Shown piece after piece: positions 1-64,000 of a stretch of DNA of 64,000 nucleotides; within the stretch, counting starts at the first letter, position 1; every line of letters starts with the position of its first letter. A program made the position numbers and the translations under genes. Source of the DNA: Candidatus Cloacimonadota bacterium (GTDB lineage: Bacteria > Cloacimonadota > Cloacimonadia > Cloacimonadales > Cloacimonadaceae); contig JAAYWB010000071.1 of NCBI GenBank assembly GCA_012516855.1, positions 1 through 64,000 on the forward strand, given 5' to 3'. The notes beneath the pieces were generated by a model. It did not search any database. It saw only the letters and a program-made list of their open reading frames with translations, and was not told the origin of the DNA.

Positions 1-42
1 GGGCAGGTGCAGCATCCGGGACAATAGACTAACATATATCCA

Positions 43-108
43 TATATAACATATATATACCTATCTAACTACTAATTCCTACTAATTTAGTATATATTAT
101 GTTATATA
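43..108. repeat. AT-rich long inverted repeat (potential cruciform)
   Basis: The arm at 43-60 (TATATAACATATATATAC) is the reverse complement of 90-108 except for one extra T. The arms therefore form a ~18-bp stem with one bulge around a ~29-nt loop that repeats the word TACTAAT. The composition is nearly pure A/T, unlike the surrounding GC-rich DNA. No DnaA-box cluster was seen nearby, so an origin role is not supported. Confidence 0.6.
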
Positions 109-140
109 GTATATATATCAGTATCTTGGATATTCTCTTC

Positions 141-164
141 CCGGACCGGGGGAAAAAGGTCCGG
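141..164. repeat. GC-rich hairpin
   Basis: CCGGACC at 141-147 pairs with GGTCCGG at 158-164 around a 10-nt loop. The flanking TTCCC and GGGAA could extend the pairing imperfectly. A further CCCGGACC word occurs at about 233. Function is unknown; no T-tract follows on either strand. Confidence 0.5.
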
Positions 165-618
165 AGAAAGGGAACTTGCGAAATTGCGAATTTGACACCC
201 ACTATGCAAAACCAAAGAATCTCTTGTTGAAATCCCGGACCAGGCGGATTTCGTTGGTTAATATCATCCCCGCGGCTGATGCCTCACCCTTCCCATCAGG
301 CTTTCACGCACTCGAGGAAGTCCCGGAGTGGTTTTAAAAATAATTCTTTCGCCCAACCCCATTTTTCTCATACGCACGTTTATAGAGGGGCATGTTAACG
401 CGCGCAAAAACGCCCCCTGATCCGCACCCAAACAATCCCCGCGCCGGCTGCGGGAGGTTTTCGGGAGGCGCATCATAATGAAAATAGAGTGTGTTAACGA
501 AGAGGAAAAGAGGCACACGCAGATTTCACAGATGAAAAAGTGGCGGCGCTCGCTGAAGCGCCGACAAAGAGAAAGGGAGAAAAGGCTGGCGGAAGGCTGC
601 CGTCGAGCGGGGAACAGG

Positions 619-675
619 CATCGACGCAGCAACACATCCTGTCGTCCATGCTCACTGTGTTCGCTGGACGCCAGG
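619..675 (+). repeat. Dispersed motif family C, copy 1
   Basis: The stretch 639-666 matches 25100-25127 with a single mismatch (core CTGTCGTCCATGCTCACT). Similarity extends on the left through CATCGACGC...AGCAA and on the right through GCCAGG. Both copies lie in intergenic DNA, which suggests a dispersed non-coding repeat rather than a gene. Confidence 0.6.
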
Positions 676-786
676 CTCCAGGGAAAAAGGCGGTGCGGCG
701 ACCGCCTGATCAGGGCCGCCAAATCTTTTATCTGCGGGCTTTGGACTGCTTTGGGAAAAATAAATCCAAAAACGCTCAAGTTTCGC

Positions 787-816
787 TTGACAGAAATGCT
801 AAGTTCCTATTATTAT
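787..816 (+). promoter_or_regulatory. Candidate sigma-70-type promoter for the nrdDG operon
   Basis: A perfect TTGACA (787-792) is followed 18 bp later by TATTAT (811-816), about 100 nt before the nrdD start. No NrdR-box-like palindrome was recognised between it and the gene. This rests on motif matching by eye only. Confidence 0.45.
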
Positions 817-918
817 ACAACTCGCAGCATTGGCGCGGCTATGGTTAAAGTGAGATCAAAACTTATAACCTGATGCGCGCGAGCAGATTATCGATACGTA
901 TCGCAAGGGAGGATTGTG

Positions 919-3039
919 ATGTTTTCGAAGATTCGGAAACGCAACGGCAACATAGTCAGTTTTGATAAGCAAAAAATAGTGCAGGCCATACGCAAGGCAG
1001 GCGAGGCCACTGGAGAGTTTGAAGGCGAAGCTGCTGAAGTTTTAACGGCGCGGGTGGTGAACCTCCTGGCGCAGATCATAGATTCCGACATCCCTGAAGT
1101 GGAGCGGATCCAGGACATCGTGGAAGAGGTTCTGCTGGCATCCCCCTACAAAAAGGCGGCGAAGGCCTACATCATCTACCGCGACCAGCACGCGCGCATC
1201 CGCGAAATGTTTTCCACCGGCGGCGTGCAGCTCATCGACAAGTATCTGGAAAAACTCGACTGGCAGGTGAACGAGAATTCTAACATGGCCTATTCCCTGC
1301 AGGGATTGAACAATTACATCGCCAGCGAGATTAGCAAGACCTACTGGCTGAACAAGATATACCCGCCGGAAATCCGCCGGGCGCATATCGAGGGCGACAT
1401 CCATATCCACGACCTTGGCCAGCTTTCCGTCTATTGCGTGGGCTGGGACCTGATGGACCTGCTCGTGACAGGCTTCTGCGGCGCCGAGGGCAAGGTGGAA
1501 AGTTCGCCCGCGAGGCATTTCCGCAGCGCCCTGGGGCAGATCGTGAACTTCTTTTACACGCTGCAGGGAGAGGCGGCCGGAGCGCAGGCCTTTTCCAATT
1601 TCGACACGTTGCTGGCGCCCTTTATCCGCTATGACAAGCTCTCTTACGAAGACGTGAAGCAGGCGCTGCAGGAATTCATCTTCAACATCAACGTGCCCAC
1701 CCGCGTCGGTTTCCAGACGCCCTTTACGAACATCACGCTGGACCTGCAGACTCCCGACATCTACAAGGATACGCCCGTGATCATCGGCGGAGAGCCGCAA
1801 ACCCTTACTTACAGCGACTTTCAGCCCGAAATGGACATGCTGAACAAGGCCTTCCTCGAAGTGATGATCGAAGGCGACGCCAAGGGACGCGTTTTCACCT
1901 TGCCCATTCCCGCCTACAACATCACCAAAGACTTCGACTGGGATGACCCCAAGCTCAGCTATCTCTGGGAAGCGACGGCCAAATACGGCATCCCCTATTT
2001 CTCAAACTTCGTGAATTCCGACATGGACCCCAACGACGCGCGTTCGATGTGCTGCCGCCTGCGCCTGGACACGCGCAAGCTGGAAGCCCGCGGCGGAGGC
2101 CTGTTCGGCGCCAATCCGCTCACAGGCTCCATCGGCGTGGTGACGCTCAACCTGCCCCGCATCGGCTACCGCGCCCACAGCGAGGAAGAATTCTTCACTC
2201 TGCTGGAAGAGAACCTGCAAATCGCCAAAAACAGCCTCGAGATCAAGCGCAAAATCCTTGAACGCTATACCCTGAACGGACTTTACCCCTATACGCGCTT
2301 CTACCTGAAGAACATCTACGAACGCTTCATGCAGTATTGGAAAAACCACTTTTCCACCATCGGCATCATCGGCATGAACGAAGCCTGCGTGAACTACCTG
2401 GGCAAAAACCTCGGAACCTCGGAAGGGCGCGCCTTCGCGCTGAAAGTGATGGACTACCTGCGCGAGCGTCTGGTGGATTTCCAGGAAGAGACGGAATGCA
2501 ACTACAACCTTGAGGCAACGCCGGCCGAAGGCACCAGCTGCCGCCTCGCCATCCTCGACAAAAAGTTCTATCCGGATATCATCAGCGCCAACTGCGGCGG
2601 CGAAACGCCTTTCTATACCAACAGTTCCCAACTGCCGGTGAACTTTTCCGACGACATCTTCGAGGTGCTTGACCTCCAGGACGAGCTGCAGACCAAATAC
2701 ACCGGCGGCACCGTGCTGCATATCTTTGGCGGGGAGAGGGTCGAACACGGCGAAAGCATCCGCAAGCTTGTGCGCACCATCTGTTCCAGCTACCGCTTGC
2801 CCTACTTCACTTTTTCGCCCACCTTCAGCATCTGCCCCCAGCACGGCTACCTCAACGGCGAACAGGCCAACTGCCCGCAATGCCAGAGGAATACGGAGGT
2901 TTTCTCGCGCATCGTTGGCTACCTGCGCCCCGTCTCGCAATGGAACGAGGGCAAAAAGGCGGAATTCAAGCTGCGCACCACTTTCGACACCATCAAGAAC
3001 AGCCGCGCGAAAGACCCCGCGAAGCATCACGCGCTCTGA
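919..3039 (+). CDS. nrdD: Anaerobic (class III) ribonucleoside-triphosphate reductase
   Basis: Glycyl-radical enzyme that reduces ribonucleoside triphosphates to deoxyribonucleotides under anoxic conditions. The 706-residue protein has an N-terminal ATP-cone regulatory domain (about residues 1-95, starting KIRKRNGNIVSFDKQ) and a large catalytic barrel. Near the C-terminus there is a four-cysteine zinc site (CPQHGY...CPQC), followed by the glycyl-radical segment RIVGYLRPVSQWNEGKK with the radical glycine near residue 667. The ATG at 919 is chosen over the GTG at 916 because AAGGGAGGA at 905-913 gives 5-nt spacing to it. The stop overlaps the start of nrdG. Length is normal for the family. It implies an anaerobic lifestyle. 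Confidence 0.96.
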   Translation: MFSKIRKRNGNIVSFDKQKIVQAIRKAGEATGEFEGEAAEVLTARVVNLLAQIIDSDIPEVERIQDIVEEVLLASPYKKAAKAYIIYRDQHARIREMFSTGGVQLIDKYLEKLDWQVNENSNMAYSLQGLNNYIASEISKTYWLNKIYPPEIRRAHIEGDIHIHDLGQLSVYCVGWDLMDLLVTGFCGAEGKVESSPARHFRSALGQIVNFFYTLQGEAAGAQAFSNFDTLLAPFIRYDKLSYEDVKQALQEFIFNINVPTRVGFQTPFTNITLDLQTPDIYKDTPVIIGGEPQTLTYSDFQPEMDMLNKAFLEVMIEGDAKGRVFTLPIPAYNITKDFDWDDPKLSYLWEATAKYGIPYFSNFVNSDMDPNDARSMCCRLRLDTRKLEARGGGLFGANPLTGSIGVVTLNLPRIGYRAHSEEEFFTLLEENLQIAKNSLEIKRKILERYTLNGLYPYTRFYLKNIYERFMQYWKNHFSTIGIIGMNEACVNYLGKNLGTSEGRAFALKVMDYLRERLVDFQEETECNYNLEATPAEGTSCRLAILDKKFYPDIISANCGGETPFYTNSSQLPVNFSDDIFEVLDLQDELQTKYTGGTVLHIFGGERVEHGESIRKLVRTICSSYRLPYFTFSPTFSICPQHGYLNGEQANCPQCQRNTEVFSRIVGYLRPVSQWNEGKKAEFKLRTTFDTIKNSRAKDPAKHHAL

Positions 3040-3749
3040 TGAGGATTGGCGGTTTTCAAAAGTTCTCGCTGCTCGACTATCCCGGGCAGTTGGCCGCCAT
3101 CATCTTCACGCAGGGCTGCAATTTCCGCTGTCCCTATTGCCACAACCCTGAACTGGTCGATCCCGAGCGCTTTGAAAAGCCCCTGGCGACGGGACGGGTG
3201 CTGGATTTCCTGCGCAGAAGGAGGGGCAAGCTCGGCGCTGTCGTCATCACCGGCGGCGAACCCACGGTGCAGCCCGATTTGACCGGATTTGTGAAGAAAC
3301 TGAAGTTTATGGGCTTCCTCGTGAAGATGGACACCAACGGCTCCCATCCAGATGTGCTGCAAAGCCTTGTGGAACAGAAGCTCGTTGATTACTGGGCGAT
3401 GGACATCAAGGCCCCGGCTGACCTCTATCGCCTCGTTTCGCGCTCCGAAGTGCCTGTTGAAGACATCCTCCGCAGCATGGACATCCTCCGCGGCAGCGGG
3501 ATGGAATACGAATTCCGCACCACCTTTTTCGAGCGCCTCTTCGACTGGAAAGACATCGCCCGCGTTCAGGAACTGCTCAGGCCCGGCGACCGTTTCTACT
3601 TGCAGGAATGCCGCTACGAAGGCACCCTTGAAGACCTCAGCAGCAGCGCCGCCGACGTCAGGAAACACCTGCAGGACAATCCCGCCTGCAAAACCCTCAT
3701 CCGCCGGGGTGACAAACACCAGGTAAACATCCGCATCCGTTCCCTGTAA
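3039..3749 (+). CDS. nrdG: Anaerobic ribonucleotide reductase activating radical-SAM protein
   Basis: Radical-SAM activase that installs the glycyl radical on NrdD using S-adenosylmethionine and a [4Fe-4S] cluster. The cluster motif CNFRCPYC (CxxxCxxC) lies near residue 28, followed by the SAM-binding ITGGEPTVQ segment. The protein is 236 residues. The N-terminus, GGFQKFSLLDYPGQ, is typical of the NrdG2-like subfamily often paired with ATP-cone NrdD. An upstream in-frame extension to 2880 exists inside nrdD but is rejected, because the ATG at 3039 overlaps the nrdD stop (TGATG), typical of translational coupling. It is co-transcribed with nrdD. Confidence 0.93.
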   Translation: MRIGGFQKFSLLDYPGQLAAIIFTQGCNFRCPYCHNPELVDPERFEKPLATGRVLDFLRRRRGKLGAVVITGGEPTVQPDLTGFVKKLKFMGFLVKMDTNGSHPDVLQSLVEQKLVDYWAMDIKAPADLYRLVSRSEVPVEDILRSMDILRGSGMEYEFRTTFFERLFDWKDIARVQELLRPGDRFYLQECRYEGTLEDLSSSAADVRKHLQDNPACKTLIRRGDKHQVNIRIRSL

Positions 3750-3752
3750 GCT

Positions 3753-6179
3753 ATGCAAGAGGTCCTCATCGAGCCCTGGCTGCCCCTTGTGGAAAAGCCC
3801 TCGCGCTACATCGACCACGAACTCAACGCGGTGCGCAAAGCCTGGCAGGATGTGAATTTCTGCTTCGTCTATCCCGACGTTTACGAGGTGGGCGTCTCGC
3901 ATCTGGGGCTGAAGATCCTCTATTCCATCGTCAACCGCCTCGACGGTGTTATGGCAGACCGCGCCTACCTGCCCTGGCTGGACATGATAGACATCATGCG
4001 CCGTGAGCGGCTGCCCCTCTTCGGCCTCGAAAGCCGCCGTCCGCTGCGGGATTTCGACCTCGTGGGCATCACCCTGCAAACCGAACTCACCTATTCAAAC
4101 ATCCCCGAAACGCTGTCCCTTTCAGATATTCCCGTGCTGGCGAAGGACCGCGCGGAAAGCGACCCCATCGTGATGGCAGGCGGCCCCTGCGCCACCAATC
4201 CTCTGCCGCTTTCCCGCTTCATCGACGTCTTTTTTCTCGGCGAGGCGGAGGCCGGCATCGTTGAGATCGCCCAAATCTTCAGCCGCGTGCGCGATAGGGA
4301 GGGGCGGCTGCAGGAACTGGCAAAGCTCGAAAGCTGTTACGTTCCGGCCCTGCACACGGGGCAAAGGGTAAGTTCGCGCAAATTCACCGGCTTTGGCGCC
4401 GGCGGCACCCTGCACAGCCCGCAGATCCTTTCCTGGCAGCTTGCCACCCACAACCGCTGCGTGGCCGAAATCATGCGCGGCTGCTCCCGCGGCTGCCGTT
4501 TTTGCCATGCCGGCTATTTCTACCGCCCTGTGCGGGAACGCGACGCTGCCGAAGTGCGCGACGAAATCCTGCAAGAGGTGGCGCTCACGGGCTGGGACGA
4601 AGCCGGCCTGCTCTCCCTTTCCAGCAGCGATTACAGCCGCGTGAAGGAACTGCTGGCGGGCCTGCTTGAGGCCGTGGATACCGACCGCACCCACATTTCG
4701 CTGCCCTCGCTGAGGGTGGACGCCCTCGATCCGGAAACGGTGGAACTGATGCGCGAACTTGGCCGGGAAGGCCTCACCATCGCTCCCGAAGCGGGTTCGC
4801 AGCGCCTGCGCGACATTATCAACAAAAACCTCAGCGAAGAAGAGATACTCCGCGGCGTGCAAACAGCCCTCGACCTCGGCTGGCAGAAGGTTAAACTCTA
4901 CTTCATGGTGGGCCTGCCGCTGGAGACCGAAGAGGACATCGAGGGCATCGTCAGCCTCATCCAAAAAATCGCCTCCCTGAGCCGCAGCCTGCAGATAAAC
5001 GTCACCCTCTCTCCCTTTGTGCCAAAGCCTTTTACGCCTTTCCAGTGGGCCGGGGTGCTTCCCCGGGAGGAGATTCTGCGCCGCTGCCTGAAAGTGAAGC
5101 AGGCCTTTTCCCGCCAACGCTCCGTCCGCGTGAAATACCACACCATAGAGAATTCCCTGCTGGAAGCAGTTTTTTCCCGCGGGGACGAAAAGGTGGGCGA
5201 ACTAATCCACAGCGCCTGGCTCCTCGGTGCCCGCTTCGACGGCTGGAACGAGTGTTTCGACTATTCCCTGTGGGAACGCGCCGCCGAGGAAAGCGGCATC
5301 GACCTGGAGGAGTATCTGCGCGCCAGGGACCTGATGGCGCCGCTGCCCTGGGATTTTGTGGATATCGGCATCGACAAGGGCCTCCTTGAGCGCGAATGGG
5401 CTCGCGCTCTGGCTGGGGAAACAACTCCCGACTGCCGTGAAGCCTGCTCGCGATGCGGAGTTTGCGGCCCTTCCGTGAAGACCGTTACCGCCCCCGCCTA
5501 CATCGCTTTGCCCACGCCGAAAGGCAGCCGCGGAAAGACTTTCAGGCCTCAGCAGAGCCAAATCCGCCACCGCTACCGCCTCTGGTATGCCAAGGATGGC
5601 ATTCTGCGCTTCATTTCGCATCTGGACTGGATGCGCATGCTTTTCCGCCTCATCGGGCAGATGCCGCTCGAAACCGTTTTCACGCAAGGCTTTTCGCCCC
5701 ATCCCCGGGTGAGCCTCTGTCCGCCCCTGCCTTTGGGCGTCGCCAGCGTGTGCGAATTCTGCGACGTCTCTTTCCATAAACCTTACAGCCCCGAAGAAAT
5801 AGCCGCGGCCTTCACCCAGCCCCGCATCCCCCAATTCCGCTTCCTGCGCAGCGAAACCCTCCAAGGCAAGGGCAGGCAGCCCACTGGCGAAATCATCGGC
5901 ATCGCCATTCCCGATAACCTGCGGACGGGCGTGGAAAGCCGCATTGCGGAATTCTTCCAGGCCGAACGGCATATCTTCACCAAAAGCACCCCCACCCGCA
6001 GCAAGGAATATGACCTCAGGCGCATCGTCACCTCCAGCGAGTGGAACGGCTCGCGCCTGCTGATCGGCAAAAGCCTTGCCAGCCCTTCCTTGTTCGATGT
6101 GCTGGCGGAACTGCTGGCGCTGGATAAAACAGAGCTTTACGCGCTTTCGGTCACGCGCTATGACTGGCTGTTCAAATAG
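3753..6179 (+). CDS. B12-binding-type radical SAM protein fused to a DUF2344 domain
   Basis: An 808-residue protein that joins two modules often encoded separately. The first ~570 residues resemble the TIGR03960 radical-SAM family: an N-terminal cobalamin-binding-like region (YPDVYEVGVSHLGLKIL near residue 45) and then the cluster motif CSRGCRFCHAG near residue 248. The last ~230 residues resemble the TIGR03936/DUF2344 family (RYRLWYAKDGILRFISHLDW...). A Cys-rich linker (CREACSRCGVCGP) lies between them. Substrate is unknown; members are thought to act in tRNA or macromolecule modification. The ATG at 3753 sits four bases after the nrdG stop, so it is probably in the nrd operon. Confidence 0.85.
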   Translation: MQEVLIEPWLPLVEKPSRYIDHELNAVRKAWQDVNFCFVYPDVYEVGVSHLGLKILYSIVNRLDGVMADRAYLPWLDMIDIMRRERLPLFGLESRRPLRDFDLVGITLQTELTYSNIPETLSLSDIPVLAKDRAESDPIVMAGGPCATNPLPLSRFIDVFFLGEAEAGIVEIAQIFSRVRDREGRLQELAKLESCYVPALHTGQRVSSRKFTGFGAGGTLHSPQILSWQLATHNRCVAEIMRGCSRGCRFCHAGYFYRPVRERDAAEVRDEILQEVALTGWDEAGLLSLSSSDYSRVKELLAGLLEAVDTDRTHISLPSLRVDALDPETVELMRELGREGLTIAPEAGSQRLRDIINKNLSEEEILRGVQTALDLGWQKVKLYFMVGLPLETEEDIEGIVSLIQKIASLSRSLQINVTLSPFVPKPFTPFQWAGVLPREEILRRCLKVKQAFSRQRSVRVKYHTIENSLLEAVFSRGDEKVGELIHSAWLLGARFDGWNECFDYSLWERAAEESGIDLEEYLRARDLMAPLPWDFVDIGIDKGLLEREWARALAGETTPDCREACSRCGVCGPSVKTVTAPAYIALPTPKGSRGKTFRPQQSQIRHRYRLWYAKDGILRFISHLDWMRMLFRLIGQMPLETVFTQGFSPHPRVSLCPPLPLGVASVCEFCDVSFHKPYSPEEIAAAFTQPRIPQFRFLRSETLQGKGRQPTGEIIGIAIPDNLRTGVESRIAEFFQAERHIFTKSTPTRSKEYDLRRIVTSSEWNGSRLLIGKSLASPSLFDVLAELLALDKTELYALSVTRYDWLFK

Positions 6180-6536
6180 CCTTTAGGCTGAAAGGGGCGT
6201 AACTTGGTTTCCTGTGCCCGCTTCCTTTGCCCTTTCCCATCCGCCTCTTTTTCGCCTCCCGCTTAGTTCCCGTTTGACAGGCGGGAACTAAGCGGGAAGT
6301 GAGTGGGAAGTGAGTGGGATGGGGTAAATGGGGAAAGCACCGACGACAGATCAGGCATTCGCCGGGGATGAACGAGAAACATCACGCGGAGGCAATGAGG
6401 TGGAACCTGAAAAGACACCATACAGAGCAGATTAGGGCGAAACGAGGCAAATGAAAAGCGGGTAGATTCGGTTATTTGAGAACGCCGTTGGCGGAATTTC
6501 CATTGACAGAAGCGCTGCCAAAGCGACAAAGGCTCC
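6180..6536. other. Intergenic region holding a palindromic dispersed repeat
   Basis: No gene seen. The stretch contains repeat B1 (6224-6337). The remaining ~200 bases before the nuclease gene show only a TTGACA word at 6503-6508 without a good -10 partner. Confidence 0.7.
6224..6337. repeat. Palindromic dispersed repeat family B, copy 1
   Basis: The centre is a perfect 15-bp stem: CCCGCTTAGTTCCCG at 6258-6272 and CGGGAACTAAGCGGG at 6282-6296, around a 9-nt loop. The outer ends are imperfect inverted repeats (CCTTTGCCCTTTCCC on the left; a G-rich GGGGAAAG on the right). A related element occurs at 34638-34744. The architecture, short with no ORF and with inverted ends, resembles a MITE or REP-like element. 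Confidence 0.7.
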
Positions 6537-7037
6537 ATGAGATACAGGATCACCAAAAAATCCCTGCTGAGCCTGGCGCTGGGGCTGATCGTCCTACTGG
6601 CCGTTCGTTTCCTTTCCGCGAAAGAAATCCGGGGCCAGGTGGTCTCCATCCAGGATGGCGACACCATCACGGTTTTGCAGGGCAGAACCACCTGTAAAGT
6701 GCGCCTGGCAGCGGTGGATTGCCCGGAAAAGGGGCAGGCTTTCGGCAATGTTGCCAAACAATTCACATCCGACCTCGTTTTTGGCAAGGCCGTGAAAGTG
6801 AAATATGAGGAACTCGACCGCTACAATAGATATCTGGGCACCGTTTACATCGGCGGGAAGAACCTGAACAAGGAACTGCTGAAAGCCGGCTTGGCCTGGC
6901 ATTACAAGCAATACAGCAAAGACCCGGTTTTGGCTGCCCTGGAAGTGAAGGCCAGGCAGGACAGGAAAGGCCTCTGGTCTGACCCCAAAGCCATCCCGCC
7001 CTGGGAGTTCCGCCGCCTGAAAAGAGAAAAAGCTTGA
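6537..7037 (+). CDS. Exported thermonuclease-like (SNase) protein
   Basis: Staphylococcal-nuclease-fold protein of 166 residues, predicted to cleave nucleic acids outside the cytoplasm. An N-terminal hydrophobic segment (LLSLALGLIVLLAV, residues 10-23) looks like a signal peptide or anchor. The SNase core begins at GQVVSIQDGDTITV. Catalytic-type residues are visible: the Arg in KVRLAAVDCPE, the Glu of the same motif, and the Arg in DRYNRYLGTVYI. The start at 6537 has AAAGG five bases upstream. It stands alone between a repeat and the pgk gene. It could be scavenging or surface-associated; the substrate cannot be told from sequence. Confidence 0.85.
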   Translation: MRYRITKKSLLSLALGLIVLLAVRFLSAKEIRGQVVSIQDGDTITVLQGRTTCKVRLAAVDCPEKGQAFGNVAKQFTSDLVFGKAVKVKYEELDRYNRYLGTVYIGGKNLNKELLKAGLAWHYKQYSKDPVLAALEVKARQDRKGLWSDPKAIPPWEFRRLKREKA

Positions 7038-7145
7038 CGCTGCCGCCCCTTTTGGCAAACTGCTTCCAAACGGCATTTTCTCTGCCGCCGTTTTCTGATA
7101 TCCGTTAAGTATTTGATATGTAAGACATACAAGGAGAACCGAGCC

Positions 7146-8420
7146 ATGACAAGCATTCCCTGTTTCCTGGAAGCGGACCTCCACGGAAAAACCGTGCTGG
7201 TGCGCATGGACCACAATGTTGTGAAAAAAGGCAAGATCAAAGACCCGATGAGGATCGAAGCCACGATCCCCACCCTGCTGCATATTTTCAAGAAGGGTGG
7301 CCGCCCCATTTTGATGAGCCACGTGGGCAGGCCTTACAACAAAGCCACCGGAGCCATCACCATTTCCGAAGGCGAGGCGGTTGGCCCCATCGTTAAGTAT
7401 CTGGAGGATAAACTCCAGTTGCGCGGACTGATTCCTGACTGTCCGGCTGAAGGCGAAAAGGGGATAACTGACCTTAGCCCCATCGGCGCAGCGGTTTCCG
7501 CCATGAAAGAGGGCAAGGCGGATTTCGTGTATCTGCCCAACACCCGCTGGTTCAAAGGCGAAGAGAGCAAAAACGAGGATTCTGACGCCCTGGCCGCCAA
7601 ACTGGCCTCTTTTGCGGACCTCTTCATCAATGATGCTTTTGGTTCCTGGCAGCCGCATGCCTCCACCTTCAACATCACCAAGTATCTGCCTTCCTATGCC
7701 GGACTGCTGATGCTGAAAGAGATCGCCAACCTGCAGAAGGTCTTCGAGCCCCGCAAACCCCTGGTTTCCGTGGTGGCTGGCTCGAAATTCGACACTAAGA
7801 TAGGACCCCTTTCCTCCCTCATCAAAATCAGCGACAAACTCGTGCTGGGCGGGGTTCTCTACAACGCCTACCTGGCTGTGAAATACCAAATCGGAATCAA
7901 GGGCCTGGAACCCTCCGACCTGGAAATGGCGGAAAAATTCCTGCAGGAAGCCGGACCCCTGAAAGACCGCATCGTTGAACCTCCTTATATAATAGAATCG
8001 GACAGCTTTGAAAACGCTGAAAGCTGGAGAGTCCACAAAATCTCCGACCTGAAGCCCGGCACCCAGCTAAACTATGTGCTGGACGTTGCCCCGGAATCCT
8101 TTTCAGAACCCGCAGTGCAGGAAGTCTTTGCCGGGGCCGCCACCGTTTTCGTGAATGCCGTGATGGGCTACACCGCCCTCTTCACCGAGGGCACCAAAGC
8201 TATGTACAGCCTGATCGACAAGAACACCGGTGCGCAGAAACTCTTCGGTGGCGGCGACACCATCCAGGATTTCCGAGGTCTGCTGCCCGGCATTTTCGCA
8301 AAAGCGGTGAATGATCCTCAATACTACTTTTTCACCGGCGGCGGGGCTGTCCTCGACTCCATCGTGAACGGCTCGCCCTACGGCATGAAGCCTGTCCAGG
8401 CCCTCATCAAAGAGTCCTGA
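7146..8420 (+). CDS. pgk: Divergent phosphoglycerate kinase
   Basis: Related to phosphoglycerate kinase, which converts 1,3-bisphosphoglycerate plus ADP to 3-phosphoglycerate plus ATP. Family landmarks in order are VLVRMDHNV (usually VRxDxNV), MRIEATIPTL, MSHVGRP, LPNTRWFKGEE, INDAFG, a nucleotide-binding GSKFDTKIGPL, GGGDT and TGGGAVLD. Two sites depart from the norm. The HRAHAST segment, carrying a 3-phosphoglycerate-binding Arg, reads SWQPHAST. The GPMGVFE nucleotide site reads NAVMGYTALF. At 424 residues it is longer than the usual ~395. ATG 7146 has AAGGAG (7131-7136) upstream. It lies 13 bases before mutA, so probably co-transcribed. Catalytic competence is uncertain. Confidence 0.8.
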   Translation: MTSIPCFLEADLHGKTVLVRMDHNVVKKGKIKDPMRIEATIPTLLHIFKKGGRPILMSHVGRPYNKATGAITISEGEAVGPIVKYLEDKLQLRGLIPDCPAEGEKGITDLSPIGAAVSAMKEGKADFVYLPNTRWFKGEESKNEDSDALAAKLASFADLFINDAFGSWQPHASTFNITKYLPSYAGLLMLKEIANLQKVFEPRKPLVSVVAGSKFDTKIGPLSSLIKISDKLVLGGVLYNAYLAVKYQIGIKGLEPSDLEMAEKFLQEAGPLKDRIVEPPYIIESDSFENAESWRVHKISDLKPGTQLNYVLDVAPESFSEPAVQEVFAGAATVFVNAVMGYTALFTEGTKAMYSLIDKNTGAQKLFGGGDTIQDFRGLLPGIFAKAVNDPQYYFFTGGGAVLDSIVNGSPYGMKPVQALIKES

Positions 8421-8433
8421 AGGGAGAGTGAAA

Positions 8434-10317
8434 ATGGAACTTCAAGAACTGGACCTCCGCAAGGAGTTTCCGCCGCCCAGCCTGGAAGAATGGAAACAGG
8501 CCGTGGTGGCCAGCCTTAAAGGCGCTGATTTCGACAAGGTGATGCGCACCAAAACTTACGAAGGCATCACCCTGAAACCCATATACACAAAGGAAGACGT
8601 GGCCGGACTGGGCTTCACGGACGCCCTGCCGGGCGAAGCTCCCCACCAGCGGGGAAACGCGCCTCAGGGCTTTGCCAGCCAAGGCTGGAAAGTGGCCCAG
8701 GCACAGACCACCCAAGACCTGGCGGCCCTGAACCGGGAAATTCTGGATGAGCTTTCCCGGGGACTTTCTGCTGTTAACCTCGTTCTGAAACACGACGATT
8801 TTCCCGCTGGAATCGAGCTCCGCTCCGCGGAAGACCTGGCCACTGCCCTGAAAGGGGTGGACCTGAAAGCTGCACCGCTCATGGCTCAAATGGATATGGG
8901 CGATCCCGACCTCTTCTCCTGGCTGGAGGAGTTTTGCGCCCAAACCAAACAGGACCTGAGCCAGCTTGACGGCTGCCTCGGCTTCGATCCCACTGGCGAG
9001 TTTGCCCGCAAGGGATTTCTGAACCTGCCTCTGGAAGATGTTTGGAGCCGGGTGGGCGCTGAAGTTGCGCGCAGGGTGGAAAAAGCTCCCAGGCTGCGCT
9101 GCCTTTCCATCGACGCCACGGTCTATGCCTCCAGCGGAGCCTCAGCCGTGCAGGAACTCGCTTTCGCCCTGTCCACCGCCATCGGTTATATCCAGGGCTT
9201 GCAGGTCAGCGGCTTGGAAATCGACAAGATCGCCCCGCTGTTTCAGGTGAAGTTTTCCCTCGGTTCCAATTTGTTCATGGAAATAGCCAAGATCAGGGCT
9301 TTCCGGATGCTGTGGAGCGAGATGGTAAAAGCTTTCGGCGGCAATGACGAGTCCCGCCGCATCTGGATCCACGGAAAAACCTCCACCTTCAACAAAAGCG
9401 GCTATGACCTCTATGTGAACATGCTGCGCACCAGCACGGAAGGGTTTGCCGGGGTCGTTGCAGGGGTGGACAGCCTTGAGATAGACCGTTTCGACGCAAC
9501 GCTGGACGTCGAGGCCACCAAGTTTTCCAAACGGCTTGCCCGCAACCAGCAGCTTATCCTGGCCGAGGAAGCCCATCTGAGCAGGGTTGCCGACCCCGCA
9601 GGCGGATGCTATTATATCGAAAGCCTCACCGCGGATCTGGCAAGCCAGGCCTGGAAAATGATGCAGGAGCTGGAAGCCGGGGGCGGAATGATCCGCGGCC
9701 TCAAAGCCGGGACCATCCACACCATGATCGACGCTGTGGCCCAGGCAAGGATCGACGCCGTGCACAAAAGGAGAGATGTTTTCGTGGGCGTGAACATGTA
9801 TGCCAATCCGGATGACGCTCTGCCGGCCTTGGCGGAAGCCTCTGTTGATGACAGCAAAGCCGCCGTGCGCCTCGAGTGGGGCGCCCTGCCGAAACGCCGA
9901 GCGGTGGAAGCTCTGGAACAATTCCGCTCCCGGATGGCGGCTTATGGCAAAAAGGTGTTCCTGATCACCATGGGCAGCCTGGCAGAATACAAGGTCCGCG
10001 CCGACTTCGCCACAGGCTTCCTGCAGGTGGGCGGATTTATCGTGGTGGAAGGAACTGGCTACACCGATGTTCAGTCCGCCGTGGAGGCCGCCGGGGACTA
10101 CGAAGCTGTCTGCATCTGCAGTACGGACGACAAGTATCCCGAACTGGTGCCCGCGCTCTGCGCTCAACTGAAAGACAAGATAAAAATCCTGGCAGGCTAT
10201 CCGGCCGACCAGGTGGAAGCTCACAAACAAAGCGGCATTGATGTCTTCATCCATCTGCGGGCAAACCTGCTGGACACCCTGCAATACCTGGCCGCCCGCA
10301 TGGGGGTGCAAAAATGA
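8434..10317 (+). CDS. mutA: Methylmalonyl-CoA mutase, small (beta) subunit
   Basis: Non-catalytic partner of the B12-dependent mutase that interconverts methylmalonyl-CoA and succinyl-CoA in propionate metabolism. The 627-residue protein has the acyl-CoA mutase barrel (about residues 30-470). Its C-terminal Rossmann-like domain lacks the DxHxxG cobalamin motif, the expected signature of the small subunit. ATG 8434 is chosen because AGGGAGAG at 8421-8428 is well spaced for it; an in-frame GTG six bases earlier lacks spacing. The gene overlaps mutB by 4 bases (ATGA), indicating coupled translation of the heterodimer. Confidence 0.93.
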
Positions 10318-12443
10318 AACCTGATTTCACCACTCTGAATCCCAGCTTCGCCGCGGAACCCAAAGCGCGGGAAGCAGTCGCATCCAAAGCCTGGCGCACC
10401 AACGAACAGTTGGACGTGAAGCCGCTTTACACCAAGGCTGACCTGGACAACCTGCAGCATTTAGATTATCTTTCCGGCCTGCCGCCTTTCCTGCGGGGGC
10501 CTTATCCTTCCATGTTCGTCCAGCGGCCCTGGACCATCCGTCAATACGCGGGTTTTTCCACCGCCGAGGAATCCAACGCCTTTTACCGCCGCAATTTGGC
10601 CATGGGCCAGAAAGGCCTCTCCATCGCTTTTGACCTCGCCACCCACCGCGGATACGATTCCGATCATCCCCGGGTGATCGGTGACGTGGGCAAAGCTGGG
10701 GTGGCTGTGGACAGCATTCTGGACATGAAAATCCTCTTCGACAGGATACCGCTGGACAGGATGAGTGTTTCCATGACGATGAACGGTGCCGTGATTCCCA
10801 TCATGGCCTTCTACATCGTGGCCGCTGAGGAACAGGGTGTGAAGCCGGAACAGCTTAACGGCACCATCCAGAACGACATCCTGAAGGAATACATGGTGCG
10901 CAACACCTACATCTATCCACCGGAAGCCTCCATGCGCATCATCGCTGACATCTTCAAATACACGTCGCGGAACATGCCTAAGTTCAACAGCATCAGCATT
11001 TCCGGCTATCACATGCATGAAGCAGGAGCCACCGCCGACCTGGAGATGGCATATACTTTGGCCGATGGCCTGGAATACGTGCGCACGGCCGTGAACGCTG
11101 GCCTGGACATCGATTTGATCGCGCCCCGGCTGTCATTCTTCTGGGCCGAGGGCATGAACTACTTCATGGAAGTGGCCAAGCTCCGCGCCGCAAGAGTGCT
11201 CTGGGCCAAGATCATCAAAGGTTTTGGGGCCAAAAACCCGAAGAGCATGGCGCTGCGCACCCATTCCCAAACCTCCGGCTGGAGCCTCACCGAGCAGGAT
11301 CCCTACAACAACGTGATCCGCACCTGTGTGGAAGCCCTGGCCGCCACGCTGGGACACACGCAATCCCTGCACACCAATTCCCTGGACGAAGCCATTGCCC
11401 TGCCCACCGATTTCAGCGCCCGCATCGCCCGCAACACCCAGCTCTTCCTGCAGCACGAGACCGGCATCACCAAGGTTATCGACCCCTGGGCCGGCTCCTA
11501 CTATCTGGAAAGCCTTACGGACGCCCTGATGAAGCGCTCCTGGGGCCACATCATGGAAGTGGAGAAACTGGGCGGCATGGCCAAGGCCATCGAAACAGGC
11601 CTGCCCAAACTGCGCATCGAGGAAGCAGCCGCCAGAAGGCAGGCGCACATCGATTCCGGAGAAGACACCATCGTGGGCGTGAATAAATACCGTCTGGAGA
11701 AGGAAGACCCGATGGAAATCCTGGAAGTGGACAACTCCGCTGTGCGCGAATCCCAGATCGCCCGCTTGGCCAAACTCCGCGCCGAACGCGACGAAGCCAG
11801 GGTGAAAGCCTGCCTCGGCGCCATCACCCAGGCAGCTAAAGACAAAACCGGAAACCTGCTCGAGCTGGCGGTGGACGCTGCCCGGGCCAGAGCTTCCCTG
11901 GGCGAGATTTCCAGCGCCATGGAATCCGTCTTCGGACGCCACCAGGCTTCCATCAAACTCATCAACAACGTTTACAGCAGCGAGTATGCCAAAATGGATG
12001 AAATAGAACAAGTTCGCGCCCTCACAGACAGGTTTGCCGACCGCGAGGGACGCCGCCCCCGCATCCTGGTTGCCAAAATGGGCCAGGACGGCCACGACCG
12101 CGGCGCAAAGGTGGTTGCCACCGCTTTTGCCGACATGGGTTTCGACGTGGACATGGGACCCCTGTTCCAGACCCCGGACGAAACAGCCCGCCAGGCAGTG
12201 GAAAACGACGTCCACATCGTCGGCATGAGTTCACTGGCCGCCGGCCACAAGACCCTGCTGCCGCAACTGGTGGAGGAACTGGCAAAGCTTGGCCGCGAGG
12301 ATATCCTAATCGTGGTTGGGGGCGTGATTCCGCCCCAGGACTACGATTTCCTGCTGGACAAAGGCGCCACGGCCATTTTCGGGCCCGGCACCAAACTGCC
12401 TGAATGCGCCACCCTGTTGCTGGAAAAACTGTTGCAGGATTGA
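10314..12443 (+). CDS. mutB: Methylmalonyl-CoA mutase, large (alpha) catalytic subunit
   Basis: Catalytic, adenosylcobalamin-dependent subunit of methylmalonyl-CoA mutase (709 residues). The N-terminal half is the substrate barrel, with [18 protein letters not shown] and [17 protein letters not shown]. The C-terminal domain (about 575-709) carries the base-off B12 motif GQDGHDRG with the cobalt-ligating His at residue 594, and the downstream GMSSLAAGH and [10 protein letters not shown] segments. All family landmarks are intact. It follows mutA with an ATGA overlap and is followed three bases later by meaB. Depending on physiology it serves propionate production from succinyl-CoA or propionate oxidation; the window does not decide. 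Confidence 0.97.
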
Positions 12444-12445
12444 GC

Positions 12446-13540
12446 GTGACCAGGCATCGCAAGCCGGAATGGGCACCCGCTGAGGGCGGAAAGGAATTCG
12501 CCTCCCGGGTGATGGAAGCCAAAAGCGCTGGCAGCAAGGTTTCGGATGCCGAGGCCAAAAAGCCGTCCCGCGGCCTGCCGCCAGTTGATTCCATCGCCGC
12601 CGGGGTTCTCAGCGGCGACCGCACCCTGCTGGCCAAGGCGATCACCCTCATCGAAAGCAATTCTCCCCGTCATTTCGAGGCGGGACAGGAACTGGTCCGC
12701 CGGCTTCTGCCCGCCTCGGGAAACTCCATCCGCGTGGGCGTTACAGGTGTTCCCGGAGCGGGGAAGAGCACCTTCATCGAAAGCTTCGGCCTCTGGCTAA
12801 TAGAGCGGGGCCACAAAGTCGCCGTGCTGGCCGTTGACCCAAGCAGTTCGCTTTCCCGGGGCAGCATTCTGGGCGACAAAACCCGCATGGAGGAACTGGC
12901 ACGGCACCCAAGCAGCTTCATCCGTCCCTCACCCAGCGGCGGAGCATTGGGGGGCGTGACCCGCAAAACCCGCGAAACCATCATCGCCTGCGAAGCTGCC
13001 GGCTATGACATCATCCTCATCGAAACCGTGGGAGTTGGACAGTCTGAGGTAACCGTGCGCTCCATGGTCGATTTCTTTCTGCTGATGCAGATCGCCGGAG
13101 CCGGAGACGAACTCCAGGGCATCAAAAAGGGCATCATGGAACTGGCCGACCTCGTTGTGGTGAACAAAGCTGACGGAAACAATATCCAGGCAGCCGAACT
13201 GGCTGGACGTGAACTAAACAACGCCCTCCATTACCTGCGGCAGGCGACCCCAGGCTGGACCACCAAGGCCCTCACCTGCTCCGCTGTCCAGAAAACCGGC
13301 CTGCCTGAAATCTGGCACGAAATCGAACGTTTTGTGGACCAGGGCAAAACCAGTGGCGTGTTTGAGGAACGACGGCAGAGCCAGGTGCTCCAGTGGTTCG
13401 AATCCTTGCTTGCCGAGGCAGTTCTAAACCGCTTCTACTCCGATCCCAAGATAACAAAGCAACTGCCCCGCCTCCGCGCGGCTGTGCAGGACGGTTCCCT
13501 GCCTGTTCTGCTGGCCGTTCAGGAACTGCTGGCCGATTAA
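12446..13540 (+). CDS. meaB: Methylmalonyl-CoA mutase-associated G3E GTPase (MeaB/ArgK)
   Basis: P-loop GTPase that chaperones cobalamin loading and protects methylmalonyl-CoA mutase from inactivation. Visible motifs are the P-loop GVTGVPGAGKS, the Walker-B-type VLAVDPSSSLSRGSILGDKTRM, ETVGVGQSE and the NKAD base-recognition motif. The start is uncertain. GTG 12446 (GCAGGA upstream, right after the mutB stop) gives 364 residues with a ~50-residue polar extension; ATG 12512 is an alternative, and an upstream in-frame start at 12404 lies inside mutB. Context directly after mutAB strongly supports MeaB rather than the historical ArgK name. Confidence 0.93.
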   Translation: MTRHRKPEWAPAEGGKEFASRVMEAKSAGSKVSDAEAKKPSRGLPPVDSIAAGVLSGDRTLLAKAITLIESNSPRHFEAGQELVRRLLPASGNSIRVGVTGVPGAGKSTFIESFGLWLIERGHKVAVLAVDPSSSLSRGSILGDKTRMEELARHPSSFIRPSPSGGALGGVTRKTRETIIACEAAGYDIILIETVGVGQSEVTVRSMVDFFLLMQIAGAGDELQGIKKGIMELADLVVVNKADGNNIQAAELAGRELNNALHYLRQATPGWTTKALTCSAVQKTGLPEIWHEIERFVDQGKTSGVFEERRQSQVLQWFESLLAEAVLNRFYSDPKITKQLPRLRAAVQDGSLPVLLAVQELLAD

Positions 13541-13577
13541 CGGAAGCCTGGAACAAATCTGCTTATATGGCCTTATT

Positions 13578-13669
13578 GACTTCAAGGGCAGGTTGAATAC
13601 TGTCATTGCACATGAAGTCCAAGCCGTCCATAATCTGTTCAATTAGATATGGTTAGCTTTGACGGCTTG
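13578..13669. repeat. Nested inverted repeats between convergent genes
   Basis: GACTTCA (13578-13584) pairs with TGAAGTC (13613-13619). CAAGCCGTC (13620-13628) pairs perfectly with GACGGCTTG (13661-13669). They lie between the converging meaB (+) and the anchor-J gene (-). They could help end transcription, but neither hairpin has a T-tract, so an intrinsic terminator call is not justified. Confidence 0.35.
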
Positions 13670-13696
13670 AACTCCATGTCCTCAATTTGGTTTAAT

Positions 13697-15853
13697 CTAT
13701 CGCCGGTGATGCTTTATCCGCTCTTTCCCTTTTGGGTTTGATGGCCTTCTTAGCGTGCAGAATGTGTTCCGGATACCAGGCAGTTTTTCGAATGGGGTGT
13801 TGTTGGCCTTTATCCGGAAGAACTTTTGGGCTTCAACATGATCTGGGCAATAGTAGGTGTCCGTGGTAGTGTTGATCAAGGTCCAATACCCATCATCCGC
13901 GTAAGGATCCGAACTGGCGTAGATTAGATAGTCGTTAGCAAACGGCACGGGATCCCAGCTTAGTTTGGGAACCCCTTCCCACAGGCTGAAGCTGATCTCC
14001 GGAGCGGCGAGGCCGGCGGCGACATGGGCCTGGATGATCCAGGAGCCCTGTTCCTCCACTTGGGAGAAGTATCCGGCTTCCCTCCAGTATGACATTCCGT
14101 AGTCATGATCGTTAGTGAACCAGACGCCGTTCCCGCCGGGGACGTTTTCGACTGAAACGTAGAAATAGGGAGTGTTGATCACCAGGTTGTCCGGCAGGTC
14201 GTAGTAGTTTAAGCCATTGAAGTTATAGGTGATTGGCCCGGTGAGGTCGGTGAGGGTGAACCCGTCATCAGAGTAGATGTGCAGATCCGCCTGCACTGGC
14301 TGGGGGGTGTCGACAGTCACTTCTGAAAGAAGCATACCCGAACCCAGCTCGTAAAAGGGATTGGCGAAGCGGTTGGCGGCTCCGAATGTATCCGGGCGGC
14401 CCAAGCCCACCGAATTGCTCCAATTGTAGAAGAGCCAGAAGTAGTTGTCCACCACAAACCAGTGGAAGTTGTCCCAATCTCCGGTGCTGGCGGTGTTCAA
14501 GTTCCCGTCTGTGGCAGTGATGAAATATTCCACCCTGGTGCCCGTGTCTTGGGGCGGTATGGTTGCAGACCAGGTGTTTCCGCTGATGTTTTCCATGGGC
14601 AGTTCTATCTGCGTGCCTGTCGCCTGGTAGTGCAGGATCACTTCGTCGATTCCGCTCTGCCAGATGGGGTCATCAACCACTTCCGCCGTGAGGGTGAAAC
14701 TGACATCAGGACTGGGGGTGCTGAGCGGGGGGAGGAAGGTGATGATGGGAGGCTGGTCGTCGTTGGTCAGTTCACGGATGGTGACGTCGTCCACAAACCA
14801 ACTGTGGGCGTCATAGCCCCGGTAAACGAAGGCGAAATGCACCATCATGCCCGCGAAGGGGCTGATATTGAGCCTCACATTCTGCCATTCCTCGGTTACG
14901 CTGTCAGGGTTCCAAAGCTCATGCCAGCCAAGCTGGGCGAGGTTTACGGGGCGGATCATCACCCCGCTGTAGGCGTAGCAGTCCATATAGAAATTGTTGT
15001 GCCAGAAATCGAGCACCAGTTGATCGCGGAGCTGGGGAAGCAGGATGGACGGGGTGATCAGCCAGCCGTCCTGGCCGTATCCACCTTCCCAGGAGGAGCT
15101 GTACCAATGGGCGGCGCAATTCGAGCCGCCAAGGGTGTGGTTGATTTCAGTATCCAGTAGCCAGTACCAGGGCTGGCCGTCATTATCCTGGATGGACCAG
15201 CCGGCGGGGGGAAACTCAGTCCCTTCAAAATCCCAGTAAACGGGCAGGGAGGTGACAGGCTCCACCTCGTAGATGGTGATGTCGTCCAGATACCAGTAGT
15301 TGGCGTCATTGCCCTGATGGCGGAAGGCAAAATAGGTGTCCTCGCCGATATAGTCGGTGACATCCACAAAGACGCGGTTCCAGTCGGTGTTTACGCTGTT
15401 GGCAGCCCAGATTTCCGTCCAGCCGGGATCCTGGGGATCAGGGGAGGAGTTTGCCTGCAGGCTGCAATATTGGTAGTTTTCCGACCAATCGCTACGATGC
15501 TGGAAGCTGAGGGTCATGAAGCTGTCTTCAGGCATCAGCACCGCCGGAAGGATCAGCCAGCCGTCCTGGTTTCCGGCGTCGCTGGCGTAGTGGAGGGCGG
15601 ATTTGCTTCCATCCGGGGTGGTGTTGTGGTTTGTATCGACCTCCCAGATGGTTCCGGCTCCGTCAACATCAACGCAGGTGAATCCTTGCGGCGGGAAGGT
15701 GGGATGCTCGAAATCCCAGGTGGCGGGAAAAACGGTGATCCCCATTCTACTGTTCACCTCAAGGGCGGTCACAAAGGCATCAGGATCACTGGCCATGGCG
15801 GTGAGGAACGCGGCGAGCAGCGTCGCTGCCATTACTAGCAAGATCGTTTTCAT
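13697..15853 (-). CDS. Secreted protein with two choice-of-anchor-J domains
   Basis: A 718-residue protein with a signal peptide (ILLVMAATLLAAFLTAMA). Two homologous MAM/choice-of-anchor-J jelly-roll domains follow, at about residues 45-195 and 205-365. Each starts with a WDFE..FPP..G motif and ends in W(Y/F)(L/V)DD(I/V)TI. After them come an Ig-like/Fn3-type segment (about 370-475) and a further beta-rich part. The family is usually surface- or carbohydrate-associated in FCB bacteria. Start 15853 is supported by AAGGAG upstream on the minus strand. The last ~35 residues are unusually basic (NPKGKERIKHHRR) and do not look like a sorting domain; a late frameshift is possible. Confidence 0.75.
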   Translation of the reverse strand: MKTILLVMAATLLAAFLTAMASDPDAFVTALEVNSRMGITVFPATWDFEHPTFPPQGFTCVDVDGAGTIWEVDTNHNTTPDGSKSALHYASDAGNQDGWLILPAVLMPEDSFMTLSFQHRSDWSENYQYCSLQANSSPDPQDPGWTEIWAANSVNTDWNRVFVDVTDYIGEDTYFAFRHQGNDANYWYLDDITIYEVEPVTSLPVYWDFEGTEFPPAGWSIQDNDGQPWYWLLDTEINHTLGGSNCAAHWYSSSWEGGYGQDGWLITPSILLPQLRDQLVLDFWHNNFYMDCYAYSGVMIRPVNLAQLGWHELWNPDSVTEEWQNVRLNISPFAGMMVHFAFVYRGYDAHSWFVDDVTIRELTNDDQPPIITFLPPLSTPSPDVSFTLTAEVVDDPIWQSGIDEVILHYQATGTQIELPMENISGNTWSATIPPQDTGTRVEYFITATDGNLNTASTGDWDNFHWFVVDNYFWLFYNWSNSVGLGRPDTFGAANRFANPFYELGSGMLLSEVTVDTPQPVQADLHIYSDDGFTLTDLTGPITYNFNGLNYYDLPDNLVINTPYFYVSVENVPGGNGVWFTNDHDYGMSYWREAGYFSQVEEQGSWIIQAHVAAGLAAPEISFSLWEGVPKLSWDPVPFANDYLIYASSDPYADDGYWTLINTTTDTYYCPDHVEAQKFFRIKANNTPFEKLPGIRNTFCTLRRPSNPKGKERIKHHRR

Positions 15854-16369
15854 ACATGAACTCCTTTGTTTAAGGTTTGAACAGGCATTCCGGGCTGTGC
15901 GGGCCTTCCGGGGAGTGCGGACAGGGGTGCGGATAGGAGACCGGTCCTCAAGGTTCCGAAGCCGTTCTACGGAGTTTGTATGCCAGTAATCAAGCAGGCC
16001 CGCGGCCTGATATGCTACATCGTACGCTTATGAAGTAATGTAATTTTTGTGCAGCATATTTAATGTCAAGGATAAAGTGGACCAACATCAGACTTTTTTG
16101 TGGATTTTTTGCGTCAGGACCCGCAGAATTCAATCCGGATGGTGAGGATAGGGGCAAACCGGATGGACAAACTCTAACGGGCTGGAACAACCAGATTACC
16201 CATTTGATTGAAAGAGCGCCACAAACTGTTTACCCACCACGATGCCCTGCCAGTCACACCCTTAGCGCTCACGTTTATCCATCTCCCACGCCCCACGCAA
16301 AATACTCGCATCCAATGCGGGCATCAGGCGGGAGGCGCTTCAGGGACCAGGTATAGGGCCTTAACGGTC
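15854..16369. other. Intergenic region with dispersed repeat A
   Basis: About 516 bases without a recognisable gene. The right third is repeat A copy 1, preceded by the recurring word GATTGAAAGAG (16206-16216). The left part is unique sequence, with a TTGACA on the minus strand at about 16062-16067 lacking a good -10 partner. Confidence 0.65.
16245..16369 (+). repeat. Dispersed repeat family A, copy 1
   Basis: The ~125-bp element shares, in order, CCTGCCAG, CCCTTAGCG, CCCACGCCCC, GCATC-AATGCGGG, GCGGGAGGCG and GGGCCTTAACGG with copies at 24932, 42639 and (inverted) 56639. The two ends carry near-direct repeats (CCTTAGCGGTC-like and CCTTAACGGCC-like). A small CGCATCCAATGCG palindrome is central. 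Confidence 0.75.
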
Positions 16370-17029
16370 TTAGAAGTCCAAGCCTAACATCAGGACGGGA
16401 CTGCGGTCCTTGATGTCCAGCCAGACATGGGCTTGTTTGTTTTTGGCGTTGTAGCGCAGAATGTCTATGCCGCTGATGAGGTGGTTCACGATCATCACGC
16501 CCACCGCCATCATCCTGTAGTCGCGCATATTTTGGGCTTCGGTGCGAATCTGCACATATTGGCCCCGGTTTTCGACGCTGTCCCAGTTCCAGGCAAGATT
16601 GTCCGGGTAGATGTTCTCGTCGATGTAGATCTGTCGCTGGTCCGGGTCGTGGGGAAACAGCCGCAGCGCTTCCTGATACACCCAGGCGTTGTAGCCGCCA
16701 GCCTCGTAGCCGCTGCTGTTGTATTTGCTGATGTCGCGGAGATAGCTCTCAGGGTAGTCTCCAGGCTCGATGTGGGCATACTTTAGCGCGTATTCGTAAT
16801 ACTCGCGGGTTTTCAGCTGCGCCTCCTGGTTCAGATAGAGCATGCTGGAAATGAGGGCGGCTTCAGCAGTTAGCATGCCGTAGCCGTAATTCCGGCCGTG
16901 GCGAATCTGGCTGAGGCCGGGCAAAACGAGTGACTGCACGAGCTGCAATCCCGTGCTTTCAGCGGCCAGGGTGGTCCCGAAGGCCAAAAGCAGCAGGAGG
17001 GTTACCAGATATTTGATCTTGGCAGGCAT
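16370..17029 (-). CDS. Conserved-looking exported protein, member 3 of a paralogous trio
   Basis: A 219-residue protein of unknown function with a signal peptide (YLVTLLLLLAFGTTLAA). Just after it comes LPGLSQIRHGRNYGYGMLTA, which resembles the PGxGQ-type segment of DUF5683-like proteins. The middle is rich in Tyr and charged residues. A second hydrophobic segment (MMAVGVMIVNHLISGIDIL) near residue 170 matches one in its upstream neighbours. Its ATG at 17029 overlaps the stop of the preceding gene by one base (TGATG), so it is translationally coupled. The tandem of three suggests a complex or serial duplication in the cell envelope. Confidence 0.65.
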   Translation of the reverse strand: MPAKIKYLVTLLLLLAFGTTLAAESTGLQLVQSLVLPGLSQIRHGRNYGYGMLTAEAALISSMLYLNQEAQLKTREYYEYALKYAHIEPGDYPESYLRDISKYNSSGYEAGGYNAWVYQEALRLFPHDPDQRQIYIDENIYPDNLAWNWDSVENRGQYVQIRTEAQNMRDYRMMAVGVMIVNHLISGIDILRYNAKNKQAHVWLDIKDRSPVLMLGLDF

Positions 17030-17688
17030 CAAAACTCCATACGGTAATTCAACATCAGGCCGCCAGACTCAAGCGGCGTAAAATAGAGGGCTGTGGGTTG
17101 GCCCGGTTTTCTGGAAATCAGGGCAACGTCAATGAGGCTGATAACGCGGTTCAGCAGCATCACGCCCAGGCTTAGGCTCCGGTACATTTTGGCGGTTTGG
17201 GTCCTGAACCGCAGGGAACGGTATTGGTCCTGATGATAGGAACTTTGCCAGGACCAGGCTTCCTCTTCGGGATAGGTGTTCTCCGCCAGATACGCGGCAT
17301 AGCCGGCAGGATCGTAATTGTATATCAAATAAAAGTTTCGTGCTTCGAGTATCCTGACCTGATTGAAGGAGTCGCTGCTAATATACTGCTGGATATCCTG
17401 ATAGTAGCTGTCCGGCATGCCTTCGGGAATGCCGGCATAGACATCAGCATAGCTTTTGTATGAACTTGTGAGGTTTTCTATTTCACGTCCGGTGGCAAGC
17501 CAGGCTGTGAGGGCCACGAGGTCAGCTGTCAGCATGATCCCTCCACGGGTGTTTTTGCCCAGGGCGATCTCACCGCTTCCGGGCAGCGCCGCGGACATTC
17601 CCAGATACGCCACTTTGGGCAGCGCAGCCAGCGGCAAAGCCAGCAACAAAGCCAGGGTCAGGAACAGCAGTTTGGAGGATGTGCGCAT
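17029..17688 (-). CDS. Exported protein, member 2 of a paralogous trio
   Basis: A 219-residue protein of unknown function. The signal peptide is LLFLTLALLLALPLAALP, then LPGSGEIALGKNTRGGIML (compare the PGLSQIRHGRNYGYG segment of its neighbour). The shared middle pattern ENTYPEEEAWSWQSS parallels ENIYPDNLAWNWDSV in the next gene, and a hydrophobic segment LSLGVMLLNRVISLIDVAL lies near residue 175. A longer frame reaching 17766 is rejected because it would run into the upstream gene and bury the signal peptide. ATG 17688 lies one base after the upstream stop. Confidence 0.65.
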   Translation of the reverse strand: MRTSSKLLFLTLALLLALPLAALPKVAYLGMSAALPGSGEIALGKNTRGGIMLTADLVALTAWLATGREIENLTSSYKSYADVYAGIPEGMPDSYYQDIQQYISSDSFNQVRILEARNFYLIYNYDPAGYAAYLAENTYPEEEAWSWQSSYHQDQYRSLRFRTQTAKMYRSLSLGVMLLNRVISLIDVALISRKPGQPTALYFTPLESGGLMLNYRMEF

Positions 17689-17689
17689 C

Positions 17690-18706
17690 TCAGAACCTGT
17701 AGGTAAAGCCCAAAGAGGGGGTGATGTTGTTGTTGCTGCTAAGGCTGGTGTAATATTGGAACTCAAAGGGTTTCTGGGTGATGGCAGTTCTGTTGACGCG
17801 GTTGGTAAGGGCGAAGGCGTCGATGGCTGCGGCGATGTGGTTTAGGGCAAGGCCGATGGTGCAATAATTGGCATAGTAGAACTGCTGGTTGGCGGAGCGG
17901 CGCATATCCAGATATTCCTGACGCCAGGGCGAGGCGGCGTTGGTTCCGGGCGCAACCGCGTTCGCGGGATCGAGGTTACCGGGATTGTTCATGTAATATT
18001 CAATCCTGTAGTTCTTTATCCAGCGGTTGTTGATTATCAGTTGGGGATCGGTGTTGTTCGGGTTGAAGACCCAGGTCGCGTTGTTGGGCACTTGGCTCAG
18101 ATAGAAAGAACCATTTCCGGAAGTGGGATCGGTGGCGAAATTGTGATACCAGTCAGCCCAGCCGAACACGTATTTGTCGTATTTACCGATATCTTCATAG
18201 AAATGCTGGGTGTCGGTGTCGTCCAGGCGGAAAAAAGTGCCGTCGTAGATATCCAGCGCGCCCGGATTGATGTTCATCATCACCGTTTGCACATTCTTCT
18301 GGTAATCCCTGCGGTAGCGGGTGCCGGTATAGGTGTAGGAATACTGCTCGCCGTTCACGGTGTAATTGAAAACCTGGGTGACAGTCTCGCCATTGGCGAA
18401 GGTCTGAAAGGCTTCGGTCTGGTCCTTGCCCTGTTTGTTGAACCAGACTATGCCGCCGATGGTAGCCAGTTCCAGTACTGGAAAGAGATAGGCAGTGAAC
18501 GACGAGGGCTTCGCGTAAAACTGACCCGCTCCGGGCAGCAGCGCGGAAAAGAGCATGGCGCGGCGGGCATCTTTGGGTTCGAAATTCACCTTGATGATGT
18601 CGCTGACGTCACCCTGGGGTTCCTGCCAGATCAGGTCGTCTATGTTCTGGGCAAAGGCGCCGGTTAGCAGCGCCAGGCCCAATATGAGCAAGATGGTTTT
18701 TTTCAT
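17690..18706 (-). CDS. DUF5683-like exported membrane protein, member 1 of the trio
   Basis: A 338-residue protein with a signal peptide (TILLILGLALLTGAFA). It is followed by a segment resembling DUF5683-type proteins: MLFSALLPGAGQFYAKPSSFTAYLFPVLELA. This is the same PGxGQ-plus-hydrophobic layout as the two shorter downstream genes. The central ~150 residues are Tyr/Asn/Asp rich. The C-terminus ends in a short beta-like stretch with terminal Arg-Phe (SLGFTYRF), as in outer-membrane proteins. A GGAGG lies 7 bases before ATG 18706. It is 16 bases downstream of the M6 protease gene, so likely one operon. The role in the envelope is unknown. Confidence 0.65.
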   Translation of the reverse strand: MKKTILLILGLALLTGAFAQNIDDLIWQEPQGDVSDIIKVNFEPKDARRAMLFSALLPGAGQFYAKPSSFTAYLFPVLELATIGGIVWFNKQGKDQTEAFQTFANGETVTQVFNYTVNGEQYSYTYTGTRYRRDYQKNVQTVMMNINPGALDIYDGTFFRLDDTDTQHFYEDIGKYDKYVFGWADWYHNFATDPTSGNGSFYLSQVPNNATWVFNPNNTDPQLIINNRWIKNYRIEYYMNNPGNLDPANAVAPGTNAASPWRQEYLDMRRSANQQFYYANYCTIGLALNHIAAAIDAFALTNRVNRTAITQKPFEFQYYTSLSSNNNITPSLGFTYRF

Positions 18707-18722
18707 ACATTGGCCTCCAGGG

Positions 18723-21700
18723 TCATTTCTCCACAGCGAATTTTATCCTCTTGTTCTCAGTGCCTTTACGCACCAAGAGAATGTAAACGCCAGATGCAAG
18801 TTTGCCGCTGTCCAGGGCCACATCCCGGCGCAGGATGCCGTTGGCGGGCAGAGAGTGGCTTTGCAGCAGCGAGCCGTTGATGTCATAAAGACGCAGTTCC
18901 ACAGTAGTGTCAAAATTCTCGATGCGGACCCTGAATTGGGAATCGCGCACGGGGTTGGGAAAAACAAAGGCTGTGAAATCCTGAACTGGCGGGATGTCGT
19001 CATACAGGCCGTGGCCTTCAAAGCTGCCATCGCAGCCATTGCGGAACCCATTCCAGTATATTCCGTTGTTCAGCATTCCCAAAGCTTTTCGGTGGATGAA
19101 CAGCCTGCCATCGGCGTCAGTATAATACCAAAAGAGATTGTGGGATTCCAAGTTAATGGGCCCAAACGCGAGCTGTGAGCCGAAAACCGTATCGTCCGTC
19201 AACAGGGATCTCTGCCAGAGGATGCCTTCATCTGCAAGCCAGGCCACATGGCCTCTTTGAGGCACAGGCAGATAGAGCAGCACTTGTGGATAGGATATTA
19301 GCGCGTAAACATGTTCCCGGGCAGAAAAAGTGAGCGGGAAAGCATTGTGGGGATAGCCGCCGAGCAGGGTGCCGTCATGTTTGATGGCGAAGATACGGTT
19401 GCCGCAACCCCAAAAGATAGTGGGGTTGACCGCTCCCTGCATTGAGCTGTCCATATACCAGGCTATTCCCAATTGAGTGGGTTTTTCCGCCTGCGTGTTT
19501 TGGAAAATCATTTGGAGGCGGTTATCCTGAAACTTGTAGGTATTGCCGCTGTTGGCTGTCAGGAAGAGCATTCTGAGCCCGCTCGCCGCTCCGGTGAAAG
19601 TCACAGGTTCATAATCGCCAAAGGGTTCCGGCAGTTCCACCTCGCACTTGATGTAAAGGTCTCGGGTGTCGATAATGTGCAGAAGGTCCTGGCTGAGTGT
19701 CACCAGGTCTGTTCCGTAGCTTCCCAGGCGCAGGATTTGGGGAAGCTGGACCATGTCCTTCACCATGTTGTCCACCACGGAACTCAGGCAGGTGGCGGTG
19801 CTCACGAACACCGTGTCCCTGATTGCGATGGGCGCGGTGCTGATGGGATCGGGAAAGTTGATGGTTTTGCTTTGCAGGGTGTCCTGTGAGAAATCCACGA
19901 TTTCCAGAGTATTGGCGTGGCTGAGAATGAGTTCCTTGTAGCCGTCGCCATCCTGGTCCGCGCTTATCACAGGCTGGTCAAGCGTTTCACCGTCCCAGGC
20001 GAATGGCCCCATCAGGTCGGTCCACCGGCCATCATAGTGGCTTAGCAGAGTGATGGATTGGGGCCCGATCAGAGGTAGATCGAGGTTGCTGTAGCTGGAA
20101 TTGATGAAGGGCCCGGGCAGGAGTTCTGGAATACCGTAGGCAGTGACTGAGGTTTCATCGAACCAACCGCTGTTAACGGTGAGATTCATAATAGCGGCGG
20201 GGTTGCCAATTCCGCTGAGCCAATACTGCGAACCCATTCCCCAGCTGTCTTTGAGGGGTGGTTCTGTGGTGCCGTTCAGAACAGGCTTCCAGGGCTCCAG
20301 ACTCCATGACACGAAGTGACCGGATCCATCCTGCAAGGGCTTTTTCGCGTGATAATACTCATACTGGGTGCCAGTCCAGAACCATGACCATTGGTTGCCG
20401 ATGTCGGGCAGGTTGTCCGCTTCGATGATCTCCACGCCACGCTTGGTGTAGAGTGTGTTTATGGTGTTGTTGGCATAATTGGAGAGGAACTCCCCGTCAT
20501 TGCCGGTTACGCCCTGAGTGTAGATAACATCTTCATTCACACGCCAGACCAAGAGACCGCCACCCACGGAGGAGCCGTCTTCCTTCAGGAAAGAGGGCAG
20601 CAGATAGTCGTATTCATAACTGGGTATGTTTTCGGGATCGTCGATCGGGGTGGGGTAGAGGATAACCCGGCCGTCGTCACTAGCCTTGAGCGCGGTGGCT
20701 CCATCGCCGTCTGGATCAACGCTGCGGTTTTCGACCAATATGTATTCTGTGGGGGATAGGGGAATGCGCAGGATCTGAGGAATGAGTTTGTCTCCCGGTT
20801 GCCGGTGGCTGCTGGCGGCGAGGGGCATTTCTCTGAACAGGTTAACATATTCCACGTCTCTCAACAGGCCCCGGGAGCGGAGGTCGTCTCCGAAAACCAG
20901 TTCGCGGGACCAAGCGCCGGGCAATCCCGGCAAAGCGCCTTCCAGAAGCACATAAGAGCCGTCGTCCAAAATATCCATCAGGATGCCAGAACCGCCGCTG
21001 TCCATGATGTCGAAAACCCCAACCATCGGCTGCCAGGTATGGACGTTGTAGAGGTCCACAAAGCCGAGGGAATGTCCAAATTCGTGGCAGAGCACGGCGT
21101 TTAGGGCACCGTAGCCGCTGTGGATGGTATCCTCGCCTGAGGTTTGGCTGGAAAAATCCTGCGAGATGGTTGAAGGAACGTTACAGGCATGGCTGATGAG
21201 CACAGAGCCGCCATCCACCACGGCTTCCTTGCCTTCGCCCACCCTGATGAAAAAGGAGGGGATGTCGGAAGGAGTGTCGCCATACACGTCATGCTGCCAA
21301 TCGGAACCGGCGTGGATGATCATGTAATGTCCGAAAGCAGAGAAATCCAGTTCCGGCGAAAGGCTGTCCGCCAGTTCGAAAGCGGTTTTGAAATACTCTT
21401 CCATCCGGGAAACGAAAAGTTCGTTATCCGCGCCGGGAGGGTTGTAATAGCCCATGTTTTTAGGCAGGGTGTAAGCCCCAGTTTGTGGCCAGACCTCATA
21501 TTGGAGGTTGTAGGAACCGGCTGAGGCGGCCAGGTAGTAATAGCGTAAAGCTTCCAGATTCTGCTGGAAATAGGCCCGGTCGTGTGGGGGGCTGCCGACG
21601 CTGTAAAGGTAGTTGGGATCAGGTTCCAGCAGGAATTTGCCGTTACCGGTGGTATTGGGGTCGTCGGTGGTTTCAGCCTGGAAATCCACCAGGATCACCA

Positions 21701-21878
21701 GCAACCTTTCAAAGTTTGCGTCCCGGGATTTCGGCGCAGAGGCGGGCTGCTTGTTCAGCAGCTGGGTGTGGGGATGCCGGCGCGGAGGACGGTTTGAAAA
21801 GTGTTTTTGGAGAGTGAGCTTTTCAGCACCGAGCAGGCTGGTAATCGCCAGCAGGAGAAGGAGAAACCTGATTCTCAT
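18723..21878 (-). CDS. Secreted M6-family metalloprotease with C-terminal sorting domain
   Basis: A 1051-residue secreted zinc protease of the M6 (immune-inhibitor-A-like) family. It has a signal peptide (FLLLLLAITSLLGA), a short propeptide, and a catalytic domain with HEFGHSLGFVDLYN (two zinc His, catalytic Glu, third-ligand Asp) near residue 265, then IMDSGG. The middle (about 560-930) looks like beta-propeller/FG-GAP-type repeats. The last ~80 residues (FVFPNPVRDSQFRVRIENF through IKFAVEK) match the type IX secretion/Por C-terminal sorting domain pattern. No type IX machinery lies in this window. The upstream ribosome site is weak. It may degrade external protein for fermentation. Confidence 0.88.
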   Translation of the reverse strand: MRIRFLLLLLAITSLLGAEKLTLQKHFSNRPPRRHPHTQLLNKQPASAPKSRDANFERLLVILVDFQAETTDDPNTTGNGKFLLEPDPNYLYSVGSPPHDRAYFQQNLEALRYYYLAASAGSYNLQYEVWPQTGAYTLPKNMGYYNPPGADNELFVSRMEEYFKTAFELADSLSPELDFSAFGHYMIIHAGSDWQHDVYGDTPSDIPSFFIRVGEGKEAVVDGGSVLISHACNVPSTISQDFSSQTSGEDTIHSGYGALNAVLCHEFGHSLGFVDLYNVHTWQPMVGVFDIMDSGGSGILMDILDDGSYVLLEGALPGLPGAWSRELVFGDDLRSRGLLRDVEYVNLFREMPLAASSHRQPGDKLIPQILRIPLSPTEYILVENRSVDPDGDGATALKASDDGRVILYPTPIDDPENIPSYEYDYLLPSFLKEDGSSVGGGLLVWRVNEDVIYTQGVTGNDGEFLSNYANNTINTLYTKRGVEIIEADNLPDIGNQWSWFWTGTQYEYYHAKKPLQDGSGHFVSWSLEPWKPVLNGTTEPPLKDSWGMGSQYWLSGIGNPAAIMNLTVNSGWFDETSVTAYGIPELLPGPFINSSYSNLDLPLIGPQSITLLSHYDGRWTDLMGPFAWDGETLDQPVISADQDGDGYKELILSHANTLEIVDFSQDTLQSKTINFPDPISTAPIAIRDTVFVSTATCLSSVVDNMVKDMVQLPQILRLGSYGTDLVTLSQDLLHIIDTRDLYIKCEVELPEPFGDYEPVTFTGAASGLRMLFLTANSGNTYKFQDNRLQMIFQNTQAEKPTQLGIAWYMDSSMQGAVNPTIFWGCGNRIFAIKHDGTLLGGYPHNAFPLTFSAREHVYALISYPQVLLYLPVPQRGHVAWLADEGILWQRSLLTDDTVFGSQLAFGPINLESHNLFWYYTDADGRLFIHRKALGMLNNGIYWNGFRNGCDGSFEGHGLYDDIPPVQDFTAFVFPNPVRDSQFRVRIENFDTTVELRLYDINGSLLQSHSLPANGILRRDVALDSGKLASGVYILLVRKGTENKRIKFAVEK

Positions 21879-21896
21879 CCGTAGCCAAAGCCACAG

Positions 21897-21922
21897 CTCC
21901 CCACGTCGGAAGACGCGGGGAG
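21897..21922 (-). repeat. Hairpin between the PorV-like and protease genes
   Basis: CTCCCC-A-CGTC pairs with GACG-C-GGGGAG around a GGAA loop, giving a strong stem with one mismatch. It lies in the 66-base gap upstream of the M6 gene. There is no T-tract, so it may be an mRNA-processing or stability element rather than a terminator. Confidence 0.4.
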
Positions 21923-21944
21923 ACAGGCTTGAATCACTTTATCC

Positions 21945-22973
21945 CTAAAACTCGAAGCCGAGGGAAAAGACTTTGTTGAAATCCACAAGCTCGCCGCCGG
22001 GGACCATGCTGAAATCCGCGGTCAGCTTGTATTTTTTGCTGAAAGTGTATTGGATGCCGGCGCCAAAGCTGGGTCCCACCACGCTTCCGGCCGTATCCAG
22101 GAAATAGCCGCCGCGCAGGGAGATCAGGTCGAGATATGTGTACTCAGCGCCGACGCCGTAGATGGTTTCATCCATGTGCTGCCAGCCAGTATTAAACAAC
22201 CTGGTGAGCAGAGGGTCCTCGTTGGCCTGGACTTTGCTGGCTTCCGCTGAGACCAGCAGTTTGTTCATGGGGGCGTTGAGGATCTCGTAAGCGGCGCCCA
22301 GCCTGACGGTCATGGGCAGGGGATCGGATTGCTCCTGGTCGATGTAGGTCACGTTCGGCCCGATGTTTTGGATCACGAGCGAGAGGTTGGTTCCTCTGGT
22401 CAGGAAATCCTGATATTTTGCACCGAGGTCGAAAGCGAAGCCAAAAGCTTTGCCGTCCGGCTCGGTGGGCTGGCCGGGCCCCAGATAGCTGTAAACGAAC
22501 TTGAAGTTCGTGCCGATGCCTAACTGCTGCGGGATCACATCGTAGCTGTAGCCAACGTTTCCGGCAGCTTCAAAGCTATGGAACTCGCCGATAACGTTGT
22601 TGTTTTCGTCGGTTTGGGTCTGCGTGCCCATGTCTAGCAGCGTCAGATGGGCGTTGATGTTTCCAATGCCCTCGAAATACTGGTTGTAGCCCAGGTATTC
22701 ATAATACATATCGTCGAAGCCGGAACCTGCCAGCCAGGGAATGTGTGAACCGGCAAGCTGGGTTTTGCGGTTGAACGCTGTGGCGCCTGGGTTCCACCAG
22801 GGGGCGTAAGCGTCGTCAGCAACGGCGGAATAGGCCCGGCCCATGCCGTTGGCCCGCCCGCCCGGCTCAAAAGTGAGTGAGAGCATCGAAGCCTGGGAAA
22901 TCGCACCCAGGGACAAGGGCAGGCTCAAAATGGTTATCAGCACTGCCAGGATCAGCATATTATACTTGGACAT
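21945..22973 (-). CDS. PorV/UPF0164-like outer-membrane beta-barrel protein
   Basis: A 342-residue predicted outer-membrane barrel of the PorV/PorQ type. The signal peptide (MLILAVLITILSLPLSLGA) precedes GGRANGMGRAYSAVADDAYAPWWNPGATA, the AxADDaxAxxwNPA hallmark, and the protein ends in a terminal aromatic (KVFSLGFEF). In type IX systems PorV-like proteins shuttle cargo to the surface, which fits the sorting-domain protease encoded next, but other PorV-like proteins are plain porins. The frame is open up to 23231 through the tRNA region. ATG 22973 is chosen because GGAGG lies 5 bases upstream and the signal peptide starts there. Confidence 0.8.
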   Translation of the reverse strand: MSKYNMLILAVLITILSLPLSLGAISQASMLSLTFEPGGRANGMGRAYSAVADDAYAPWWNPGATAFNRKTQLAGSHIPWLAGSGFDDMYYEYLGYNQYFEGIGNINAHLTLLDMGTQTQTDENNNVIGEFHSFEAAGNVGYSYDVIPQQLGIGTNFKFVYSYLGPGQPTEPDGKAFGFAFDLGAKYQDFLTRGTNLSLVIQNIGPNVTYIDQEQSDPLPMTVRLGAAYEILNAPMNKLLVSAEASKVQANEDPLLTRLFNTGWQHMDETIYGVGAEYTYLDLISLRGGYFLDTAGSVVGPSFGAGIQYTFSKKYKLTADFSMVPGGELVDFNKVFSLGFEF

Positions 22974-23149
22974 TATACCTCCATTGAGATACTGTAAATG
23001 GCGCGGGCGTGAAATAACCCGTCGCGGTTGATATTGATTTATCGGTTTCAGGGAAAGAAAATACCCCAATAAAAAGTCATTTCGCAGCTGTTCTACAAAA
23101 ATGCAGCCTTTTAGCAAATCTAAATGAGCGTTTTTCTCCCATATTTTTG

Positions 23150-23237
23150 TGGTGCCGAAGGCCGGAATCGAACCGGCACGGACTAAAAGTCCGGTGGATT
23201 TTGAGTCCACTGCGTCTACCTGTTTCACCACTTCGGC
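23150..23237 (-). tRNA. tRNA-Leu, anticodon CAA
   Basis: On the minus strand the acceptor arms GCCGAAG and CTTCGGC pair and enclose a complete class II cloverleaf. It shows a D-arm, an anticodon stem GTGGA/TCCAC with loop CTCAAAA (anticodon CAA, reading UUG), a long variable arm CGGAC-TTTTA-GTCCG, and a T-arm GCCGG-TTCGATT-CCGGC. The discriminator A and CCA tail are encoded. The long variable arm and anticodon both say leucine. Confidence 0.95.
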
Positions 23238-23347
23238 ACGATTCGAACCTTTTTCCCAAAGTCCTAAGGCTTGTCAAGCAGAATATCTTGGATAGGCTTG
23301 ACGATTGTAGCAAATTATCAACAATTGCGGGGATGAAGGATGATTCA

Positions 23348-24625
23348 TCAGAATCCCGCCTCGCGGTCAATGGCTTCCTGTAGCTTGGCGGCTGCCTCAT
23401 CCAGGGCGGCTTGAGGAGAAAGCATGCCTTCCTTGGCTTTCTCCAGCGCTTTCTTCAGTTCGTCCCTGCCCACGAACCAAGCCGGATGCTGGGGCTCGAA
23501 AACCGCATTGTCCAGCTGGGCATAAATGCCCCGGAACTGGGGATAGGTGTTCAGGAAATCCACGATGGTTTTGGATTTCATGGCACTCTTGCGCAGAGGC
23601 ATATAGCAGGTTCGGGCGCTCCACTTGGCGGTTTGTTCAGTATCGGTGAACCACTTGATGAATTCCCAAGCGGCCTTTTCCTTTTTGGGGTCGCCGCTTT
23701 TGAAGATCACGATATTGGCGCCGCTGATGGCGCTTTTATTGGTTTTATAGGTGGGTAGCGGGGCGTAGCCGATATTGAAATTGATGGGCTGCTGGCGCAT
23801 CCAGGTAATGGATACGCTGGAACCTTCAAACATGGCCACCGTGCCTGCCAGAAAGGCGTTCTGGCCGTCCATTTCCTTGGAAGCCTTGGCGGTCTTTTCC
23901 TTGTTTACCAGGTTCAGAGTATAGTTCAGCGCTTCCAACCCTGCAGGGCTGTTCAGGACCGGTTTGTCGTTTTCGTCCATGATGGTGCCGCCGGCCTGAT
24001 GGATGAGGTTTACGAACTGCCATTCGTTCACGGTGAAATTCGCGCCGTAGGTTTCGCCGCGGTCTTTGGTTTTGGGCGAGGTCAGTTTGCGGCAATAATC
24101 CTCAAATTCAGCCCAGGTGGCGGGGAAGCGGTTGGGGTCCAGCCCGGCGCGGTAAAAGGCGTCTTTGTTGTAGAAATAAGCCCGCACGCTTTTATTGAAG
24201 GGGAAGGACCATTTTTTGCCCTGATAGGTGATGGACTGCAAGAAAACGGGATAGAAATCCGCCAGCTCTTCTTCGGTGAAGTCTGGATCGTTGGCCAGAA
24301 GGCTGTCGATGCTCACTAACACTTCATCCTGCTGGTATTTGGCCGCCCAGGATTCGAAAACCTGGGCCAGATCGGGTTGCTTGCCCACCTGCAGGGAAGC
24401 GGAAAGCTTCTGCTGCAGGGCATTGTAGCTGCTGATGGGGTTGGCGATAACCTCGATATCCGGGTGGGTCTTGTTGAATTCCACTATCATTTCGTTTAGA
24501 ACGTCCCCCAGGGGGCCGCTCAAACCATGCCAGAAGCGGATATGGACCTTGTCTGATTTAGCCGCCTTGCCACATCCGGCCACAAGCAAGGCCAGAATCA
24601 GGATCAGGCTTGATAAACGCCGCAT
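23348..24625 (-). CDS. Extracellular sugar-binding lipoprotein (family 1 solute-binding protein)
   Basis: A 425-residue periplasmic binding lipoprotein of the SBP_bac_1/UgpB type. It probably delivers a sugar or glycerol-phosphate-like ligand to an ABC importer. The lipobox LLVAGC occurs near residue 18, followed by VHIRFWHGLSGPLGDVLNEM, the typical first strand and helix. ATG 24625 is chosen over the longer frame because the lipoprotein signal begins there and AAGGA lies about 9 bases upstream. No permease or ATPase gene is next to it, so its transporter must be elsewhere. A promoter-like pair lies at 24674-24702. Confidence 0.85.
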   Translation of the reverse strand: MRRLSSLILILALLVAGCGKAAKSDKVHIRFWHGLSGPLGDVLNEMIVEFNKTHPDIEVIANPISSYNALQQKLSASLQVGKQPDLAQVFESWAAKYQQDEVLVSIDSLLANDPDFTEEELADFYPVFLQSITYQGKKWSFPFNKSVRAYFYNKDAFYRAGLDPNRFPATWAEFEDYCRKLTSPKTKDRGETYGANFTVNEWQFVNLIHQAGGTIMDENDKPVLNSPAGLEALNYTLNLVNKEKTAKASKEMDGQNAFLAGTVAMFEGSSVSITWMRQQPINFNIGYAPLPTYKTNKSAISGANIVIFKSGDPKKEKAAWEFIKWFTDTEQTAKWSARTCYMPLRKSAMKSKTIVDFLNTYPQFRGIYAQLDNAVFEPQHPAWFVGRDELKKALEKAKEGMLSPQAALDEAAAKLQEAIDREAGF

Positions 24626-24673
24626 TTTCTTGTCCTTTTTCGGTATTGATGACACCAGAGCATCATGGATTAC

Positions 24674-24702
24674 AGAATAATTCACCCTCGCTTTGCAGTC
24701 AA
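24674..24702 (-). promoter_or_regulatory. Candidate promoter for the sugar-binding lipoprotein gene
   Basis: On the minus strand TTGACT (24702-24697) and TATTCT (24679-24674) are separated by 17 bases, about 50 bases before the start codon. Motif matching by eye only. Confidence 0.4.
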
Positions 24703-24801
24703 TCTTTTTCTCCACGGCTGGAACATAGCCTCCTTTGCAATTAGTTTAGGAAAAGCATCTGAACCGAGATGGTTATGCTCAAAAAAGCTCACTTTTTAAG
24801 G

Positions 24802-24870
24802 CTCTTTTTCAAATCGAGTGGTTAGCCCTACGGGCTCAAACAACCGGTTTTTCCACTCAGATTGAAAGAG
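24802..24870. repeat. Short element with imperfect inverted ends
   Basis: CTCTTTTTCAAATCGAGTGG (24802-24821) is an imperfect inverse of CCACTCAGATTGAAAGAG (24853-24870). The interior has a small GAGCCC/GGGCTC-type hairpin (GCCCTACGGGC). A similar TTCAAATTGAGCGGGTTAA occurs near 34567. Confidence 0.5.
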
Positions 24871-24931
24871 AACCCTTTTTAATAGTGAAAGTCAGCCTGG
24901 AAGATGGCAGAAAAGTTTGCGCCCTGAAGTG

Positions 24932-25060
24932 TCCTGCCAGCCAGGCCGTTAACGCCTGCGACCATCCCCCTCTCATGCCCCTCGCCAAATCCCCGTATCA
25001 AATGCGGGTATTATGCGGGAGGCGCTTTTGGGATAATGGACAAGGCCTTAACGGCCAGTC
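24932..25060 (+). repeat. Dispersed repeat family A, copy 2
   Basis: It shares CCTGCCAGCCAGGCC, CCCCGTATCAAATGCGGG, TTATGCGGGAGGCG and AAGGCCTTAACGGCCAG with the other copies. The central CCCCGTATCAAATGCGGG forms a small stem. It continues into repeat C copy 2 to the right. Confidence 0.75.
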
Positions 25061-25062
25061 AA

Positions 25063-25156
25063 CATCGACGCCAGCAATGAATAAATTCACCAAAATATCC
25101 TGTCGTCCATGCTCACTATGTTCGCTGTATGCCAGGTTTGCCACCGGATTGAAAGA
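25063..25156 (+). repeat. Dispersed motif family C, copy 2
   Basis: The core 25100-25127 matches 639-666 with one mismatch, and the left flank CATCGACGCCAGCAA matches CATCGACGCAGCAA at about 619. The right edge carries GATTGAAAGAG (25146-25156), a word also found near repeat A copies. Confidence 0.6.
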
Positions 25157-25162
25157 GAGCCT

Positions 25163-25190
25163 AAAAAACCGGAACCCTCAAGGTTTCCGG
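25163..25190 (-). terminator. Intrinsic terminator of the hutU-folA operon
   Basis: On the minus strand CCGGAA-(A)-CC pairs with GG-TTCCGG around a short loop and is followed directly by TTTTTT (25168-25163). The stem overlaps the folA stop codon, so it terminates right at the end of that gene. Confidence 0.8.
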
Positions 25191-25672
25191 CAACGGCGGT
25201 ATTCCGTGAAGGTCAGGTTGAATCCGGTTTCGGAAGTGATTGCCTCGAAAGATGTTAGTTCCCAGTCGTCGGGATTGATTTCCGGGAAATAGGTGTCGCC
25301 CTCGAATTCCGCGTCGATGCGGGTGAGGAAAAGTTTGGAGGCCAGGGGCAGGAACAGCTTGAAGATTTGAGCGCCGCCAATAACGAAACATTCATCCCCA
25401 ACGCAGTGCTGCAGACATTCCGAAACGCTGTGGCAGACTATGGCTCCTGGCACCGCCAGTTCCCTGTCGCGGCTCAGGATGACGTTCACCCGCCCGTCGA
25501 GGGTGCGTCCCAGCGACAGCCAGGTGTTTTTGCCCATCACAATGGTGTGGCCGAGGGTTATGGCGCGAAAGCGGCGCAGGTCCTCACGAATGTTCCAGGG
25601 CATGCGGTTTTCCCTTCCGATCAGGTTGTTGCGGTCAATCGCAGCGATCAGATAGACGCGTGGCTCAGTCAA
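25178..25672 (-). CDS. folA: Dihydrofolate reductase
   Basis: Reduces dihydrofolate to tetrahydrofolate with NADPH for one-carbon metabolism. The 164-residue protein shows the family pattern: LIAAIDRNNLIGRENRMPW (substrate loop with the PW motif), VMGKNTWLSLGR, NVILSRD, FVIGGAQIFKLFLP, and EGDTYFPEI. The first codon appears to be TTG (25672), overlapping the stop of the ATPase gene by 8 bases, with AGGG a few bases upstream; no nearer ATG would keep the N-terminal strand. It is the last gene of a long minus-strand operon, with a terminator at its stop. Its link with the transport genes is positional only. Confidence 0.92.
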   Translation of the reverse strand: MTEPRVYLIAAIDRNNLIGRENRMPWNIREDLRRFRAITLGHTIVMGKNTWLSLGRTLDGRVNVILSRDRELAVPGAIVCHSVSECLQHCVGDECFVIGGAQIFKLFLPLASKLFLTRIDAEFEGDTYFPEINPDDWELTSFEAITSETGFNLTFTEYRRCRKP

Positions 25673-26408
25673 AACGCCCTGCTTCGAAGAACCTGTCGAT
25701 GGGGCCGATGCCGGCGCTGAGAGCCTCCTTGAGGGTGCCGCTGAAGATGAGAGAACCCTTGTCTATAAAGAAGATGCGGTCGGCCAAACGCTTGATGGAA
25801 GCGATTTCGTGGGTAACGATCACGATGGTCATGTTGAGTTTGTGTTTCAGGTCGAGCAACAGTTCGTCCAAAGCCCTGGCCGTCAGCGGGTCGAGGCCGG
25901 AGGTGGGTTCGTCGCAGAAAAGGATTTCGGGATCAAGGGCAATCGCCCTGGCCAGGGCCGCCCGTTTCCTCATTCCGCCTGAAAGTTCGGAGGGAAGCTG
26001 ATACATTGCCCCATCCAGACGCACAAGGCTCAGCTTCGCCTGTATGATGCGTTCTATAACTTTGGGGCAGAGGCGGCTGTGCTGTTCCAAGGGAATGGCG
26101 ATGTTGTCGAACACCGATATTGAATTGAGCAGCGCTCCGCTCTGGAAGAGCACGCCGAAGCGTATCAAGACTTCGCGGTAACGCGCCTCGTCCATTTCCA
26201 TGATGTTTTCGCCGCGGTATTTCACACTGCCTGAGGCGGGCCGTTCCAAGCCCAGGATGTTTTTCAACAGGGTTGTCTTGCCGCTGCCGCTGCTGCCGAG
26301 GATGACAGCCACCTCGTTTGGCATGATGTCCAGGTCAATGTCTTTCAGGATCAGGCTTTCGCCGTAGCGTGCCTGCAGCCCGCGGACGCTGAGCAGGGGT
26401 GCGTTCAT
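25665..26408 (-). CDS. MlaF-type ABC transporter ATPase
   Basis: Cytoplasmic ATPase of an MCE/Mla-type lipid transporter (247 residues). Motifs are Walker A LGSSGSGKTTLLKN, signature LSGGMRKRAALARAIAL, Walker B ILFCDEPTSGLDP and the H-loop in VIVTHEI. The LSGGMRKR signature is typical of MlaF/Ttg2A. It overlaps the MlaE-type permease gene by 4 bases (ATGA), so the two are translated together. It presumably powers the MCE protein encoded upstream in the same operon. Confidence 0.92.
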   Translation of the reverse strand: MNAPLLSVRGLQARYGESLILKDIDLDIMPNEVAVILGSSGSGKTTLLKNILGLERPASGSVKYRGENIMEMDEARYREVLIRFGVLFQSGALLNSISVFDNIAIPLEQHSRLCPKVIERIIQAKLSLVRLDGAMYQLPSELSGGMRKRAALARAIALDPEILFCDEPTSGLDPLTARALDELLLDLKHKLNMTIVIVTHEIASIKRLADRIFFIDKGSLIFSGTLKEALSAGIGPIDRFFEAGRFD

Positions 26409-27484
26409 AGATAGACCACGCTGAAGACCGCGTCGGCAAATATGATAGCTAGGATGGAGGCCACGACGGAACGCGTGGTGGAATTGCCAACCCCTTCGGC
26501 GCCGCCCCGCACCCGAAATCCCTGATGGGCGGCGATGATGACTATTAGCCAGGCAAAAACCACGCTTTTAACATAGGTGATCAGTAGTTCGCCCGGTCCC
26601 AGCACCATCAGGGAACGCTGCAGATAAACCTGCAGGCTGACATCCAGATGGGAAACGGAGATGAGGATCGCGCCTAAATGCGCGGCCAGAATGGAAAAAG
26701 TGACCAGGATGGGCATCATCAGGGAAAGGGCATGAAATTTGGGCACCACCACGTAACGCACAGGGTCCAGAGCCATCATGCGCAGCGCATCTATCTCTTC
26801 CATAACCTTCATGGTGGCGATTTCTGCCGTGATGGCGGAGCCGCTTCTGCCAGCCAGGATGATGGCGGTGAAGAGGGGTGACAATTCCCTCACCAAAGCG
26901 AAAGACATCACATCGGGCACAAAGATGGCGGCGCTGAAATTCTTCATCTGCACCCCGACCTGCAGGGCGATGATGAAACCGATCACAAAGGAAAGCAGCG
27001 CCACGATCGGCAGGGCGTCCATGCCCAAAAAAACGCACTGCTGGCCCAAGGAACCTTTGCGCTGTTCACCGCGGCGGAAGATGCTCACCTCTGCCCAAAA
27101 GAAAATATCCGCCGCCAGTTGGATAGCTTCTTTCGAGCTTTGCCAGACTGTTTGCACCGAGGCTCCGATTTGCTCCAGCCAGCTTGGTTCGCGGGGTTTT
27201 TCCAGCGGAATTCTGTTCGGGTTGCTGAATCTGTTGATTACAACCTGCACTTCCGGACGAGCCGGTATCAATGCGACCTCGCCCTCCCGTAAAACCAGCA
27301 ACAGGATTTCATCCCACGCGGCTGTTCCGGCACTGTCGATTTGTTCGATGCCGGAAAGGTCAATCCTCTCCACCTTTTCATGCTTGATAACGTTGGTAAG
27401 CCCAGAGCGGAGGTCGTCCAGCCCCTTCAGGGTGAAATCTCCCTCCAGATAAAGGGTGCCAGCGTCAAAACGAAATCCGGCCAT
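26405..27484 (-). CDS. MlaE-type permease with N-terminal STAS domain
   Basis: Inner-membrane permease of an MCE transporter (359 residues). Residues ~1-90 form a STAS/MlaB-like domain (VERIDLSGIEQIDSAGTAAWDEI). Residues ~120-359 are the MlaE permease, with the conserved AGRSGSAITAEIATMKVMEEIDALRMM coupling region and the ending RGGAEGVGNSTTRSVV. Fusion of STAS to the permease replaces the separate MlaB seen in E. coli. The gene is tightly packed between the auxiliary lipoprotein gene (3-base gap) and the ATPase (overlap). Confidence 0.92.
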   Translation of the reverse strand: MAGFRFDAGTLYLEGDFTLKGLDDLRSGLTNVIKHEKVERIDLSGIEQIDSAGTAAWDEILLLVLREGEVALIPARPEVQVVINRFSNPNRIPLEKPREPSWLEQIGASVQTVWQSSKEAIQLAADIFFWAEVSIFRRGEQRKGSLGQQCVFLGMDALPIVALLSFVIGFIIALQVGVQMKNFSAAIFVPDVMSFALVRELSPLFTAIILAGRSGSAITAEIATMKVMEEIDALRMMALDPVRYVVVPKFHALSLMMPILVTFSILAAHLGAILISVSHLDVSLQVYLQRSLMVLGPGELLITYVKSVVFAWLIVIIAAHQGFRVRGGAEGVGNSTTRSVVASILAIIFADAVFSVVYL

Positions 27485-27487
27485 GGG

Positions 27488-29647
27488 TCAGTAGAACAGC
27501 GATAGCCTCAGGTAGCTGCCATAATTGTAAACCACCCAATCTTTTTGAGACCTATCGTACTGTATGTTCAGCCTCAGGTCCAGCGAAATGTTGCGGTAAA
27601 TCCGGAAATTGATGCGGTTTTCGTTCTCCAGGCGGACGCTGCGGTCTTCCAAGCTGAGGGGAAAGAGCAGGTCGAGGGAGGAATTGACCCTGATGAAGTT
27701 AAAGATGTTGACCGCTGAAAGCACCAGAGTGCTTTCGAGACCGTGAAAGGTCTGGTTCGGTTGTTCCCTGTAGATGTCATAAGTCTTGGCGTAATCGATG
27801 TTATGGCCGGGTTTGCTTTCACTGTATTTGTAAAAACCATCGTTTACCTCCTGCTGCCAGCCATAACCGAAGCGCAGGCTGAGAGAAGCTTGAGGGCCAA
27901 AAACGAGGCGGTATGTGATTCCCGTTCCCTCCTTCAGGCGCATGGGGAAGAAGGGGTTTTTGGACTTCAGCCGGTTCTGGCTGGTCAGCACCGCCACGGT
28001 GTCGTTCTCCGCGGAGATGAGGATAAGGTCCTTCAACTTGGAGAAATAAGCGTATTCCCTAAAGAAACGGGTCTGCACGTCGCCACGGGCGTAGAAGGAA
28101 AAATTGCGCAGAGAGCGGCTGCTTTCCCAAGGCGTCAGCAGCAGGACGTTTTTCAGGGAATAGGCGTCGGCACTGATGCGCAGATCGGAAACATTGGAAC
28201 TGCTAAGGCCCAAATCATAGATGCTGCGCAGGGTGTAGAGGGTTAAAGGGAAGGTTGCGTCCACCGAGTTTTCCAGTTGCCCGGTTACGGTGATGCCTAC
28301 CAGGGGATGGGCGGGGTCCGCTTCGTTGTTCCCGGCCAGGCTCAGATTTCCGTGCATGGCGCCTTTATGAACCACAGGCCGGTCCAGGACAACAGGTTCC
28401 TCACCCAAAACTCCTGCCCCCAACAGCATGTTACCTTCTCCGGAAGGGTCAACCACCAGGGTCAGGACCCGGCTGTCGCCTTTGGCCAGATCGATAGTGG
28501 TGAAGTCCTCCAGTTGGGTCCAGGAGCCGCCGCCCAGTTTGACCATGTAGGTGCCGGGGGGAAGGATCCAAACCTTGTTTGGCTGGCCCAGGTCGTCATC
28601 GCCGATACTGGTTCCGGGGCCAAGGAGATAGTATTCGAATTTGCCGGTTTCCTTTACCCAGATGTCATAGGAAAGGCGCACCCGGTTGTTTTTTCCGTCG
28701 ATGATTTTGACGCTCAGTTCTGCCCATTGCCCGCTCACCACGGTGCGCATCTTGGGCAGAACCTCCACTTCCAGCGATATGTTCTGGCTTTCGCCGATGG
28801 TGACGCTGTATCTGCCCGGGGGGAGGGTAAGCTCCTTGTTGAATTCTCCGTCATTGCGGAAAACATCGTTGTCCAGGCCAAGGATGTTGTAGCGGATTAG
28901 GTCGTCGGTGTCAGTGCCGAGAATGAGCAGCAGTTCACCGTCAGAACCGGCCATGTTTTCCGGGGGAATATCATCCAGCGTGTAGAGGTCTTGGCCTGCT
29001 GTTTCGACGGTTTCCAGGGTCACCTGGTCCTGTCCACCGCTCAGGAAAGACCTGCATTTGGTCGCGAATACGTCAGTTTCATTCATAAGCAGTTCGTTGT
29101 AGCTTTGGATCAGATAGACCATGCTGGGGTCGGGCAGGGGTTTGTAGCGCTCCGCCTTATAGCTGAGCAGGATCTTCTGAGAGTCGGAATCCCGTAGGAA
29201 GAACTCCATCCGTAAATAGGCGCGGGCATCCTCTGCCTCGATCTTTTCCAGGCTCAGAATCTTAGTCTCTAAAAAGTAGTCGGGATCGAATTCTCCTGTG
29301 GTGCGGTCAACCTGGCTGAAGATGCGGTAGGCGCGTAGCCTTTGCACGATCATGTCTGGAATGGCGTCGTTGAGCCGGCTGGCCCAAAGATGATCGGGCA
29401 GATAGCGCACCCGGGAGAAGTTTTCTTTAACCACCAGCTGGCTTTTGCTGTAAGCCCGGCTCACTTCCGCATCCAGCACCTCCAGGGATTTGGGGAAGGG
29501 TCGGGACATGCGCAGAGCGGGGTTTTCGGTTCCCTCCCTGTATTCCAGCACATAGTAGTTTGGACGCAGCCGCTCAGGATTCCAGGCGCAGCCAGTCACG
29601 ACCATCGCGACGGCAAGGATGCCCAGCCACAAACGTTTCTTGTTCAC
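27488..29647 (-). CDS. Auxiliary (PqiC-like) lipoprotein fused to a putative outer-membrane barrel
   Basis: A 719-residue lipoprotein with three parts. It begins with a lipobox (VVTGCAW). Residues ~25-210 resemble the ABC-transport auxiliary/PqiC-YmbA domain (YYVLEYREG...SLEVLDAEVSRAY...MIVQRLRAYRIF). The middle (~240-400) has two LPPGxYxVxxG beta-sandwich-like repeats. The C-terminal ~280 residues are rich in alternating aromatic/polar beta strands (LVFGPQASLSLRFGYGWQQE) and end in SYLRLSLFY, as outer-membrane barrels do. The start is GTG at 29647 with GGGAG upstream. Its place between the MCE protein and the permease points to the outer-membrane end of the lipid conduit. The barrel call is inferred. 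Confidence 0.7.
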   Translation of the reverse strand: MNKKRLWLGILAVAMVVTGCAWNPERLRPNYYVLEYREGTENPALRMSRPFPKSLEVLDAEVSRAYSKSQLVVKENFSRVRYLPDHLWASRLNDAIPDMIVQRLRAYRIFSQVDRTTGEFDPDYFLETKILSLEKIEAEDARAYLRMEFFLRDSDSQKILLSYKAERYKPLPDPSMVYLIQSYNELLMNETDVFATKCRSFLSGGQDQVTLETVETAGQDLYTLDDIPPENMAGSDGELLLILGTDTDDLIRYNILGLDNDVFRNDGEFNKELTLPPGRYSVTIGESQNISLEVEVLPKMRTVVSGQWAELSVKIIDGKNNRVRLSYDIWVKETGKFEYYLLGPGTSIGDDDLGQPNKVWILPPGTYMVKLGGGSWTQLEDFTTIDLAKGDSRVLTLVVDPSGEGNMLLGAGVLGEEPVVLDRPVVHKGAMHGNLSLAGNNEADPAHPLVGITVTGQLENSVDATFPLTLYTLRSIYDLGLSSSNVSDLRISADAYSLKNVLLLTPWESSRSLRNFSFYARGDVQTRFFREYAYFSKLKDLILISAENDTVAVLTSQNRLKSKNPFFPMRLKEGTGITYRLVFGPQASLSLRFGYGWQQEVNDGFYKYSESKPGHNIDYAKTYDIYREQPNQTFHGLESTLVLSAVNIFNFIRVNSSLDLLFPLSLEDRSVRLENENRINFRIYRNISLDLRLNIQYDRSQKDWVVYNYGSYLRLSLFY

Positions 29648-29659
29648 AAGCGTCTCCCT

Positions 29660-30892
29660 TTAATTTCCCCGCAGGATCAGGGCGGGTTGGTCAGATATTT
29701 GCCGGGCGAAATCATTGAGGTTTTCGCTGGCTTCGCGCAGGTTTTCCAGGGTTTCATTCAGATTTACCCGGTTGCGGATGAGGGTCCGGTCGATATTGGT
29801 TATCAGGTTTCCGGCTTTGTGCACTGTTACTGTCAGTTCCTCGGCCAGGCCGGAGATATTGGCCTCATTGAGTTTGGCTGTGAGGGTGTTTATATTGGCT
29901 ACCAGAGCGTCCATTTCAGCCGAAGAGAGGATTTGGTTCACGCGGTCCATGGCTGTGTTGATCTTCAGGCTAACCTTGGCGATGTCCCTGGTGGTCATCA
30001 GGATGAGGGAATCGGAACTGGCGCCGATCTTTCCCAGTTGCAGCCTGGTATCGTTGAGCAGCAGATTGGTTGAGTGATTGATCTCAGCGATGCTTTTATC
30101 GAGGCTGGCGCTGATGGAAGCCAGTTGTTTGCTCAGATCGTCGGTAAGGGCTTCCAGGCTGGAGGAGCTGCGGTCGCCGATCCTTTGGATGTTTTGGGAA
30201 GCCACGGTGGATATGCTGTCCAGGTTCGCGGTCAGGTTGTCCGCTATGCGGTCAAAACTTCCTCCCGCGCCCTCCGTGAAACCCTGGGCGGATTGGACGA
30301 TCCGGCCCAGGCTGTTCAGGGTTGAGGAAAGTTTGGTGCGGGTTTCGATGATCAGGCTGTTGGTTTCAGCAAGGATGGAAGAGAGGTTGGCCTGGTTTTC
30401 CTCCGCTGTCAGCTGGTCCAGGTTAGAGGCGATGCGGTCCACTTTGTCCACGACGGAAACAGCCTTGCCGGAAATCTCGTCAAGCTCAGTGGCGCCGGTT
30501 TTGATGAAGCTGCCGGGTTTCAGGTTTTTCGCCCGATTGGTTCCGCCGCGAACCTCCACCGCTTTGGTGCCGGTGATGCCCACATACACCAGAACCGCCT
30601 CGCTATCCTCTTTCAGCGGGGTTCCGGGGTCGATGCTCAGTGTTAGGATCACGCTCTGAACATCCTTGGGATCGATCGCCACCTTGTCCACGGTGCCGAT
30701 GGGTATGCCTCTGTAATAGACTGAGGCACCGGCCTGGAGGCCGAATACCGAATGGTTGGTGAAGCGCAGAAAGTAGGTTTCACGCTTGAGTGTGAGCTGT
30801 TTGCCGATCACCAGCGCGAAAAACAGGCCGATCAGGGCGATGCCGGTCAGCACAAAGATGCCCAGTCTGATCCGGGCTGATTTGGCAGCCAT
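29660..30892 (-). CDS. MCE-domain protein with long helical extension (MlaD/PqiB-type)
   Basis: Membrane-anchored periplasmic lipid-binding subunit (410 residues). It has one N-terminal transmembrane helix (LGIFVLTGIALIGLFFALVI), then a single MCE domain (about 38-115, including VYYRGIPIGTVDKVAI). About 280 residues of heptad-like, Ser/Asn/Leu-rich helix follow, ending in ISDQPALILRGN. Long helices of this sort form needles or tunnels across the periplasm in PqiB-type proteins. ATG 30892 has GGGAGG upstream. It is 11 bases after the UDP-glucose pyrophosphorylase stop. It should work with the adjacent lipoprotein, permease and ATPase. Confidence 0.9.
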   Translation of the reverse strand: MAAKSARIRLGIFVLTGIALIGLFFALVIGKQLTLKRETYFLRFTNHSVFGLQAGASVYYRGIPIGTVDKVAIDPKDVQSVILTLSIDPGTPLKEDSEAVLVYVGITGTKAVEVRGGTNRAKNLKPGSFIKTGATELDEISGKAVSVVDKVDRIASNLDQLTAEENQANLSSILAETNSLIIETRTKLSSTLNSLGRIVQSAQGFTEGAGGSFDRIADNLTANLDSISTVASQNIQRIGDRSSSSLEALTDDLSKQLASISASLDKSIAEINHSTNLLLNDTRLQLGKIGASSDSLILMTTRDIAKVSLKINTAMDRVNQILSSAEMDALVANINTLTAKLNEANISGLAEELTVTVHKAGNLITNIDRTLIRNRVNLNETLENLREASENLNDFARQISDQPALILRGN

Positions 30893-30903
30893 GATACCTC
30901 CCG

Positions 30904-32271
30904 TCAGGGATTGAAGGTGATGTCTCCAGACAGCAGTTTGCTTTTAACGTGCACAGGGTTTTCCGCGGTCAGATTCACCTTGCCTTCGCAGATAACATCC
31001 TCGCCGAAACTGATGTCGCCGCTGATCTTCAGGCTGGAGCAGTTCAGAAGCGAGGGGACGCCATCGCGAAAGCGTTCCAGCAATTGGTCTATCCTGCCGT
31101 AGTAGCGTTCATCCAGTTCGATCGGCGGAATGGATTCCACCCCACGCCTCATCACCACCTGATATTGGTCGTTAAGTTCGTAGAGGTCGCTCCAGATAGC
31201 TAGCAGGTCGTTGTTTTTTTTCACCGGGGAGAATCTGGACCTTGGCACTAAAACAGCCCGGGCGCCGTTGAACACGCTGATCGCGGCCCCCATGGCGGTT
31301 TCCAACTGATAGACAGGCGTGCCGTCAACGGTTTTGGGATTCACTATCAGCGGCAGCAAGATGATCCCCTCTCCGGCGATCAGGTTCCACTGCAGCGCTT
31401 TGAGGTCTATCCAGAGGTTGTTGGTGTTAAAATAGGAGTAAAGCTCCACGTTCTGGAATTCGTCCAGCTCTTCCGGAGGGCATTGCGCCACCTCCCGCAG
31501 CATCAGTTGGCCGTGTTTGTCCTGGCAGAGGTGACCGCCTTTCCTGTCCGCTTCCGTGCGGGCGCAAACCTCCATCAGGAAATGGATGTCGTTGGCCTCC
31601 ATGTAGGCAGGGATGCAGGTGTCCACGGTGGCGCCAAGGTTGTCAGAATTTGATACAAAGGCATAGCGGTAGCCGGCGTCGATCATTTTGTCCAGCAATT
31701 CCGAGGAACTCAATGCGGCAAAGATGTCTCCGTGCCCGGGCGGGTTCCACATCTTGTCCGGGTCTTCGTTCTCATAGGGTTTCAGGTTGTCCTGGCGAAT
31801 TCTGGGGAATTTGTTTTGCAGAAAGGATATCGGCAGCTTCTGCCGACTGAGGTCGGGGTATTTTTCCAGATAATTCAGCGTGTCGGCTTCGGTGTTATAG
31901 CTGTTCATAAACATCAGCAGCACTTCATAGCCGGTCCCGGAACGCAGAGCCAGCACCTGGCGGGTGATTATGTCCAGAAAGTTCATGTTCCCTTTCACTG
32001 GCAGCAGGCTCTTCGCCGCGCTGAGGCCCATGCTGGTGCCCAGGCCGCCGTTCAGCTTGATCACGGCGATGCTTTTCAGGATATTCTGTTTCCGGTATTG
32101 GGTCATGGCTGAGAGGTCTATAACGTTGTCCGGGGAGGGGGGATCTATCATGCCGCGGGAGATCATGCCCTGTTTGCCTGACTGCAATTGATCATAATAG
32201 GCGCTGAAGGTGCGGATCACGTCATCGGCCAAACCCGCCGCTTTCATCTGCTTTACAAATAGATTCAACAT
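30904..32271 (-). CDS. UTP--glucose-1-phosphate uridylyltransferase (eukaryote-type UDPGP family)
   Basis: Makes UDP-sugar from UTP and sugar-1-phosphate (455 residues). It belongs to the larger UDPGP family typical of eukaryotes and some bacteria, not the GalU family. Landmarks are VIKLNGGLGTSMGLSAAKSLLPVKG (nucleotide loop), PPGHGDIF, YAFVSNSDNLGAT and FNTNNLWIDLKAL, with a C-terminal beta-helix-like tail (LKISGDISFGEDVICEGKV). The exact sugar (glucose or an N-acetylhexosamine) is not settled by sequence. AAAGG directly precedes ATG 32271. It sits 20 bases after hutU and just before the MCE genes. Confidence 0.85.
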   Translation of the reverse strand: MLNLFVKQMKAAGLADDVIRTFSAYYDQLQSGKQGMISRGMIDPPSPDNVIDLSAMTQYRKQNILKSIAVIKLNGGLGTSMGLSAAKSLLPVKGNMNFLDIITRQVLALRSGTGYEVLLMFMNSYNTEADTLNYLEKYPDLSRQKLPISFLQNKFPRIRQDNLKPYENEDPDKMWNPPGHGDIFAALSSSELLDKMIDAGYRYAFVSNSDNLGATVDTCIPAYMEANDIHFLMEVCARTEADRKGGHLCQDKHGQLMLREVAQCPPEELDEFQNVELYSYFNTNNLWIDLKALQWNLIAGEGIILLPLIVNPKTVDGTPVYQLETAMGAAISVFNGARAVLVPRSRFSPVKKNNDLLAIWSDLYELNDQYQVVMRRGVESIPPIELDERYYGRIDQLLERFRDGVPSLLNCSSLKISGDISFGEDVICEGKVNLTAENPVHVKSKLLSGDITFNP

Positions 32272-32290
32272 CCTTTGGTCCTTTTACGGT

Positions 32291-34303
32291 TCACTGGCCC
32301 GGACTCTGTTCCAGCAAAGCATCGAGCATCGCATCATCCACCGGCGTGGGAACGGTTATATGTCCTTCGCTACCGTGTTTTTCGTTCCAGGCCTGAACGG
32401 TCTCTATGGCATTGGGGTTGCGGGCCCAGCCGCGCCTTCCGACACCGCCCATCACATCCCAGGAAAGGCCGGAGCGCACAACCTGGTCCATGTAGGCGCT
32501 GCCGTCCAAAACGATGCCGTTTCCTCCGTTGATGGCGCGGCCAATTCCAACTCCACCACCGTTAGAAAGCACTACCAGGCTCATGCCACGGGCGATGTTT
32601 CCTGCGAAGCAATGGGTGGCCATGTCCGCCATAACGTTGCTGCCGTCGCGGATATTGGCTGTTTCCCGGAAAGGAGAGTCCGTGCCGGAAACGTCGTGAT
32701 GATCGCGTCCCAGCATCACCGGGCCGATCTTGCCTTCGCGCACCATCTGGTTGAATTTCAGCGCGATCCTCACCCGACCTTCCTCATCGGCATAGAGGAT
32801 GCGGGCTTTGGTGCCCACAACCAGTTTGTTTGCCCCGGCTTCGGCGATCCAGTGGTGGTTGTCGCGGTCCATGGCGTTGCGGTTGGGATCGATAAGTTCT
32901 TTCGCGGCTTGGTCTGTGAGTTCCAGATCGCCGTCCCTGCCGCTGAGGCAGACCCAGCGGAAAGGCCCGTAGCCATAATCGAAGCAAAGCGGCCCCATGA
33001 TGTCTTCCACGTAGGAGGGGAAGATGAAGCCTTCACTTGTGTTGATGCCGTTGCGGGCGATTTCTTTCGCCCCGGCATCGAAAACCGAGGCCAGGAAGCT
33101 GTTGCCGTAATCCCAGAATCTGGCCCCTTTGGCGCAGAGCCGCTGGATAACGTGAAAATGACGGATCAGCGATTCGTCAACCGCCGCGCGGAACCTCATG
33201 GGGTCATTTGCCAGCAGTTGCCGGCCTTCTTCAAAGCTGTATCCAACCGGGGTGTAGCCACCTTCATACACGGCGTGGCAGGAGGTTTGGTCGGAGAGCA
33301 GTTCAGCCTTGATCTCATGCTTGTCCACGTATTCCAAAAGGTCCACGATGTTGCCGTGATAGGCAATGGAAAGGGGTTTGCGGCTGGCACGGAACTCCTC
33401 CACCCAGCGGAAGATTTCCTCGGGAGATTTGGACACGCGGCTCACCCAGCCCTGTTGGTGCCGGGTTTCAATGCGGCTGGGGTCAACTTCGGCGATGATG
33501 CCGATGCCGCCGGCGATTTCCACCGCTTTGGATTGCGCGCCGCTCATGCCGCCCAAACCGGAGGAGATGTAAAGAACCCCGGCCAGGTCACGGTCGGCGG
33601 GGATGCCCAGATATTTGCGGCCGGCGTTTAAAAGCGTGATGAAGGTCCCGTGCACGATTCCCTGCGGCCCGATGTACATCCATCCTCCGGCCGTCATCTG
33701 CCCGTAATTGGCAACGCCCAAAGCGGTTAGACGCTGGAATTCCTCCGGATTGTCCCATTTGCCGATCACCAGGCCATTGGTGGAAATCACCCGCGGAGCC
33801 TCCTTGCGCGAGGGAAAGAGCCCCAGGGGATGGCCGGACTGCACCACCAGCGTCTGTTCGTCGGTGATAACTTCCAGATATTTCTTGATCAGTCTATACT
33901 GCATCCAGTTCTGGCAAACTTGGCCAGTCTCGCCGTAAGTAACCAGTTCATAGGGATAGAGGGCAACATCAAAATCCAGGTTGTTGTCGATCATCACCTG
34001 CATGGCGCGGCCTGCCACGGTGCCTTTGTATTCATCTATGGGGCGGCCCCAAATCTTGCCGGCAGGACGGTAGCGGTAGCCGTAAATCCTGCCGTGGTCC
34101 TTCAATTCCTGCAAAAACTCCGGGGCCAGCCGGGAATGCAGATGCGTTGGAATGTAGCGCAGCGCGTTCATCAGCGCCAGTTTTGTCTCATTCGCGCTCA
34201 GAGGCATGCCGCGATGCGGCGCGCGTCGGTATTGGGGTTCAAAAATGGGGTCCGGAGGCAAATCCTCGCCCAGATTCACGTGAAAAACACTGCCTTTTGG
34301 CAT
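32291..34303 (-). CDS. hutU: Urocanate hydratase
   Basis: NAD-dependent urocanase that converts urocanate to imidazolone propionate in histidine breakdown. The protein of ~670 residues is of the long form. Landmarks are VQSGHPLGLFPSRKEAPRV, GGWMYIGPQGIVHGT, SSGLGGMSGAQSKAVEIAGG and SDQTSCHAVYEGGY (conserved Cys region). ATG 34303 is preferred, with GAGG six bases upstream; alternative ATGs lie 4-5 and 19 codons earlier. No hutH, hutI or hutG is in the window, so it is separated from the rest of the pathway. It appears to be the first gene of a seven-gene operon. Confidence 0.93.
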   Translation of the reverse strand: MPKGSVFHVNLGEDLPPDPIFEPQYRRAPHRGMPLSANETKLALMNALRYIPTHLHSRLAPEFLQELKDHGRIYGYRYRPAGKIWGRPIDEYKGTVAGRAMQVMIDNNLDFDVALYPYELVTYGETGQVCQNWMQYRLIKKYLEVITDEQTLVVQSGHPLGLFPSRKEAPRVISTNGLVIGKWDNPEEFQRLTALGVANYGQMTAGGWMYIGPQGIVHGTFITLLNAGRKYLGIPADRDLAGVLYISSGLGGMSGAQSKAVEIAGGIGIIAEVDPSRIETRHQQGWVSRVSKSPEEIFRWVEEFRASRKPLSIAYHGNIVDLLEYVDKHEIKAELLSDQTSCHAVYEGGYTPVGYSFEEGRQLLANDPMRFRAAVDESLIRHFHVIQRLCAKGARFWDYGNSFLASVFDAGAKEIARNGINTSEGFIFPSYVEDIMGPLCFDYGYGPFRWVCLSGRDGDLELTDQAAKELIDPNRNAMDRDNHHWIAEAGANKLVVGTKARILYADEEGRVRIALKFNQMVREGKIGPVMLGRDHHDVSGTDSPFRETANIRDGSNVMADMATHCFAGNIARGMSLVVLSNGGGVGIGRAINGGNGIVLDGSAYMDQVVRSGLSWDVMGGVGRRGWARNPNAIETVQAWNEKHGSEGHITVPTPVDDAMLDALLEQSPGQ

Positions 34304-34412
34304 CGTAAACCTCATCATTATAATATGGTAAGCGCCCGGATTGGGATTTCTGGCCATCACCTGACTGCAGGCGATACCTGCTCAAATTGAAGCGCTTTTT
34401 TTATGTTAGCTA

Positions 34413-34440
34413 ATAATGTCCATAAGCTTGTTTTTGTCAA
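34413..34440 (-). promoter_or_regulatory. Candidate promoter for the hutU-folA operon
   Basis: On the minus strand a perfect TTGACA (34440-34435) and CATTAT (34418-34413) are 16 bases apart, about 100 bases before the hutU start. Motif matching only. Confidence 0.45.
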
Positions 34441-34637
34441 GCTAAAAGTCTCTCCAGCCTGTTCAGGATCGGGACGGGGCACTGGTGAAAGCCGCTTATC
34501 CTATGCTTTTACTGAGTAATGTATCGGCTGTTAATCATCAATATTACTATATGGTTAGCTCATGTTCAAATTGAGCGGGTTAAACAATTATAAACGTTAG
34601 CCCTGACAATTTGAGGAAGCTTTTCAGTCTGTTTGGC

Positions 34638-34744
34638 CCTTTGCCCCTTCCCATTCGCCTCCTTTTCGCCTCCCGCTGACTTCCCGTTTGGAAGGCGGGA
34701 ACTCTACGGGAAGTGAATGTGATGCGGAAGGGATAGGGCAAAGG
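34638..34744. repeat. Palindromic dispersed repeat family B, copy 2
   Basis: The ends are inverted: CCTTTGCCC at 34638-34646 and GGGCAAAGG at 34736-34744, perfect over 9 bp. The core stem TTCCCG/CGGGAA (34681-34686, 34696-34701) has the same TTTG..AGG loop as copy 1 at 6224-6337. Outer CCCG/CGGG arms are kept but the middle of the stem has diverged. Confidence 0.7.
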
Positions 34745-34791
34745 AGGAATCACGGCTGTGACAGGTGAAAACCTATTGGGGAAAAAAGCGT

Positions 34792-34819
34792 TTGACAACT
34801 ATGGGCACCGGAAAATACT
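34792..34819 (+). promoter_or_regulatory. Candidate promoter for the EF-G-like gene
   Basis: TTGACA (34792-34797) and AATACT (34814-34819) are separated by 16 bases, about 75 bases before the start codon at 34897. Motif matching only. Confidence 0.4.
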
Positions 34820-34896
34820 GACTTATTCATGGCGGGAATTAGTCCCAAGAATAGCTAATACGCTTTTATATAAAAAGATAGAGAAATGAGGACCAA

Positions 34897-36951
34897 ATGA
34901 AAGAATACAAACTTTCCAAACTGCGCAACCTTCTTTTGATGGGGGCGAGCGGCGCGGGCAAGACCACTCTCGCGGAGCAGATTTTCCATTTGACCCACAC
35001 CACCAACCGCCTCGGCAAAATCGACGAAGGCAACACTGTGATGGATTTTGACGCGGAAGAGATCGCGAAAAAGACATCCCTGAGCCTGAGCCTGGGCTGG
35101 TTGAACTACAAAGACCACAAGATCAACATTCTGGACACTCCAGGCACCCCGGATTTCATAGGGGACGCGATCGTGGCCATCCCGGCCGTTGAGAACGCTG
35201 TGCTGGTGGCAAACGCGGCCAGCGGTTTTGAAGTTGGCCTGGAACTTGCCATCGAGCATCTGGAGAACCGCAAGGTCGGCAAGGTCGTGGTGGTGAACCG
35301 CATGGACAACGAGCATGCCGATTTCCACAAGACCCTGGAATCCATCCACGAAAACGCCGGATTCAACCCGATTCCGGTGCATCTCCCCATCGGCAGGGAA
35401 AACACCTTTGAAGGCGTGGTGGACATCATCCGCCAGAAAGCCATCCGCCCTTCCGGAGAGGGTGAAGTTCCCGCCGACATGCAAAGCGCGGTTGAAGATG
35501 CCCGCCTGCATCTGATGGAAGCGGTGGCGGAAACCGACGAAGAACTGCTCAACGCTTTTCTGGAAAACATGGAACTCAGCGAAGAGCAGCTGCTGAAAGG
35601 CCTCAAAAACGCCGTGGCTAGAGGCGAGGTCTGCCCGGCATTTGCCTGTTCCGCGAATACCGGAGTGGGCGTTCTTGCTTTGCTGGACGCGGTTTGCAGC
35701 TACCTGCCCTCACCGGAGGAAGCCAATCCCATGCAGGTGCTGAAGAAAGGCGAACCGGCTGAATTCATCGCCAAAGCCGACGGCGAGCTTTTGGGTTATG
35801 TGTTCAAGCTTTACGCCGACCCGAACATGGGTGACTATGCCTATGTGCGTATGTTTTCAGGCAGTTTGAAGTCCGGCATGGAGTTTTACATCCCCGAAAA
35901 AGATGCCAAGGACAAAGCCGGAAACATGTATTACATGCTGGGCAAAAACCGCAGCGACACCCAGGAAATCCGAGCCGGTGAGATCGGCGCGCTGGTGAAG
36001 CTGAAAAACGCCAAGGCGCTGAACAGCATCGTGGCCGTGGGCAGCGACCTGAGCCTGCCCGTTCCGGAACTTCCCACCCCAACCTACTGGCAGATGATCC
36101 GCGCCGCCAACCAGAGCGACGAAGACAAGATCAGCACCAGCCTGCAGCGCGTTATTGCGGAAGATCCGACAATCGGTTACGAACTGAATCCGGAAACCCA
36201 TGAGAACGTGATTTCCGGCATGGGTGAGCAACAACTCCAGTTGGTTCTCAAGAAACTGAAAAACCGCTACAAAGTCGAAGCTATAATGAAGGAACCCCGC
36301 ATTCCGTATAAAGAGACCATTACCGCCAGCGCGGAATCGCAATACCGCCACAAAAAGCAGTCCGGTGGCCGCGGGCAGTATGGCGAAGTCTATTTTCGCA
36401 TCAAACCCACAGAGCGCGGCGAGGGCTTCGAGTTCATCAACGCCATCGTGGGCGGCGTGATCCCCTCCAACTTCATCCCCGCCATCGAAAAAGGCTTGGT
36501 TGAAACAATGGAGAAGGGCATCGTGGCCGGCTATCAGGTCGTTGATTTGAGTGTGGAGGTCTATTATGGTAGCTATCACGATGTGGACAGCTCTGAAATG
36601 GCTTTCAAGATCGCCTCGTCCATGGCGCTGAAGGAAGGCTTCAAAAAATGCCGCCCCATCCTGCTGGAACCCATACATGACCTAACCGTCATCGTTCCCA
36701 GCGAATACATGGGTGACGTGATGGGCGATATCAGCACCCGGCGTGGACGCATCATGGGAATGGAGCAGCGCGGCAAGAAGCAGTATCTGAACGCCCAGAT
36801 GCCCGTTGCCGAGATGTATTTCTATTACCCCGCCCTCAAGTCCTTCACCCAGGGCCGCGGACGCTTCACGCAGAAATTCTCCCACTACGAGAAGGTTCCT
36901 GACGAGATTGCGGCCAAAGTGATCGCCGCCTGGCAGGATTCCGAAGCATAA
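34897..36951 (+). CDS. Elongation factor G-like translational GTPase (divergent paralogue)
   Basis: A 684-residue protein with the full EF-G domain order: G domain, domain II, and III-V with the KQSGGRGQYGEVYF and GYQVVDLSVEVYYGSYH segments. The G domain is altered. The P-loop reads GASGAGKTTL, G3 reads DTPGTPDF, where canonical EF-G has DTPGHVDF and the His promotes GTP hydrolysis, and G4 is NRMD. This is typical of the EF-G2/EF-G-like paralogue group rather than the main FusA, which is expected elsewhere with the str operon. GAGG lies upstream of ATG 34897. It is monocistronic, with a terminator at 36984-37016. Its exact role (translocation, recycling or other) is unknown. Confidence 0.88.
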   Translation: MKEYKLSKLRNLLLMGASGAGKTTLAEQIFHLTHTTNRLGKIDEGNTVMDFDAEEIAKKTSLSLSLGWLNYKDHKINILDTPGTPDFIGDAIVAIPAVENAVLVANAASGFEVGLELAIEHLENRKVGKVVVVNRMDNEHADFHKTLESIHENAGFNPIPVHLPIGRENTFEGVVDIIRQKAIRPSGEGEVPADMQSAVEDARLHLMEAVAETDEELLNAFLENMELSEEQLLKGLKNAVARGEVCPAFACSANTGVGVLALLDAVCSYLPSPEEANPMQVLKKGEPAEFIAKADGELLGYVFKLYADPNMGDYAYVRMFSGSLKSGMEFYIPEKDAKDKAGNMYYMLGKNRSDTQEIRAGEIGALVKLKNAKALNSIVAVGSDLSLPVPELPTPTYWQMIRAANQSDEDKISTSLQRVIAEDPTIGYELNPETHENVISGMGEQQLQLVLKKLKNRYKVEAIMKEPRIPYKETITASAESQYRHKKQSGGRGQYGEVYFRIKPTERGEGFEFINAIVGGVIPSNFIPAIEKGLVETMEKGIVAGYQVVDLSVEVYYGSYHDVDSSEMAFKIASSMALKEGFKKCRPILLEPIHDLTVIVPSEYMGDVMGDISTRRGRIMGMEQRGKKQYLNAQMPVAEMYFYYPALKSFTQGRGRFTQKFSHYEKVPDEIAAKVIAAWQDSEA

Positions 36952-36983
36952 ACTTACTGCTTTTCCAAGCAGTTTCAGATTCC

Positions 36984-37016
36984 GGGGAAGGTTGGTCACA
37001 CAGCCTTCCCCTTTTT
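36984..37016 (+). terminator. Intrinsic terminator after the EF-G-like gene
   Basis: GGGGAAGG (36984-36991) pairs with CCTTCCCC (37004-37011), extended inward by further pairs including a G-T, and is followed by TTTTT (37012-37016). It lies 33 bases after the stop. Confidence 0.85.
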
Positions 37017-37099
37017 ACGCTTGACATTTTTTCGCCCCGGCCAGAGACTGGTTTGGATTGAATAAATAACGTAATTCAATAAGACACAAAGAGGTTTGT

Positions 37100-37849
37100 A
37101 TGTCCGGACACAATAAATGGAGTTCGATCAAACACAAAAAAGGCGCGGCCGACGCCAAGCGCGGCCAACTGTTCACCCGCATCGTTAAAGAGATCATCCT
37201 GGCCGCCAAAAACGGCGGCGGCGATGCCGAAATGAATCCCCGCCTGCGCACAGCCGTCCTCACCGCCAAAGCGGCCAACATGCCCCGGGAAAACATTGAG
37301 CGTGCCATCAAGCGCGGCACCGGCGAAATCGAGGGCGCTGCCTACGAAGAGATCGTCTATGAAGGCTACGGCCACAACGGCGTGGGCATCGTGGTGGAGG
37401 TGATGACAGACAACAAGAACCGCACTGTGGCTGATGTGCGCCACATCTTTTCCAAATACGGGGGCAACCTGGCAGAAAGCGGTTCCGTGGCCTGGAACTT
37501 CGAGCAAAAAGGGTTTTTCAATGTTCCTTCCGCCGGCCTGGATGAAGACGAATTCATGATGCATGCCCTGGAAGCCGGTGCAGAGGACATCGAGCTCAGC
37601 GACGAGTATTTCGACATTTACACCGCCGTGGAAGATTTTCATACCGTGTTGGCGGAATTTGAGAAAATGGGTCTGCCGGTGGAAAACGCCGAATTGACCC
37701 GGGTTCCCAAAAACACCATCAACGCGGATGATGTAGCGCCCAAACTCTTCAAGCTGATCGAAATGCTGGAAGATTTGGACGACGTTCAGAAGGTCTATGC
37801 CAATTTTGAGGTTTCCGACGAAGTAATGGAAGCCCTCAGCCAGGAATAG
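37100..37849 (+). CDS. yebC: YebC/PmpR-family (TACO1-like) protein
   Basis: A 249-residue protein of the universally spread YebC family, long listed as a transcriptional regulator and more recently linked to translation (TACO1-like). The N-terminus MSGHNKWSSIKHKKGAADAK and the NMPRENIERAIKRGTGE segment are diagnostic. GAGG lies upstream of ATG 37100. Its TAG stop overlaps the ruvC start by one base. The yebC-ruvC-ruvA order is widely conserved in bacteria, supporting all three calls. Confidence 0.95.
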   Translation: MSGHNKWSSIKHKKGAADAKRGQLFTRIVKEIILAAKNGGGDAEMNPRLRTAVLTAKAANMPRENIERAIKRGTGEIEGAAYEEIVYEGYGHNGVGIVVEVMTDNKNRTVADVRHIFSKYGGNLAESGSVAWNFEQKGFFNVPSAGLDEDEFMMHALEAGAEDIELSDEYFDIYTAVEDFHTVLAEFEKMGLPVENAELTRVPKNTINADDVAPKLFKLIEMLEDLDDVQKVYANFEVSDEVMEALSQE

Positions 37850-38328
37850 TGATCATACTCGGGATCGACCCTGGCAGCCGCTTTTGCGGCTATGGTCTGC
37901 TGGAGATTGAAGGCCGGCGGATAATCGGGGCGGGTTGCGACGTTGTGAATATGGTCAAAGAGAAGGAGCTGCCCACCCGGCTTGATATGCTCTACACCTT
38001 CTTGGACAAGGTTTTGGACGAGTATAAGCCGGATATGGCGGCGGTGGAAAGCATGTTTTTCCACAGGCATATCCGCAGCGTCTTCACTCTTGGCCACGCC
38101 CGGGGAGTGATCCTGCTCACCCTGGCCCGGCACGGAGTGCAAATCTTTGAATACACACCCCGCGAGGTGAAAAAAGCGGTGGTGGGAAACGGCAATGCCT
38201 CCAAGCAGCAGGTGCGCTTCATGGTGAGCCAACTGCTCAAACTGAAAGCGCCCCCGGCTCAGGACGATGCCTACGACGCTCTGGGGCTGGCGCTGTGCCA
38301 CCATCACAGGATAAAGCATCTGGCATGA
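37849..38328 (+). CDS. ruvC: Holliday junction resolvase RuvC
   Basis: Endonuclease that cuts four-way DNA junctions during recombination. The 159-residue protein begins ILGIDPGSRFCGYG with the first catalytic Asp at residue 7. The second acidic residue is in AAVESMFF, and the last pair is in QDDAYDALGLALCH. The start is GTG at 37849, sharing a base with the yebC stop, and the first residues then align with the family. It overlaps ruvA by 4 bases (ATGA). No ruvB is in the window. Confidence 0.95.
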   Translation: MIILGIDPGSRFCGYGLLEIEGRRIIGAGCDVVNMVKEKELPTRLDMLYTFLDKVLDEYKPDMAAVESMFFHRHIRSVFTLGHARGVILLTLARHGVQIFEYTPREVKKAVVGNGNASKQQVRFMVSQLLKLKAPPAQDDAYDALGLALCHHHRIKHLA

Positions 38329-38930
38329 TAGATCACATCATTGGCATCCTGGTGCACAAGAGCCCGGTTAACGCGGTGGTAGAAACCGCCATGGGCCTGG
38401 CATTCGAACTTCAGATCCCCATCAGCACCTTTGAAGCCCTGCCGGCTGAAGGGCAGGGCTGTAAGATCTACACCCACGTGCACCTGGCGCAAGATGACCT
38501 GCGCCTCTTCGGTTTCGCCTCTCCTGCGGAACGCGAGCTTTACCAGCAACTGAACCGCATTTCCGGGGTGGGGCCCAAAAGCGCTTTGTCAATCATCTCC
38601 ACCCTACCCATACCCACATTCGTGAAAGCCATCGAGCGCGAGGAAAGCGCCCTGCTCACAAAGGTGCCCGGCATCGGCATGAAAAGCGCCCAGCGTCTGA
38701 TCGTCGAGCTCAAGGGCAAACTTCGCCATCTGATGGATTACGCTGAACCCGGCCAGTTGGGAGTGGAGGAAGACAAGGTCACTGAGGTGGAAAATGCCCT
38801 GCAGACCCTGGGCTTCAGCCCCAAGGACGTTCGCCGCGAACTGAGTCTGATGGGCGAGGAAGCCCAGGCTCAAGCCACCGAGCAGCTGATCAAGGAAGTG
38901 ATCCGCCGCCTTTACCAGAGAAGCCGTTAA
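38325..38930 (+). CDS. ruvA: Holliday junction DNA-binding protein RuvA
   Basis: Tetrameric junction-binding subunit that loads the RuvB branch-migration motor. The 201-residue protein has the N-terminal OB-like domain (MIDHIIGILVHKSP...), two helix-hairpin-helix motifs (SGVGPKSALSII and PGIGMKSAQRLIVELKGK), and a C-terminal helical domain (LGFSPKDVRRELSLM). ATG 38325 overlaps the ruvC stop; a frame opening 30 bases earlier is rejected because it would lie in ruvC. The rsmB start follows immediately after the stop. Confidence 0.95.
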   Translation: MIDHIIGILVHKSPVNAVVETAMGLAFELQIPISTFEALPAEGQGCKIYTHVHLAQDDLRLFGFASPAERELYQQLNRISGVGPKSALSIISTLPIPTFVKAIEREESALLTKVPGIGMKSAQRLIVELKGKLRHLMDYAEPGQLGVEEDKVTEVENALQTLGFSPKDVRRELSLMGEEAQAQATEQLIKEVIRRLYQRSR

Positions 38931-40244
38931 ATGGTACGTAAAGAAGCCTATCAGACCATCCTGAGAATTTTCAAGGACAAGGAGTTTTCAGACACCCTGT
39001 TGCATCAGCGGGCAAAACGGCTGAAGAGCGACCGAGCTAACGTAGCCCTCTTTTACAACATGGTGAAAGGCGTGGTCAAGCTTAGGGGCAAACTTGACTA
39101 TATCCTGTCCCAACATACCGACGAGGCCAGATTCGCCGCCACCGACATCAAGATCAAGATCTGGCTCTACCTGGGCCTATACCAACTTATATATCTGGAT
39201 TCCATTCCCGCCCACGCGGCTATCAACGAAACGGTAAAACTGGCCAAGGAAAACCTGGGCGACAAAGTGGGCGATTTCGTGAACGCCATGCTGCGTTCCT
39301 GGCAGCGCGAGCCGGAAGTGGTTTACCCGACTGACCCCGTCCAACGAATCGCCTGCGAACACTCCTATCCACCAGAACTTATCGAACAGTGGATAGACCT
39401 CTGGGGCGAGGAAGATGCCGAATATCTGGCCATCTGGTTCAACGAGAATCCCAAACTGCACATGCGGGTCAACGGAACGGCCACCACCCCGGAGAAACTC
39501 ATCCAGTACTTTGCCAAGCGCGACATCAAGGTGACGCCTTCCCCGGTGGGGAAAATGACCCTGCTCACGGAGGAAGCGGACTCCGTTTTGGACGATGTGG
39601 CTTTTTCGGAAGGCTATTTTTCCATCCAGGACACCTCCTCCTCGCTGATAGTGGAACTACTGGACCCCCAGCCGGAGGAAAACATCCTGGACCTCTTCGC
39701 GGCGCCCGGCGGAAAATGCTCCTACATTGCTGAAATCCTGAACAACACAGGCGAAGTGGTGGCTGTGGACAAGATTCCCAGCAAGATGAAGCTACTCAAG
39801 CAGGCGGCCGACAGACTGCAACTGAGCAACATAAAACCGATTGTTTCAGACGCTTTTAAATATGGTCCAGTAGCTCCGGCTTATGACAGGGTGCTGGTGG
39901 ATGCCCCCTGTTCCGGATGGGGCGTTTTTGGGCGCAAAGCCGACCTCCGCTGGCAGGCGCATCAGAACATCGAGGAACTGGTAAAGCTGCAGGAAAAGGC
40001 TTTGGCGCTCGGGGCCAATTTTGTACGCCCGGAAGGGATCATGGTTTATTCCACCTGCACGATGAACCCCGAAGAGAATGAACGCCAGATAGAGAAGTTC
40101 CTTGCCCGGAACCCGCGTTTCACATTGATTGACGCCAGTGAAAAGCTTCCCGGGGATTTTTGCCAGGGCGGGATGTTCCGCAGCCTGCCTTTCCGCCACA
40201 ACATGGACGGGGCTTTTGCCGCCAAAATGATCAAAACGAGGTAA
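38931..40244 (+). CDS. rsmB: 16S rRNA (cytosine-967-C5)-methyltransferase
   Basis: SAM-dependent rRNA m5C methyltransferase (437 residues). Residues ~1-135 are a NusB-like RNA-binding domain (EAYQTILRIFKDKEFSDTLL...). The C-terminal part is the Fmu/NOL1 catalytic domain: LDLFAAPGGKCSYIAE (SAM site), VDAPCSGWG and STCTMNPEENE, where the PC and TC cysteines are the two catalytic residues of RNA m5C enzymes. ATG 38931 abuts the ruvA stop. It is co-transcribed with the ruv genes. Confidence 0.92.
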   Translation: MVRKEAYQTILRIFKDKEFSDTLLHQRAKRLKSDRANVALFYNMVKGVVKLRGKLDYILSQHTDEARFAATDIKIKIWLYLGLYQLIYLDSIPAHAAINETVKLAKENLGDKVGDFVNAMLRSWQREPEVVYPTDPVQRIACEHSYPPELIEQWIDLWGEEDAEYLAIWFNENPKLHMRVNGTATTPEKLIQYFAKRDIKVTPSPVGKMTLLTEEADSVLDDVAFSEGYFSIQDTSSSLIVELLDPQPEENILDLFAAPGGKCSYIAEILNNTGEVVAVDKIPSKMKLLKQAADRLQLSNIKPIVSDAFKYGPVAPAYDRVLVDAPCSGWGVFGRKADLRWQAHQNIEELVKLQEKALALGANFVRPEGIMVYSTCTMNPEENERQIEKFLARNPRFTLIDASEKLPGDFCQGGMFRSLPFRHNMDGAFAAKMIKTR

Positions 40245-40250
40245 TGCCAA

Positions 40251-40847
40251 GTGGCCAGCGAAAAAAGCAAAAAGTTTTGGCTCACGGTTGGGATCGGCGC
40301 CGGGATAATCTTTCTCTCCGCCTTCATCACCAGCCAGATCATTTTCCCCATCATCTTCCGCGAGCCCAAGCAGATCGAGGTGCCGGATCTCGTGGGCATA
40401 AGTTCCGCGGCTGCCAGGCAGACACTGAGTGCGCTTGGGCTGCATGCCGTTGTGAAGGACTCCATCTGGTCTGAAACAGAGCGCATCGACACCGTTTTGG
40501 AACAGAACCCCGCGGGCGGAGCGCTGATAAAACCGGAAGGCACAGTTTACCTGCGCGTGAGCCGGGGAACCCGAAAGGTCGGGGTGCCGTCGGTGGTTGG
40601 CCTCAGCTACCAGGAAGCTTACTACACCCTCGTTAACGCAGGCCTGAAGGGCGTTGTGGCGGATTCCCTCTATTCAGACAGCTACGCGCCAAACACGGTT
40701 ATCCGCTGCATTCCGGGGGTGGGATCAAAAATCGAGCTGGGCGCGGTGGTCCGAATGTACATGAGCCGGGGTCCGGAACCCGTTATCCAGGGAGGAGCAT
40801 TTGCCGACACCACGCTGCAATATGAAACTCCTTTCGAAAACTGGTAA
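40251..40847 (+). CDS. Membrane-anchored PASTA-domain protein
   Basis: A 198-residue protein with one N-terminal transmembrane helix (LTVGIGAGIIFLSAFITSQII) and two PASTA repeats (about residues 41-108 and 109-176; VPDLVGISSAAARQTLSALGL and VPSVVGLSYQEAYYTLVNAGL). PASTA domains bind peptidoglycan-like ligands and usually occur in Ser/Thr kinases or penicillin-binding proteins. Here no kinase or transpeptidase domain is attached. The start is GTG with GAGG nine bases upstream. It may sense or bind the cell wall on the periplasmic face. Confidence 0.85.
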   Translation: MASEKSKKFWLTVGIGAGIIFLSAFITSQIIFPIIFREPKQIEVPDLVGISSAAARQTLSALGLHAVVKDSIWSETERIDTVLEQNPAGGALIKPEGTVYLRVSRGTRKVGVPSVVGLSYQEAYYTLVNAGLKGVVADSLYSDSYAPNTVIRCIPGVGSKIELGAVVRMYMSRGPEPVIQGGAFADTTLQYETPFENW

Positions 40848-40852
40848 CGCCC

Positions 40853-41086
40853 GTGACCGCTGATTTGAACGCTCCGGGGACCCTGCGGCTGGATATTCCC
40901 CTGGATAAGCAGCGATTGTTCGGGTTTCTGTTGGATTCAGTGGAAGGCCTGGCCACACACAGCCGGGCGCAGGATTCTGAACAGCTTGAAGTCTGGATAA
41001 CCGCGGGGCAGGAGCAGGCTTTTCAGGATTTCATGAGGGCTTGGGAGTCATTTCAGTCACGAAGCCGCGAGCAAGCACCTCTTTGA
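40853..41086 (+). CDS. Small DUF4911-like protein
   Basis: A 77-residue protein without a signal peptide. The pattern LRLDIPLDKQRLFGFLLDSVEGL followed by a basic/acidic strand and a final helix resembles DUF4911, a small family of unknown function. The start is GTG five bases after the preceding stop with a weak ribosome site, so translation is probably coupled to the PASTA gene. It is the last gene of the yebC-ruvCA-rsmB run and converges on the prepilin peptidase gene. Confidence 0.55.
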   Translation: MTADLNAPGTLRLDIPLDKQRLFGFLLDSVEGLATHSRAQDSEQLEVWITAGQEQAFQDFMRAWESFQSRSREQAPL

Positions 41087-41103
41087 TCAGGCTGGAATAG
41101 CGG

Positions 41104-41871
41104 TCAGATCAGCCCCGTTGAACGCATCAGGGTTTCGCCCGCCAGGGCCCAGATCACAGCCGCCAGGGCGATGAAGTTGCCGAAAGCGAAAGCTTGTTCC
41201 GGCTTGCGGATGAAGAGCAGGAAATAAAGAATCCCCATCAGGCAGGCGAGCAGGATCACAAAGGGGATGTGAATTACGCCGAAAAAGGCCGCCACTGCCG
41301 GAATCAGGATCACATCGCCGCCACCCAGTCCCTCTTTGTGGAACAACTTCTCCCAGCCCAGCGCCAGCAGATAGAGTAGCGCGAACAGCCCCAAGGCTGG
41401 CAGCAGGTAAACCCAAAAGAAGTCCACGAAGTTAAACCCGCTCTGGATGAAACTCAGCAGCATTCCCACAGCCACCATTGGCAACGACAGCACCAGCGGT
41501 ATGATCTTGTGCATGGCGTCGATGAAAAAGATGGGGATCAGGAATCCGAACATCACGGCGAATTTCCAAAAACTGAAGCTTTCTATCCCGTAAACGAAGG
41601 ACAGCGCCAAAAAAAGCAGCGGTGTGGCGATTTCCACAGCAAGGTGGTGCCAGGGGATTCTCGCGCCGCAGAACTTGCATTTGCCTTTCTGGGCCAGATA
41701 GGTGTAGATGGGGATGTTTTGCCGGGCGGGAAGCTGTTTGCCGCAGGATGTGCAGTGCGAGGGGGGATTCACAACCGATTCCCCGCGGGGGATGCGGTCG
41801 ATGAGGACGTTAAAAAAGCTGCCCAGGACAGCGCCCAGGACAGCTATGATGATTGAGACAATCAGCGTCAA
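41104..41871 (-). CDS. Type IV prepilin peptidase (A24 family)
   Basis: Inner-membrane aspartic protease/N-methyltransferase that processes prepilin-like leader peptides (255 residues). The N-terminal part has LGSFFNVLIDRIPRGES and the two-Cys-pair zinc segment CTSCGKQLP...CKFCGARIPW. Multiple membrane helices follow. The catalytic Asp residues sit in FFIDAMHKIIP and GLGGGDVIL. The first codon appears to be TTG at 41871, six bases after the upstream stop. It implies type IV pili or a type II secretion pseudopilus, whose genes are not in this window. Confidence 0.9.
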   Translation of the reverse strand: MTLIVSIIIAVLGAVLGSFFNVLIDRIPRGESVVNPPSHCTSCGKQLPARQNIPIYTYLAQKGKCKFCGARIPWHHLAVEIATPLLFLALSFVYGIESFSFWKFAVMFGFLIPIFFIDAMHKIIPLVLSLPMVAVGMLLSFIQSGFNFVDFFWVYLLPALGLFALLYLLALGWEKLFHKEGLGGGDVILIPAVAAFFGVIHIPFVILLACLMGILYFLLFIRKPEQAFAFGNFIALAAVIWALAGETLMRSTGLI

Positions 41872-41877
41872 AAGGCC

Positions 41878-42333
41878 TTACCACCTTTCATACCAGGGCC
41901 GCTGGTCACTGTACCAGTTTGACGGTCCCGTGTACCAGGGTGTTCCCTGCCTGAATTCCACGGAGAGGTTCACGCTGTCCGAGGGGCGGTAGTTGAGGCG
42001 GAACTCGGGGATAACCTTGGTGTTGTTGTCGGAATTGAATTGCAGTTTGGAGGCGGAACCGTAGTTCACCAGGCTGAGGTCAAGCTCCAGGTCCAGTTTG
42101 GGATTGAAGGCGTAGTTGATGTGGTTGGTGTAGCGGGAGAGGTAATATCCGCGCCCGCTGCTGCTGGTGCCGGCTTCAAAGCCCAGGGAATGGCTCATGG
42201 AAAGTTTGTTCAGCCCAAAGAGCGGGGTGCCGCTTCCCTTGTAGGGATTAAGGTTCGGTTTGGGTATATCTATCTGTGCCAGCAAGGGCAAACTGAGCAG
42301 CAGGATCAGGATTCCGATCAGGGTCTTTTTCAT
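41878..42333 (-). CDS. Small exported protein of unknown function
   Basis: A 151-residue protein with a clear signal peptide (TLIGILILLLSLPLLAQ). The mature part is beta-strand-like, with alternating polar and aromatic residues (INYAFNPKLDLELDLSLVNYG) and a Trp/Pro/Tyr-rich C-terminus. This suggests a small periplasmic or outer-membrane-associated protein. I do not recognise a family. AAGGAG precedes ATG 42333, and a promoter-like pair lies at 42366-42394. It is probably co-transcribed with the prepilin peptidase gene six bases downstream. Confidence 0.7.
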   Translation of the reverse strand: MKKTLIGILILLLSLPLLAQIDIPKPNLNPYKGSGTPLFGLNKLSMSHSLGFEAGTSSSGRGYYLSRYTNHINYAFNPKLDLELDLSLVNYGSASKLQFNSDNNTKVIPEFRLNYRPSDSVNLSVEFRQGTPWYTGPSNWYSDQRPWYERW

Positions 42334-42365
42334 TCGGATACTCCTTGTTTATTCTTCTTCGCAAC

Positions 42366-42394
42366 AAAATAACTCACACCCCAATATCTGTCAA
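42366..42394 (-). promoter_or_regulatory. Candidate promoter for the small exported protein/prepilin peptidase genes
   Basis: On the minus strand a perfect TTGACA (42394-42389) and TATTTT (42371-42366) are 17 bases apart, about 33 bases before the start codon. Motif matching only. Confidence 0.45.
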
Positions 42395-42438
42395 GTTTCT
42401 TGAAGAGCGGTTTTCTTTCAAGCGGTTATTAGCCCGGA

Positions 42439-42470
42439 GGGCGACAGAACACCCTCATATTCTGTCGCCC
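42439..42470. repeat. Perfect 11-bp inverted repeat
   Basis: GGGCGACAGAA (42439-42449) and TTCTGTCGCCC (42460-42470) pair perfectly around a 10-base loop. A further TTCTGTCGCC word lies near 42531. The surrounding sequence has several CGGGC/GCCCG words. Function is unknown; a T-rich stretch (TTTTGTTTTTT) follows at about 42480-42490 on the plus strand, but no plus-strand gene precedes it. Confidence 0.55.
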
Positions 42471-42638
42471 GCAAGGGGCTTTTGTTTTTTCGGGCTCCGA
42501 TCCCGACGGGCTTACGCACCCTCGCTATCGTTCTGTCGCCTCTGCGAGGCATCACTGGCTGAATCCCCGAGATAAAAATGACAAGGTGGAATTATCACTA
42601 TTGTTCAATTACTCACCGGGCTTGTAATCATCATATAG

Positions 42639-42770
42639 CCCTGCCAGCCAGGCCCTGAGCGCTCGCGTCATTTCCCCTCTCACTCCTCTCGTAAGATTCC
42701 CGTATCAAATGCGGCCATTATGCGGGAGGCGAGAATGGGGAACGGCAAAAGGCCTTAAGGACCAGCCAAC
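42639..42770 (+). repeat. Dispersed repeat family A, copy 3
   Basis: It matches the other copies through CCTGCCAGCCAGGCC, CCCGTATCAAATGCGG, ATTATGCGGGAGGCG and AAGGCCTTAAGGACCAGCC. Like copy 2 it is followed by CCAACATCG. Confidence 0.75.
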
Positions 42771-42932
42771 ATCGCGTCGGTAAGATATGCTGAATTGGGA
42801 GAGATGGAAGGCGGCAACGGCAGATTTGGAGCGGAGATTGGGGTTGTGGAAACTTTCCGCGGCGCATTGGGTTTTTCCTTGGGGGAAAACCGCCTATTAT
42901 ATCTTTATAATAAATAGAGAGGACCGACAAGA

Positions 42933-43415
42933 ATGAAACAGACCGACCTGACCCAGGCCTATGGCCTGGTCCACCTTCCCGCCAAGGTGGCCCTCGCGGT
43001 CACCGAAAACCCCGGCGGAGGCTACAACCTGATCACGCTGGAGTGGTTCATGCGCACCTCCATCCAACCTCCGATGTTCGCCATTTCGGTTGGTCACACC
43101 CGGTTTTCGTATGAATGTCTGCAGGAAAACAGGTTTTTCAACCTGGTCTTCCCCTCGGCGGAGATGAAGCCGCTATGCGCCCTGGCCGGCTCCACTTCGG
43201 GCCGGGACACCGACAAGTTCAAGAAGGGCGGGGTGGAATCCATCCCCGGAAAATACCGCAGGCTGCCTGTCCCCAGAGAGGCGGTGGCGGTGTTTGAATG
43301 TGAGGTCACATCCCAGGTGAGAAGCGGTGACCACACCATCTTTGTGGGTGAAGTGCGCCAATGCTGGGCAAATGAGAGTAAAGAGCTGCTCGTCTATTCA
43401 GGAAAGGAGCTATAA
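42933..43415 (+). CDS. Flavin reductase-family (FMN-binding split-barrel) protein
   Basis: A 160-residue cytoplasmic protein of the flavin reductase-like family, related to proteins that bind FMN and reduce flavins or act as electron-transfer flavoproteins. Landmarks are LPAKVALAVTE, the FMN-contacting NLITLEWFMRTSIQPPMFAISVG segment and FVGEVRQCWAN. AGAGAGGA lies upstream of the ATG, and a TATAAT occurs at 42906-42911, but no good -35 is paired with it. It stands alone and converges with the LysM gene. The physiological partner is unknown. Confidence 0.82.
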   Translation: MKQTDLTQAYGLVHLPAKVALAVTENPGGGYNLITLEWFMRTSIQPPMFAISVGHTRFSYECLQENRFFNLVFPSAEMKPLCALAGSTSGRDTDKFKKGGVESIPGKYRRLPVPREAVAVFECEVTSQVRSGDHTIFVGEVRQCWANESKELLVYSGKEL

Positions 43416-43427
43416 GGAGTTGCGGTA

Positions 43428-45197
43428 TCAGGGCTGTTGGGCGCCGAAGCTCATTTCTCCAGGGCAGGAACCCGTAACCCGCAGGTTTCCTTTGAAATCG
43501 ATGTCCGCGCCAATCAGGTGCTGGGGCTGGCTGGCTTCCGTCCGGGCCGCCCAACACCAGTTTCCGGCTTCATCCAGGCGGGCTACGAAAAGCTTCCCTT
43601 CATACCGGTCAAGGAAGAAAGGTTCGCCACCGGAATCGATGTAAGGCCTGTATTTGGCCACCAGATAGAGATTCCCGGCCAGGTCGTTATCCAGAAAGAG
43701 GAGGTCCGTTCCCAGCCATTTGCGGGCCCAGAGGCATTTGCCGTCGGCGTCGAAACGCGCGTAAAACTGGGCTTTATGCCCTCCGGCGCTTAACTTCTGG
43801 CTGTCCAGGCTGAGGCTGCCGGAAAAAGTGCCCGCCACAAACAGGTCCTTCTGGCGGCCTGAGCTTATCCAATCGATGGAAACGTCCGTTCCCTCCAGAG
43901 AACGGGTCCAGAGCTTTCTACCCTGGCTGTCCACCAAAGAAAGGCTTGAATTCACACTCAAAGCGCCATCGTAGATGGGGTTGGGGATGGGGTTTCCGTA
44001 ATAATTGTCCGCGAACCAGGTATTGCCAGCGGCATCGGTATCGAAACACTTTCTGAAGCAATCGGTGGAAAGCTGCTGCAGGCGGCTGCCCCAGTTCCAA
44101 GTTGCGTCGGCGCTGAGACGGGAGATGAAAATGACGTTGCCGGAGCCATCGGGCTTGGAGCCGATGTTAGCGCCACCCAGCACAAGGTTGCCGGTGCTGG
44201 AGCCGGCGATGATGAAAGCGCCATCCTTGGCTAAGCTCAGTTTAAGCAGGTTTTCGGATTTAGCCCCGTTGGTCTTTTCCGCCCAAAGCCAGTTGCCAGC
44301 GGAATCGAGGCCGGCAGCGAAAATGTCGGTTTCGCCGCCGGAGGCAATGCCCAGGGAACCCAGGGTTAGGCTGCCACTGAAATCCCCTGCCAGGCAGAGG
44401 AGGCCGTCAGAGCCCAGGGCCAGGGCGGGCCGGGAAGCGGTTCCGGAACAGCTTGCCCGCTTCTGCCAGAGCGGTTCTCCACCTTTGTCGAATCCGGCTA
44501 GCCAGATATCGCCGCCACCCGAAGCAAGGTATTCCTGTCTATTGAGCTCGGTTTTGCCGCTGAAGGCACCCGCTACACAAACAGAGCCTGAAGACCCCAC
44601 AGCCAAAGCAAGCTGCGGTTCGCCTTCATCCTTCACAAAGGCCAGGTTCTTGGCCCAGAGCCATTTTCCGGCGCTGTCCTGGCAGGCCAGCCAGGTATCC
44701 GTAAGGCCGCTGGGGGCGGTTCGTGCCTGCAGGGTGATTTGCCCGAATTCCGTCTTTTGGGAGAAAACCCCGGCGTAGTAACGGTTTCCGGCCGCGTCTT
44801 CAGCGTGCAGGGCGTTGGCCGGTAGCCGGCGGATGTTCAGCCAGTTGCCCTCGGCATCTATGCTGGCGGTGAACATGGGAATGTTCGCGTCGGCTTCAAG
44901 CTTTGCCCCGGCGGCAAATCCGCTTTGGGGTTCCGGCTGGGCCACTATCGCCGCGTAGCGGTCCACTTCCTTGATCTTGAGCACCTGGTTGAGGCTGATG
45001 GTGTTATCGCGCAGGTTGTTCAGGGCCTTGATGTCCTCTATGCTAACGCCGTAGCGCTTGCTAATGTTGTAAAGGGTGTCGCCGGAAACCACGCGGTGGG
45101 TGAGCATCTCCGCAACCAATGACGCAGGCAGCAAGGCAAGCAGCGCCAGTAGGTTGATGAGCATCCGCCGCGTGGCCGGGAACTTATCCATTCTCAT
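43428..45197 (-). CDS. Secreted LysM-domain protein with beta-propeller-like repeats
   Basis: A 589-residue exported protein. The signal peptide (MLINLLALLALLPASLVA) is followed by one LysM peptidoglycan-binding domain (about residues 33-78: HRVVSGDTLYNISKRYGVS). About ten repeats then follow of the type GNWLWAEK...LAxAxDGxxxxAGxFSGxLxLG, similar to SBBP/NHL-type propeller repeats. The start is uncertain (ATG 45197 or 45191; the open frame begins with TTG at 45203). It is 17 bases after the aminotransferase stop. It probably sits on the cell wall facing the periplasm; the ligand of the propeller is unknown. Confidence 0.75.
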   Translation of the reverse strand: MRMDKFPATRRMLINLLALLALLPASLVAEMLTHRVVSGDTLYNISKRYGVSIEDIKALNNLRDNTISLNQVLKIKEVDRYAAIVAQPEPQSGFAAGAKLEADANIPMFTASIDAEGNWLNIRRLPANALHAEDAAGNRYYAGVFSQKTEFGQITLQARTAPSGLTDTWLACQDSAGKWLWAKNLAFVKDEGEPQLALAVGSSGSVCVAGAFSGKTELNRQEYLASGGGDIWLAGFDKGGEPLWQKRASCSGTASRPALALGSDGLLCLAGDFSGSLTLGSLGIASGGETDIFAAGLDSAGNWLWAEKTNGAKSENLLKLSLAKDGAFIIAGSSTGNLVLGGANIGSKPDGSGNVIFISRLSADATWNWGSRLQQLSTDCFRKCFDTDAAGNTWFADNYYGNPIPNPIYDGALSVNSSLSLVDSQGRKLWTRSLEGTDVSIDWISSGRQKDLFVAGTFSGSLSLDSQKLSAGGHKAQFYARFDADGKCLWARKWLGTDLLFLDNDLAGNLYLVAKYRPYIDSGGEPFFLDRYEGKLFVARLDEAGNWCWAARTEASQPQHLIGADIDFKGNLRVTGSCPGEMSFGAQQP

Positions 45198-45214
45198 GGA
45201 CAAACATAGATATA

Positions 45215-46417
45215 TTAAGCCAGCAGTTCAGCCAGGCGCCGGATGCCTGTTTCTATCTGCTCCGGAGTGGCGAAGCTGTAATTAAGCCGCAGGGTGTTGA
45301 AGCGTTCCTGCCCCTCGGGATAGAACTTGGAGCCGGGGATGAAGGAAACCTTGTTCTGGGCGGCCTTGACGAACAGCTCATCGGCGTTGACTTGTTCGGG
45401 GAGGGTCATCCAGAGGAAAATGCCGCCCTTGGGCTTGGTCCAGCTCACGCTGGGAGGCATGAAGGCTTCGAGGTCGGAAAGCATTTTAGCCAGATAGGGC
45501 GCATAGAAAGCGCGGATGCTTTCGATGTGGGGGTCCATCAGGCCCTGCTCCAAAAAGCGGGCGACAACCCTCTGGGCAACGCAATCCGGGGTGATGTTCA
45601 CCTTTTGCTGCCAGGATACCATTTTCGTGATCAGGTCTTTGTCTCCTTTGGCAAAGGCGATGCGCATTCCTGGGCCGAGAATCTTCGAGAAAGACACAAT
45701 TTCCGTAACGATGGAAGTTCCGCTGAATTCCTCATGGGCCAGGCGGTAAAAGGTGGGCAGAGGCTCACCGCTGTATCTGAGGCGGGAATAGGGGTTGTCT
45801 TCAACGATGGGGATTTCGTTGGCCAGGCAGAAACGGATGAGTTCCCGCCGCCGCTCGATGCTGTAGCTGATGCCGCCGGGATTGTGGAAATCCGGGATGA
45901 TGTAGAGGAACTTGATTTTTTTGCCTTGCTGGCGAAGGGCGCGGACCTTTGCGTCCATCTGTTTCATGATGATGCCGTCATTGTCAAAGGGGACGGTCTG
46001 GCAATCTGCTCCCAGGGCGTCAAAGGCCACCAGCGAGCCCAAAAAGGTGGGGGCTTCGCAGAGGACCACATCGCCGGGATCGACCAGGGTTTTGCCGTAA
46101 TAGTAAAGGGCGTTGGTGGCGCCCACGGTGATGATCATCTCGTCCGGGCTGAGGTCATAGCCCTCCCATTTCATGAGCTGCTGCTTGAGCAGGGTGTCGC
46201 CTTCGCTAGCGCCGTATTGCAGCACGTCGCGGCCTTCATTTTGGACCACATCGCTGAATATTTCCGACAGTTGGGCGTAGGGAAAGGTTTTGGGGGAGGG
46301 AAAGCCTCCGGCGAAAGAGATCAGGTTGGGAATGTTCTTGGTGGAGGCCACCAGTTCACGGATGAGCGAGGATTTCATCGCTTTTGTCACCTTGGAGAAG
46401 GTATTGGTGTAGTTCAT
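45215..46417 (-). CDS. PLP-dependent aminotransferase (class I/II, LysN/ARO8-like)
   Basis: A 400-residue pyridoxal-phosphate aminotransferase of fold type I. It resembles the 2-aminoadipate/MocR-type group without a DNA-binding domain. Landmarks are LISFAGGFPSPKTFP, QYGASEGDTLLKQQL, IIPDFHNPGGISYS, VEDNPYSRLRY, and the PLP lysine in VSFSKILGPGMRIA. ATG 46417 is chosen (GGAG about 8 bases upstream) over an in-frame start 36 bases earlier. The amino-acid substrate cannot be assigned; related enzymes use aminoadipate, aromatic or branched-chain amino acids. Confidence 0.87.
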   Translation of the reverse strand: MNYTNTFSKVTKAMKSSLIRELVASTKNIPNLISFAGGFPSPKTFPYAQLSEIFSDVVQNEGRDVLQYGASEGDTLLKQQLMKWEGYDLSPDEMIITVGATNALYYYGKTLVDPGDVVLCEAPTFLGSLVAFDALGADCQTVPFDNDGIIMKQMDAKVRALRQQGKKIKFLYIIPDFHNPGGISYSIERRRELIRFCLANEIPIVEDNPYSRLRYSGEPLPTFYRLAHEEFSGTSIVTEIVSFSKILGPGMRIAFAKGDKDLITKMVSWQQKVNITPDCVAQRVVARFLEQGLMDPHIESIRAFYAPYLAKMLSDLEAFMPPSVSWTKPKGGIFLWMTLPEQVNADELFVKAAQNKVSFIPGSKFYPEGQERFNTLRLNYSFATPEQIETGIRRLAELLA

Positions 46418-46578
46418 CCTAATTACTCCATTTATCTGTTTATTTAATATCATTCATCAGGCTGGAGAATATCCGTCGCACCAGCTTTCGGGATGGGAGC
46501 CACGCAGGAGTTTTGCTTCAGCAAAAAAACCACGGGCTTTGGCCAGCGGCGGGGCCGGCCACTCCAAAACGTTATAAA

Positions 46579-47880
46579 TCAGGGATATATCCGGTATATC
46601 ATCCTGGGGAAAGGTATTGTCTCGCGGATGTGGTGAACGCCGCTCATCCAGGCGACCACGCGTTCTAAACCCACTCCAAAACCGCTGTGGGGCACGCTGC
46701 CGTATTTACGCAGGTCCAGAAACCACTGATAGTCTTCAATGGGCATGTTTTCGGCCTGCATCCTCCAGAGCAGGAGGTTGTGGTCGTCCTCGCGCTGCGA
46801 GCCGCCGATGATTTCTCCGAAACCTTCGGGGGCGATGAGGTCGCTGCCCAGCACCAGATCGGGGTTATGGGGATCGCGTTTCATGTAAAAAGCTTTGATT
46901 TGCCTGGGCCATTTCTCTATGAAGACAGGCACAGGCGAACCGGCGGTTAGCAAAACTTCGTCCGCGGCGCCCAAATCGCTGCCGTGTTCTATCTCGCTGC
47001 CTTGGGAGCGCAGATAATCGACGGCCTCGGTGTAGGTCATTATTTTGAAGGGGGCGTCCGCGGCCTTCAGCCCTTCCTTATCCCGCTCCAGGATGGTGAG
47101 TTCCGTGTCGCAGTCCTTCAGGATGGTGCGGATCACGTGGCGGATCAGGTCTTCCTGGATTTGCATGCTTTCTTCGTGTTCCACAAAGGCGGCCTCGGCA
47201 TCCATCATCCAGAATTCCGTGAGGTGTTTGCGGGTTTTGGAGCGTTCGGCGCGGAAGACCGGGCCGAAATCGTAAACCCGGCCCAGGCTCATGATTCCCG
47301 TTTCCAGGTAAAGCTGTCCGGATTGGGAAAGATAGGCCTTGCCCTCGTCGAAATAATCCAGCTCAAAGAGGGTGGTGGTGCCTTCGCAGGCGTTGGGGGT
47401 GAGGATGGGCGAATCGAAGCGTACAAAATAGTTCCGGTTCAGCCAGTCGCAGATGGCGTAATATACCGCGTGGCGGATGCGCAGCACGGCCCACTGTTTA
47501 GAAGAACGGATCCAAAGATGGCGGTTCGAAAGCAGAAAATCGGGTCCGTGCTCTTTTTTGCCGATGGGATAATCCTCCGCCACCTGGATGGGGGTGACGG
47601 AACTGATCGCCAGCTCGAACTGCCCTTCCTTTTTCTGATGCGGCTTGGCGGTTCCGCTGATGATCACGGAGGATTCCAGGGTGAGGCGTTTGGCGGTTTC
47701 GAACATTTCCTCTCCTAGCTCTGGCTGGAAGGCCACGCACTGCACTTCGCCGGTGCCGTCGCGCAGCACGATGAAGAGCAGCTTGCCGCTGTGGCGGATG
47801 GTGCGCACCCAGCCCCGGAGGGTGATTTCTTCGCCCAAATGGGCGGCGATGTTGGCTATCAAAATGTTTTTCATGGTCAT
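46579..47880 (-). CDS. asnS: Asparaginyl-tRNA synthetase
   Basis: Class IIb synthetase charging tRNA-Asn (433 residues). An N-terminal OB-fold anticodon-binding domain (ITLRGWVRTIRHSGKLLFIVLRDGTG) is followed by the catalytic core with motif 2 (YDFGPVFRAERSKTRKHLTEFWMMD) and motif 3 (GFGVGLERVVAWM). The insertion pattern and WMMDAE favour AsnRS over AspRS. ATG 47880 overlaps the upstream oxidoreductase stop (ATGA), indicating translational coupling. A 160-base gap separates it from the aminotransferase gene. Confidence 0.92.
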   Translation of the reverse strand: MTMKNILIANIAAHLGEEITLRGWVRTIRHSGKLLFIVLRDGTGEVQCVAFQPELGEEMFETAKRLTLESSVIISGTAKPHQKKEGQFELAISSVTPIQVAEDYPIGKKEHGPDFLLSNRHLWIRSSKQWAVLRIRHAVYYAICDWLNRNYFVRFDSPILTPNACEGTTTLFELDYFDEGKAYLSQSGQLYLETGIMSLGRVYDFGPVFRAERSKTRKHLTEFWMMDAEAAFVEHEESMQIQEDLIRHVIRTILKDCDTELTILERDKEGLKAADAPFKIMTYTEAVDYLRSQGSEIEHGSDLGAADEVLLTAGSPVPVFIEKWPRQIKAFYMKRDPHNPDLVLGSDLIAPEGFGEIIGGSQREDDHNLLLWRMQAENMPIEDYQWFLDLRKYGSVPHSGFGVGLERVVAWMSGVHHIRETIPFPRMIYRIYP

Positions 47881-48869
47881 CCGTATTTGATGTTTGGTTG
47901 TTGGTTGATAACGTTGGTTATCAGCGCTGCAGCGCGCATGGCACGCAAGCCGGCCTGGCCGTCAACCACTGGTTTTGTGTTTGACAAAACGGCATCCACC
48001 CAAGCTTCCAGCTCCAAAGCCAAAGCGTCTTTGTCCTCCGGAGCCGGCTCGAGGCTTTGGGTTTCCACCAGTTCTTCAGGCTTCACCGCTTCATCGCTAC
48101 GCAGCATTTGCCGCAAAAGGTTTTCGGCTGCTTCGCTGCGCCGCACCACGCCGCCCCGTTTTGCGATGAGGTCCAGCGAGATATAGGCGTCTTTCTGGAA
48201 GAAGCGCAACCGGCGTTCCTGTTTGAGCGATACGCGGGACGAGGTGACGTTGGCAACAGTGCCGCAGGCGAATTCCAGTCTGGCGTTGGCGATGTCCAGG
48301 GTGGGGGTGAGGATGCCGGCCCCGTTGGCTCGAACCGCTGAGAGCGGGCTGTTTACGAAATCCAGGATGAGGTCTATATCGTGGATCATCAGGTCCAGTA
48401 CCACCGAAACGTCGGTGCCGCGGGGCCGGAAACTTGATATCCGCGTGGATTCTATGAAGAGCGGCGAGCTGATGTGCCGTTCGGCGGCAAGGATAATAGG
48501 GTTGAAGCGTTCGATGTGGCCCACCTGGATGCTCAGGCCCAGCTTATCCGCCAGTTCCGCCACTTCCTCTGCCTGCTTCAGTTCGGCGCAGAGCGGTTTT
48601 TCCACGAACACAGGCTTTCCCGTATGCAACGCGGTTTTGGCCAGTTCATAGTGTGCGCTGGTGGTGGCGACGATATCCACGGCGTCACAGGCAGCCAGAA
48701 GCTCTGCGTAACTGCCAAAGGCTTTTACGCCGAAATCCCTGGCGGCTTCCTGGTTGCGTACGGGATCGATGTCATAAACCCCGGCCAGCGCGCAGCGTGG
48801 ATCAGAGAGGATCTTGCCGGCGTGGAAACGTCCCAGACGGCCAACGCCGGCAATACCTATTTGAAGCAT
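47877..48869 (-). CDS. Gfo/Idh/MocA-family oxidoreductase
   Basis: NAD(P)-dependent sugar or polyol oxidoreductase-type protein (330 residues). It has an N-terminal Rossmann domain (IGIAGVGRLGRFHAGKI) and the family EKP motif (PVFVEKPLCAE) followed by the GHIERFNP segment. The C-terminal GFO_IDH_MocA fold contains the LDLMIHDIDLILD active-site region with its His. The substrate is not predictable; some close relatives act on UDP-N-acetylhexosamines in lipid A or O-antigen synthesis. It is encoded between the threonine dehydrogenase (2-base gap) and asnS (overlap). Confidence 0.83.
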   Translation of the reverse strand: MLQIGIAGVGRLGRFHAGKILSDPRCALAGVYDIDPVRNQEAARDFGVKAFGSYAELLAACDAVDIVATTSAHYELAKTALHTGKPVFVEKPLCAELKQAEEVAELADKLGLSIQVGHIERFNPIILAAERHISSPLFIESTRISSFRPRGTDVSVVLDLMIHDIDLILDFVNSPLSAVRANGAGILTPTLDIANARLEFACGTVANVTSSRVSLKQERRLRFFQKDAYISLDLIAKRGGVVRRSEAAENLLRQMLRSDEAVKPEELVETQSLEPAPEDKDALALELEAWVDAVLSNTKPVVDGQAGLRAMRAAALITNVINQQPNIKYG

Positions 48870-48871
48870 GT

Positions 48872-49822
48872 TTATCCGAGTCGTTTGGACAGGATTTCCA
48901 GCATGTCCTTGGTCATTTTGGGCAAGTCGTATTCAGGTTTCCAGCCCCATTCCTCCTGCGCGGCGCTGTGATCCATGGAGTTCGGCCAGCTATTGGCGAT
49001 GGCTTGTTTCACGGGGTCGACTTCATATTCCATGTGGAATTCGGGAATGTGTTTCTTGATTTCGGCGGCAATCATTTCTGGATCGAAGCTCATGGCGGAG
49101 ACGTTGAAGCAGTTGCGGTGCTTCAGTTTGGCGGGATCGGCTTCCATCAGCTCCACCAGGGCGCGCAGGGCGTCCGGCATGTACATCATGTCCAAAAAAG
49201 TCCCGGCGCTCAGATTGCACTTGTAGCTTTTGTTTTTGATCGCTTCGTAATAGATTTCCACGGCGTAGTCGGTGGTTCCGCCGCCGGGCAGAGTCACGTT
49301 CGAGATTATGCCCGGGTAGCGCAGGCCGCGGGTATCCACACCGTATTTAACATGGTAATAGTCGCCCAGAAGCTCTGCTGCCACCTTGGAGATACCGTAA
49401 ATGGTGGTGGGACGCATCAGCGTGTCCTGGGGCGTGTTGTCCATCGGGGTGCTGAGCCCGAAAGCGCCTATCGAGGAGGGTAAAAACACTGCAGCGCCCA
49501 TTTCCTTGGCAACTTCCAGCGAGTTTATCATGCTATCCATGTTTATTTTCCAGGCAAGGGTCGGTTTGTTTTCACCCACGGCGGACAGTACTGCCACCAG
49601 GTTGATGATGGTGTCGATGTTGTATCTTTTCACCACTTCGAACATCTTTTCCGCTTCCAGGGCGTCCATGTTTTCGCATGGGCCGCCTTCCATGATTTCA
49701 GGGATGAGGGGGGTTCTGCGGTAGGTGGCCACGACGTTCGGGCCTCCGTAGATCTTTCTCAGGTAGGGAACCAGTTCCGATCCTATCTGACCGGCTGCTC
49801 CGAGGACAAGGATGTTTTTCAT
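48872..49822 (-). CDS. L-threonine 3-dehydrogenase, short-chain (epimerase-like) type
   Basis: Rossmann-fold NAD-dependent enzyme (316 residues) of the SDR-type threonine dehydrogenase group, which oxidises threonine to 2-amino-3-ketobutyrate. Visible are the GAAGQIGSELV nucleotide loop, the catalytic Tyr-Lys of TTIYGISKVAAE, the PGIISNVTLPGGGTTDYAVEIYYEA stretch typical of this subgroup, and DMMYMPDALRA. Family members cleave threonine toward glycine and acetyl-CoA with a separate ligase, not found here. A nucleotide-sugar epimerase is the alternative but fits the TTDYAVEI motif less well. Confidence 0.85.
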   Translation of the reverse strand: MKNILVLGAAGQIGSELVPYLRKIYGGPNVVATYRRTPLIPEIMEGGPCENMDALEAEKMFEVVKRYNIDTIINLVAVLSAVGENKPTLAWKINMDSMINSLEVAKEMGAAVFLPSSIGAFGLSTPMDNTPQDTLMRPTTIYGISKVAAELLGDYYHVKYGVDTRGLRYPGIISNVTLPGGGTTDYAVEIYYEAIKNKSYKCNLSAGTFLDMMYMPDALRALVELMEADPAKLKHRNCFNVSAMSFDPEMIAAEIKKHIPEFHMEYEVDPVKQAIANSWPNSMDHSAAQEEWGWKPEYDLPKMTKDMLEILSKRLG

Positions 49823-49844
49823 TTACGTCTCCATCAGTTTTATT

Positions 49845-51224
49845 CTATTTGAAACTCTCTTTTTTGTTCCGGCCGGATTTGTCAATGCTTTTCGGGCTTG
49901 CCGCCGGCTCGAAGGGTCCGCTTGAACGCCTGGCATTCTGAATGCCCTGTCGGCCCACGTAAGTTCGCACCCTGGCCACGATTTCGTCGCTGAGCTTGTT
50001 CAGGGCGACATTGACCATGTCCATTTCTGCGGGGGGAAAAGGCTCTTCCCTGCGGATGAGGGCCAGCGCTTCGGCTGAAAGCACCCGCTCGTCGCCACCA
50101 TTCACAACCCTGCCCCAAACGTCCGTCCAGGGATATTCAGCGGTCACAGTGTCGCCGGTTTTGGCCACACCGGTTTTCACGTCAACCAGGGTGAAAGAGG
50201 CAGTAATGCGCACGGAGGCGGTCTTGGTATATCTCCTGTAAACGCAGGTCACATCTTCTTTCACCTTTCGCTGGCGCTTCTTGCCTTTGTCCGTGATGTA
50301 TGTTTCCTTTCCGGTTACAATGTTCTTGGTTTCCCTCAGCTCCAGTTCGCTGGTTCTTTCGGGCACGTAATTAACTTGGATGATTTTGCCTATCATGATT
50401 TCATGCGCGCCCTGCAACCGGCTAAAATCGTTTCCGGAATTCGGGATTTGGCTGTTGCCGTACTGCTGTTCGGTGAGTACGATATTTATCTGGTCGCGGC
50501 TCACGATGTCCCAGTATTCGCTCACTGTCTTGTCCTGCACCAGCTTGGAAATCAGGGTGTCGGTGAGCAGGTCGATCAGACCGCCGTATTTATCCCGGGT
50601 GCCTGATTTGTCTTCAAAAGGGGAGATGGCCACCCGTTTGGTGGAAAACTGCCGGGAGTGTGTGTAAAGCTGGGGCGCGTCGCGGTAATCGGGAACGTAG
50701 TTCAACGTGGCCTGAAGCTCTTTAACAGCATTTCTGTGAATGTCGGGGTTGTCGCCTTGCTCAAGAAAATCCAGGGCTTTTTGATAGTGGAATTCCGCTG
50801 CGGTGAACTTGCATTGGTCGAGCTTTTCCTGGTAACCGCGGTTCTCAAAATTGTATTTCTCGCCTGTTTTGGGGTTCACCAACGGATTAAGGCTGTTTAC
50901 CATATTTTCATATTCGGCCAGCCGCGTGTATTCCTCCACGTTGCTGTCCCATTTTACCTCAGGAGGAGCTTCGCCCAGTTCCAGCAGCCGCTGTTCGACT
51001 TCTTTCACCAAGCGGGGATAGGTCTTTTTGATCAGCTTTTGGGCTTTGTAATAGTCCGGTTTTTGCCGCAAAAGCTCAACGCTGCTGTTCAGGGAGGCTT
51101 CCAGCTCGCCGTGCCGGTATTCCCGGGCGGCCTTTCTGTAAAGGCTCCTGTTCTTACTGCAGGCCAGGGTAAGCAGCATTAGCGCGAGCAGGCTGGCTGT
51201 CAGTATTCGTTTGAGCAGCGTCAA
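49845..51224 (-). CDS. CsgG-like lipoprotein
   Basis: A 459-residue predicted lipoprotein. The N-terminal helix ends in a lipobox (MLLTLACS, Cys near residue 22). The first ~190 residues are helical, TPR-like. A CsgG-type domain follows (KRVAISPFEDKSGTRDKYGGLIDLLTDTLISKL...YWDIVSRDQINIVLTEQQ). The start is TTG at 51224, because GGAGG lies 5 bases upstream and the lipoprotein signal begins there; the longer frame to 51491 has no signal. CsgG relatives form outer-membrane export pores or act as outer-membrane lipoproteins of unknown role. No curli-like genes are adjacent. Confidence 0.7.
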   Translation of the reverse strand: MTLLKRILTASLLALMLLTLACSKNRSLYRKAAREYRHGELEASLNSSVELLRQKPDYYKAQKLIKKTYPRLVKEVEQRLLELGEAPPEVKWDSNVEEYTRLAEYENMVNSLNPLVNPKTGEKYNFENRGYQEKLDQCKFTAAEFHYQKALDFLEQGDNPDIHRNAVKELQATLNYVPDYRDAPQLYTHSRQFSTKRVAISPFEDKSGTRDKYGGLIDLLTDTLISKLVQDKTVSEYWDIVSRDQINIVLTEQQYGNSQIPNSGNDFSRLQGAHEIMIGKIIQVNYVPERTSELELRETKNIVTGKETYITDKGKKRQRKVKEDVTCVYRRYTKTASVRITASFTLVDVKTGVAKTGDTVTAEYPWTDVWGRVVNGGDERVLSAEALALIRREEPFPPAEMDMVNVALNKLSDEIVARVRTYVGRQGIQNARRSSGPFEPAASPKSIDKSGRNKKESFK

Positions 51225-51479
51225 TATTCCTCCAGATCGTTTATGAAAATAGGTTATCTTTGCCAAAAGCCACGCCTTGGCCGCCTTGTCAAGAAAAAGT
51301 TGCGCCGCTCCAAGAGGTCTATTTTTTAGATTGTATGGCCTCGCCCCAACGCAGGTTTCCGCTCTGCCAGCACAGACGGCATCCGGTTCTTTTACTGCTT
51401 CCCGGAACAAGTCCGCGATGGCGAAAGTGGAGAAATCCCGGGGGCAAGAAGGGTGAATCGGTGAATTTAGAGAATCATT

Positions 51480-51509
51480 AAAAAAGGCCACCCGGGGTAC
51501 AGGGTGGTC
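51480..51509 (-). terminator. Minus-strand intrinsic terminator with no annotated gene upstream
   Basis: On the minus strand GACCACCC (51509-51502) pairs with GGGTGGCC (51493-51486), with one G-T pair, and is followed by TTTTTT (51485-51480). No minus-strand protein gene precedes it for about 300 bases, which hints at a short RNA gene. Confidence 0.7.
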
Positions 51510-51713
51510 ATCCCGGTCCCGACATCAGCTTATGTCAACATCTATCAGGACAGGGTTAAGAGTGTATTTGAGCCTTCCTTTTTGAGGTATCTTACTTCTC
51601 CATAGCATATCAGCTTATCCCATCGGAAAAATGGGATAAAGTGAAAGAGTGGCGTTGCGCACCTACCTAATTCCGAAGATATCGTATTTTATAACTACCT
51701 GCTTCAGAACGTC
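51480..51713 (-). ncRNA. Candidate small RNA
   Basis: Inferred only. A minus-strand promoter-like pair (TTGTCA at 51743-51738, TGTTAT 17 bases on) would start an RNA near 51713. That RNA would include a perfect 9-bp hairpin (TTATCCCAT/ATGGGATAA, 51615-51639) and end at the terminator 51480-51509, about 230 nt long. No known RNA family is recognised. Confidence 0.25.
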
Positions 51714-51734
51714 TTATAACAATGCCAGAAAAAG

Positions 51735-51747
51735 TTCTTGACAAGAA
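51735..51747. promoter_or_regulatory. Palindrome carrying -35-like words on both strands
   Basis: TTCTTG-A-CAAGAA is a perfect 13-base palindrome. It supplies TTGACA (51738-51743) toward the GntR operon and TTGTCA toward the minus strand. It could be an operator or a shared divergent promoter element. Confidence 0.4.
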
Positions 51748-51771
51748 TGTAGTAGTGTTATGGTTGGCTAC

Positions 51772-51785
51772 ATCACTATGGTGAT
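51772..51785. promoter_or_regulatory. Candidate GntR/YtrA operator
   Basis: ATCAC-TATG-GTGAT is a perfect 5-bp inverted repeat with a 4-base spacer, about 30 bases before the GntR start codon and just after the putative promoter. A wider pair TAGTG (51753-51757)/CACTA (51774-51778) overlaps it. YtrA-type regulators usually bind palindromes in their own promoter; binding here is inferred. Confidence 0.4.
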
Positions 51786-51815
51786 ACTGCAGTACATAAG
51801 GTTAAAGAGGTGGTT

Positions 51816-52190
51816 ATGAAGATATTCAACGGCGACACGCCAATCTACCTGCAACTTCGAGCCCACATCGAGGAGCTGATCCTGGAGGGGACTCTGGCCG
51901 AAGAGGCACAGATCCACTCCCAAAGGGTGATGGCTAGCGAGTATGGGCTGAATCCCATCACGGTGGGCAACGCCCTCAGCCTTCTGGTGGACGAAGGCGT
52001 GCTGGAAAAGAAGCGGGGAGTGGGGATGTTTGTGGCCCTGGGCGCGCGGGAGAAGATCATCAACGCCCGCAGCAAGGATTTCATCACGGACAGCCTGGAG
52101 CCGGTTCTGCGCAAAGCCCGGCAATTGGAGCTGCCCAAAGCGTTAATAACGCAAAGCTTGAACAAGATATATGGAGGAAAGGATGAGTGA
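51816..52190 (+). CDS. GntR-family (YtrA subfamily) transcriptional regulator
   Basis: A 124-residue winged-helix repressor of the short YtrA type, which lacks a large ligand-binding domain. The DNA-binding domain is visible as PIYLQLRAHIEELILEGTL...HSQRVMASEYGLNPITVGNAL...GVLEKKRGVGMFV. ATG 51816 follows AAAGAGG (51804-51810); a GTG two codons earlier is less well spaced. It overlaps the ABC ATPase start by 8 bases. YtrA proteins typically repress an adjacent ABC exporter operon, exactly the arrangement here. Candidate operators lie at 51735-51785. Confidence 0.9.
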   Translation: MKIFNGDTPIYLQLRAHIEELILEGTLAEEAQIHSQRVMASEYGLNPITVGNALSLLVDEGVLEKKRGVGMFVALGAREKIINARSKDFITDSLEPVLRKARQLELPKALITQSLNKIYGGKDE

Positions 52191-53040
52191 ATTCATCTAC
52201 CAAACAAGCAACCTGACGAAGTTCTACGGCAAATTCCAGGCTCTGAAAGACGTGAACCTGAGCCTGGGGCGCGGCCGGATCATCGGCTTGCTGGGCAAGA
52301 ACGGAGCGGGTAAATCGACCCTGATGCGCTGCCTTTTGGGTTTTCTGAACCATAAGGGCAGCGTGAAACTGGGGGATATGGAAATCAAACACCGGGACCC
52401 CCGCGTTTTTGAAGAAGTGGCCTTCATCCCAGATGTGAGCGGATTGGACGACCGCCTCACGGTTCGCCAGACCGTCGAATACGTTCGGGGCGTGAATCCC
52501 CGCTGGAACGACAGCCGCGCCCAAAAGCTTCTGTCAGTCAGCAATCTGCCCCCGAAATTCAAGGTGGGCAAACTCTCCAAAGGCATGAAGACCAAACTCT
52601 ACCTGCTTATCACCCTCTCGCTGGACGTGAGCTTTCTGATGCTCGACGAACCTACGCTGGGACTGGACATTGCCTTTCGCAAGGAATTTTTCGACACCAT
52701 CCTGGGCGAGTTCTTCGACGAGAGCAAGACCATCCTCATCTCTACTCATCAGGCGGAGGAGGTGGAGCATTTGCTGCAGGAAGTAATCTTCATCGACCAC
52801 GGGCAAATCCTGCTTCACGAAGAGATGGAAAGCCTGAAAAGCCGGCTGCGGGTGGTTACCCTGCCTAGTGACCGGGAAGCTGAAATCATGGCACACAAGC
52901 CCCGCCTCATCGCACGCACCCTGGGCACTGTGAGCGCCGTTCTAGACGCGGAAGTGGAGATTTCCGGAGCCAGTTACGGCCGGGCCAATCTCACGGACCT
53001 TTTCCTTTCAATTGTGGGAGGTACAGATGAAACAGTGTAA
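52183..53040 (+). CDS. ABC transporter ATP-binding protein (YtrB/CcmA-like exporter)
   Basis: ATPase of a two-component ABC exporter (285 residues). It has Walker A GLLGKNGAGKSTLMRC, signature LSKGMKTKLYLLITL (a variant of LSGGQ typical of this group), Walker B FLMLDEPTLGLD and the H-loop STHQAEEVEHL. The ~80-residue C-terminal extension is usual for drug, antibiotic or lipid exporters of the GntR-linked type. ATG 52183 has GGAGGAAAGG upstream. It pairs with the permease gene that overlaps its end by 14 bases. The substrate is unknown; related systems respond to cell-wall antibiotics. Confidence 0.88.
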   Translation: MSEFIYQTSNLTKFYGKFQALKDVNLSLGRGRIIGLLGKNGAGKSTLMRCLLGFLNHKGSVKLGDMEIKHRDPRVFEEVAFIPDVSGLDDRLTVRQTVEYVRGVNPRWNDSRAQKLLSVSNLPPKFKVGKLSKGMKTKLYLLITLSLDVSFLMLDEPTLGLDIAFRKEFFDTILGEFFDESKTILISTHQAEEVEHLLQEVIFIDHGQILLHEEMESLKSRLRVVTLPSDREAEIMAHKPRLIARTLGTVSAVLDAEVEISGASYGRANLTDLFLSIVGGTDETV

Positions 53041-53890
53041 AGCGCTGCTCAAAAAAGAATGGGACACGAACTGGTTCATGACACTGATTCCGCTGTGGGC
53101 AACCTGCATCGTGTATATCACCGCCCTGATCGGCTGGATAATCAGTCTGATCCGGGGATACAGCCTGGGTGCCATGGTGAACTCGGGAGAAATACTCACC
53201 GGATATAGCGACTTAGTTCTTTATGGTTTGACTTCGGCTATAACGATCATGCTGGGCTTTGTTTCCGCGATCAGCGCTGTTGTTTTGGCGTACAACGTGA
53301 TCAACGGCGGCTATAAAAACCGCTGTGAGATTTTCAATTTTTCCCAGCCGGTGTCTTTCCTGAAGATAGCCGGCAGCAAATTCCTGCTGGTGAGCCTGGT
53401 GACGATACTGCTGTATGGACTGCTATCGCTGCTTAACGCCGTGGTGTTCACCCTGATTTACAGCAATTCCGTTTCGGCGGGCTTTCGGTATGGCCTGACA
53501 GGCTGGCTGCAGACATTTCTTGGCACCAGCCTCAGCATCCTGTTCCTGGGTTCTCTAGCCTGGCTGTTCGCTGGAGTGTACAAGCGAAAATCCCTCCCGC
53601 TGGGCTTTCTGACGCTGCTGGCCATCGAAGTGGTGATCGGCGTTCTGAACTACACCACGGGCTGGCATATCCCCTCGCTGTTTGAGTTTCTGGGCAGGAT
53701 GATCGCGCTGGAAGTGAAGAGCTATCCTAGCTGTCCTCCCATGAACGAGTTGCAGGCACTGGATATGCAAGCTGCGATTAACAAGGTCTGGAACTCGCTT
53801 CTTTCCTGGAATTCCGTCCTTAAGCTGGCCCTCAGCGCGGTTTTCGTGGTGGCAGGGGCCTGGTTTTACAAATCCAGGGAGTTAAGTTAA
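53027..53890 (+). CDS. ABC exporter permease (ABC-2-like)
   Basis: A 287-residue integral membrane protein with about six hydrophobic segments (for example LIPLWATCIVYITALIGWII, ITIMLGFVSAISAVVLAY, FLLVSLVTILLYGLLSLLN and LKLALSAVFVVAGAWFY). It is the expected permease partner of the ATPase encoded just before it. ATG 53027 is chosen because GGGAGG lies 5 bases upstream; the first residues MKQCKALLKKEWDTNW are typical of ABC-2 permeases. A longer in-frame start at 53012 lies inside the ATPase gene. It belongs to the GntR-controlled operon. Confidence 0.85.
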   Translation: MKQCKALLKKEWDTNWFMTLIPLWATCIVYITALIGWIISLIRGYSLGAMVNSGEILTGYSDLVLYGLTSAITIMLGFVSAISAVVLAYNVINGGYKNRCEIFNFSQPVSFLKIAGSKFLLVSLVTILLYGLLSLLNAVVFTLIYSNSVSAGFRYGLTGWLQTFLGTSLSILFLGSLAWLFAGVYKRKSLPLGFLTLLAIEVVIGVLNYTTGWHIPSLFEFLGRMIALEVKSYPSCPPMNELQALDMQAAINKVWNSLLSWNSVLKLALSAVFVVAGAWFYKSRELS

Positions 53891-54056
53891 GATGTTTTGC
53901 ATTGACAAAATTACCACGATTGAAAATGAAAGGATATGGCTTGGGGATGGAACCCAGGTTGTAAAACCGGATTCCGGACAGACCCGCCCAAAGCGGGGAA
54001 GACAATCTGGAAGCGGCCGGAAACACTCAAATCATTCTGTTCACCTAGGAGGAAGA

Positions 54057-56504
54057 ATGAAGCATATTCTGTGGAGCCTTTTGCTCCTTATCTCACTACC
54101 GGCGTTGATCAACGCCCAAACCCCTGCCTGGAACGAGCTCGACCTCACCGGGATGGATTATCCCAGCGCCAGCATCGACAACCTCTTCGTCCCGCTGGCC
54201 AACCCCTCCCTGCTGTGCACAGGCCACGCCAGCGGACTTGGCTGGGCACAAACTCTCGACGACTGGAAATTACGCCGCCACTACTGGCTTTTCGCCAATA
54301 TGGACAACCTTAGCTACACCCTTGAATACACCAGGGATGCGGCAGACAGCCCGATGAATTACCACACCCTGGCCCTGGGTAGCAAAGTGCTGCCAAACAG
54401 TATTCTGCCCAACCTCTACATAGGAACTCATTACCGTTGGAAAAACGGAAACATCGGCCGGGGCGACTGGCGCAGCGCCCTAACCTACAGGCCCCACGGC
54501 TCCACCTCGCTGGCTTTCAGGCTGGACAACCCCTACAAGGAATCCCCTGCCTATCACGCCGGCGCGGCTTTGCGGCCCCTGGCTTTTGTGAATGGGATCA
54601 GGGAAGAAAGGCTGGAACTGAGCGCGGACATCGACTATGACAAAGACGACGGCGGCTACGGATTCAACGACTTCGTTATCGGCGCCCACACCAGACTTTT
54701 GGATGGCTTGAACATCGGAGCTTCCTACAATCTGGACAAGAAAACTGCCTGGATGAACTTCAGCCTCAGCTTCGGCAAGGTTGATGTTGGCGCTGTCGCC
54801 ACCAGCAAAAATAGAGTACCTTACATCCATTTCTCGGACAACCTCTTCCGCCCCTTCCTGGGCCTGCGCGGGAAAAACTGGTACGAAATGAAGTTGGAAG
54901 GGAAAATCAAGACCTACACCGAGCCGAAATTTAAAATCGGCAAGATAAGGATAATGGATAACCAGAACAAGGGCATCGAAAGCCTGATAGCCGACATCAA
55001 CCGGGCCAAGGAAGACCCCTCCGTGCACGGCATCCTGCTGAAAAACCCCTCCTTCTCCACTTCCTTCGCCCTTTTGCAGGAACTCACGGACGCTTTCCGG
55101 GATTTCAAGTCCGGAGGCAAAAAAATCACCTTCTACTATGACAATATCGGCAATTCAGGCTACATGTTCGCCTCCTCCATAGCTGACGCCATCTATCTTA
55201 ATCCACAGGGAGTGGTGGATTTGCGTGGCCTTTCCGCCTCCAGCCCCTATTTCAAGGAGTTGCTGGACACTCTGGGGGTGGAGGTGATGAACTTTCGCAG
55301 CCACAAATACAAAAACGCCGGAAACGTGTTTTCCGAAACCGAAATGACCGAGGCCGAGCGCGAGGTTTACGATTCCCTTCTCCAGAGCATCTACGACCAG
55401 ATAGTGGCCGCCATGGACGCCGGACGGGGCGACAAGTTGAAAAGCTCCGTTCAGGAAACCATCGACGCCGGCCCCTATTTTCTGGCCTCGGACGCCCTGG
55501 CGGCGGGCCTGGTGGACAAGATTATCTATGAAGACGAGCTAAAGGATATTCTGAAGGATGAATTCAGCTTTTCTGGCACCCAAAGCTGCGTTCCCGAACA
55601 CATCAATTACAAATGGAGCCAGCCCCGCGAGAGCCTCATCGCGGTTATCTATGCCCAGGGCAACATCGTGATGGGCGAAGGGGAACCCGGCTCCGTGATT
55701 GCCCACGAAAACACCGTGAAGCTGATACGCGAAGCGCGCAAAAACCCCATGTATAAAGGAATTATCCTGCGCGTGGATAGCGGCGGCGGATCTGGCCAGG
55801 CCTCCGACATCATCCTGCGCGAACTCCAGCTTGCCCAAACTGAAAACAAGAAGCCGGTAGTGGTATCCATGTCCGGCATGGCGGGTTCCGGAGGCTATTA
55901 CATCGCCTGCGGAGCCGACCGCATCGTGGCTCAACCCTCCACTCTCACCGGTTCCATCGGCGTTATGGGGCTCACTTTCGCCCTGCCCAGGCTCTACGAC
56001 AAGATCGGCGTGAACTGGTCAACGGTGCAAAAAGGCGTCAATGCCGATTTCGGCGCCACCCACCGCTACTGGACAGAAGAAGAGAAGAGCAGGATGAGCG
56101 ATTTCATTGAAGCCTATTACGAAGACTTTGTAAGAAAAGTGGACAAGGGACGCGACGGCCTGGATTACGACCAGGTGCACGCCATCGCCCAGGGGCGCGT
56201 CTGGACAGGCGAACAGGCTTTGAAGAACGGACTGGTTGACGCCCTCGGCGGACTCGACACCGCCCTTGAGGAAATGCGCAAACTAACCGGCATCAAAGGC
56301 CACATCACACTCGTGGACGCAACCTCTTCCGATGACGGAATGGAGATCAAGATGGGGGGCAATCCCTTCGGAGCATCGCTGCGCAACGACGCCCTGGACA
56401 AGTTTCTGGGAAGCTACATGCGCGTCTATGAACTCTGGCGCGATTTCGGCGACGGCGAAGTGCTGATGCTCACCCCGCTGGAAATGAGAGACATTCAGTT
56501 CTAA
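54057..56504 (+). CDS. sppA: SppA-like S49 protease with an N-terminal barrel-like domain
   Basis: An 815-residue protein with a signal peptide (LLLLISLPALINAQ). Residues ~20-290 are beta-rich and include a PorV/FadL-like opening (LFVPLANPSLLCTGHASGLG) and repeated barrel-type strands. Two tandem S49 (ClpP-like) domains follow, as in long SppA: the Lys region is NFRSHKYKNAGNVF and the catalytic Ser lies in SGMAGSGGYYIACG, with LTGSIGVMG after it. Classic SppA has only a membrane anchor at the N-terminus. ATG 54057 is chosen (AGGAGG upstream, signal peptide start). A terminator follows at 56531. An outer-membrane-anchored protease is a reasonable inference. Confidence 0.83.
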   Translation: MKHILWSLLLLISLPALINAQTPAWNELDLTGMDYPSASIDNLFVPLANPSLLCTGHASGLGWAQTLDDWKLRRHYWLFANMDNLSYTLEYTRDAADSPMNYHTLALGSKVLPNSILPNLYIGTHYRWKNGNIGRGDWRSALTYRPHGSTSLAFRLDNPYKESPAYHAGAALRPLAFVNGIREERLELSADIDYDKDDGGYGFNDFVIGAHTRLLDGLNIGASYNLDKKTAWMNFSLSFGKVDVGAVATSKNRVPYIHFSDNLFRPFLGLRGKNWYEMKLEGKIKTYTEPKFKIGKIRIMDNQNKGIESLIADINRAKEDPSVHGILLKNPSFSTSFALLQELTDAFRDFKSGGKKITFYYDNIGNSGYMFASSIADAIYLNPQGVVDLRGLSASSPYFKELLDTLGVEVMNFRSHKYKNAGNVFSETEMTEAEREVYDSLLQSIYDQIVAAMDAGRGDKLKSSVQETIDAGPYFLASDALAAGLVDKIIYEDELKDILKDEFSFSGTQSCVPEHINYKWSQPRESLIAVIYAQGNIVMGEGEPGSVIAHENTVKLIREARKNPMYKGIILRVDSGGGSGQASDIILRELQLAQTENKKPVVVSMSGMAGSGGYYIACGADRIVAQPSTLTGSIGVMGLTFALPRLYDKIGVNWSTVQKGVNADFGATHRYWTEEEKSRMSDFIEAYYEDFVRKVDKGRDGLDYDQVHAIAQGRVWTGEQALKNGLVDALGGLDTALEEMRKLTGIKGHITLVDATSSDDGMEIKMGGNPFGASLRNDALDKFLGSYMRVYELWRDFGDGEVLMLTPLEMRDIQF

Positions 56505-56530
56505 ACTAACCCCCAAAAAGACAGGTTAAC

Positions 56531-56560
56531 AGCCCGGGAATCTAATCCCGGGCTTTTTTT
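56531..56560 (+). terminator. Intrinsic terminator after sppA
   Basis: AGCCCGGGA (56531-56539) pairs perfectly with TCCCGGGCT (56546-56554) around a 6-base loop and is followed by TTTTTT (56555-56560), 26 bases after the sppA stop. Confidence 0.92.
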
Positions 56561-56638
56561 GGCTTCATGTTCCAACAGGGTGGGTGCGCCTGATCCATCC
56601 CTGCGACAGCTTTCCCTCGGAGAATTGAAGCGGTGTGG

Positions 56639-56756
56639 TCTGGCCGTTAAGGCCCTTTCTTCTGTCCCATAATCGCCTCCCGCACAATACCCGCATTCGA
56701 TGCGGGGATTTGGCGAGGGGCGTGGGAGAGGGATGGAAAAGACCGCTAAGGGTGTG
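56639..56756 (-). repeat. Dispersed repeat family A, copy 4 (inverted)
   Basis: On the minus strand it reads CCCTTAGCGGTC, CCCACGCCCCTCGCCAAAT, CCCCGCATCGAATGCGGG, TGTGCGGGAGGCG, GGGCCTTAACGGCCAG, closely matching copies 1-3. It lies between the sppA terminator and the end of trmL. Open frames across it are read-through of the repeat. Confidence 0.78.
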
Positions 56757-56767
56757 GATGGAAACAC

Positions 56768-57250
56768 TCAACCACGGGAACCGATGGTTTGGCGCAGGGC
56801 TTCGAAGAGGACGATGGCAACGGCATTGGAGAGGTTGAGGGAACGGAGGTTGGGGCTCATGGGGATGGTGAGCGTCTGAGAGGGATGGGCATCAAGGAGG
56901 GTTTGGGGCAGGCCTCTGGATTCGGGGCCGAAAACGAGGAAATCGCCAGGCTGATAACGGGGCTCCAGATAGCTGCGGCTGGATTTTGTGGTGCAAAGCC
57001 AGATGCGGTCCGGAAGGCAGAGGCGGGGAATTTCCTCCCAATCCTTGTGCAGCCTCAGGTCCAGATGCTCCCAATAATCCAGTCCGGCCCGTTTGAGCGC
57101 TTTGTCCGTAAGCAGGAATCTGCAGGGCTGGATGATGTGGAGAATTGCTCCCGAACCCACGCAAAGCCGGCCGATATTGCCTGTGTTGGCTGGAATCTCC
57201 GGTTCATAGAGGACCACGTGCAGGTTTGCTGAAGGAAGGGGCAGCGTCAT
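56768..57250 (-). CDS. trmL: tRNA (cytidine/uridine-34 2'-O)-methyltransferase
   Basis: SPOUT-class SAM-dependent methyltransferase acting on the wobble base of tRNA-Leu (160 residues, normal for TrmL). Landmarks are VVLYEPEIPANTGNIGRLC, LVFGPESRGLPQTLL (knot SAM site) and PMSPNLRSLNLSNAVAIVLFE. ATG 57250 overlaps the upstream stop by one base (TGATG); the longer frame starting at 57298 lies within the neighbouring gene. It is the last gene of the clpX-to-trmL minus-strand run, with repeat A just after it. Confidence 0.92.
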   Translation of the reverse strand: MTLPLPSANLHVVLYEPEIPANTGNIGRLCVGSGAILHIIQPCRFLLTDKALKRAGLDYWEHLDLRLHKDWEEIPRLCLPDRIWLCTTKSSRSYLEPRYQPGDFLVFGPESRGLPQTLLDAHPSQTLTIPMSPNLRSLNLSNAVAIVLFEALRQTIGSRG

Positions 57251-58323
57251 CAAAGGCCGGGCAGGGTTTTTATCAGGCGATTCCAGCTTTCCAGCCAAAG
57301 GGGCAGGTTTTGATTTGCTTCGTATCTATCCAGGCGGCTGTTGACGCTGTAAACGCTCCAGGGCAGGCGGGAAAAACCCCTCGGCAGCGGGGTGCGTCCG
57401 TTCACGGGCAGCATGGCCAGCTTGAACATCACGAACTGCTGGGCTTCCGCGGAAATCAGATGGCGCAGGAAAAGCAGGGCTGTTGTGTGGTTGGGGGCGC
57501 CCGCGCAGAGGGCAGCGCATTCAGTGTGGCGGAAAGACCCCTCTTGGGGAATCACTGCCTGGATGTGGCTTTCGGAGGGATGGAACTCACTTATCCAGGC
57601 GGGAACTGAGTTGTAGCCGATTATCAGGCCGCAATCTCCCCTCCGCAGCGCGTTCAGAGCTTCGCCGTGATCCCGGTAGAGGTGGCGGACGTTTTTGCGG
57701 AAGCTGTTCCAGAGCTGATCATAACCGCGTTCCCCAAACAGGGCCACGGTCCAGAGCAAAGAAGACCTCCCCAGCCCCGAAGTGGAGGGGTCGCAGAGTC
57801 CCATTTGGTTGTAGTAGCGGGCATCCTGAAGCTCTCCGAACGACTTGGGCGGGTCTGGATATTTGCGGGTGTCGCAGATGAAGCTGAGATTGGCCGTGGC
57901 ATAGGGGATGAGGCGCTGGCCGGGGTCGCGGGGGATATCGAGGCTGACCTCAATGAGCGAAATCTCGGGCAGGGGAGCAAATGGTTTCAGGATCGAGTCG
58001 GAGAGGGCGAAAGCGCTGTCCAGCCCCAGCACGATGTCGGCATTGGCAAGGCTGTCCGAAACGCTGAGGGAATCCAGCAGCGAGACCAGGTCCGGGAAAA
58101 CGACCACCTTCAGGGCGGTGTTGTTTTTGTCCGCGAAATCCTTTAGGACAACTGCCTCGAAGCCGGAGGAGCGGATGTGCTGGAGGGCAAAGATAGTCAG
58201 GGAACTGGTCGGAGCTGGCTTTTCCGCAACCGGTTCCGGTTTGGCTTTGCAGGCTCCGCAAGCCAGCATCAATGCAAGGGTGATGGCAATTAAGACCGGA
58301 AAAAGCTGGAGGGACCGCCTCAC
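57250..58323 (-). CDS. ThiB-like substrate-binding lipoprotein
   Basis: A 357-residue predicted lipoprotein (hydrophobic leader LIAITLALMLACGAC). It resembles the thiamine/iron-type periplasmic binding proteins of fold class II: LTIFALQHIRSSGFEAVVLKDF, ADIVLGLDSAFALS, YATANLSFICDTRKYPDPP, DPSTSGLGRSSLLWTVALFGE. The start is GTG at 58323 with GGGG upstream, two bases after the MlaE-type permease stop; the longer open frame would overlap that gene. The ligand is unknown (thiamine is the family name only) and no cognate importer genes are adjacent. The link to the neighbouring MlaE permease may be only operonic. Confidence 0.75.
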   Translation of the reverse strand: MRRSLQLFPVLIAITLALMLACGACKAKPEPVAEKPAPTSSLTIFALQHIRSSGFEAVVLKDFADKNNTALKVVVFPDLVSLLDSLSVSDSLANADIVLGLDSAFALSDSILKPFAPLPEISLIEVSLDIPRDPGQRLIPYATANLSFICDTRKYPDPPKSFGELQDARYYNQMGLCDPSTSGLGRSSLLWTVALFGERGYDQLWNSFRKNVRHLYRDHGEALNALRRGDCGLIIGYNSVPAWISEFHPSESHIQAVIPQEGSFRHTECAALCAGAPNHTTALLFLRHLISAEAQQFVMFKLAMLPVNGRTPLPRGFSRLPWSVYSVNSRLDRYEANQNLPLWLESWNRLIKTLPGL

Positions 58324-58325
58324 AA

Positions 58326-59069
58326 CTACCCCAGGATCAGGAAAGCCACGATGAAATCCATCACCAGCACCCACACGGAGCTATAGACCACGGTTTGCAT
58401 GGTGCTGCGTCCCACACCCTCGGCGCCGCCTCTGGTTCGGTCGCCGAAAAAACAGGCCAGGGAGGTGATCACGAAGCCGAACACGATGGACTTCACGATG
58501 CCGCTGAGCAGGTCGAAGGTTTGAAAGTAGCTGCGGATGTTGTTGAAAAAGGTGTGGTAGTGGATGCCGTTTTGCACCCAGTTGAAAAACCAGGCACTAC
58601 CGATCCCGACCATGTTGGCAAAGACAGTGAGCAGGGGAAAGGCCACCACGCCTGCCGCGATCCGGGGAAGGTAAAGAAATTCCTCCGGTTCCACGCTCAT
58701 ACTGCGCAGAGCGTCCAGTTGCTCGCTAACCTTCATGGAGCCGATCTCCGCGGCAATGGCGGCGCCCACTTTACCAGTCATTACCAAAGCCGTGAGCACC
58801 GGCGCCAGCTCAATCATGGTGGATTTGCTGATGAGCACGCTGAAGAGGTGGTCCGGAATGTAGCCGCGACCTTGATAGACAAGCTGCAGCGCGGTCACGA
58901 GGCCGGTGAAAGATGAGGTTAGGGCGATCAGCGGCAGTGAATCAATGCCGATGCGCTTGAGCTGGATGACGAATTCCTCGCGGCGCTTCCCCAAACGCGG
59001 CAGGCTTTTTAGCACCCTGCCAATGAAGATGGTGAAGGCGCCAATTCCGGCGAGGAAATCAAGTTTCAT
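58326..59069 (-). CDS. MlaE-type ABC permease (second copy, no STAS domain)
   Basis: A 247-residue MlaE-family inner-membrane permease. It shares with the 26-kb copy the coupling segment TGKVGAAIAAEIGSMKVSEQLDALRSM and the ending TRGGAEGVGRSTMQTVV. Unlike that copy it has no STAS domain and no ATPase or MCE gene beside it. Its start overlaps the dnaB stop by 11 bases. It may use the MlaF ATPase encoded at 25.7 kb or another one elsewhere. The downstream gene encodes a binding lipoprotein, an unusual pairing. Confidence 0.88.
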   Translation of the reverse strand: MKLDFLAGIGAFTIFIGRVLKSLPRLGKRREEFVIQLKRIGIDSLPLIALTSSFTGLVTALQLVYQGRGYIPDHLFSVLISKSTMIELAPVLTALVMTGKVGAAIAAEIGSMKVSEQLDALRSMSVEPEEFLYLPRIAAGVVAFPLLTVFANMVGIGSAWFFNWVQNGIHYHTFFNNIRSYFQTFDLLSGIVKSIVFGFVITSLACFFGDRTRGGAEGVGRSTMQTVVYSSVWVLVMDFIVAFLILG

Positions 59070-60438
59070 GCACAGTGTCGATGCTACGGAAGAGGGTGAA
59101 TTCCTTTACGAAGCCCAGGTCCACCGAACCTGTGGAGCCATGGCGGTTTTTTCCCACGATTATTTCCGCTATGCCGGGTTTTTCGGATTTTTCTCCATAA
59201 TAATACTCATCGCGGTAGATGAACATCACCAGGTCGGCGTCTTGCTCGATGGCGCCTGACTCACGCAGGTCAGCCAGGCGGGGGCGCTTGTCCTCACGGG
59301 TTTCCAGCATTCGGTTTAGCTGGGAGAGGGCCACCACGGGGATTTTCATGTCTTTGGCCAGGATTTTCAGCGCGCGGGATATTTCTGATATTTCCTGTTG
59401 GCGGTTGTCGCGGTCTTTGGGCACGGTCATGAGCTGTAAATAGTCGATGATGATGAGATCAACGCCGCCGATTTCAGCGGCAAGGCGCCGGACCTTTGCC
59501 CGGACTTCCAGGGGGGTGTTGGTGCCGGATTCATCTATGTAAATGGGTTTGGCGGAGAGCACTTCGGAAGCCTGCATGATGCGGATCATCTTTTCCTCGT
59601 TCATGCCGTAACCCTTCAGCATGGCGTCCATGTTCACTTCCGAAGCGCTGCTGAACATCCTCATTATCACTTCGTCCGCGGCCATTTCCATGGTGAAGAT
59701 GGCCACTTTTTTGCCCATGTTCACCGCAGCGTGGGAAGCTATATTCAATGCCAGGGAGGTTTTACCCATGGCGGGGCGCGCGGCGATGATGATGAACTGG
59801 CCAGGCCTGAAACCGCCGGTGAGGCGGTCAAGGTCGCCGTAGCCGCTTGGAATTCCAATCACCGGAATCTTCTTTGTAGCAATGGCGTCTATGGTCTGCA
59901 GCACCTCGTGGCTGATCTCGTCAAAACGCTGGAAGCCAATTTGGTGGGGAAGTTCGGCTATCTTGAAAATTGCCTGCTCGGCTTCGTCAACGATGTCTTT
60001 CACCGCTTTGGGCGAGCTGTAGCAGGATTCTATGATGCCGTTGCAGGCCACTATCAGATGACGCAGCAGGGCTTTTTCGGTGAGGATGGTGAGATGGTAG
60101 TCGAAATTGGCGCTGGAGACCACAAAGTCGGCCAGATCGTTGATATAGGGTATTCCGCCGGCTTTTTCCAGGGTGTTGTTGCGTTCCATACGGCTCGCCA
60201 GGGTCACGGGATCGGTTTCTACGCCTTCGTAAAATAGCTCGCAGATGGAGCGGAAGACCAGTTTGTTCGCTGCGCGGGAAAAGTATTCTTCCTTGATAGT
60301 CTCTATGCCTTTGCTCACGATGCCCGAATCTATGATCATGGCGGAAAGAACGCCGGCTTCGGCATTCACGTCTGCGGGCAGGGCGCGGTCGGAAATCTGG
60401 ATTATGTCTTTTGGGACAGATTCTGTTTTCTTAGCCAT
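59059..60438 (-). CDS. dnaB: Replicative DNA helicase DnaB
   Basis: Hexameric 5'-3' helicase of the replication fork (459 residues). The N-terminal DnaB domain starts DRALPADVNAEAGVLSAMI. The RecA-like C-terminal domain has Walker A AARPAMGKTSLALN, LIIIDYLQLM (Walker B), SQLNRMLETREDKRPRLADLRESGAIEQDAD and VGKNRHGSTG. No intein is present. The stop of coaD and the start of dnaB overlap by 8 bases, and dnaB overlaps the MlaE permease gene, so these genes are tightly co-expressed. Confidence 0.96.
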   Translation of the reverse strand: MAKKTESVPKDIIQISDRALPADVNAEAGVLSAMIIDSGIVSKGIETIKEEYFSRAANKLVFRSICELFYEGVETDPVTLASRMERNNTLEKAGGIPYINDLADFVVSSANFDYHLTILTEKALLRHLIVACNGIIESCYSSPKAVKDIVDEAEQAIFKIAELPHQIGFQRFDEISHEVLQTIDAIATKKIPVIGIPSGYGDLDRLTGGFRPGQFIIIAARPAMGKTSLALNIASHAAVNMGKKVAIFTMEMAADEVIMRMFSSASEVNMDAMLKGYGMNEEKMIRIMQASEVLSAKPIYIDESGTNTPLEVRAKVRRLAAEIGGVDLIIIDYLQLMTVPKDRDNRQQEISEISRALKILAKDMKIPVVALSQLNRMLETREDKRPRLADLRESGAIEQDADLVMFIYRDEYYYGEKSEKPGIAEIIVGKNRHGSTGSVDLGFVKEFTLFRSIDTVHET

Positions 60439-60916
60439 CTTTATGCTTCTCTACAAGGGCCCGGGCCACGTTTTCCGGCACAGAATCATTGAGTTCGGAG
60501 CCAAGTTCCGCTAATTGCCGTATCATAGAAGAAGAAAGGTACATATAGCGCAGGCTGGGCACCAGGAAAATGGTTTCGATGCCGGGATCGAGCTTGGTGT
60601 CCGTGAGGGCCAAAGCCAGTTCGTATTCAAAGTCAGAAACGGCACGCAGGCCGCGGATCATAACCCGGCATTCCTGTTTCCTGGCAAATTCCACTGCCAG
60701 CCCTTCAAAACCCAACACTTCCACGTTTGGGATATGTTTAACAGCTTCGGTGCAAAGACGGATGCGTTCATCGAAGCTGAAAAGGTTCTCTTTGCCGGTG
60801 TAGTCCGCCACGGCCAGGATAACTTTTTCAAAAAGTCTGGCGGCTTTTTCCAGAATGTTCACATGACCCAGGGTGATGGGGTCGAAGGTGCCGGGATAGA
60901 TGGCTTTGCAGGTCAT
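60431..60916 (-). CDS. coaD: Phosphopantetheine adenylyltransferase
   Basis: Penultimate enzyme of coenzyme A synthesis, transferring AMP from ATP to 4'-phosphopantetheine (161 residues). It has the nucleotidyltransferase signature [16 protein letters not shown], the [17 protein letters not shown] segment and the C-terminal [11 protein letters not shown] (ISS-type ATP motif). Length and motifs are standard. It overlaps the M24 peptidase gene by 4 bases and dnaB by 8. Confidence 0.95.
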
Positions 60917-62145
60917 GGTGCAATCACCCTGCGGCGCAGCTTCTCAATGTCTTTTATTTCTTTGGGGATCTTGGCGGAAAGCACTTTGTGGCCGGTTTTT
61001 ATGACCAGCACGTCGTCTTCGATGCGCACGCCGAGGTTTTCCTCCGGAAGGTACAGGCCTGGCTCGACGGTGATCACGTTGCCCTCTTCCAAGACTGCTT
61101 CACGGCCGCCGAGGTCGTGGGTGTCCAAACCCAGGAAGTGGCTCACGCTGTGCATGTAATATCTGCCGACCTGGTCCTCGGAATCGATCAGGTTCAGGGC
61201 GATAAGGCCCTTCGCCAATCCCTTTTTGGTGATGTCGTTGAGCTCGGAAAGCTTCACGCCCGGCTTCACAGCCGCGATCACCTTTTTCTGCACGCCCAGC
61301 ACGAGGCTGTAGATCTGTTTCTGTCGCGCTGTGAATCTCTTGCCGATAGGAAAGCAGCGAGTAACGTCTGCACTGTAGCCGTTGCAGTCTGCGCCCACGT
61401 CCATCAACACCAGTTCGTTTTCCCCGATCCGGCAGTTGTTCTTTTCGTAGTGGAGAGTGGCGGCGTTGATGCCCGCGGCGATGATGGGGGCAAAACCCCA
61501 GGCTTGCAGGCCGTTCATCTGCATGCGGTAAAAGAGGGTTGCCTCCAGCTCGTATTCCATCATGCCTGCCGTGGCGGAACTTACGATGTCTTCAATGCCC
61601 TGTCCGGTGATGTCGATGGCCTTTTGCAGCTGCTTCACTTCCCAGTTGTCTTTGATCTTGCGTAGAGGGGTGATGAGATCGTTCAACTGTTTGATCTGGA
61701 TCTGTGGCTGGCGGTCACGAATGGGCTGGAGCATGTGCATGGCCAGGGTGGGCGGCTGGTTCAGGCCGGCGAAGCCAAGGTTGGCATGGATCACTTGCAT
61801 TAAGGGGCACATGCCTGACAGGGTGGGGTAGAATTCGTCCAGATAGCGCACCTGCTTGATCCCGCTGATCCGTGTGGCTTCCTTCGCGTCGAGTTTTTCG
61901 CCTTCCCACACGATGCGTTCGGGGTCGCTGCGCTCGATGAAAAGCATGTCGTTGAAGCGGCTACCATATTTGCCAGCAACATAGATAAGTTCGGGATGGT
62001 TGAGCCCGGTGAGGTAGAGGAAATTCTTGTCCTGTCTGAACTTTTGCAGTTTGCACTGGGCATTGGCAAAGACAATAACATATTCTCCGTCGGAAAGGAG
62101 CGCGGCCAGGCGTTCTCGGCGTGGTGCTGTGATCTCAGCAGTCAT
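60913..62145 (-). CDS. M24 metallopeptidase (Xaa-Pro aminopeptidase-like)
   Basis: A 410-residue dimetal peptidase of the creatinase/aminopeptidase P type, removing N-terminal residues before proline. The N-terminal creatinase-like domain ([16 protein letters not shown]) is followed by the pita-bread catalytic domain. Metal ligands are seen in order: [20 protein letters not shown] (two Asp), [14 protein letters not shown] (His), [11 protein letters not shown] (Glu) and VRIEDDVLV (Glu). This gives the full set. It fits a peptide-fermenting lifestyle. It is in the clpX-coaD-dnaB run. Confidence 0.9.
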
Positions 62146-62159
62146 GGTACTTCCTTTTT

Positions 62160-62747
62160 CTAATTATCGTTGGCTTGGACACGGGAGGCGTTTTTGCCGT
62201 CTGAGGCTTTGCCGAAATCTGAAAAACTGAGGCTTTGGGTCTGGTTTGTAGTCACGGCGATTCCGTAACAGAAGTATTCGCGGAAGTCACTATCAACCAA
62301 TTTGAGGTCCCAAGTTCCCGCGGTAACCGTCCAGATAGTGTTCTGGCCAGATTCAAGGCCCCCGGCGAGGTCATTCGGGCCCCAATCCAGATCACCAGTG
62401 GGGGAGATGTAGACCTCGGCTATGGTTAATTCTGCATCGTTGGCAAAGGCGATGGCGCCGCCGGAGGGAAGAACGTCCACCGTGGAGATCAACCCCGGGC
62501 GCACAGTCTGCTCCACCCCGTTGGCGAAAACGTAATTGCCAATGAAGCTTACACTGAGGACGGCGGTTTCCTTGTAAAACAGCGACCAGTTCGACCATCC
62601 ACTGATCTTGTGCGGCTCCAAGTTAGCCACGCTTACCCAGATGTCGTCAGCGCTGCGGTTGCGGACCCTCAGTTCGCCCGGCGTGGTCGTGCAGGCCAAA
62701 AGCGGCAGAACCATGCCCAGCAGCAACAGCAGCAGCCCGTGTTTCAT
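62160..62747 (-). CDS. Predicted lipoprotein of unknown function
   Basis: A 195-residue protein with a lipoprotein signal (LLLLLGMVLPLLAC, Cys near residue 19). The mature part is beta-rich and opens with LRVRNRSADDIWVSVANLEP. It includes WTVTAGTWDLKLVDSDF, suggesting a single beta-sandwich domain. I do not recognise a family. It sits 12 bases after clpX and 14 bases before the M24 peptidase gene, within the same run, so it is probably expressed with them. Confidence 0.7.
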   Translation of the reverse strand: MKHGLLLLLLGMVLPLLACTTTPGELRVRNRSADDIWVSVANLEPHKISGWSNWSLFYKETAVLSVSFIGNYVFANGVEQTVRPGLISTVDVLPSGGAIAFANDAELTIAEVYISPTGDLDWGPNDLAGGLESGQNTIWTVTAGTWDLKLVDSDFREYFCYGIAVTTNQTQSLSFSDFGKASDGKNASRVQANDN

Positions 62748-62759
62748 TGCATAGGCCCA

Positions 62760-64000
62760 TCAACTCGAACCGACCGCTTTTCTGCGGGCGGTGCTGCCGG
62801 CAAAGGTGAATTCCGGTGCGCTGCCTTTGCTCACCACATCCGCGCTGATGCGGCAACCGCGAAGTTTTTCCATATCCGGAATGTCATACATGATTTTCAG
62901 CATGAACTTTTCCATGATGGCACGCAGCCCGCGGGCGCCCGCTTTTTGCTTGATGGCGATGCTGGCGATCTCGCGCAGGGCTTCGTGATCGAATTCCAGG
63001 TCCACACCATCCATCTGGAAGTATTTCTTGTACTGGCTGCAGATGGCGTTCTTGGGCTGGGTGAGGATATCCACCAGCGCTTCTTCGCTGAGTTCGTGCA
63101 GAGTGCAGAGCACCGGCATGCGGCCTATCAGTTCTGGGATAAGGCCGTATTTCAGCAGATCGCTGGACACAGTATGGTCAAAAATGTTGTATTCTTCGGT
63201 CACTCGGCCCAGCTTCACATCGAAGCCGATGGCCTTGGTGTCCAGGCGTTCCTTGATTATCTTTTCCAGGCCGAAGAAAGCCCCGCCAACGATGAAGAGG
63301 ATGTTTTTGGTATCCATTTCGATGAAGTCCTGCTGCGGATGTTTGCGCCCGCCTTTGGGTGGAACGTTCACCTTGGTGCCTTCCAGGATTTTCAGCAAAG
63401 CCTGCTGCACGCCTTCTCCGGAGACGTCGCGGGTGATCGAGGGGGTTTCTGATTTGCGGCTGATCTTGTCGATTTCGTCTAAATAGACGATGCCGCGCTC
63501 TGCCTTGGCCACATCATAATCCGCGGCTTGCAGCAAACGCACCAGGATGTTTTCCACGTCTTCACCAACGTAGCCAGCTTCAGTGAGAGTGGTGGCGTCG
63601 GAAATGGCGAAGGGCACCTTCAGATAGTTGGCCAAAGTCTGCGCAATCAGTGTCTTGCCGCAGCCAGTAGGTCCGATCATCATGATATTGCTTTTCTCCA
63701 GCTCGATGGAGTCTTTGTCGTCCTGGCGGAAGATGCGTTTGTAATGGTTATAGACCGCTACGGAGATGATCATTTTAGCCTGTTCCTGACCGATCACATA
63801 CTGGTCCAGATAACTCTTGATCTCGCTGGGCCGGGGCAGTTCGACCACTTCTTCTGAGGTTTCAGGAGCGGTGGTCACCACGATGTTGTGGCACATGGCG
63901 ATGCATTCATCGCAGATATTCCCTGCAATCCCGCGGATCAGGGTTTTCACCTCGAGCTCGTTTCTGCCGCAGAAAGAGCAGCTCAGGTTCTTGAACTTAT
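62760..64000 (-). CDS. clpX: ATP-dependent Clp protease ATP-binding subunit ClpX (5' end cut by window)
   Basis: AAA+ unfoldase that feeds substrates to ClpP. The reading frame stays open to the window edge (64000), and the zinc-finger Cys pairs are visible there (CSFCGR... then CDEC), so the GTG at 63950 is not the true start and the gene continues outside. Then come the Walker [45 protein letters not shown] (Walker B), [16 protein letters not shown] and GRMPVL. At least 413 residues are in view. clpP is not in the window and may lie just outside. Confidence 0.95.

Follow-up and report, generated by a model that had tools for sequence, protein, structure and literature searches.

A PqiC-like lipoprotein joined to a predicted outer-membrane β-barrel in an Mpc-type MCE operon of Cloacimonadota

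Results

Organization of the locus

The 64,000-nucleotide stretch of Candidatus Cloacimonadota DNA analysed here (the window) carries on its reverse strand an operon of four genes, encoding an MCE protein, a lipoprotein fused to a predicted outer-membrane barrel, a STAS-MlaE permease and an MlaF-like ABC ATPase (Table 1). The genes are closely spaced: the fusion gene starts with GTG 12 bases past the MCE gene, runs through 719 codons in an unbroken frame and ends 3 bases short of the permease gene, which overlaps the ATPase gene by 4 bases. This order (MCE, lipoprotein::barrel, STAS-MlaE, ATPase) was invariant in all loci examined. The first-pass annotation of the sequence had taken the permease for a STAS-MlaE fusion and had assigned the operon a single MCE protein with a long helix. 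Both assignments held up: the permease matches PF02405 and its STAS part, though weakly matched in the window protein, is detected in 8–9 of 14 homologues, and the MCE protein has one PF02470 domain followed by a long helical C-terminal region.

Table 1. Features of the operon and of the fusion protein in the window.
Feature	Position	Strand	Basis
MCE (MlaD-type) protein, 410 aa, one MCE domain and long C-terminal helical region	29660..30892	(-)	PF02470, aa 40-116, E 9.2e-14
Ribosome-binding site of the fusion gene, AAGGGAG	29654..29660	(-)	
PqiC-like lipoprotein::outer-membrane barrel fusion (barrel predicted), 719 aa	27488..29647	(-)	ORF, profile matches, AlphaFold
Lipoprotein signal peptide, aa 1-20, lipobox VTGC, predicted acylated Cys20	29588..29647	(-)	Sequence; Cys in homologues
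PqiC-like domain (ABC_trans_aux, PF03886), aa 24-202	29042..29578	(-)	Profile E 5.7e-12; fold match 2iqi, 8q2d
Low-confidence linker, aa 203-236, at the gene-boundary position of split relatives	28940..29041	(-)	pLDDT; split junction
Two beta modules with LPPGxY motifs, aa 237-402	28442..28939	(-)	Sequence, AlphaFold
Predicted 14-stranded outer-membrane beta-barrel, aa 425-719, C-terminus YLRLSLFY	27491..28375	(-)	AlphaFold, Foldseek, DUF481/DUF3078, amphipathicity
STAS-MlaE fusion permease, 359 aa	26405..27484	(-)	PF02405, E 5.1e-71
MlaF-like ABC ATPase, 247 aa	25665..26408	(-)	PF00005, E 3.2e-30

Profile scanning of the MCE protein returned no barrel family, only the MlaD domain and low-confidence helical or coiled-coil-like matches, so the Veillonella-type layout with the barrel on MlaD appears not to apply here. 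Neither MlaA nor MlaC was found in the window's own genome (98.8% complete) by searches that detected both positive controls, E. coli and Caulobacter, and the absence of an MlaA homologue sets this system apart from the MlaA-OmpC type of outer-membrane end. The same genome encodes exactly one PF03886 protein and two MCE proteins. The MCE protein of the operon is mostly 355–454 aa long in the window's family (L001–L030) and 283–325 aa in most other lineages (L031–L050, L099–L121), so the needle of the former may be longer by as many as about 100 residues per subunit.

The second MCE protein of the genome (300 aa; L094:8169-9071, contig 59) has no adjoining ABC genes, and the gene 3′ of its own encodes a protein of 1007 aa that begins like a peptidase and ends like a barrel. 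The fusion operon is missing from some genomes of the same genus (L137–L141, from G003, G001, G011, G009 and G006); at these loci a STAS-less MlaE (249–250 aa) is encoded directly 3′ of a dnaB-like gene and is followed by a lipoprotein-like gene of about 350–360 aa. Elsewhere in the window, a tRNA-Leu(caa) at 23150-23237(-) overlaps the mechanical start of a 428-aa ORF (21945-23231), whose true start must therefore lie further in, and 18723-21878 encodes a putative secreted protein of 1051 aa that has the sequence HEFGH, a metalloprotease motif of the HExxH type, and an apparent C-terminal sorting domain.

A lipoprotein half of the PqiC family

The fusion is confirmed as genuine, its barrel part being a prediction. 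Full-length homologues of the 719-aa protein are known at 26–85% identity, ruling out a chance or assembly join, and an assembly or frameshift artefact is excluded by about 86 uninterrupted homologues. No NCBIfam model is matched by the window protein itself, and one homologue matches the NCBIfam pqiC model at 1e-4. From its N-terminus the protein comprises a lipobox, a PqiC-like domain, a linker, two beta modules and the predicted 14-stranded barrel.

A lipobox, a PqiC/ABC-auxiliary N-domain and two LPPGxYxV beta modules had been proposed at first pass, and each is borne out. Cys20 of the VTGC lipobox is invariant across 22 divergent homologues. PF03886 matches aa 47–187 with 46 bits against a curated cut-off of 26 and is present in 22 of the 22 homologues (E<=0.01). 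No PDB entry passed the threshold when the full alignment was used as a profile (PqiC, E 0.46; XCC0632, E 0.72), so that a fold search was needed to relate the domain to PqiC. The modelled N-domain superimposed on solved structures with TM-scores, taken over the target, of 0.83–0.85, including 0.85 for E. coli PqiC (8q2d) and 0.84 for XCC0632 (2iqi). Between this domain and the modules, pLDDT falls below 50 at aa 206–233. The LPPGxY motifs were located at aa ~275–284 and ~363–371, and in relatives whose halves are encoded separately the beta modules stay with the barrel, not with the lipoprotein.

The C-terminal half is predicted to be an outer-membrane barrel

The full-length AlphaFold model, computed from 20 sequences, has a mean pLDDT of 79.3 and places long strands at aa 425–718; its pTM of 0.48 means that the relative arrangement of the domains is not given by the model. 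Among the Foldseek matches listed for its C-terminal part were solved outer-membrane barrels only (autotransporter, OmpG and FapF). When aa 404–719 were modelled alone, pLDDT was 81.3 and pTM 0.71, and the model consisted of 14 main antiparallel strands and a long loop hairpin. This model gave 127 PDB matches at E<=0.001, and all 50 matches listed were outer-membrane barrels; TM-scores reached at most 0.52 with rmsd of 8–24, which leaves strand register and barrel closure uncertain. The barrel with an aromatic end proposed by the first-pass annotation is thus predicted by structure modelling also, and the last residue of the protein is Y.

Sequence properties point the same way. The alternating-face hydrophobicity of the barrel strands, averaged over the 22 homologues, was 1.87 against 1.19 in shuffled sequences, a value reached by 0 of 500 shuffles; the soluble beta modules gave 0.80 against 0.76, with 190 of 500 shuffles reaching it, in a control that has less power because the strands are shorter. 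The window protein matches DUF481 at E 0.0035, below the cut-off, and among the 22 homologues the C-terminal region matches DUF481 in 17 (best 9e-12) and DUF3078 in 12 (best 2.5e-9), both of which we take to be outer-membrane barrel families. A profile of the C-terminal half also finds stand-alone barrel-type proteins of 281–297 aa elsewhere in the same genomes; two of these were scanned and both match DUF3078 over the cut-off.

Fused, split and partial forms

Matches to the profile were found in 113 of 125 Candidatus Cloacimonadota genomes, a few of them (e.g. G001 and G003) through a stand-alone barrel only, and in about 86 genomes of the phylum the whole profile lies in one uninterrupted frame. 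Basal Cloacimonadales, sister families and several other lineages encode the two halves in neighbouring genes of their own, one for a lipoprotein of 200–264 aa and one for a barrel protein of ~505–617 aa. In two Cloacimonadales genomes (G043 and G041; L047, L048) and in sister families f12 and f13 (L099–L110) this pair, of 200–217 aa and 515–540 aa, lies between the MCE and STAS-MlaE genes. The first-pass annotation had advised a search for the architecture in other phyla, and the same halves do occur outside Cloacimonadota as adjacent genes, at L114–L118, L121 and L123 and in almost every matching genome of one more family. At least five families beyond the phylum keep them side by side, flanked by MCE and STAS-MlaE.

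A simple pattern finds the lipobox in 20 of 21 split lipoproteins. A hydrophobic signal sequence lies near the N-terminus of 21 of 22 separate barrel proteins, the exception being that of L121, whose start has probably been called too late, and 20 of the 22 end in F, Y or L; an own signal peptide and such an end are as expected for a Bam-inserted protein. Partial forms exist as well: L126–L133 have the lipoprotein without a barrel, and L124 and L125 have the barrel half (629–659 aa) without a PqiC-like lipoprotein, the L125 copy lying directly 3′ of an MCE gene. Neither half, therefore, strictly needs the other.

Origin of the fused gene

On a midpoint-rooted tree of the C-terminal half, the distribution of fused and split states requires three changes. 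Two split forms, L047 and L048, arise among the early-branching lineages of Cloacimonadales, whose other members are fused; a fused 777-aa gene with a lipobox (L122, G436) falls far outside. A single origin of all fused genes was rejected, with p-AU 0.0011 for all fused rows as one clade; one fused clade within Cloacimonadales was rejected too, with p-AU 1e-47, this clade having been named after the tree was seen. The linker of the fused L050 protein retains LTEEQIQTWL...EQLIRE, corresponding to LTEEQLKTWL...EQLDRE, which follows the signal peptide of the separate L048 barrel protein; the linker thus preserves a former barrel-protein N-terminus, as would be left if the two genes were joined in frame and the signal peptide was lost. 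Most likely the split pair is ancestral and the fused form derived, by at least two and probably three joinings. A single fusion followed by fission in L047 and L048 is less likely, as the separate barrel gene would have had to regain a signal peptide. Another fused copy, of 705 aa (L112), is nested within family f9 in a genome (G117) placed in f13, a family whose other copies are split; its placement is a transfer or a mis-binned contig.

Since the fusion most likely arose from a split operon pair, it is the smaller part of the finding; the larger part is the association of a PqiC-like lipoprotein with a dedicated barrel in an Mpc-type operon.

Discussion

Proposed mechanism

The operon has the composition of the Mpc type: an ABC permease, an ATPase, one MCE needle protein and a PqiC-like lipoprotein, with MlaA and MlaC absent. 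We favour, with a probability of roughly 0.7, the reading that it encodes a Mla-Pqi hybrid (Mpc-type) phospholipid transporter whose PqiC-like dock has a barrel partner, fused to it in Cloacimonadales, and whose barrels probably anchor the needle. The ATPase and the STAS-MlaE permease would make up the inner-membrane part, and across the periplasm the MCE protein would form a ring and an α-helical needle, as in PqiB, Mce1 and MpcD. By analogy with PqiC, the tip of the needle would dock in an oligomeric ring of PqiC-like domains, held to the outer membrane through the acyl chain on Cys20. Each ring subunit would bear, via the flexible linker and the two beta modules, its own 14-stranded barrel inserted in the outer membrane, and the barrels would most likely fasten ring and needle to that membrane and so keep the needle tip at the bilayer, in a role like that proposed for the MlaD barrel in Veillonella and for MlaA-OmpC in E. 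coli. Outer-membrane insertion, ring stoichiometry, docking, the phospholipid substrate and the role of the barrel are all drawn from prediction and analogy. The first-pass annotation had suggested that the fusion could place the outer-membrane exit on the lipoprotein's own chain and that the four genes would span the envelope. Its interpretation is partly supported: of the two conditions named as refuting it, a predicted structure lacking a barrel and an N-domain unlike the PqiC/ABC-auxiliary family, neither held, and a lipid exit and a single envelope-spanning complex stand as proposals.

The 1:1 fusion implies as many barrels as ring subunits. By a rough estimate, 6–8 small barrels would fit geometrically round a ring of the width of PqiC's, about 100 Å across. 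Against this layout we count the mismatch between a PqiC octamer and an MCE hexamer, and the fact that rings of 6–8 barrels are not known to have been described; a ring of barrels was judged unlikely for Veillonella (PMC10665443).

Other readings of the barrel

The barrel might instead be a lipid gate like that of LptD-LptE for LPS: the needle would deliver or collect phospholipid at the periplasmic mouth, and the barrel would open sideways towards the outer leaflet. We regard this as possible but unlikely. LptE acts within the barrel of LptD, and the PelB barrel has PelC as its partner, so the fold of PqiC-type lipoproteins has been paired with conducting barrels before. The predicted 14 strands, wider than the 10 of Veillonella MlaD, equal the count of the FadL barrel, and the barrel belongs to a lipid operon across the phylum. 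Dali places PqiC close to LptE and PelC (PMC10897342). However, the best Foldseek barrels are of the autotransporter, FapF and OmpG types, not LptD, and operons with the lipoprotein but no barrel occur. A wider form of the proposal is tentative and likewise unlikely: that a PqiC-like lipoprotein with a 14-stranded barrel is a general outer-membrane end of MCE systems, in Cloacimonadota and in several lineages with barrel-less MCE proteins, giving lateral access to the outer leaflet as a counterpart of LptD-LptE.

It is improbable that the system imports some other hydrophobic substrate (fatty acids, hydrocarbons or sterol-like lipids) with the barrel as entry port. Mycobacterial MCE systems are implicated in fatty acid and cholesterol transport (PMC9882608), and Foldseek gave weak FadL, TodX and CymD matches, but the FadL-type matches have an rmsd of at least about 20 with TM-scores near 0.2–0.3, and the four-gene set equals that of Brucella Mpc, which is described as a lipid transporter of the Mla/Pqi type (PMC12436622). 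The C-terminal half might also be a beta protein that is soluble in the periplasm and only resembles a barrel, as the sub-cut-off DUF481 match of the window protein and the modest TM-scores would allow; this is very improbable given the even number of strands, their amphipathicity (unlike the soluble modules), the separate export signal and C-terminal aromatic residue of split relatives and the homology to stand-alone DUF3078 proteins.

Comparison with known systems

The way in which an MCE needle terminates at the outer membrane is an open question: PqiC rings the tip only, and in Veillonella the barrel is on MlaD. This locus presents a third layout, a predicted barrel on the PqiC-like dock, and where the needle protein has no barrel the fusion is a candidate, open to test, for the outer-membrane end that is missing. 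The natural series of lipoprotein alone, lipoprotein with barrel gene and fused protein makes the partnership testable with small separate proteins, and the fused form, by fixing one barrel per ring subunit, offers a strong and checkable structural prediction. MlaD-barrel fusions (PMC10665443) and DUF330-MCE gene fusions, which are not barrel fusions (PMC5561183), are already known; the new element is a PqiC-like lipoprotein with a barrel, and no report of such a fusion or operon pair was found in the published open-access literature searched.

One close counterpart is the MpcEFDA operon of Brucella abortus, whose four components co-purify (PMC12436622). It, too, is a single operon for MlaE, MlaF, a needle MlaD and a PqiC-like lipoprotein that lacks MlaC and MlaA, but MpcA is described as barrel-less (PMC12436622). 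In the present systems the same gene or its neighbour encodes a predicted barrel, and the permease is a STAS-MlaE fusion. E. coli PqiABC shares the PqiC fold, the lipobox and an MCE needle partner in the same operon (PMC10897342, 8Q2C), and the PqiC octamer, with a pore of about 40 Å, fits and receives the PqiB needle (PMC10897342); PqiC, however, has 187 aa and no barrel, PqiA is no ABC permease and PqiB has three MCE domains (PMC10897342). The transenvelope MlaD of Veillonella parvula also belongs to a minimal MCE/ABC system with an outer-membrane barrel (predicted in our case) and without MlaA or MlaC, but its barrel is 10-stranded and sits on MlaD, whereas ours is predicted to be 14-stranded and sits on the PqiC-like lipoprotein (PMC10665443); MlaD barrels are reported to be completely absent from the FCB and PVC groups (PMC10665443). 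DUF3078 and DUF481 proteins are sequence relatives of the barrel part, but they are stand-alone proteins that have neither a lipobox nor a PqiC-like domain and do not belong to an MCE operon. LptE-LptD and PelC-PelB resemble the present pair in that a lipoprotein of the PqiC fold (fold relation, PMC10897342) partners a conducting outer-membrane barrel; they differ in being separate polypeptides, in handling LPS and Pel polysaccharide and in having no MCE needle.
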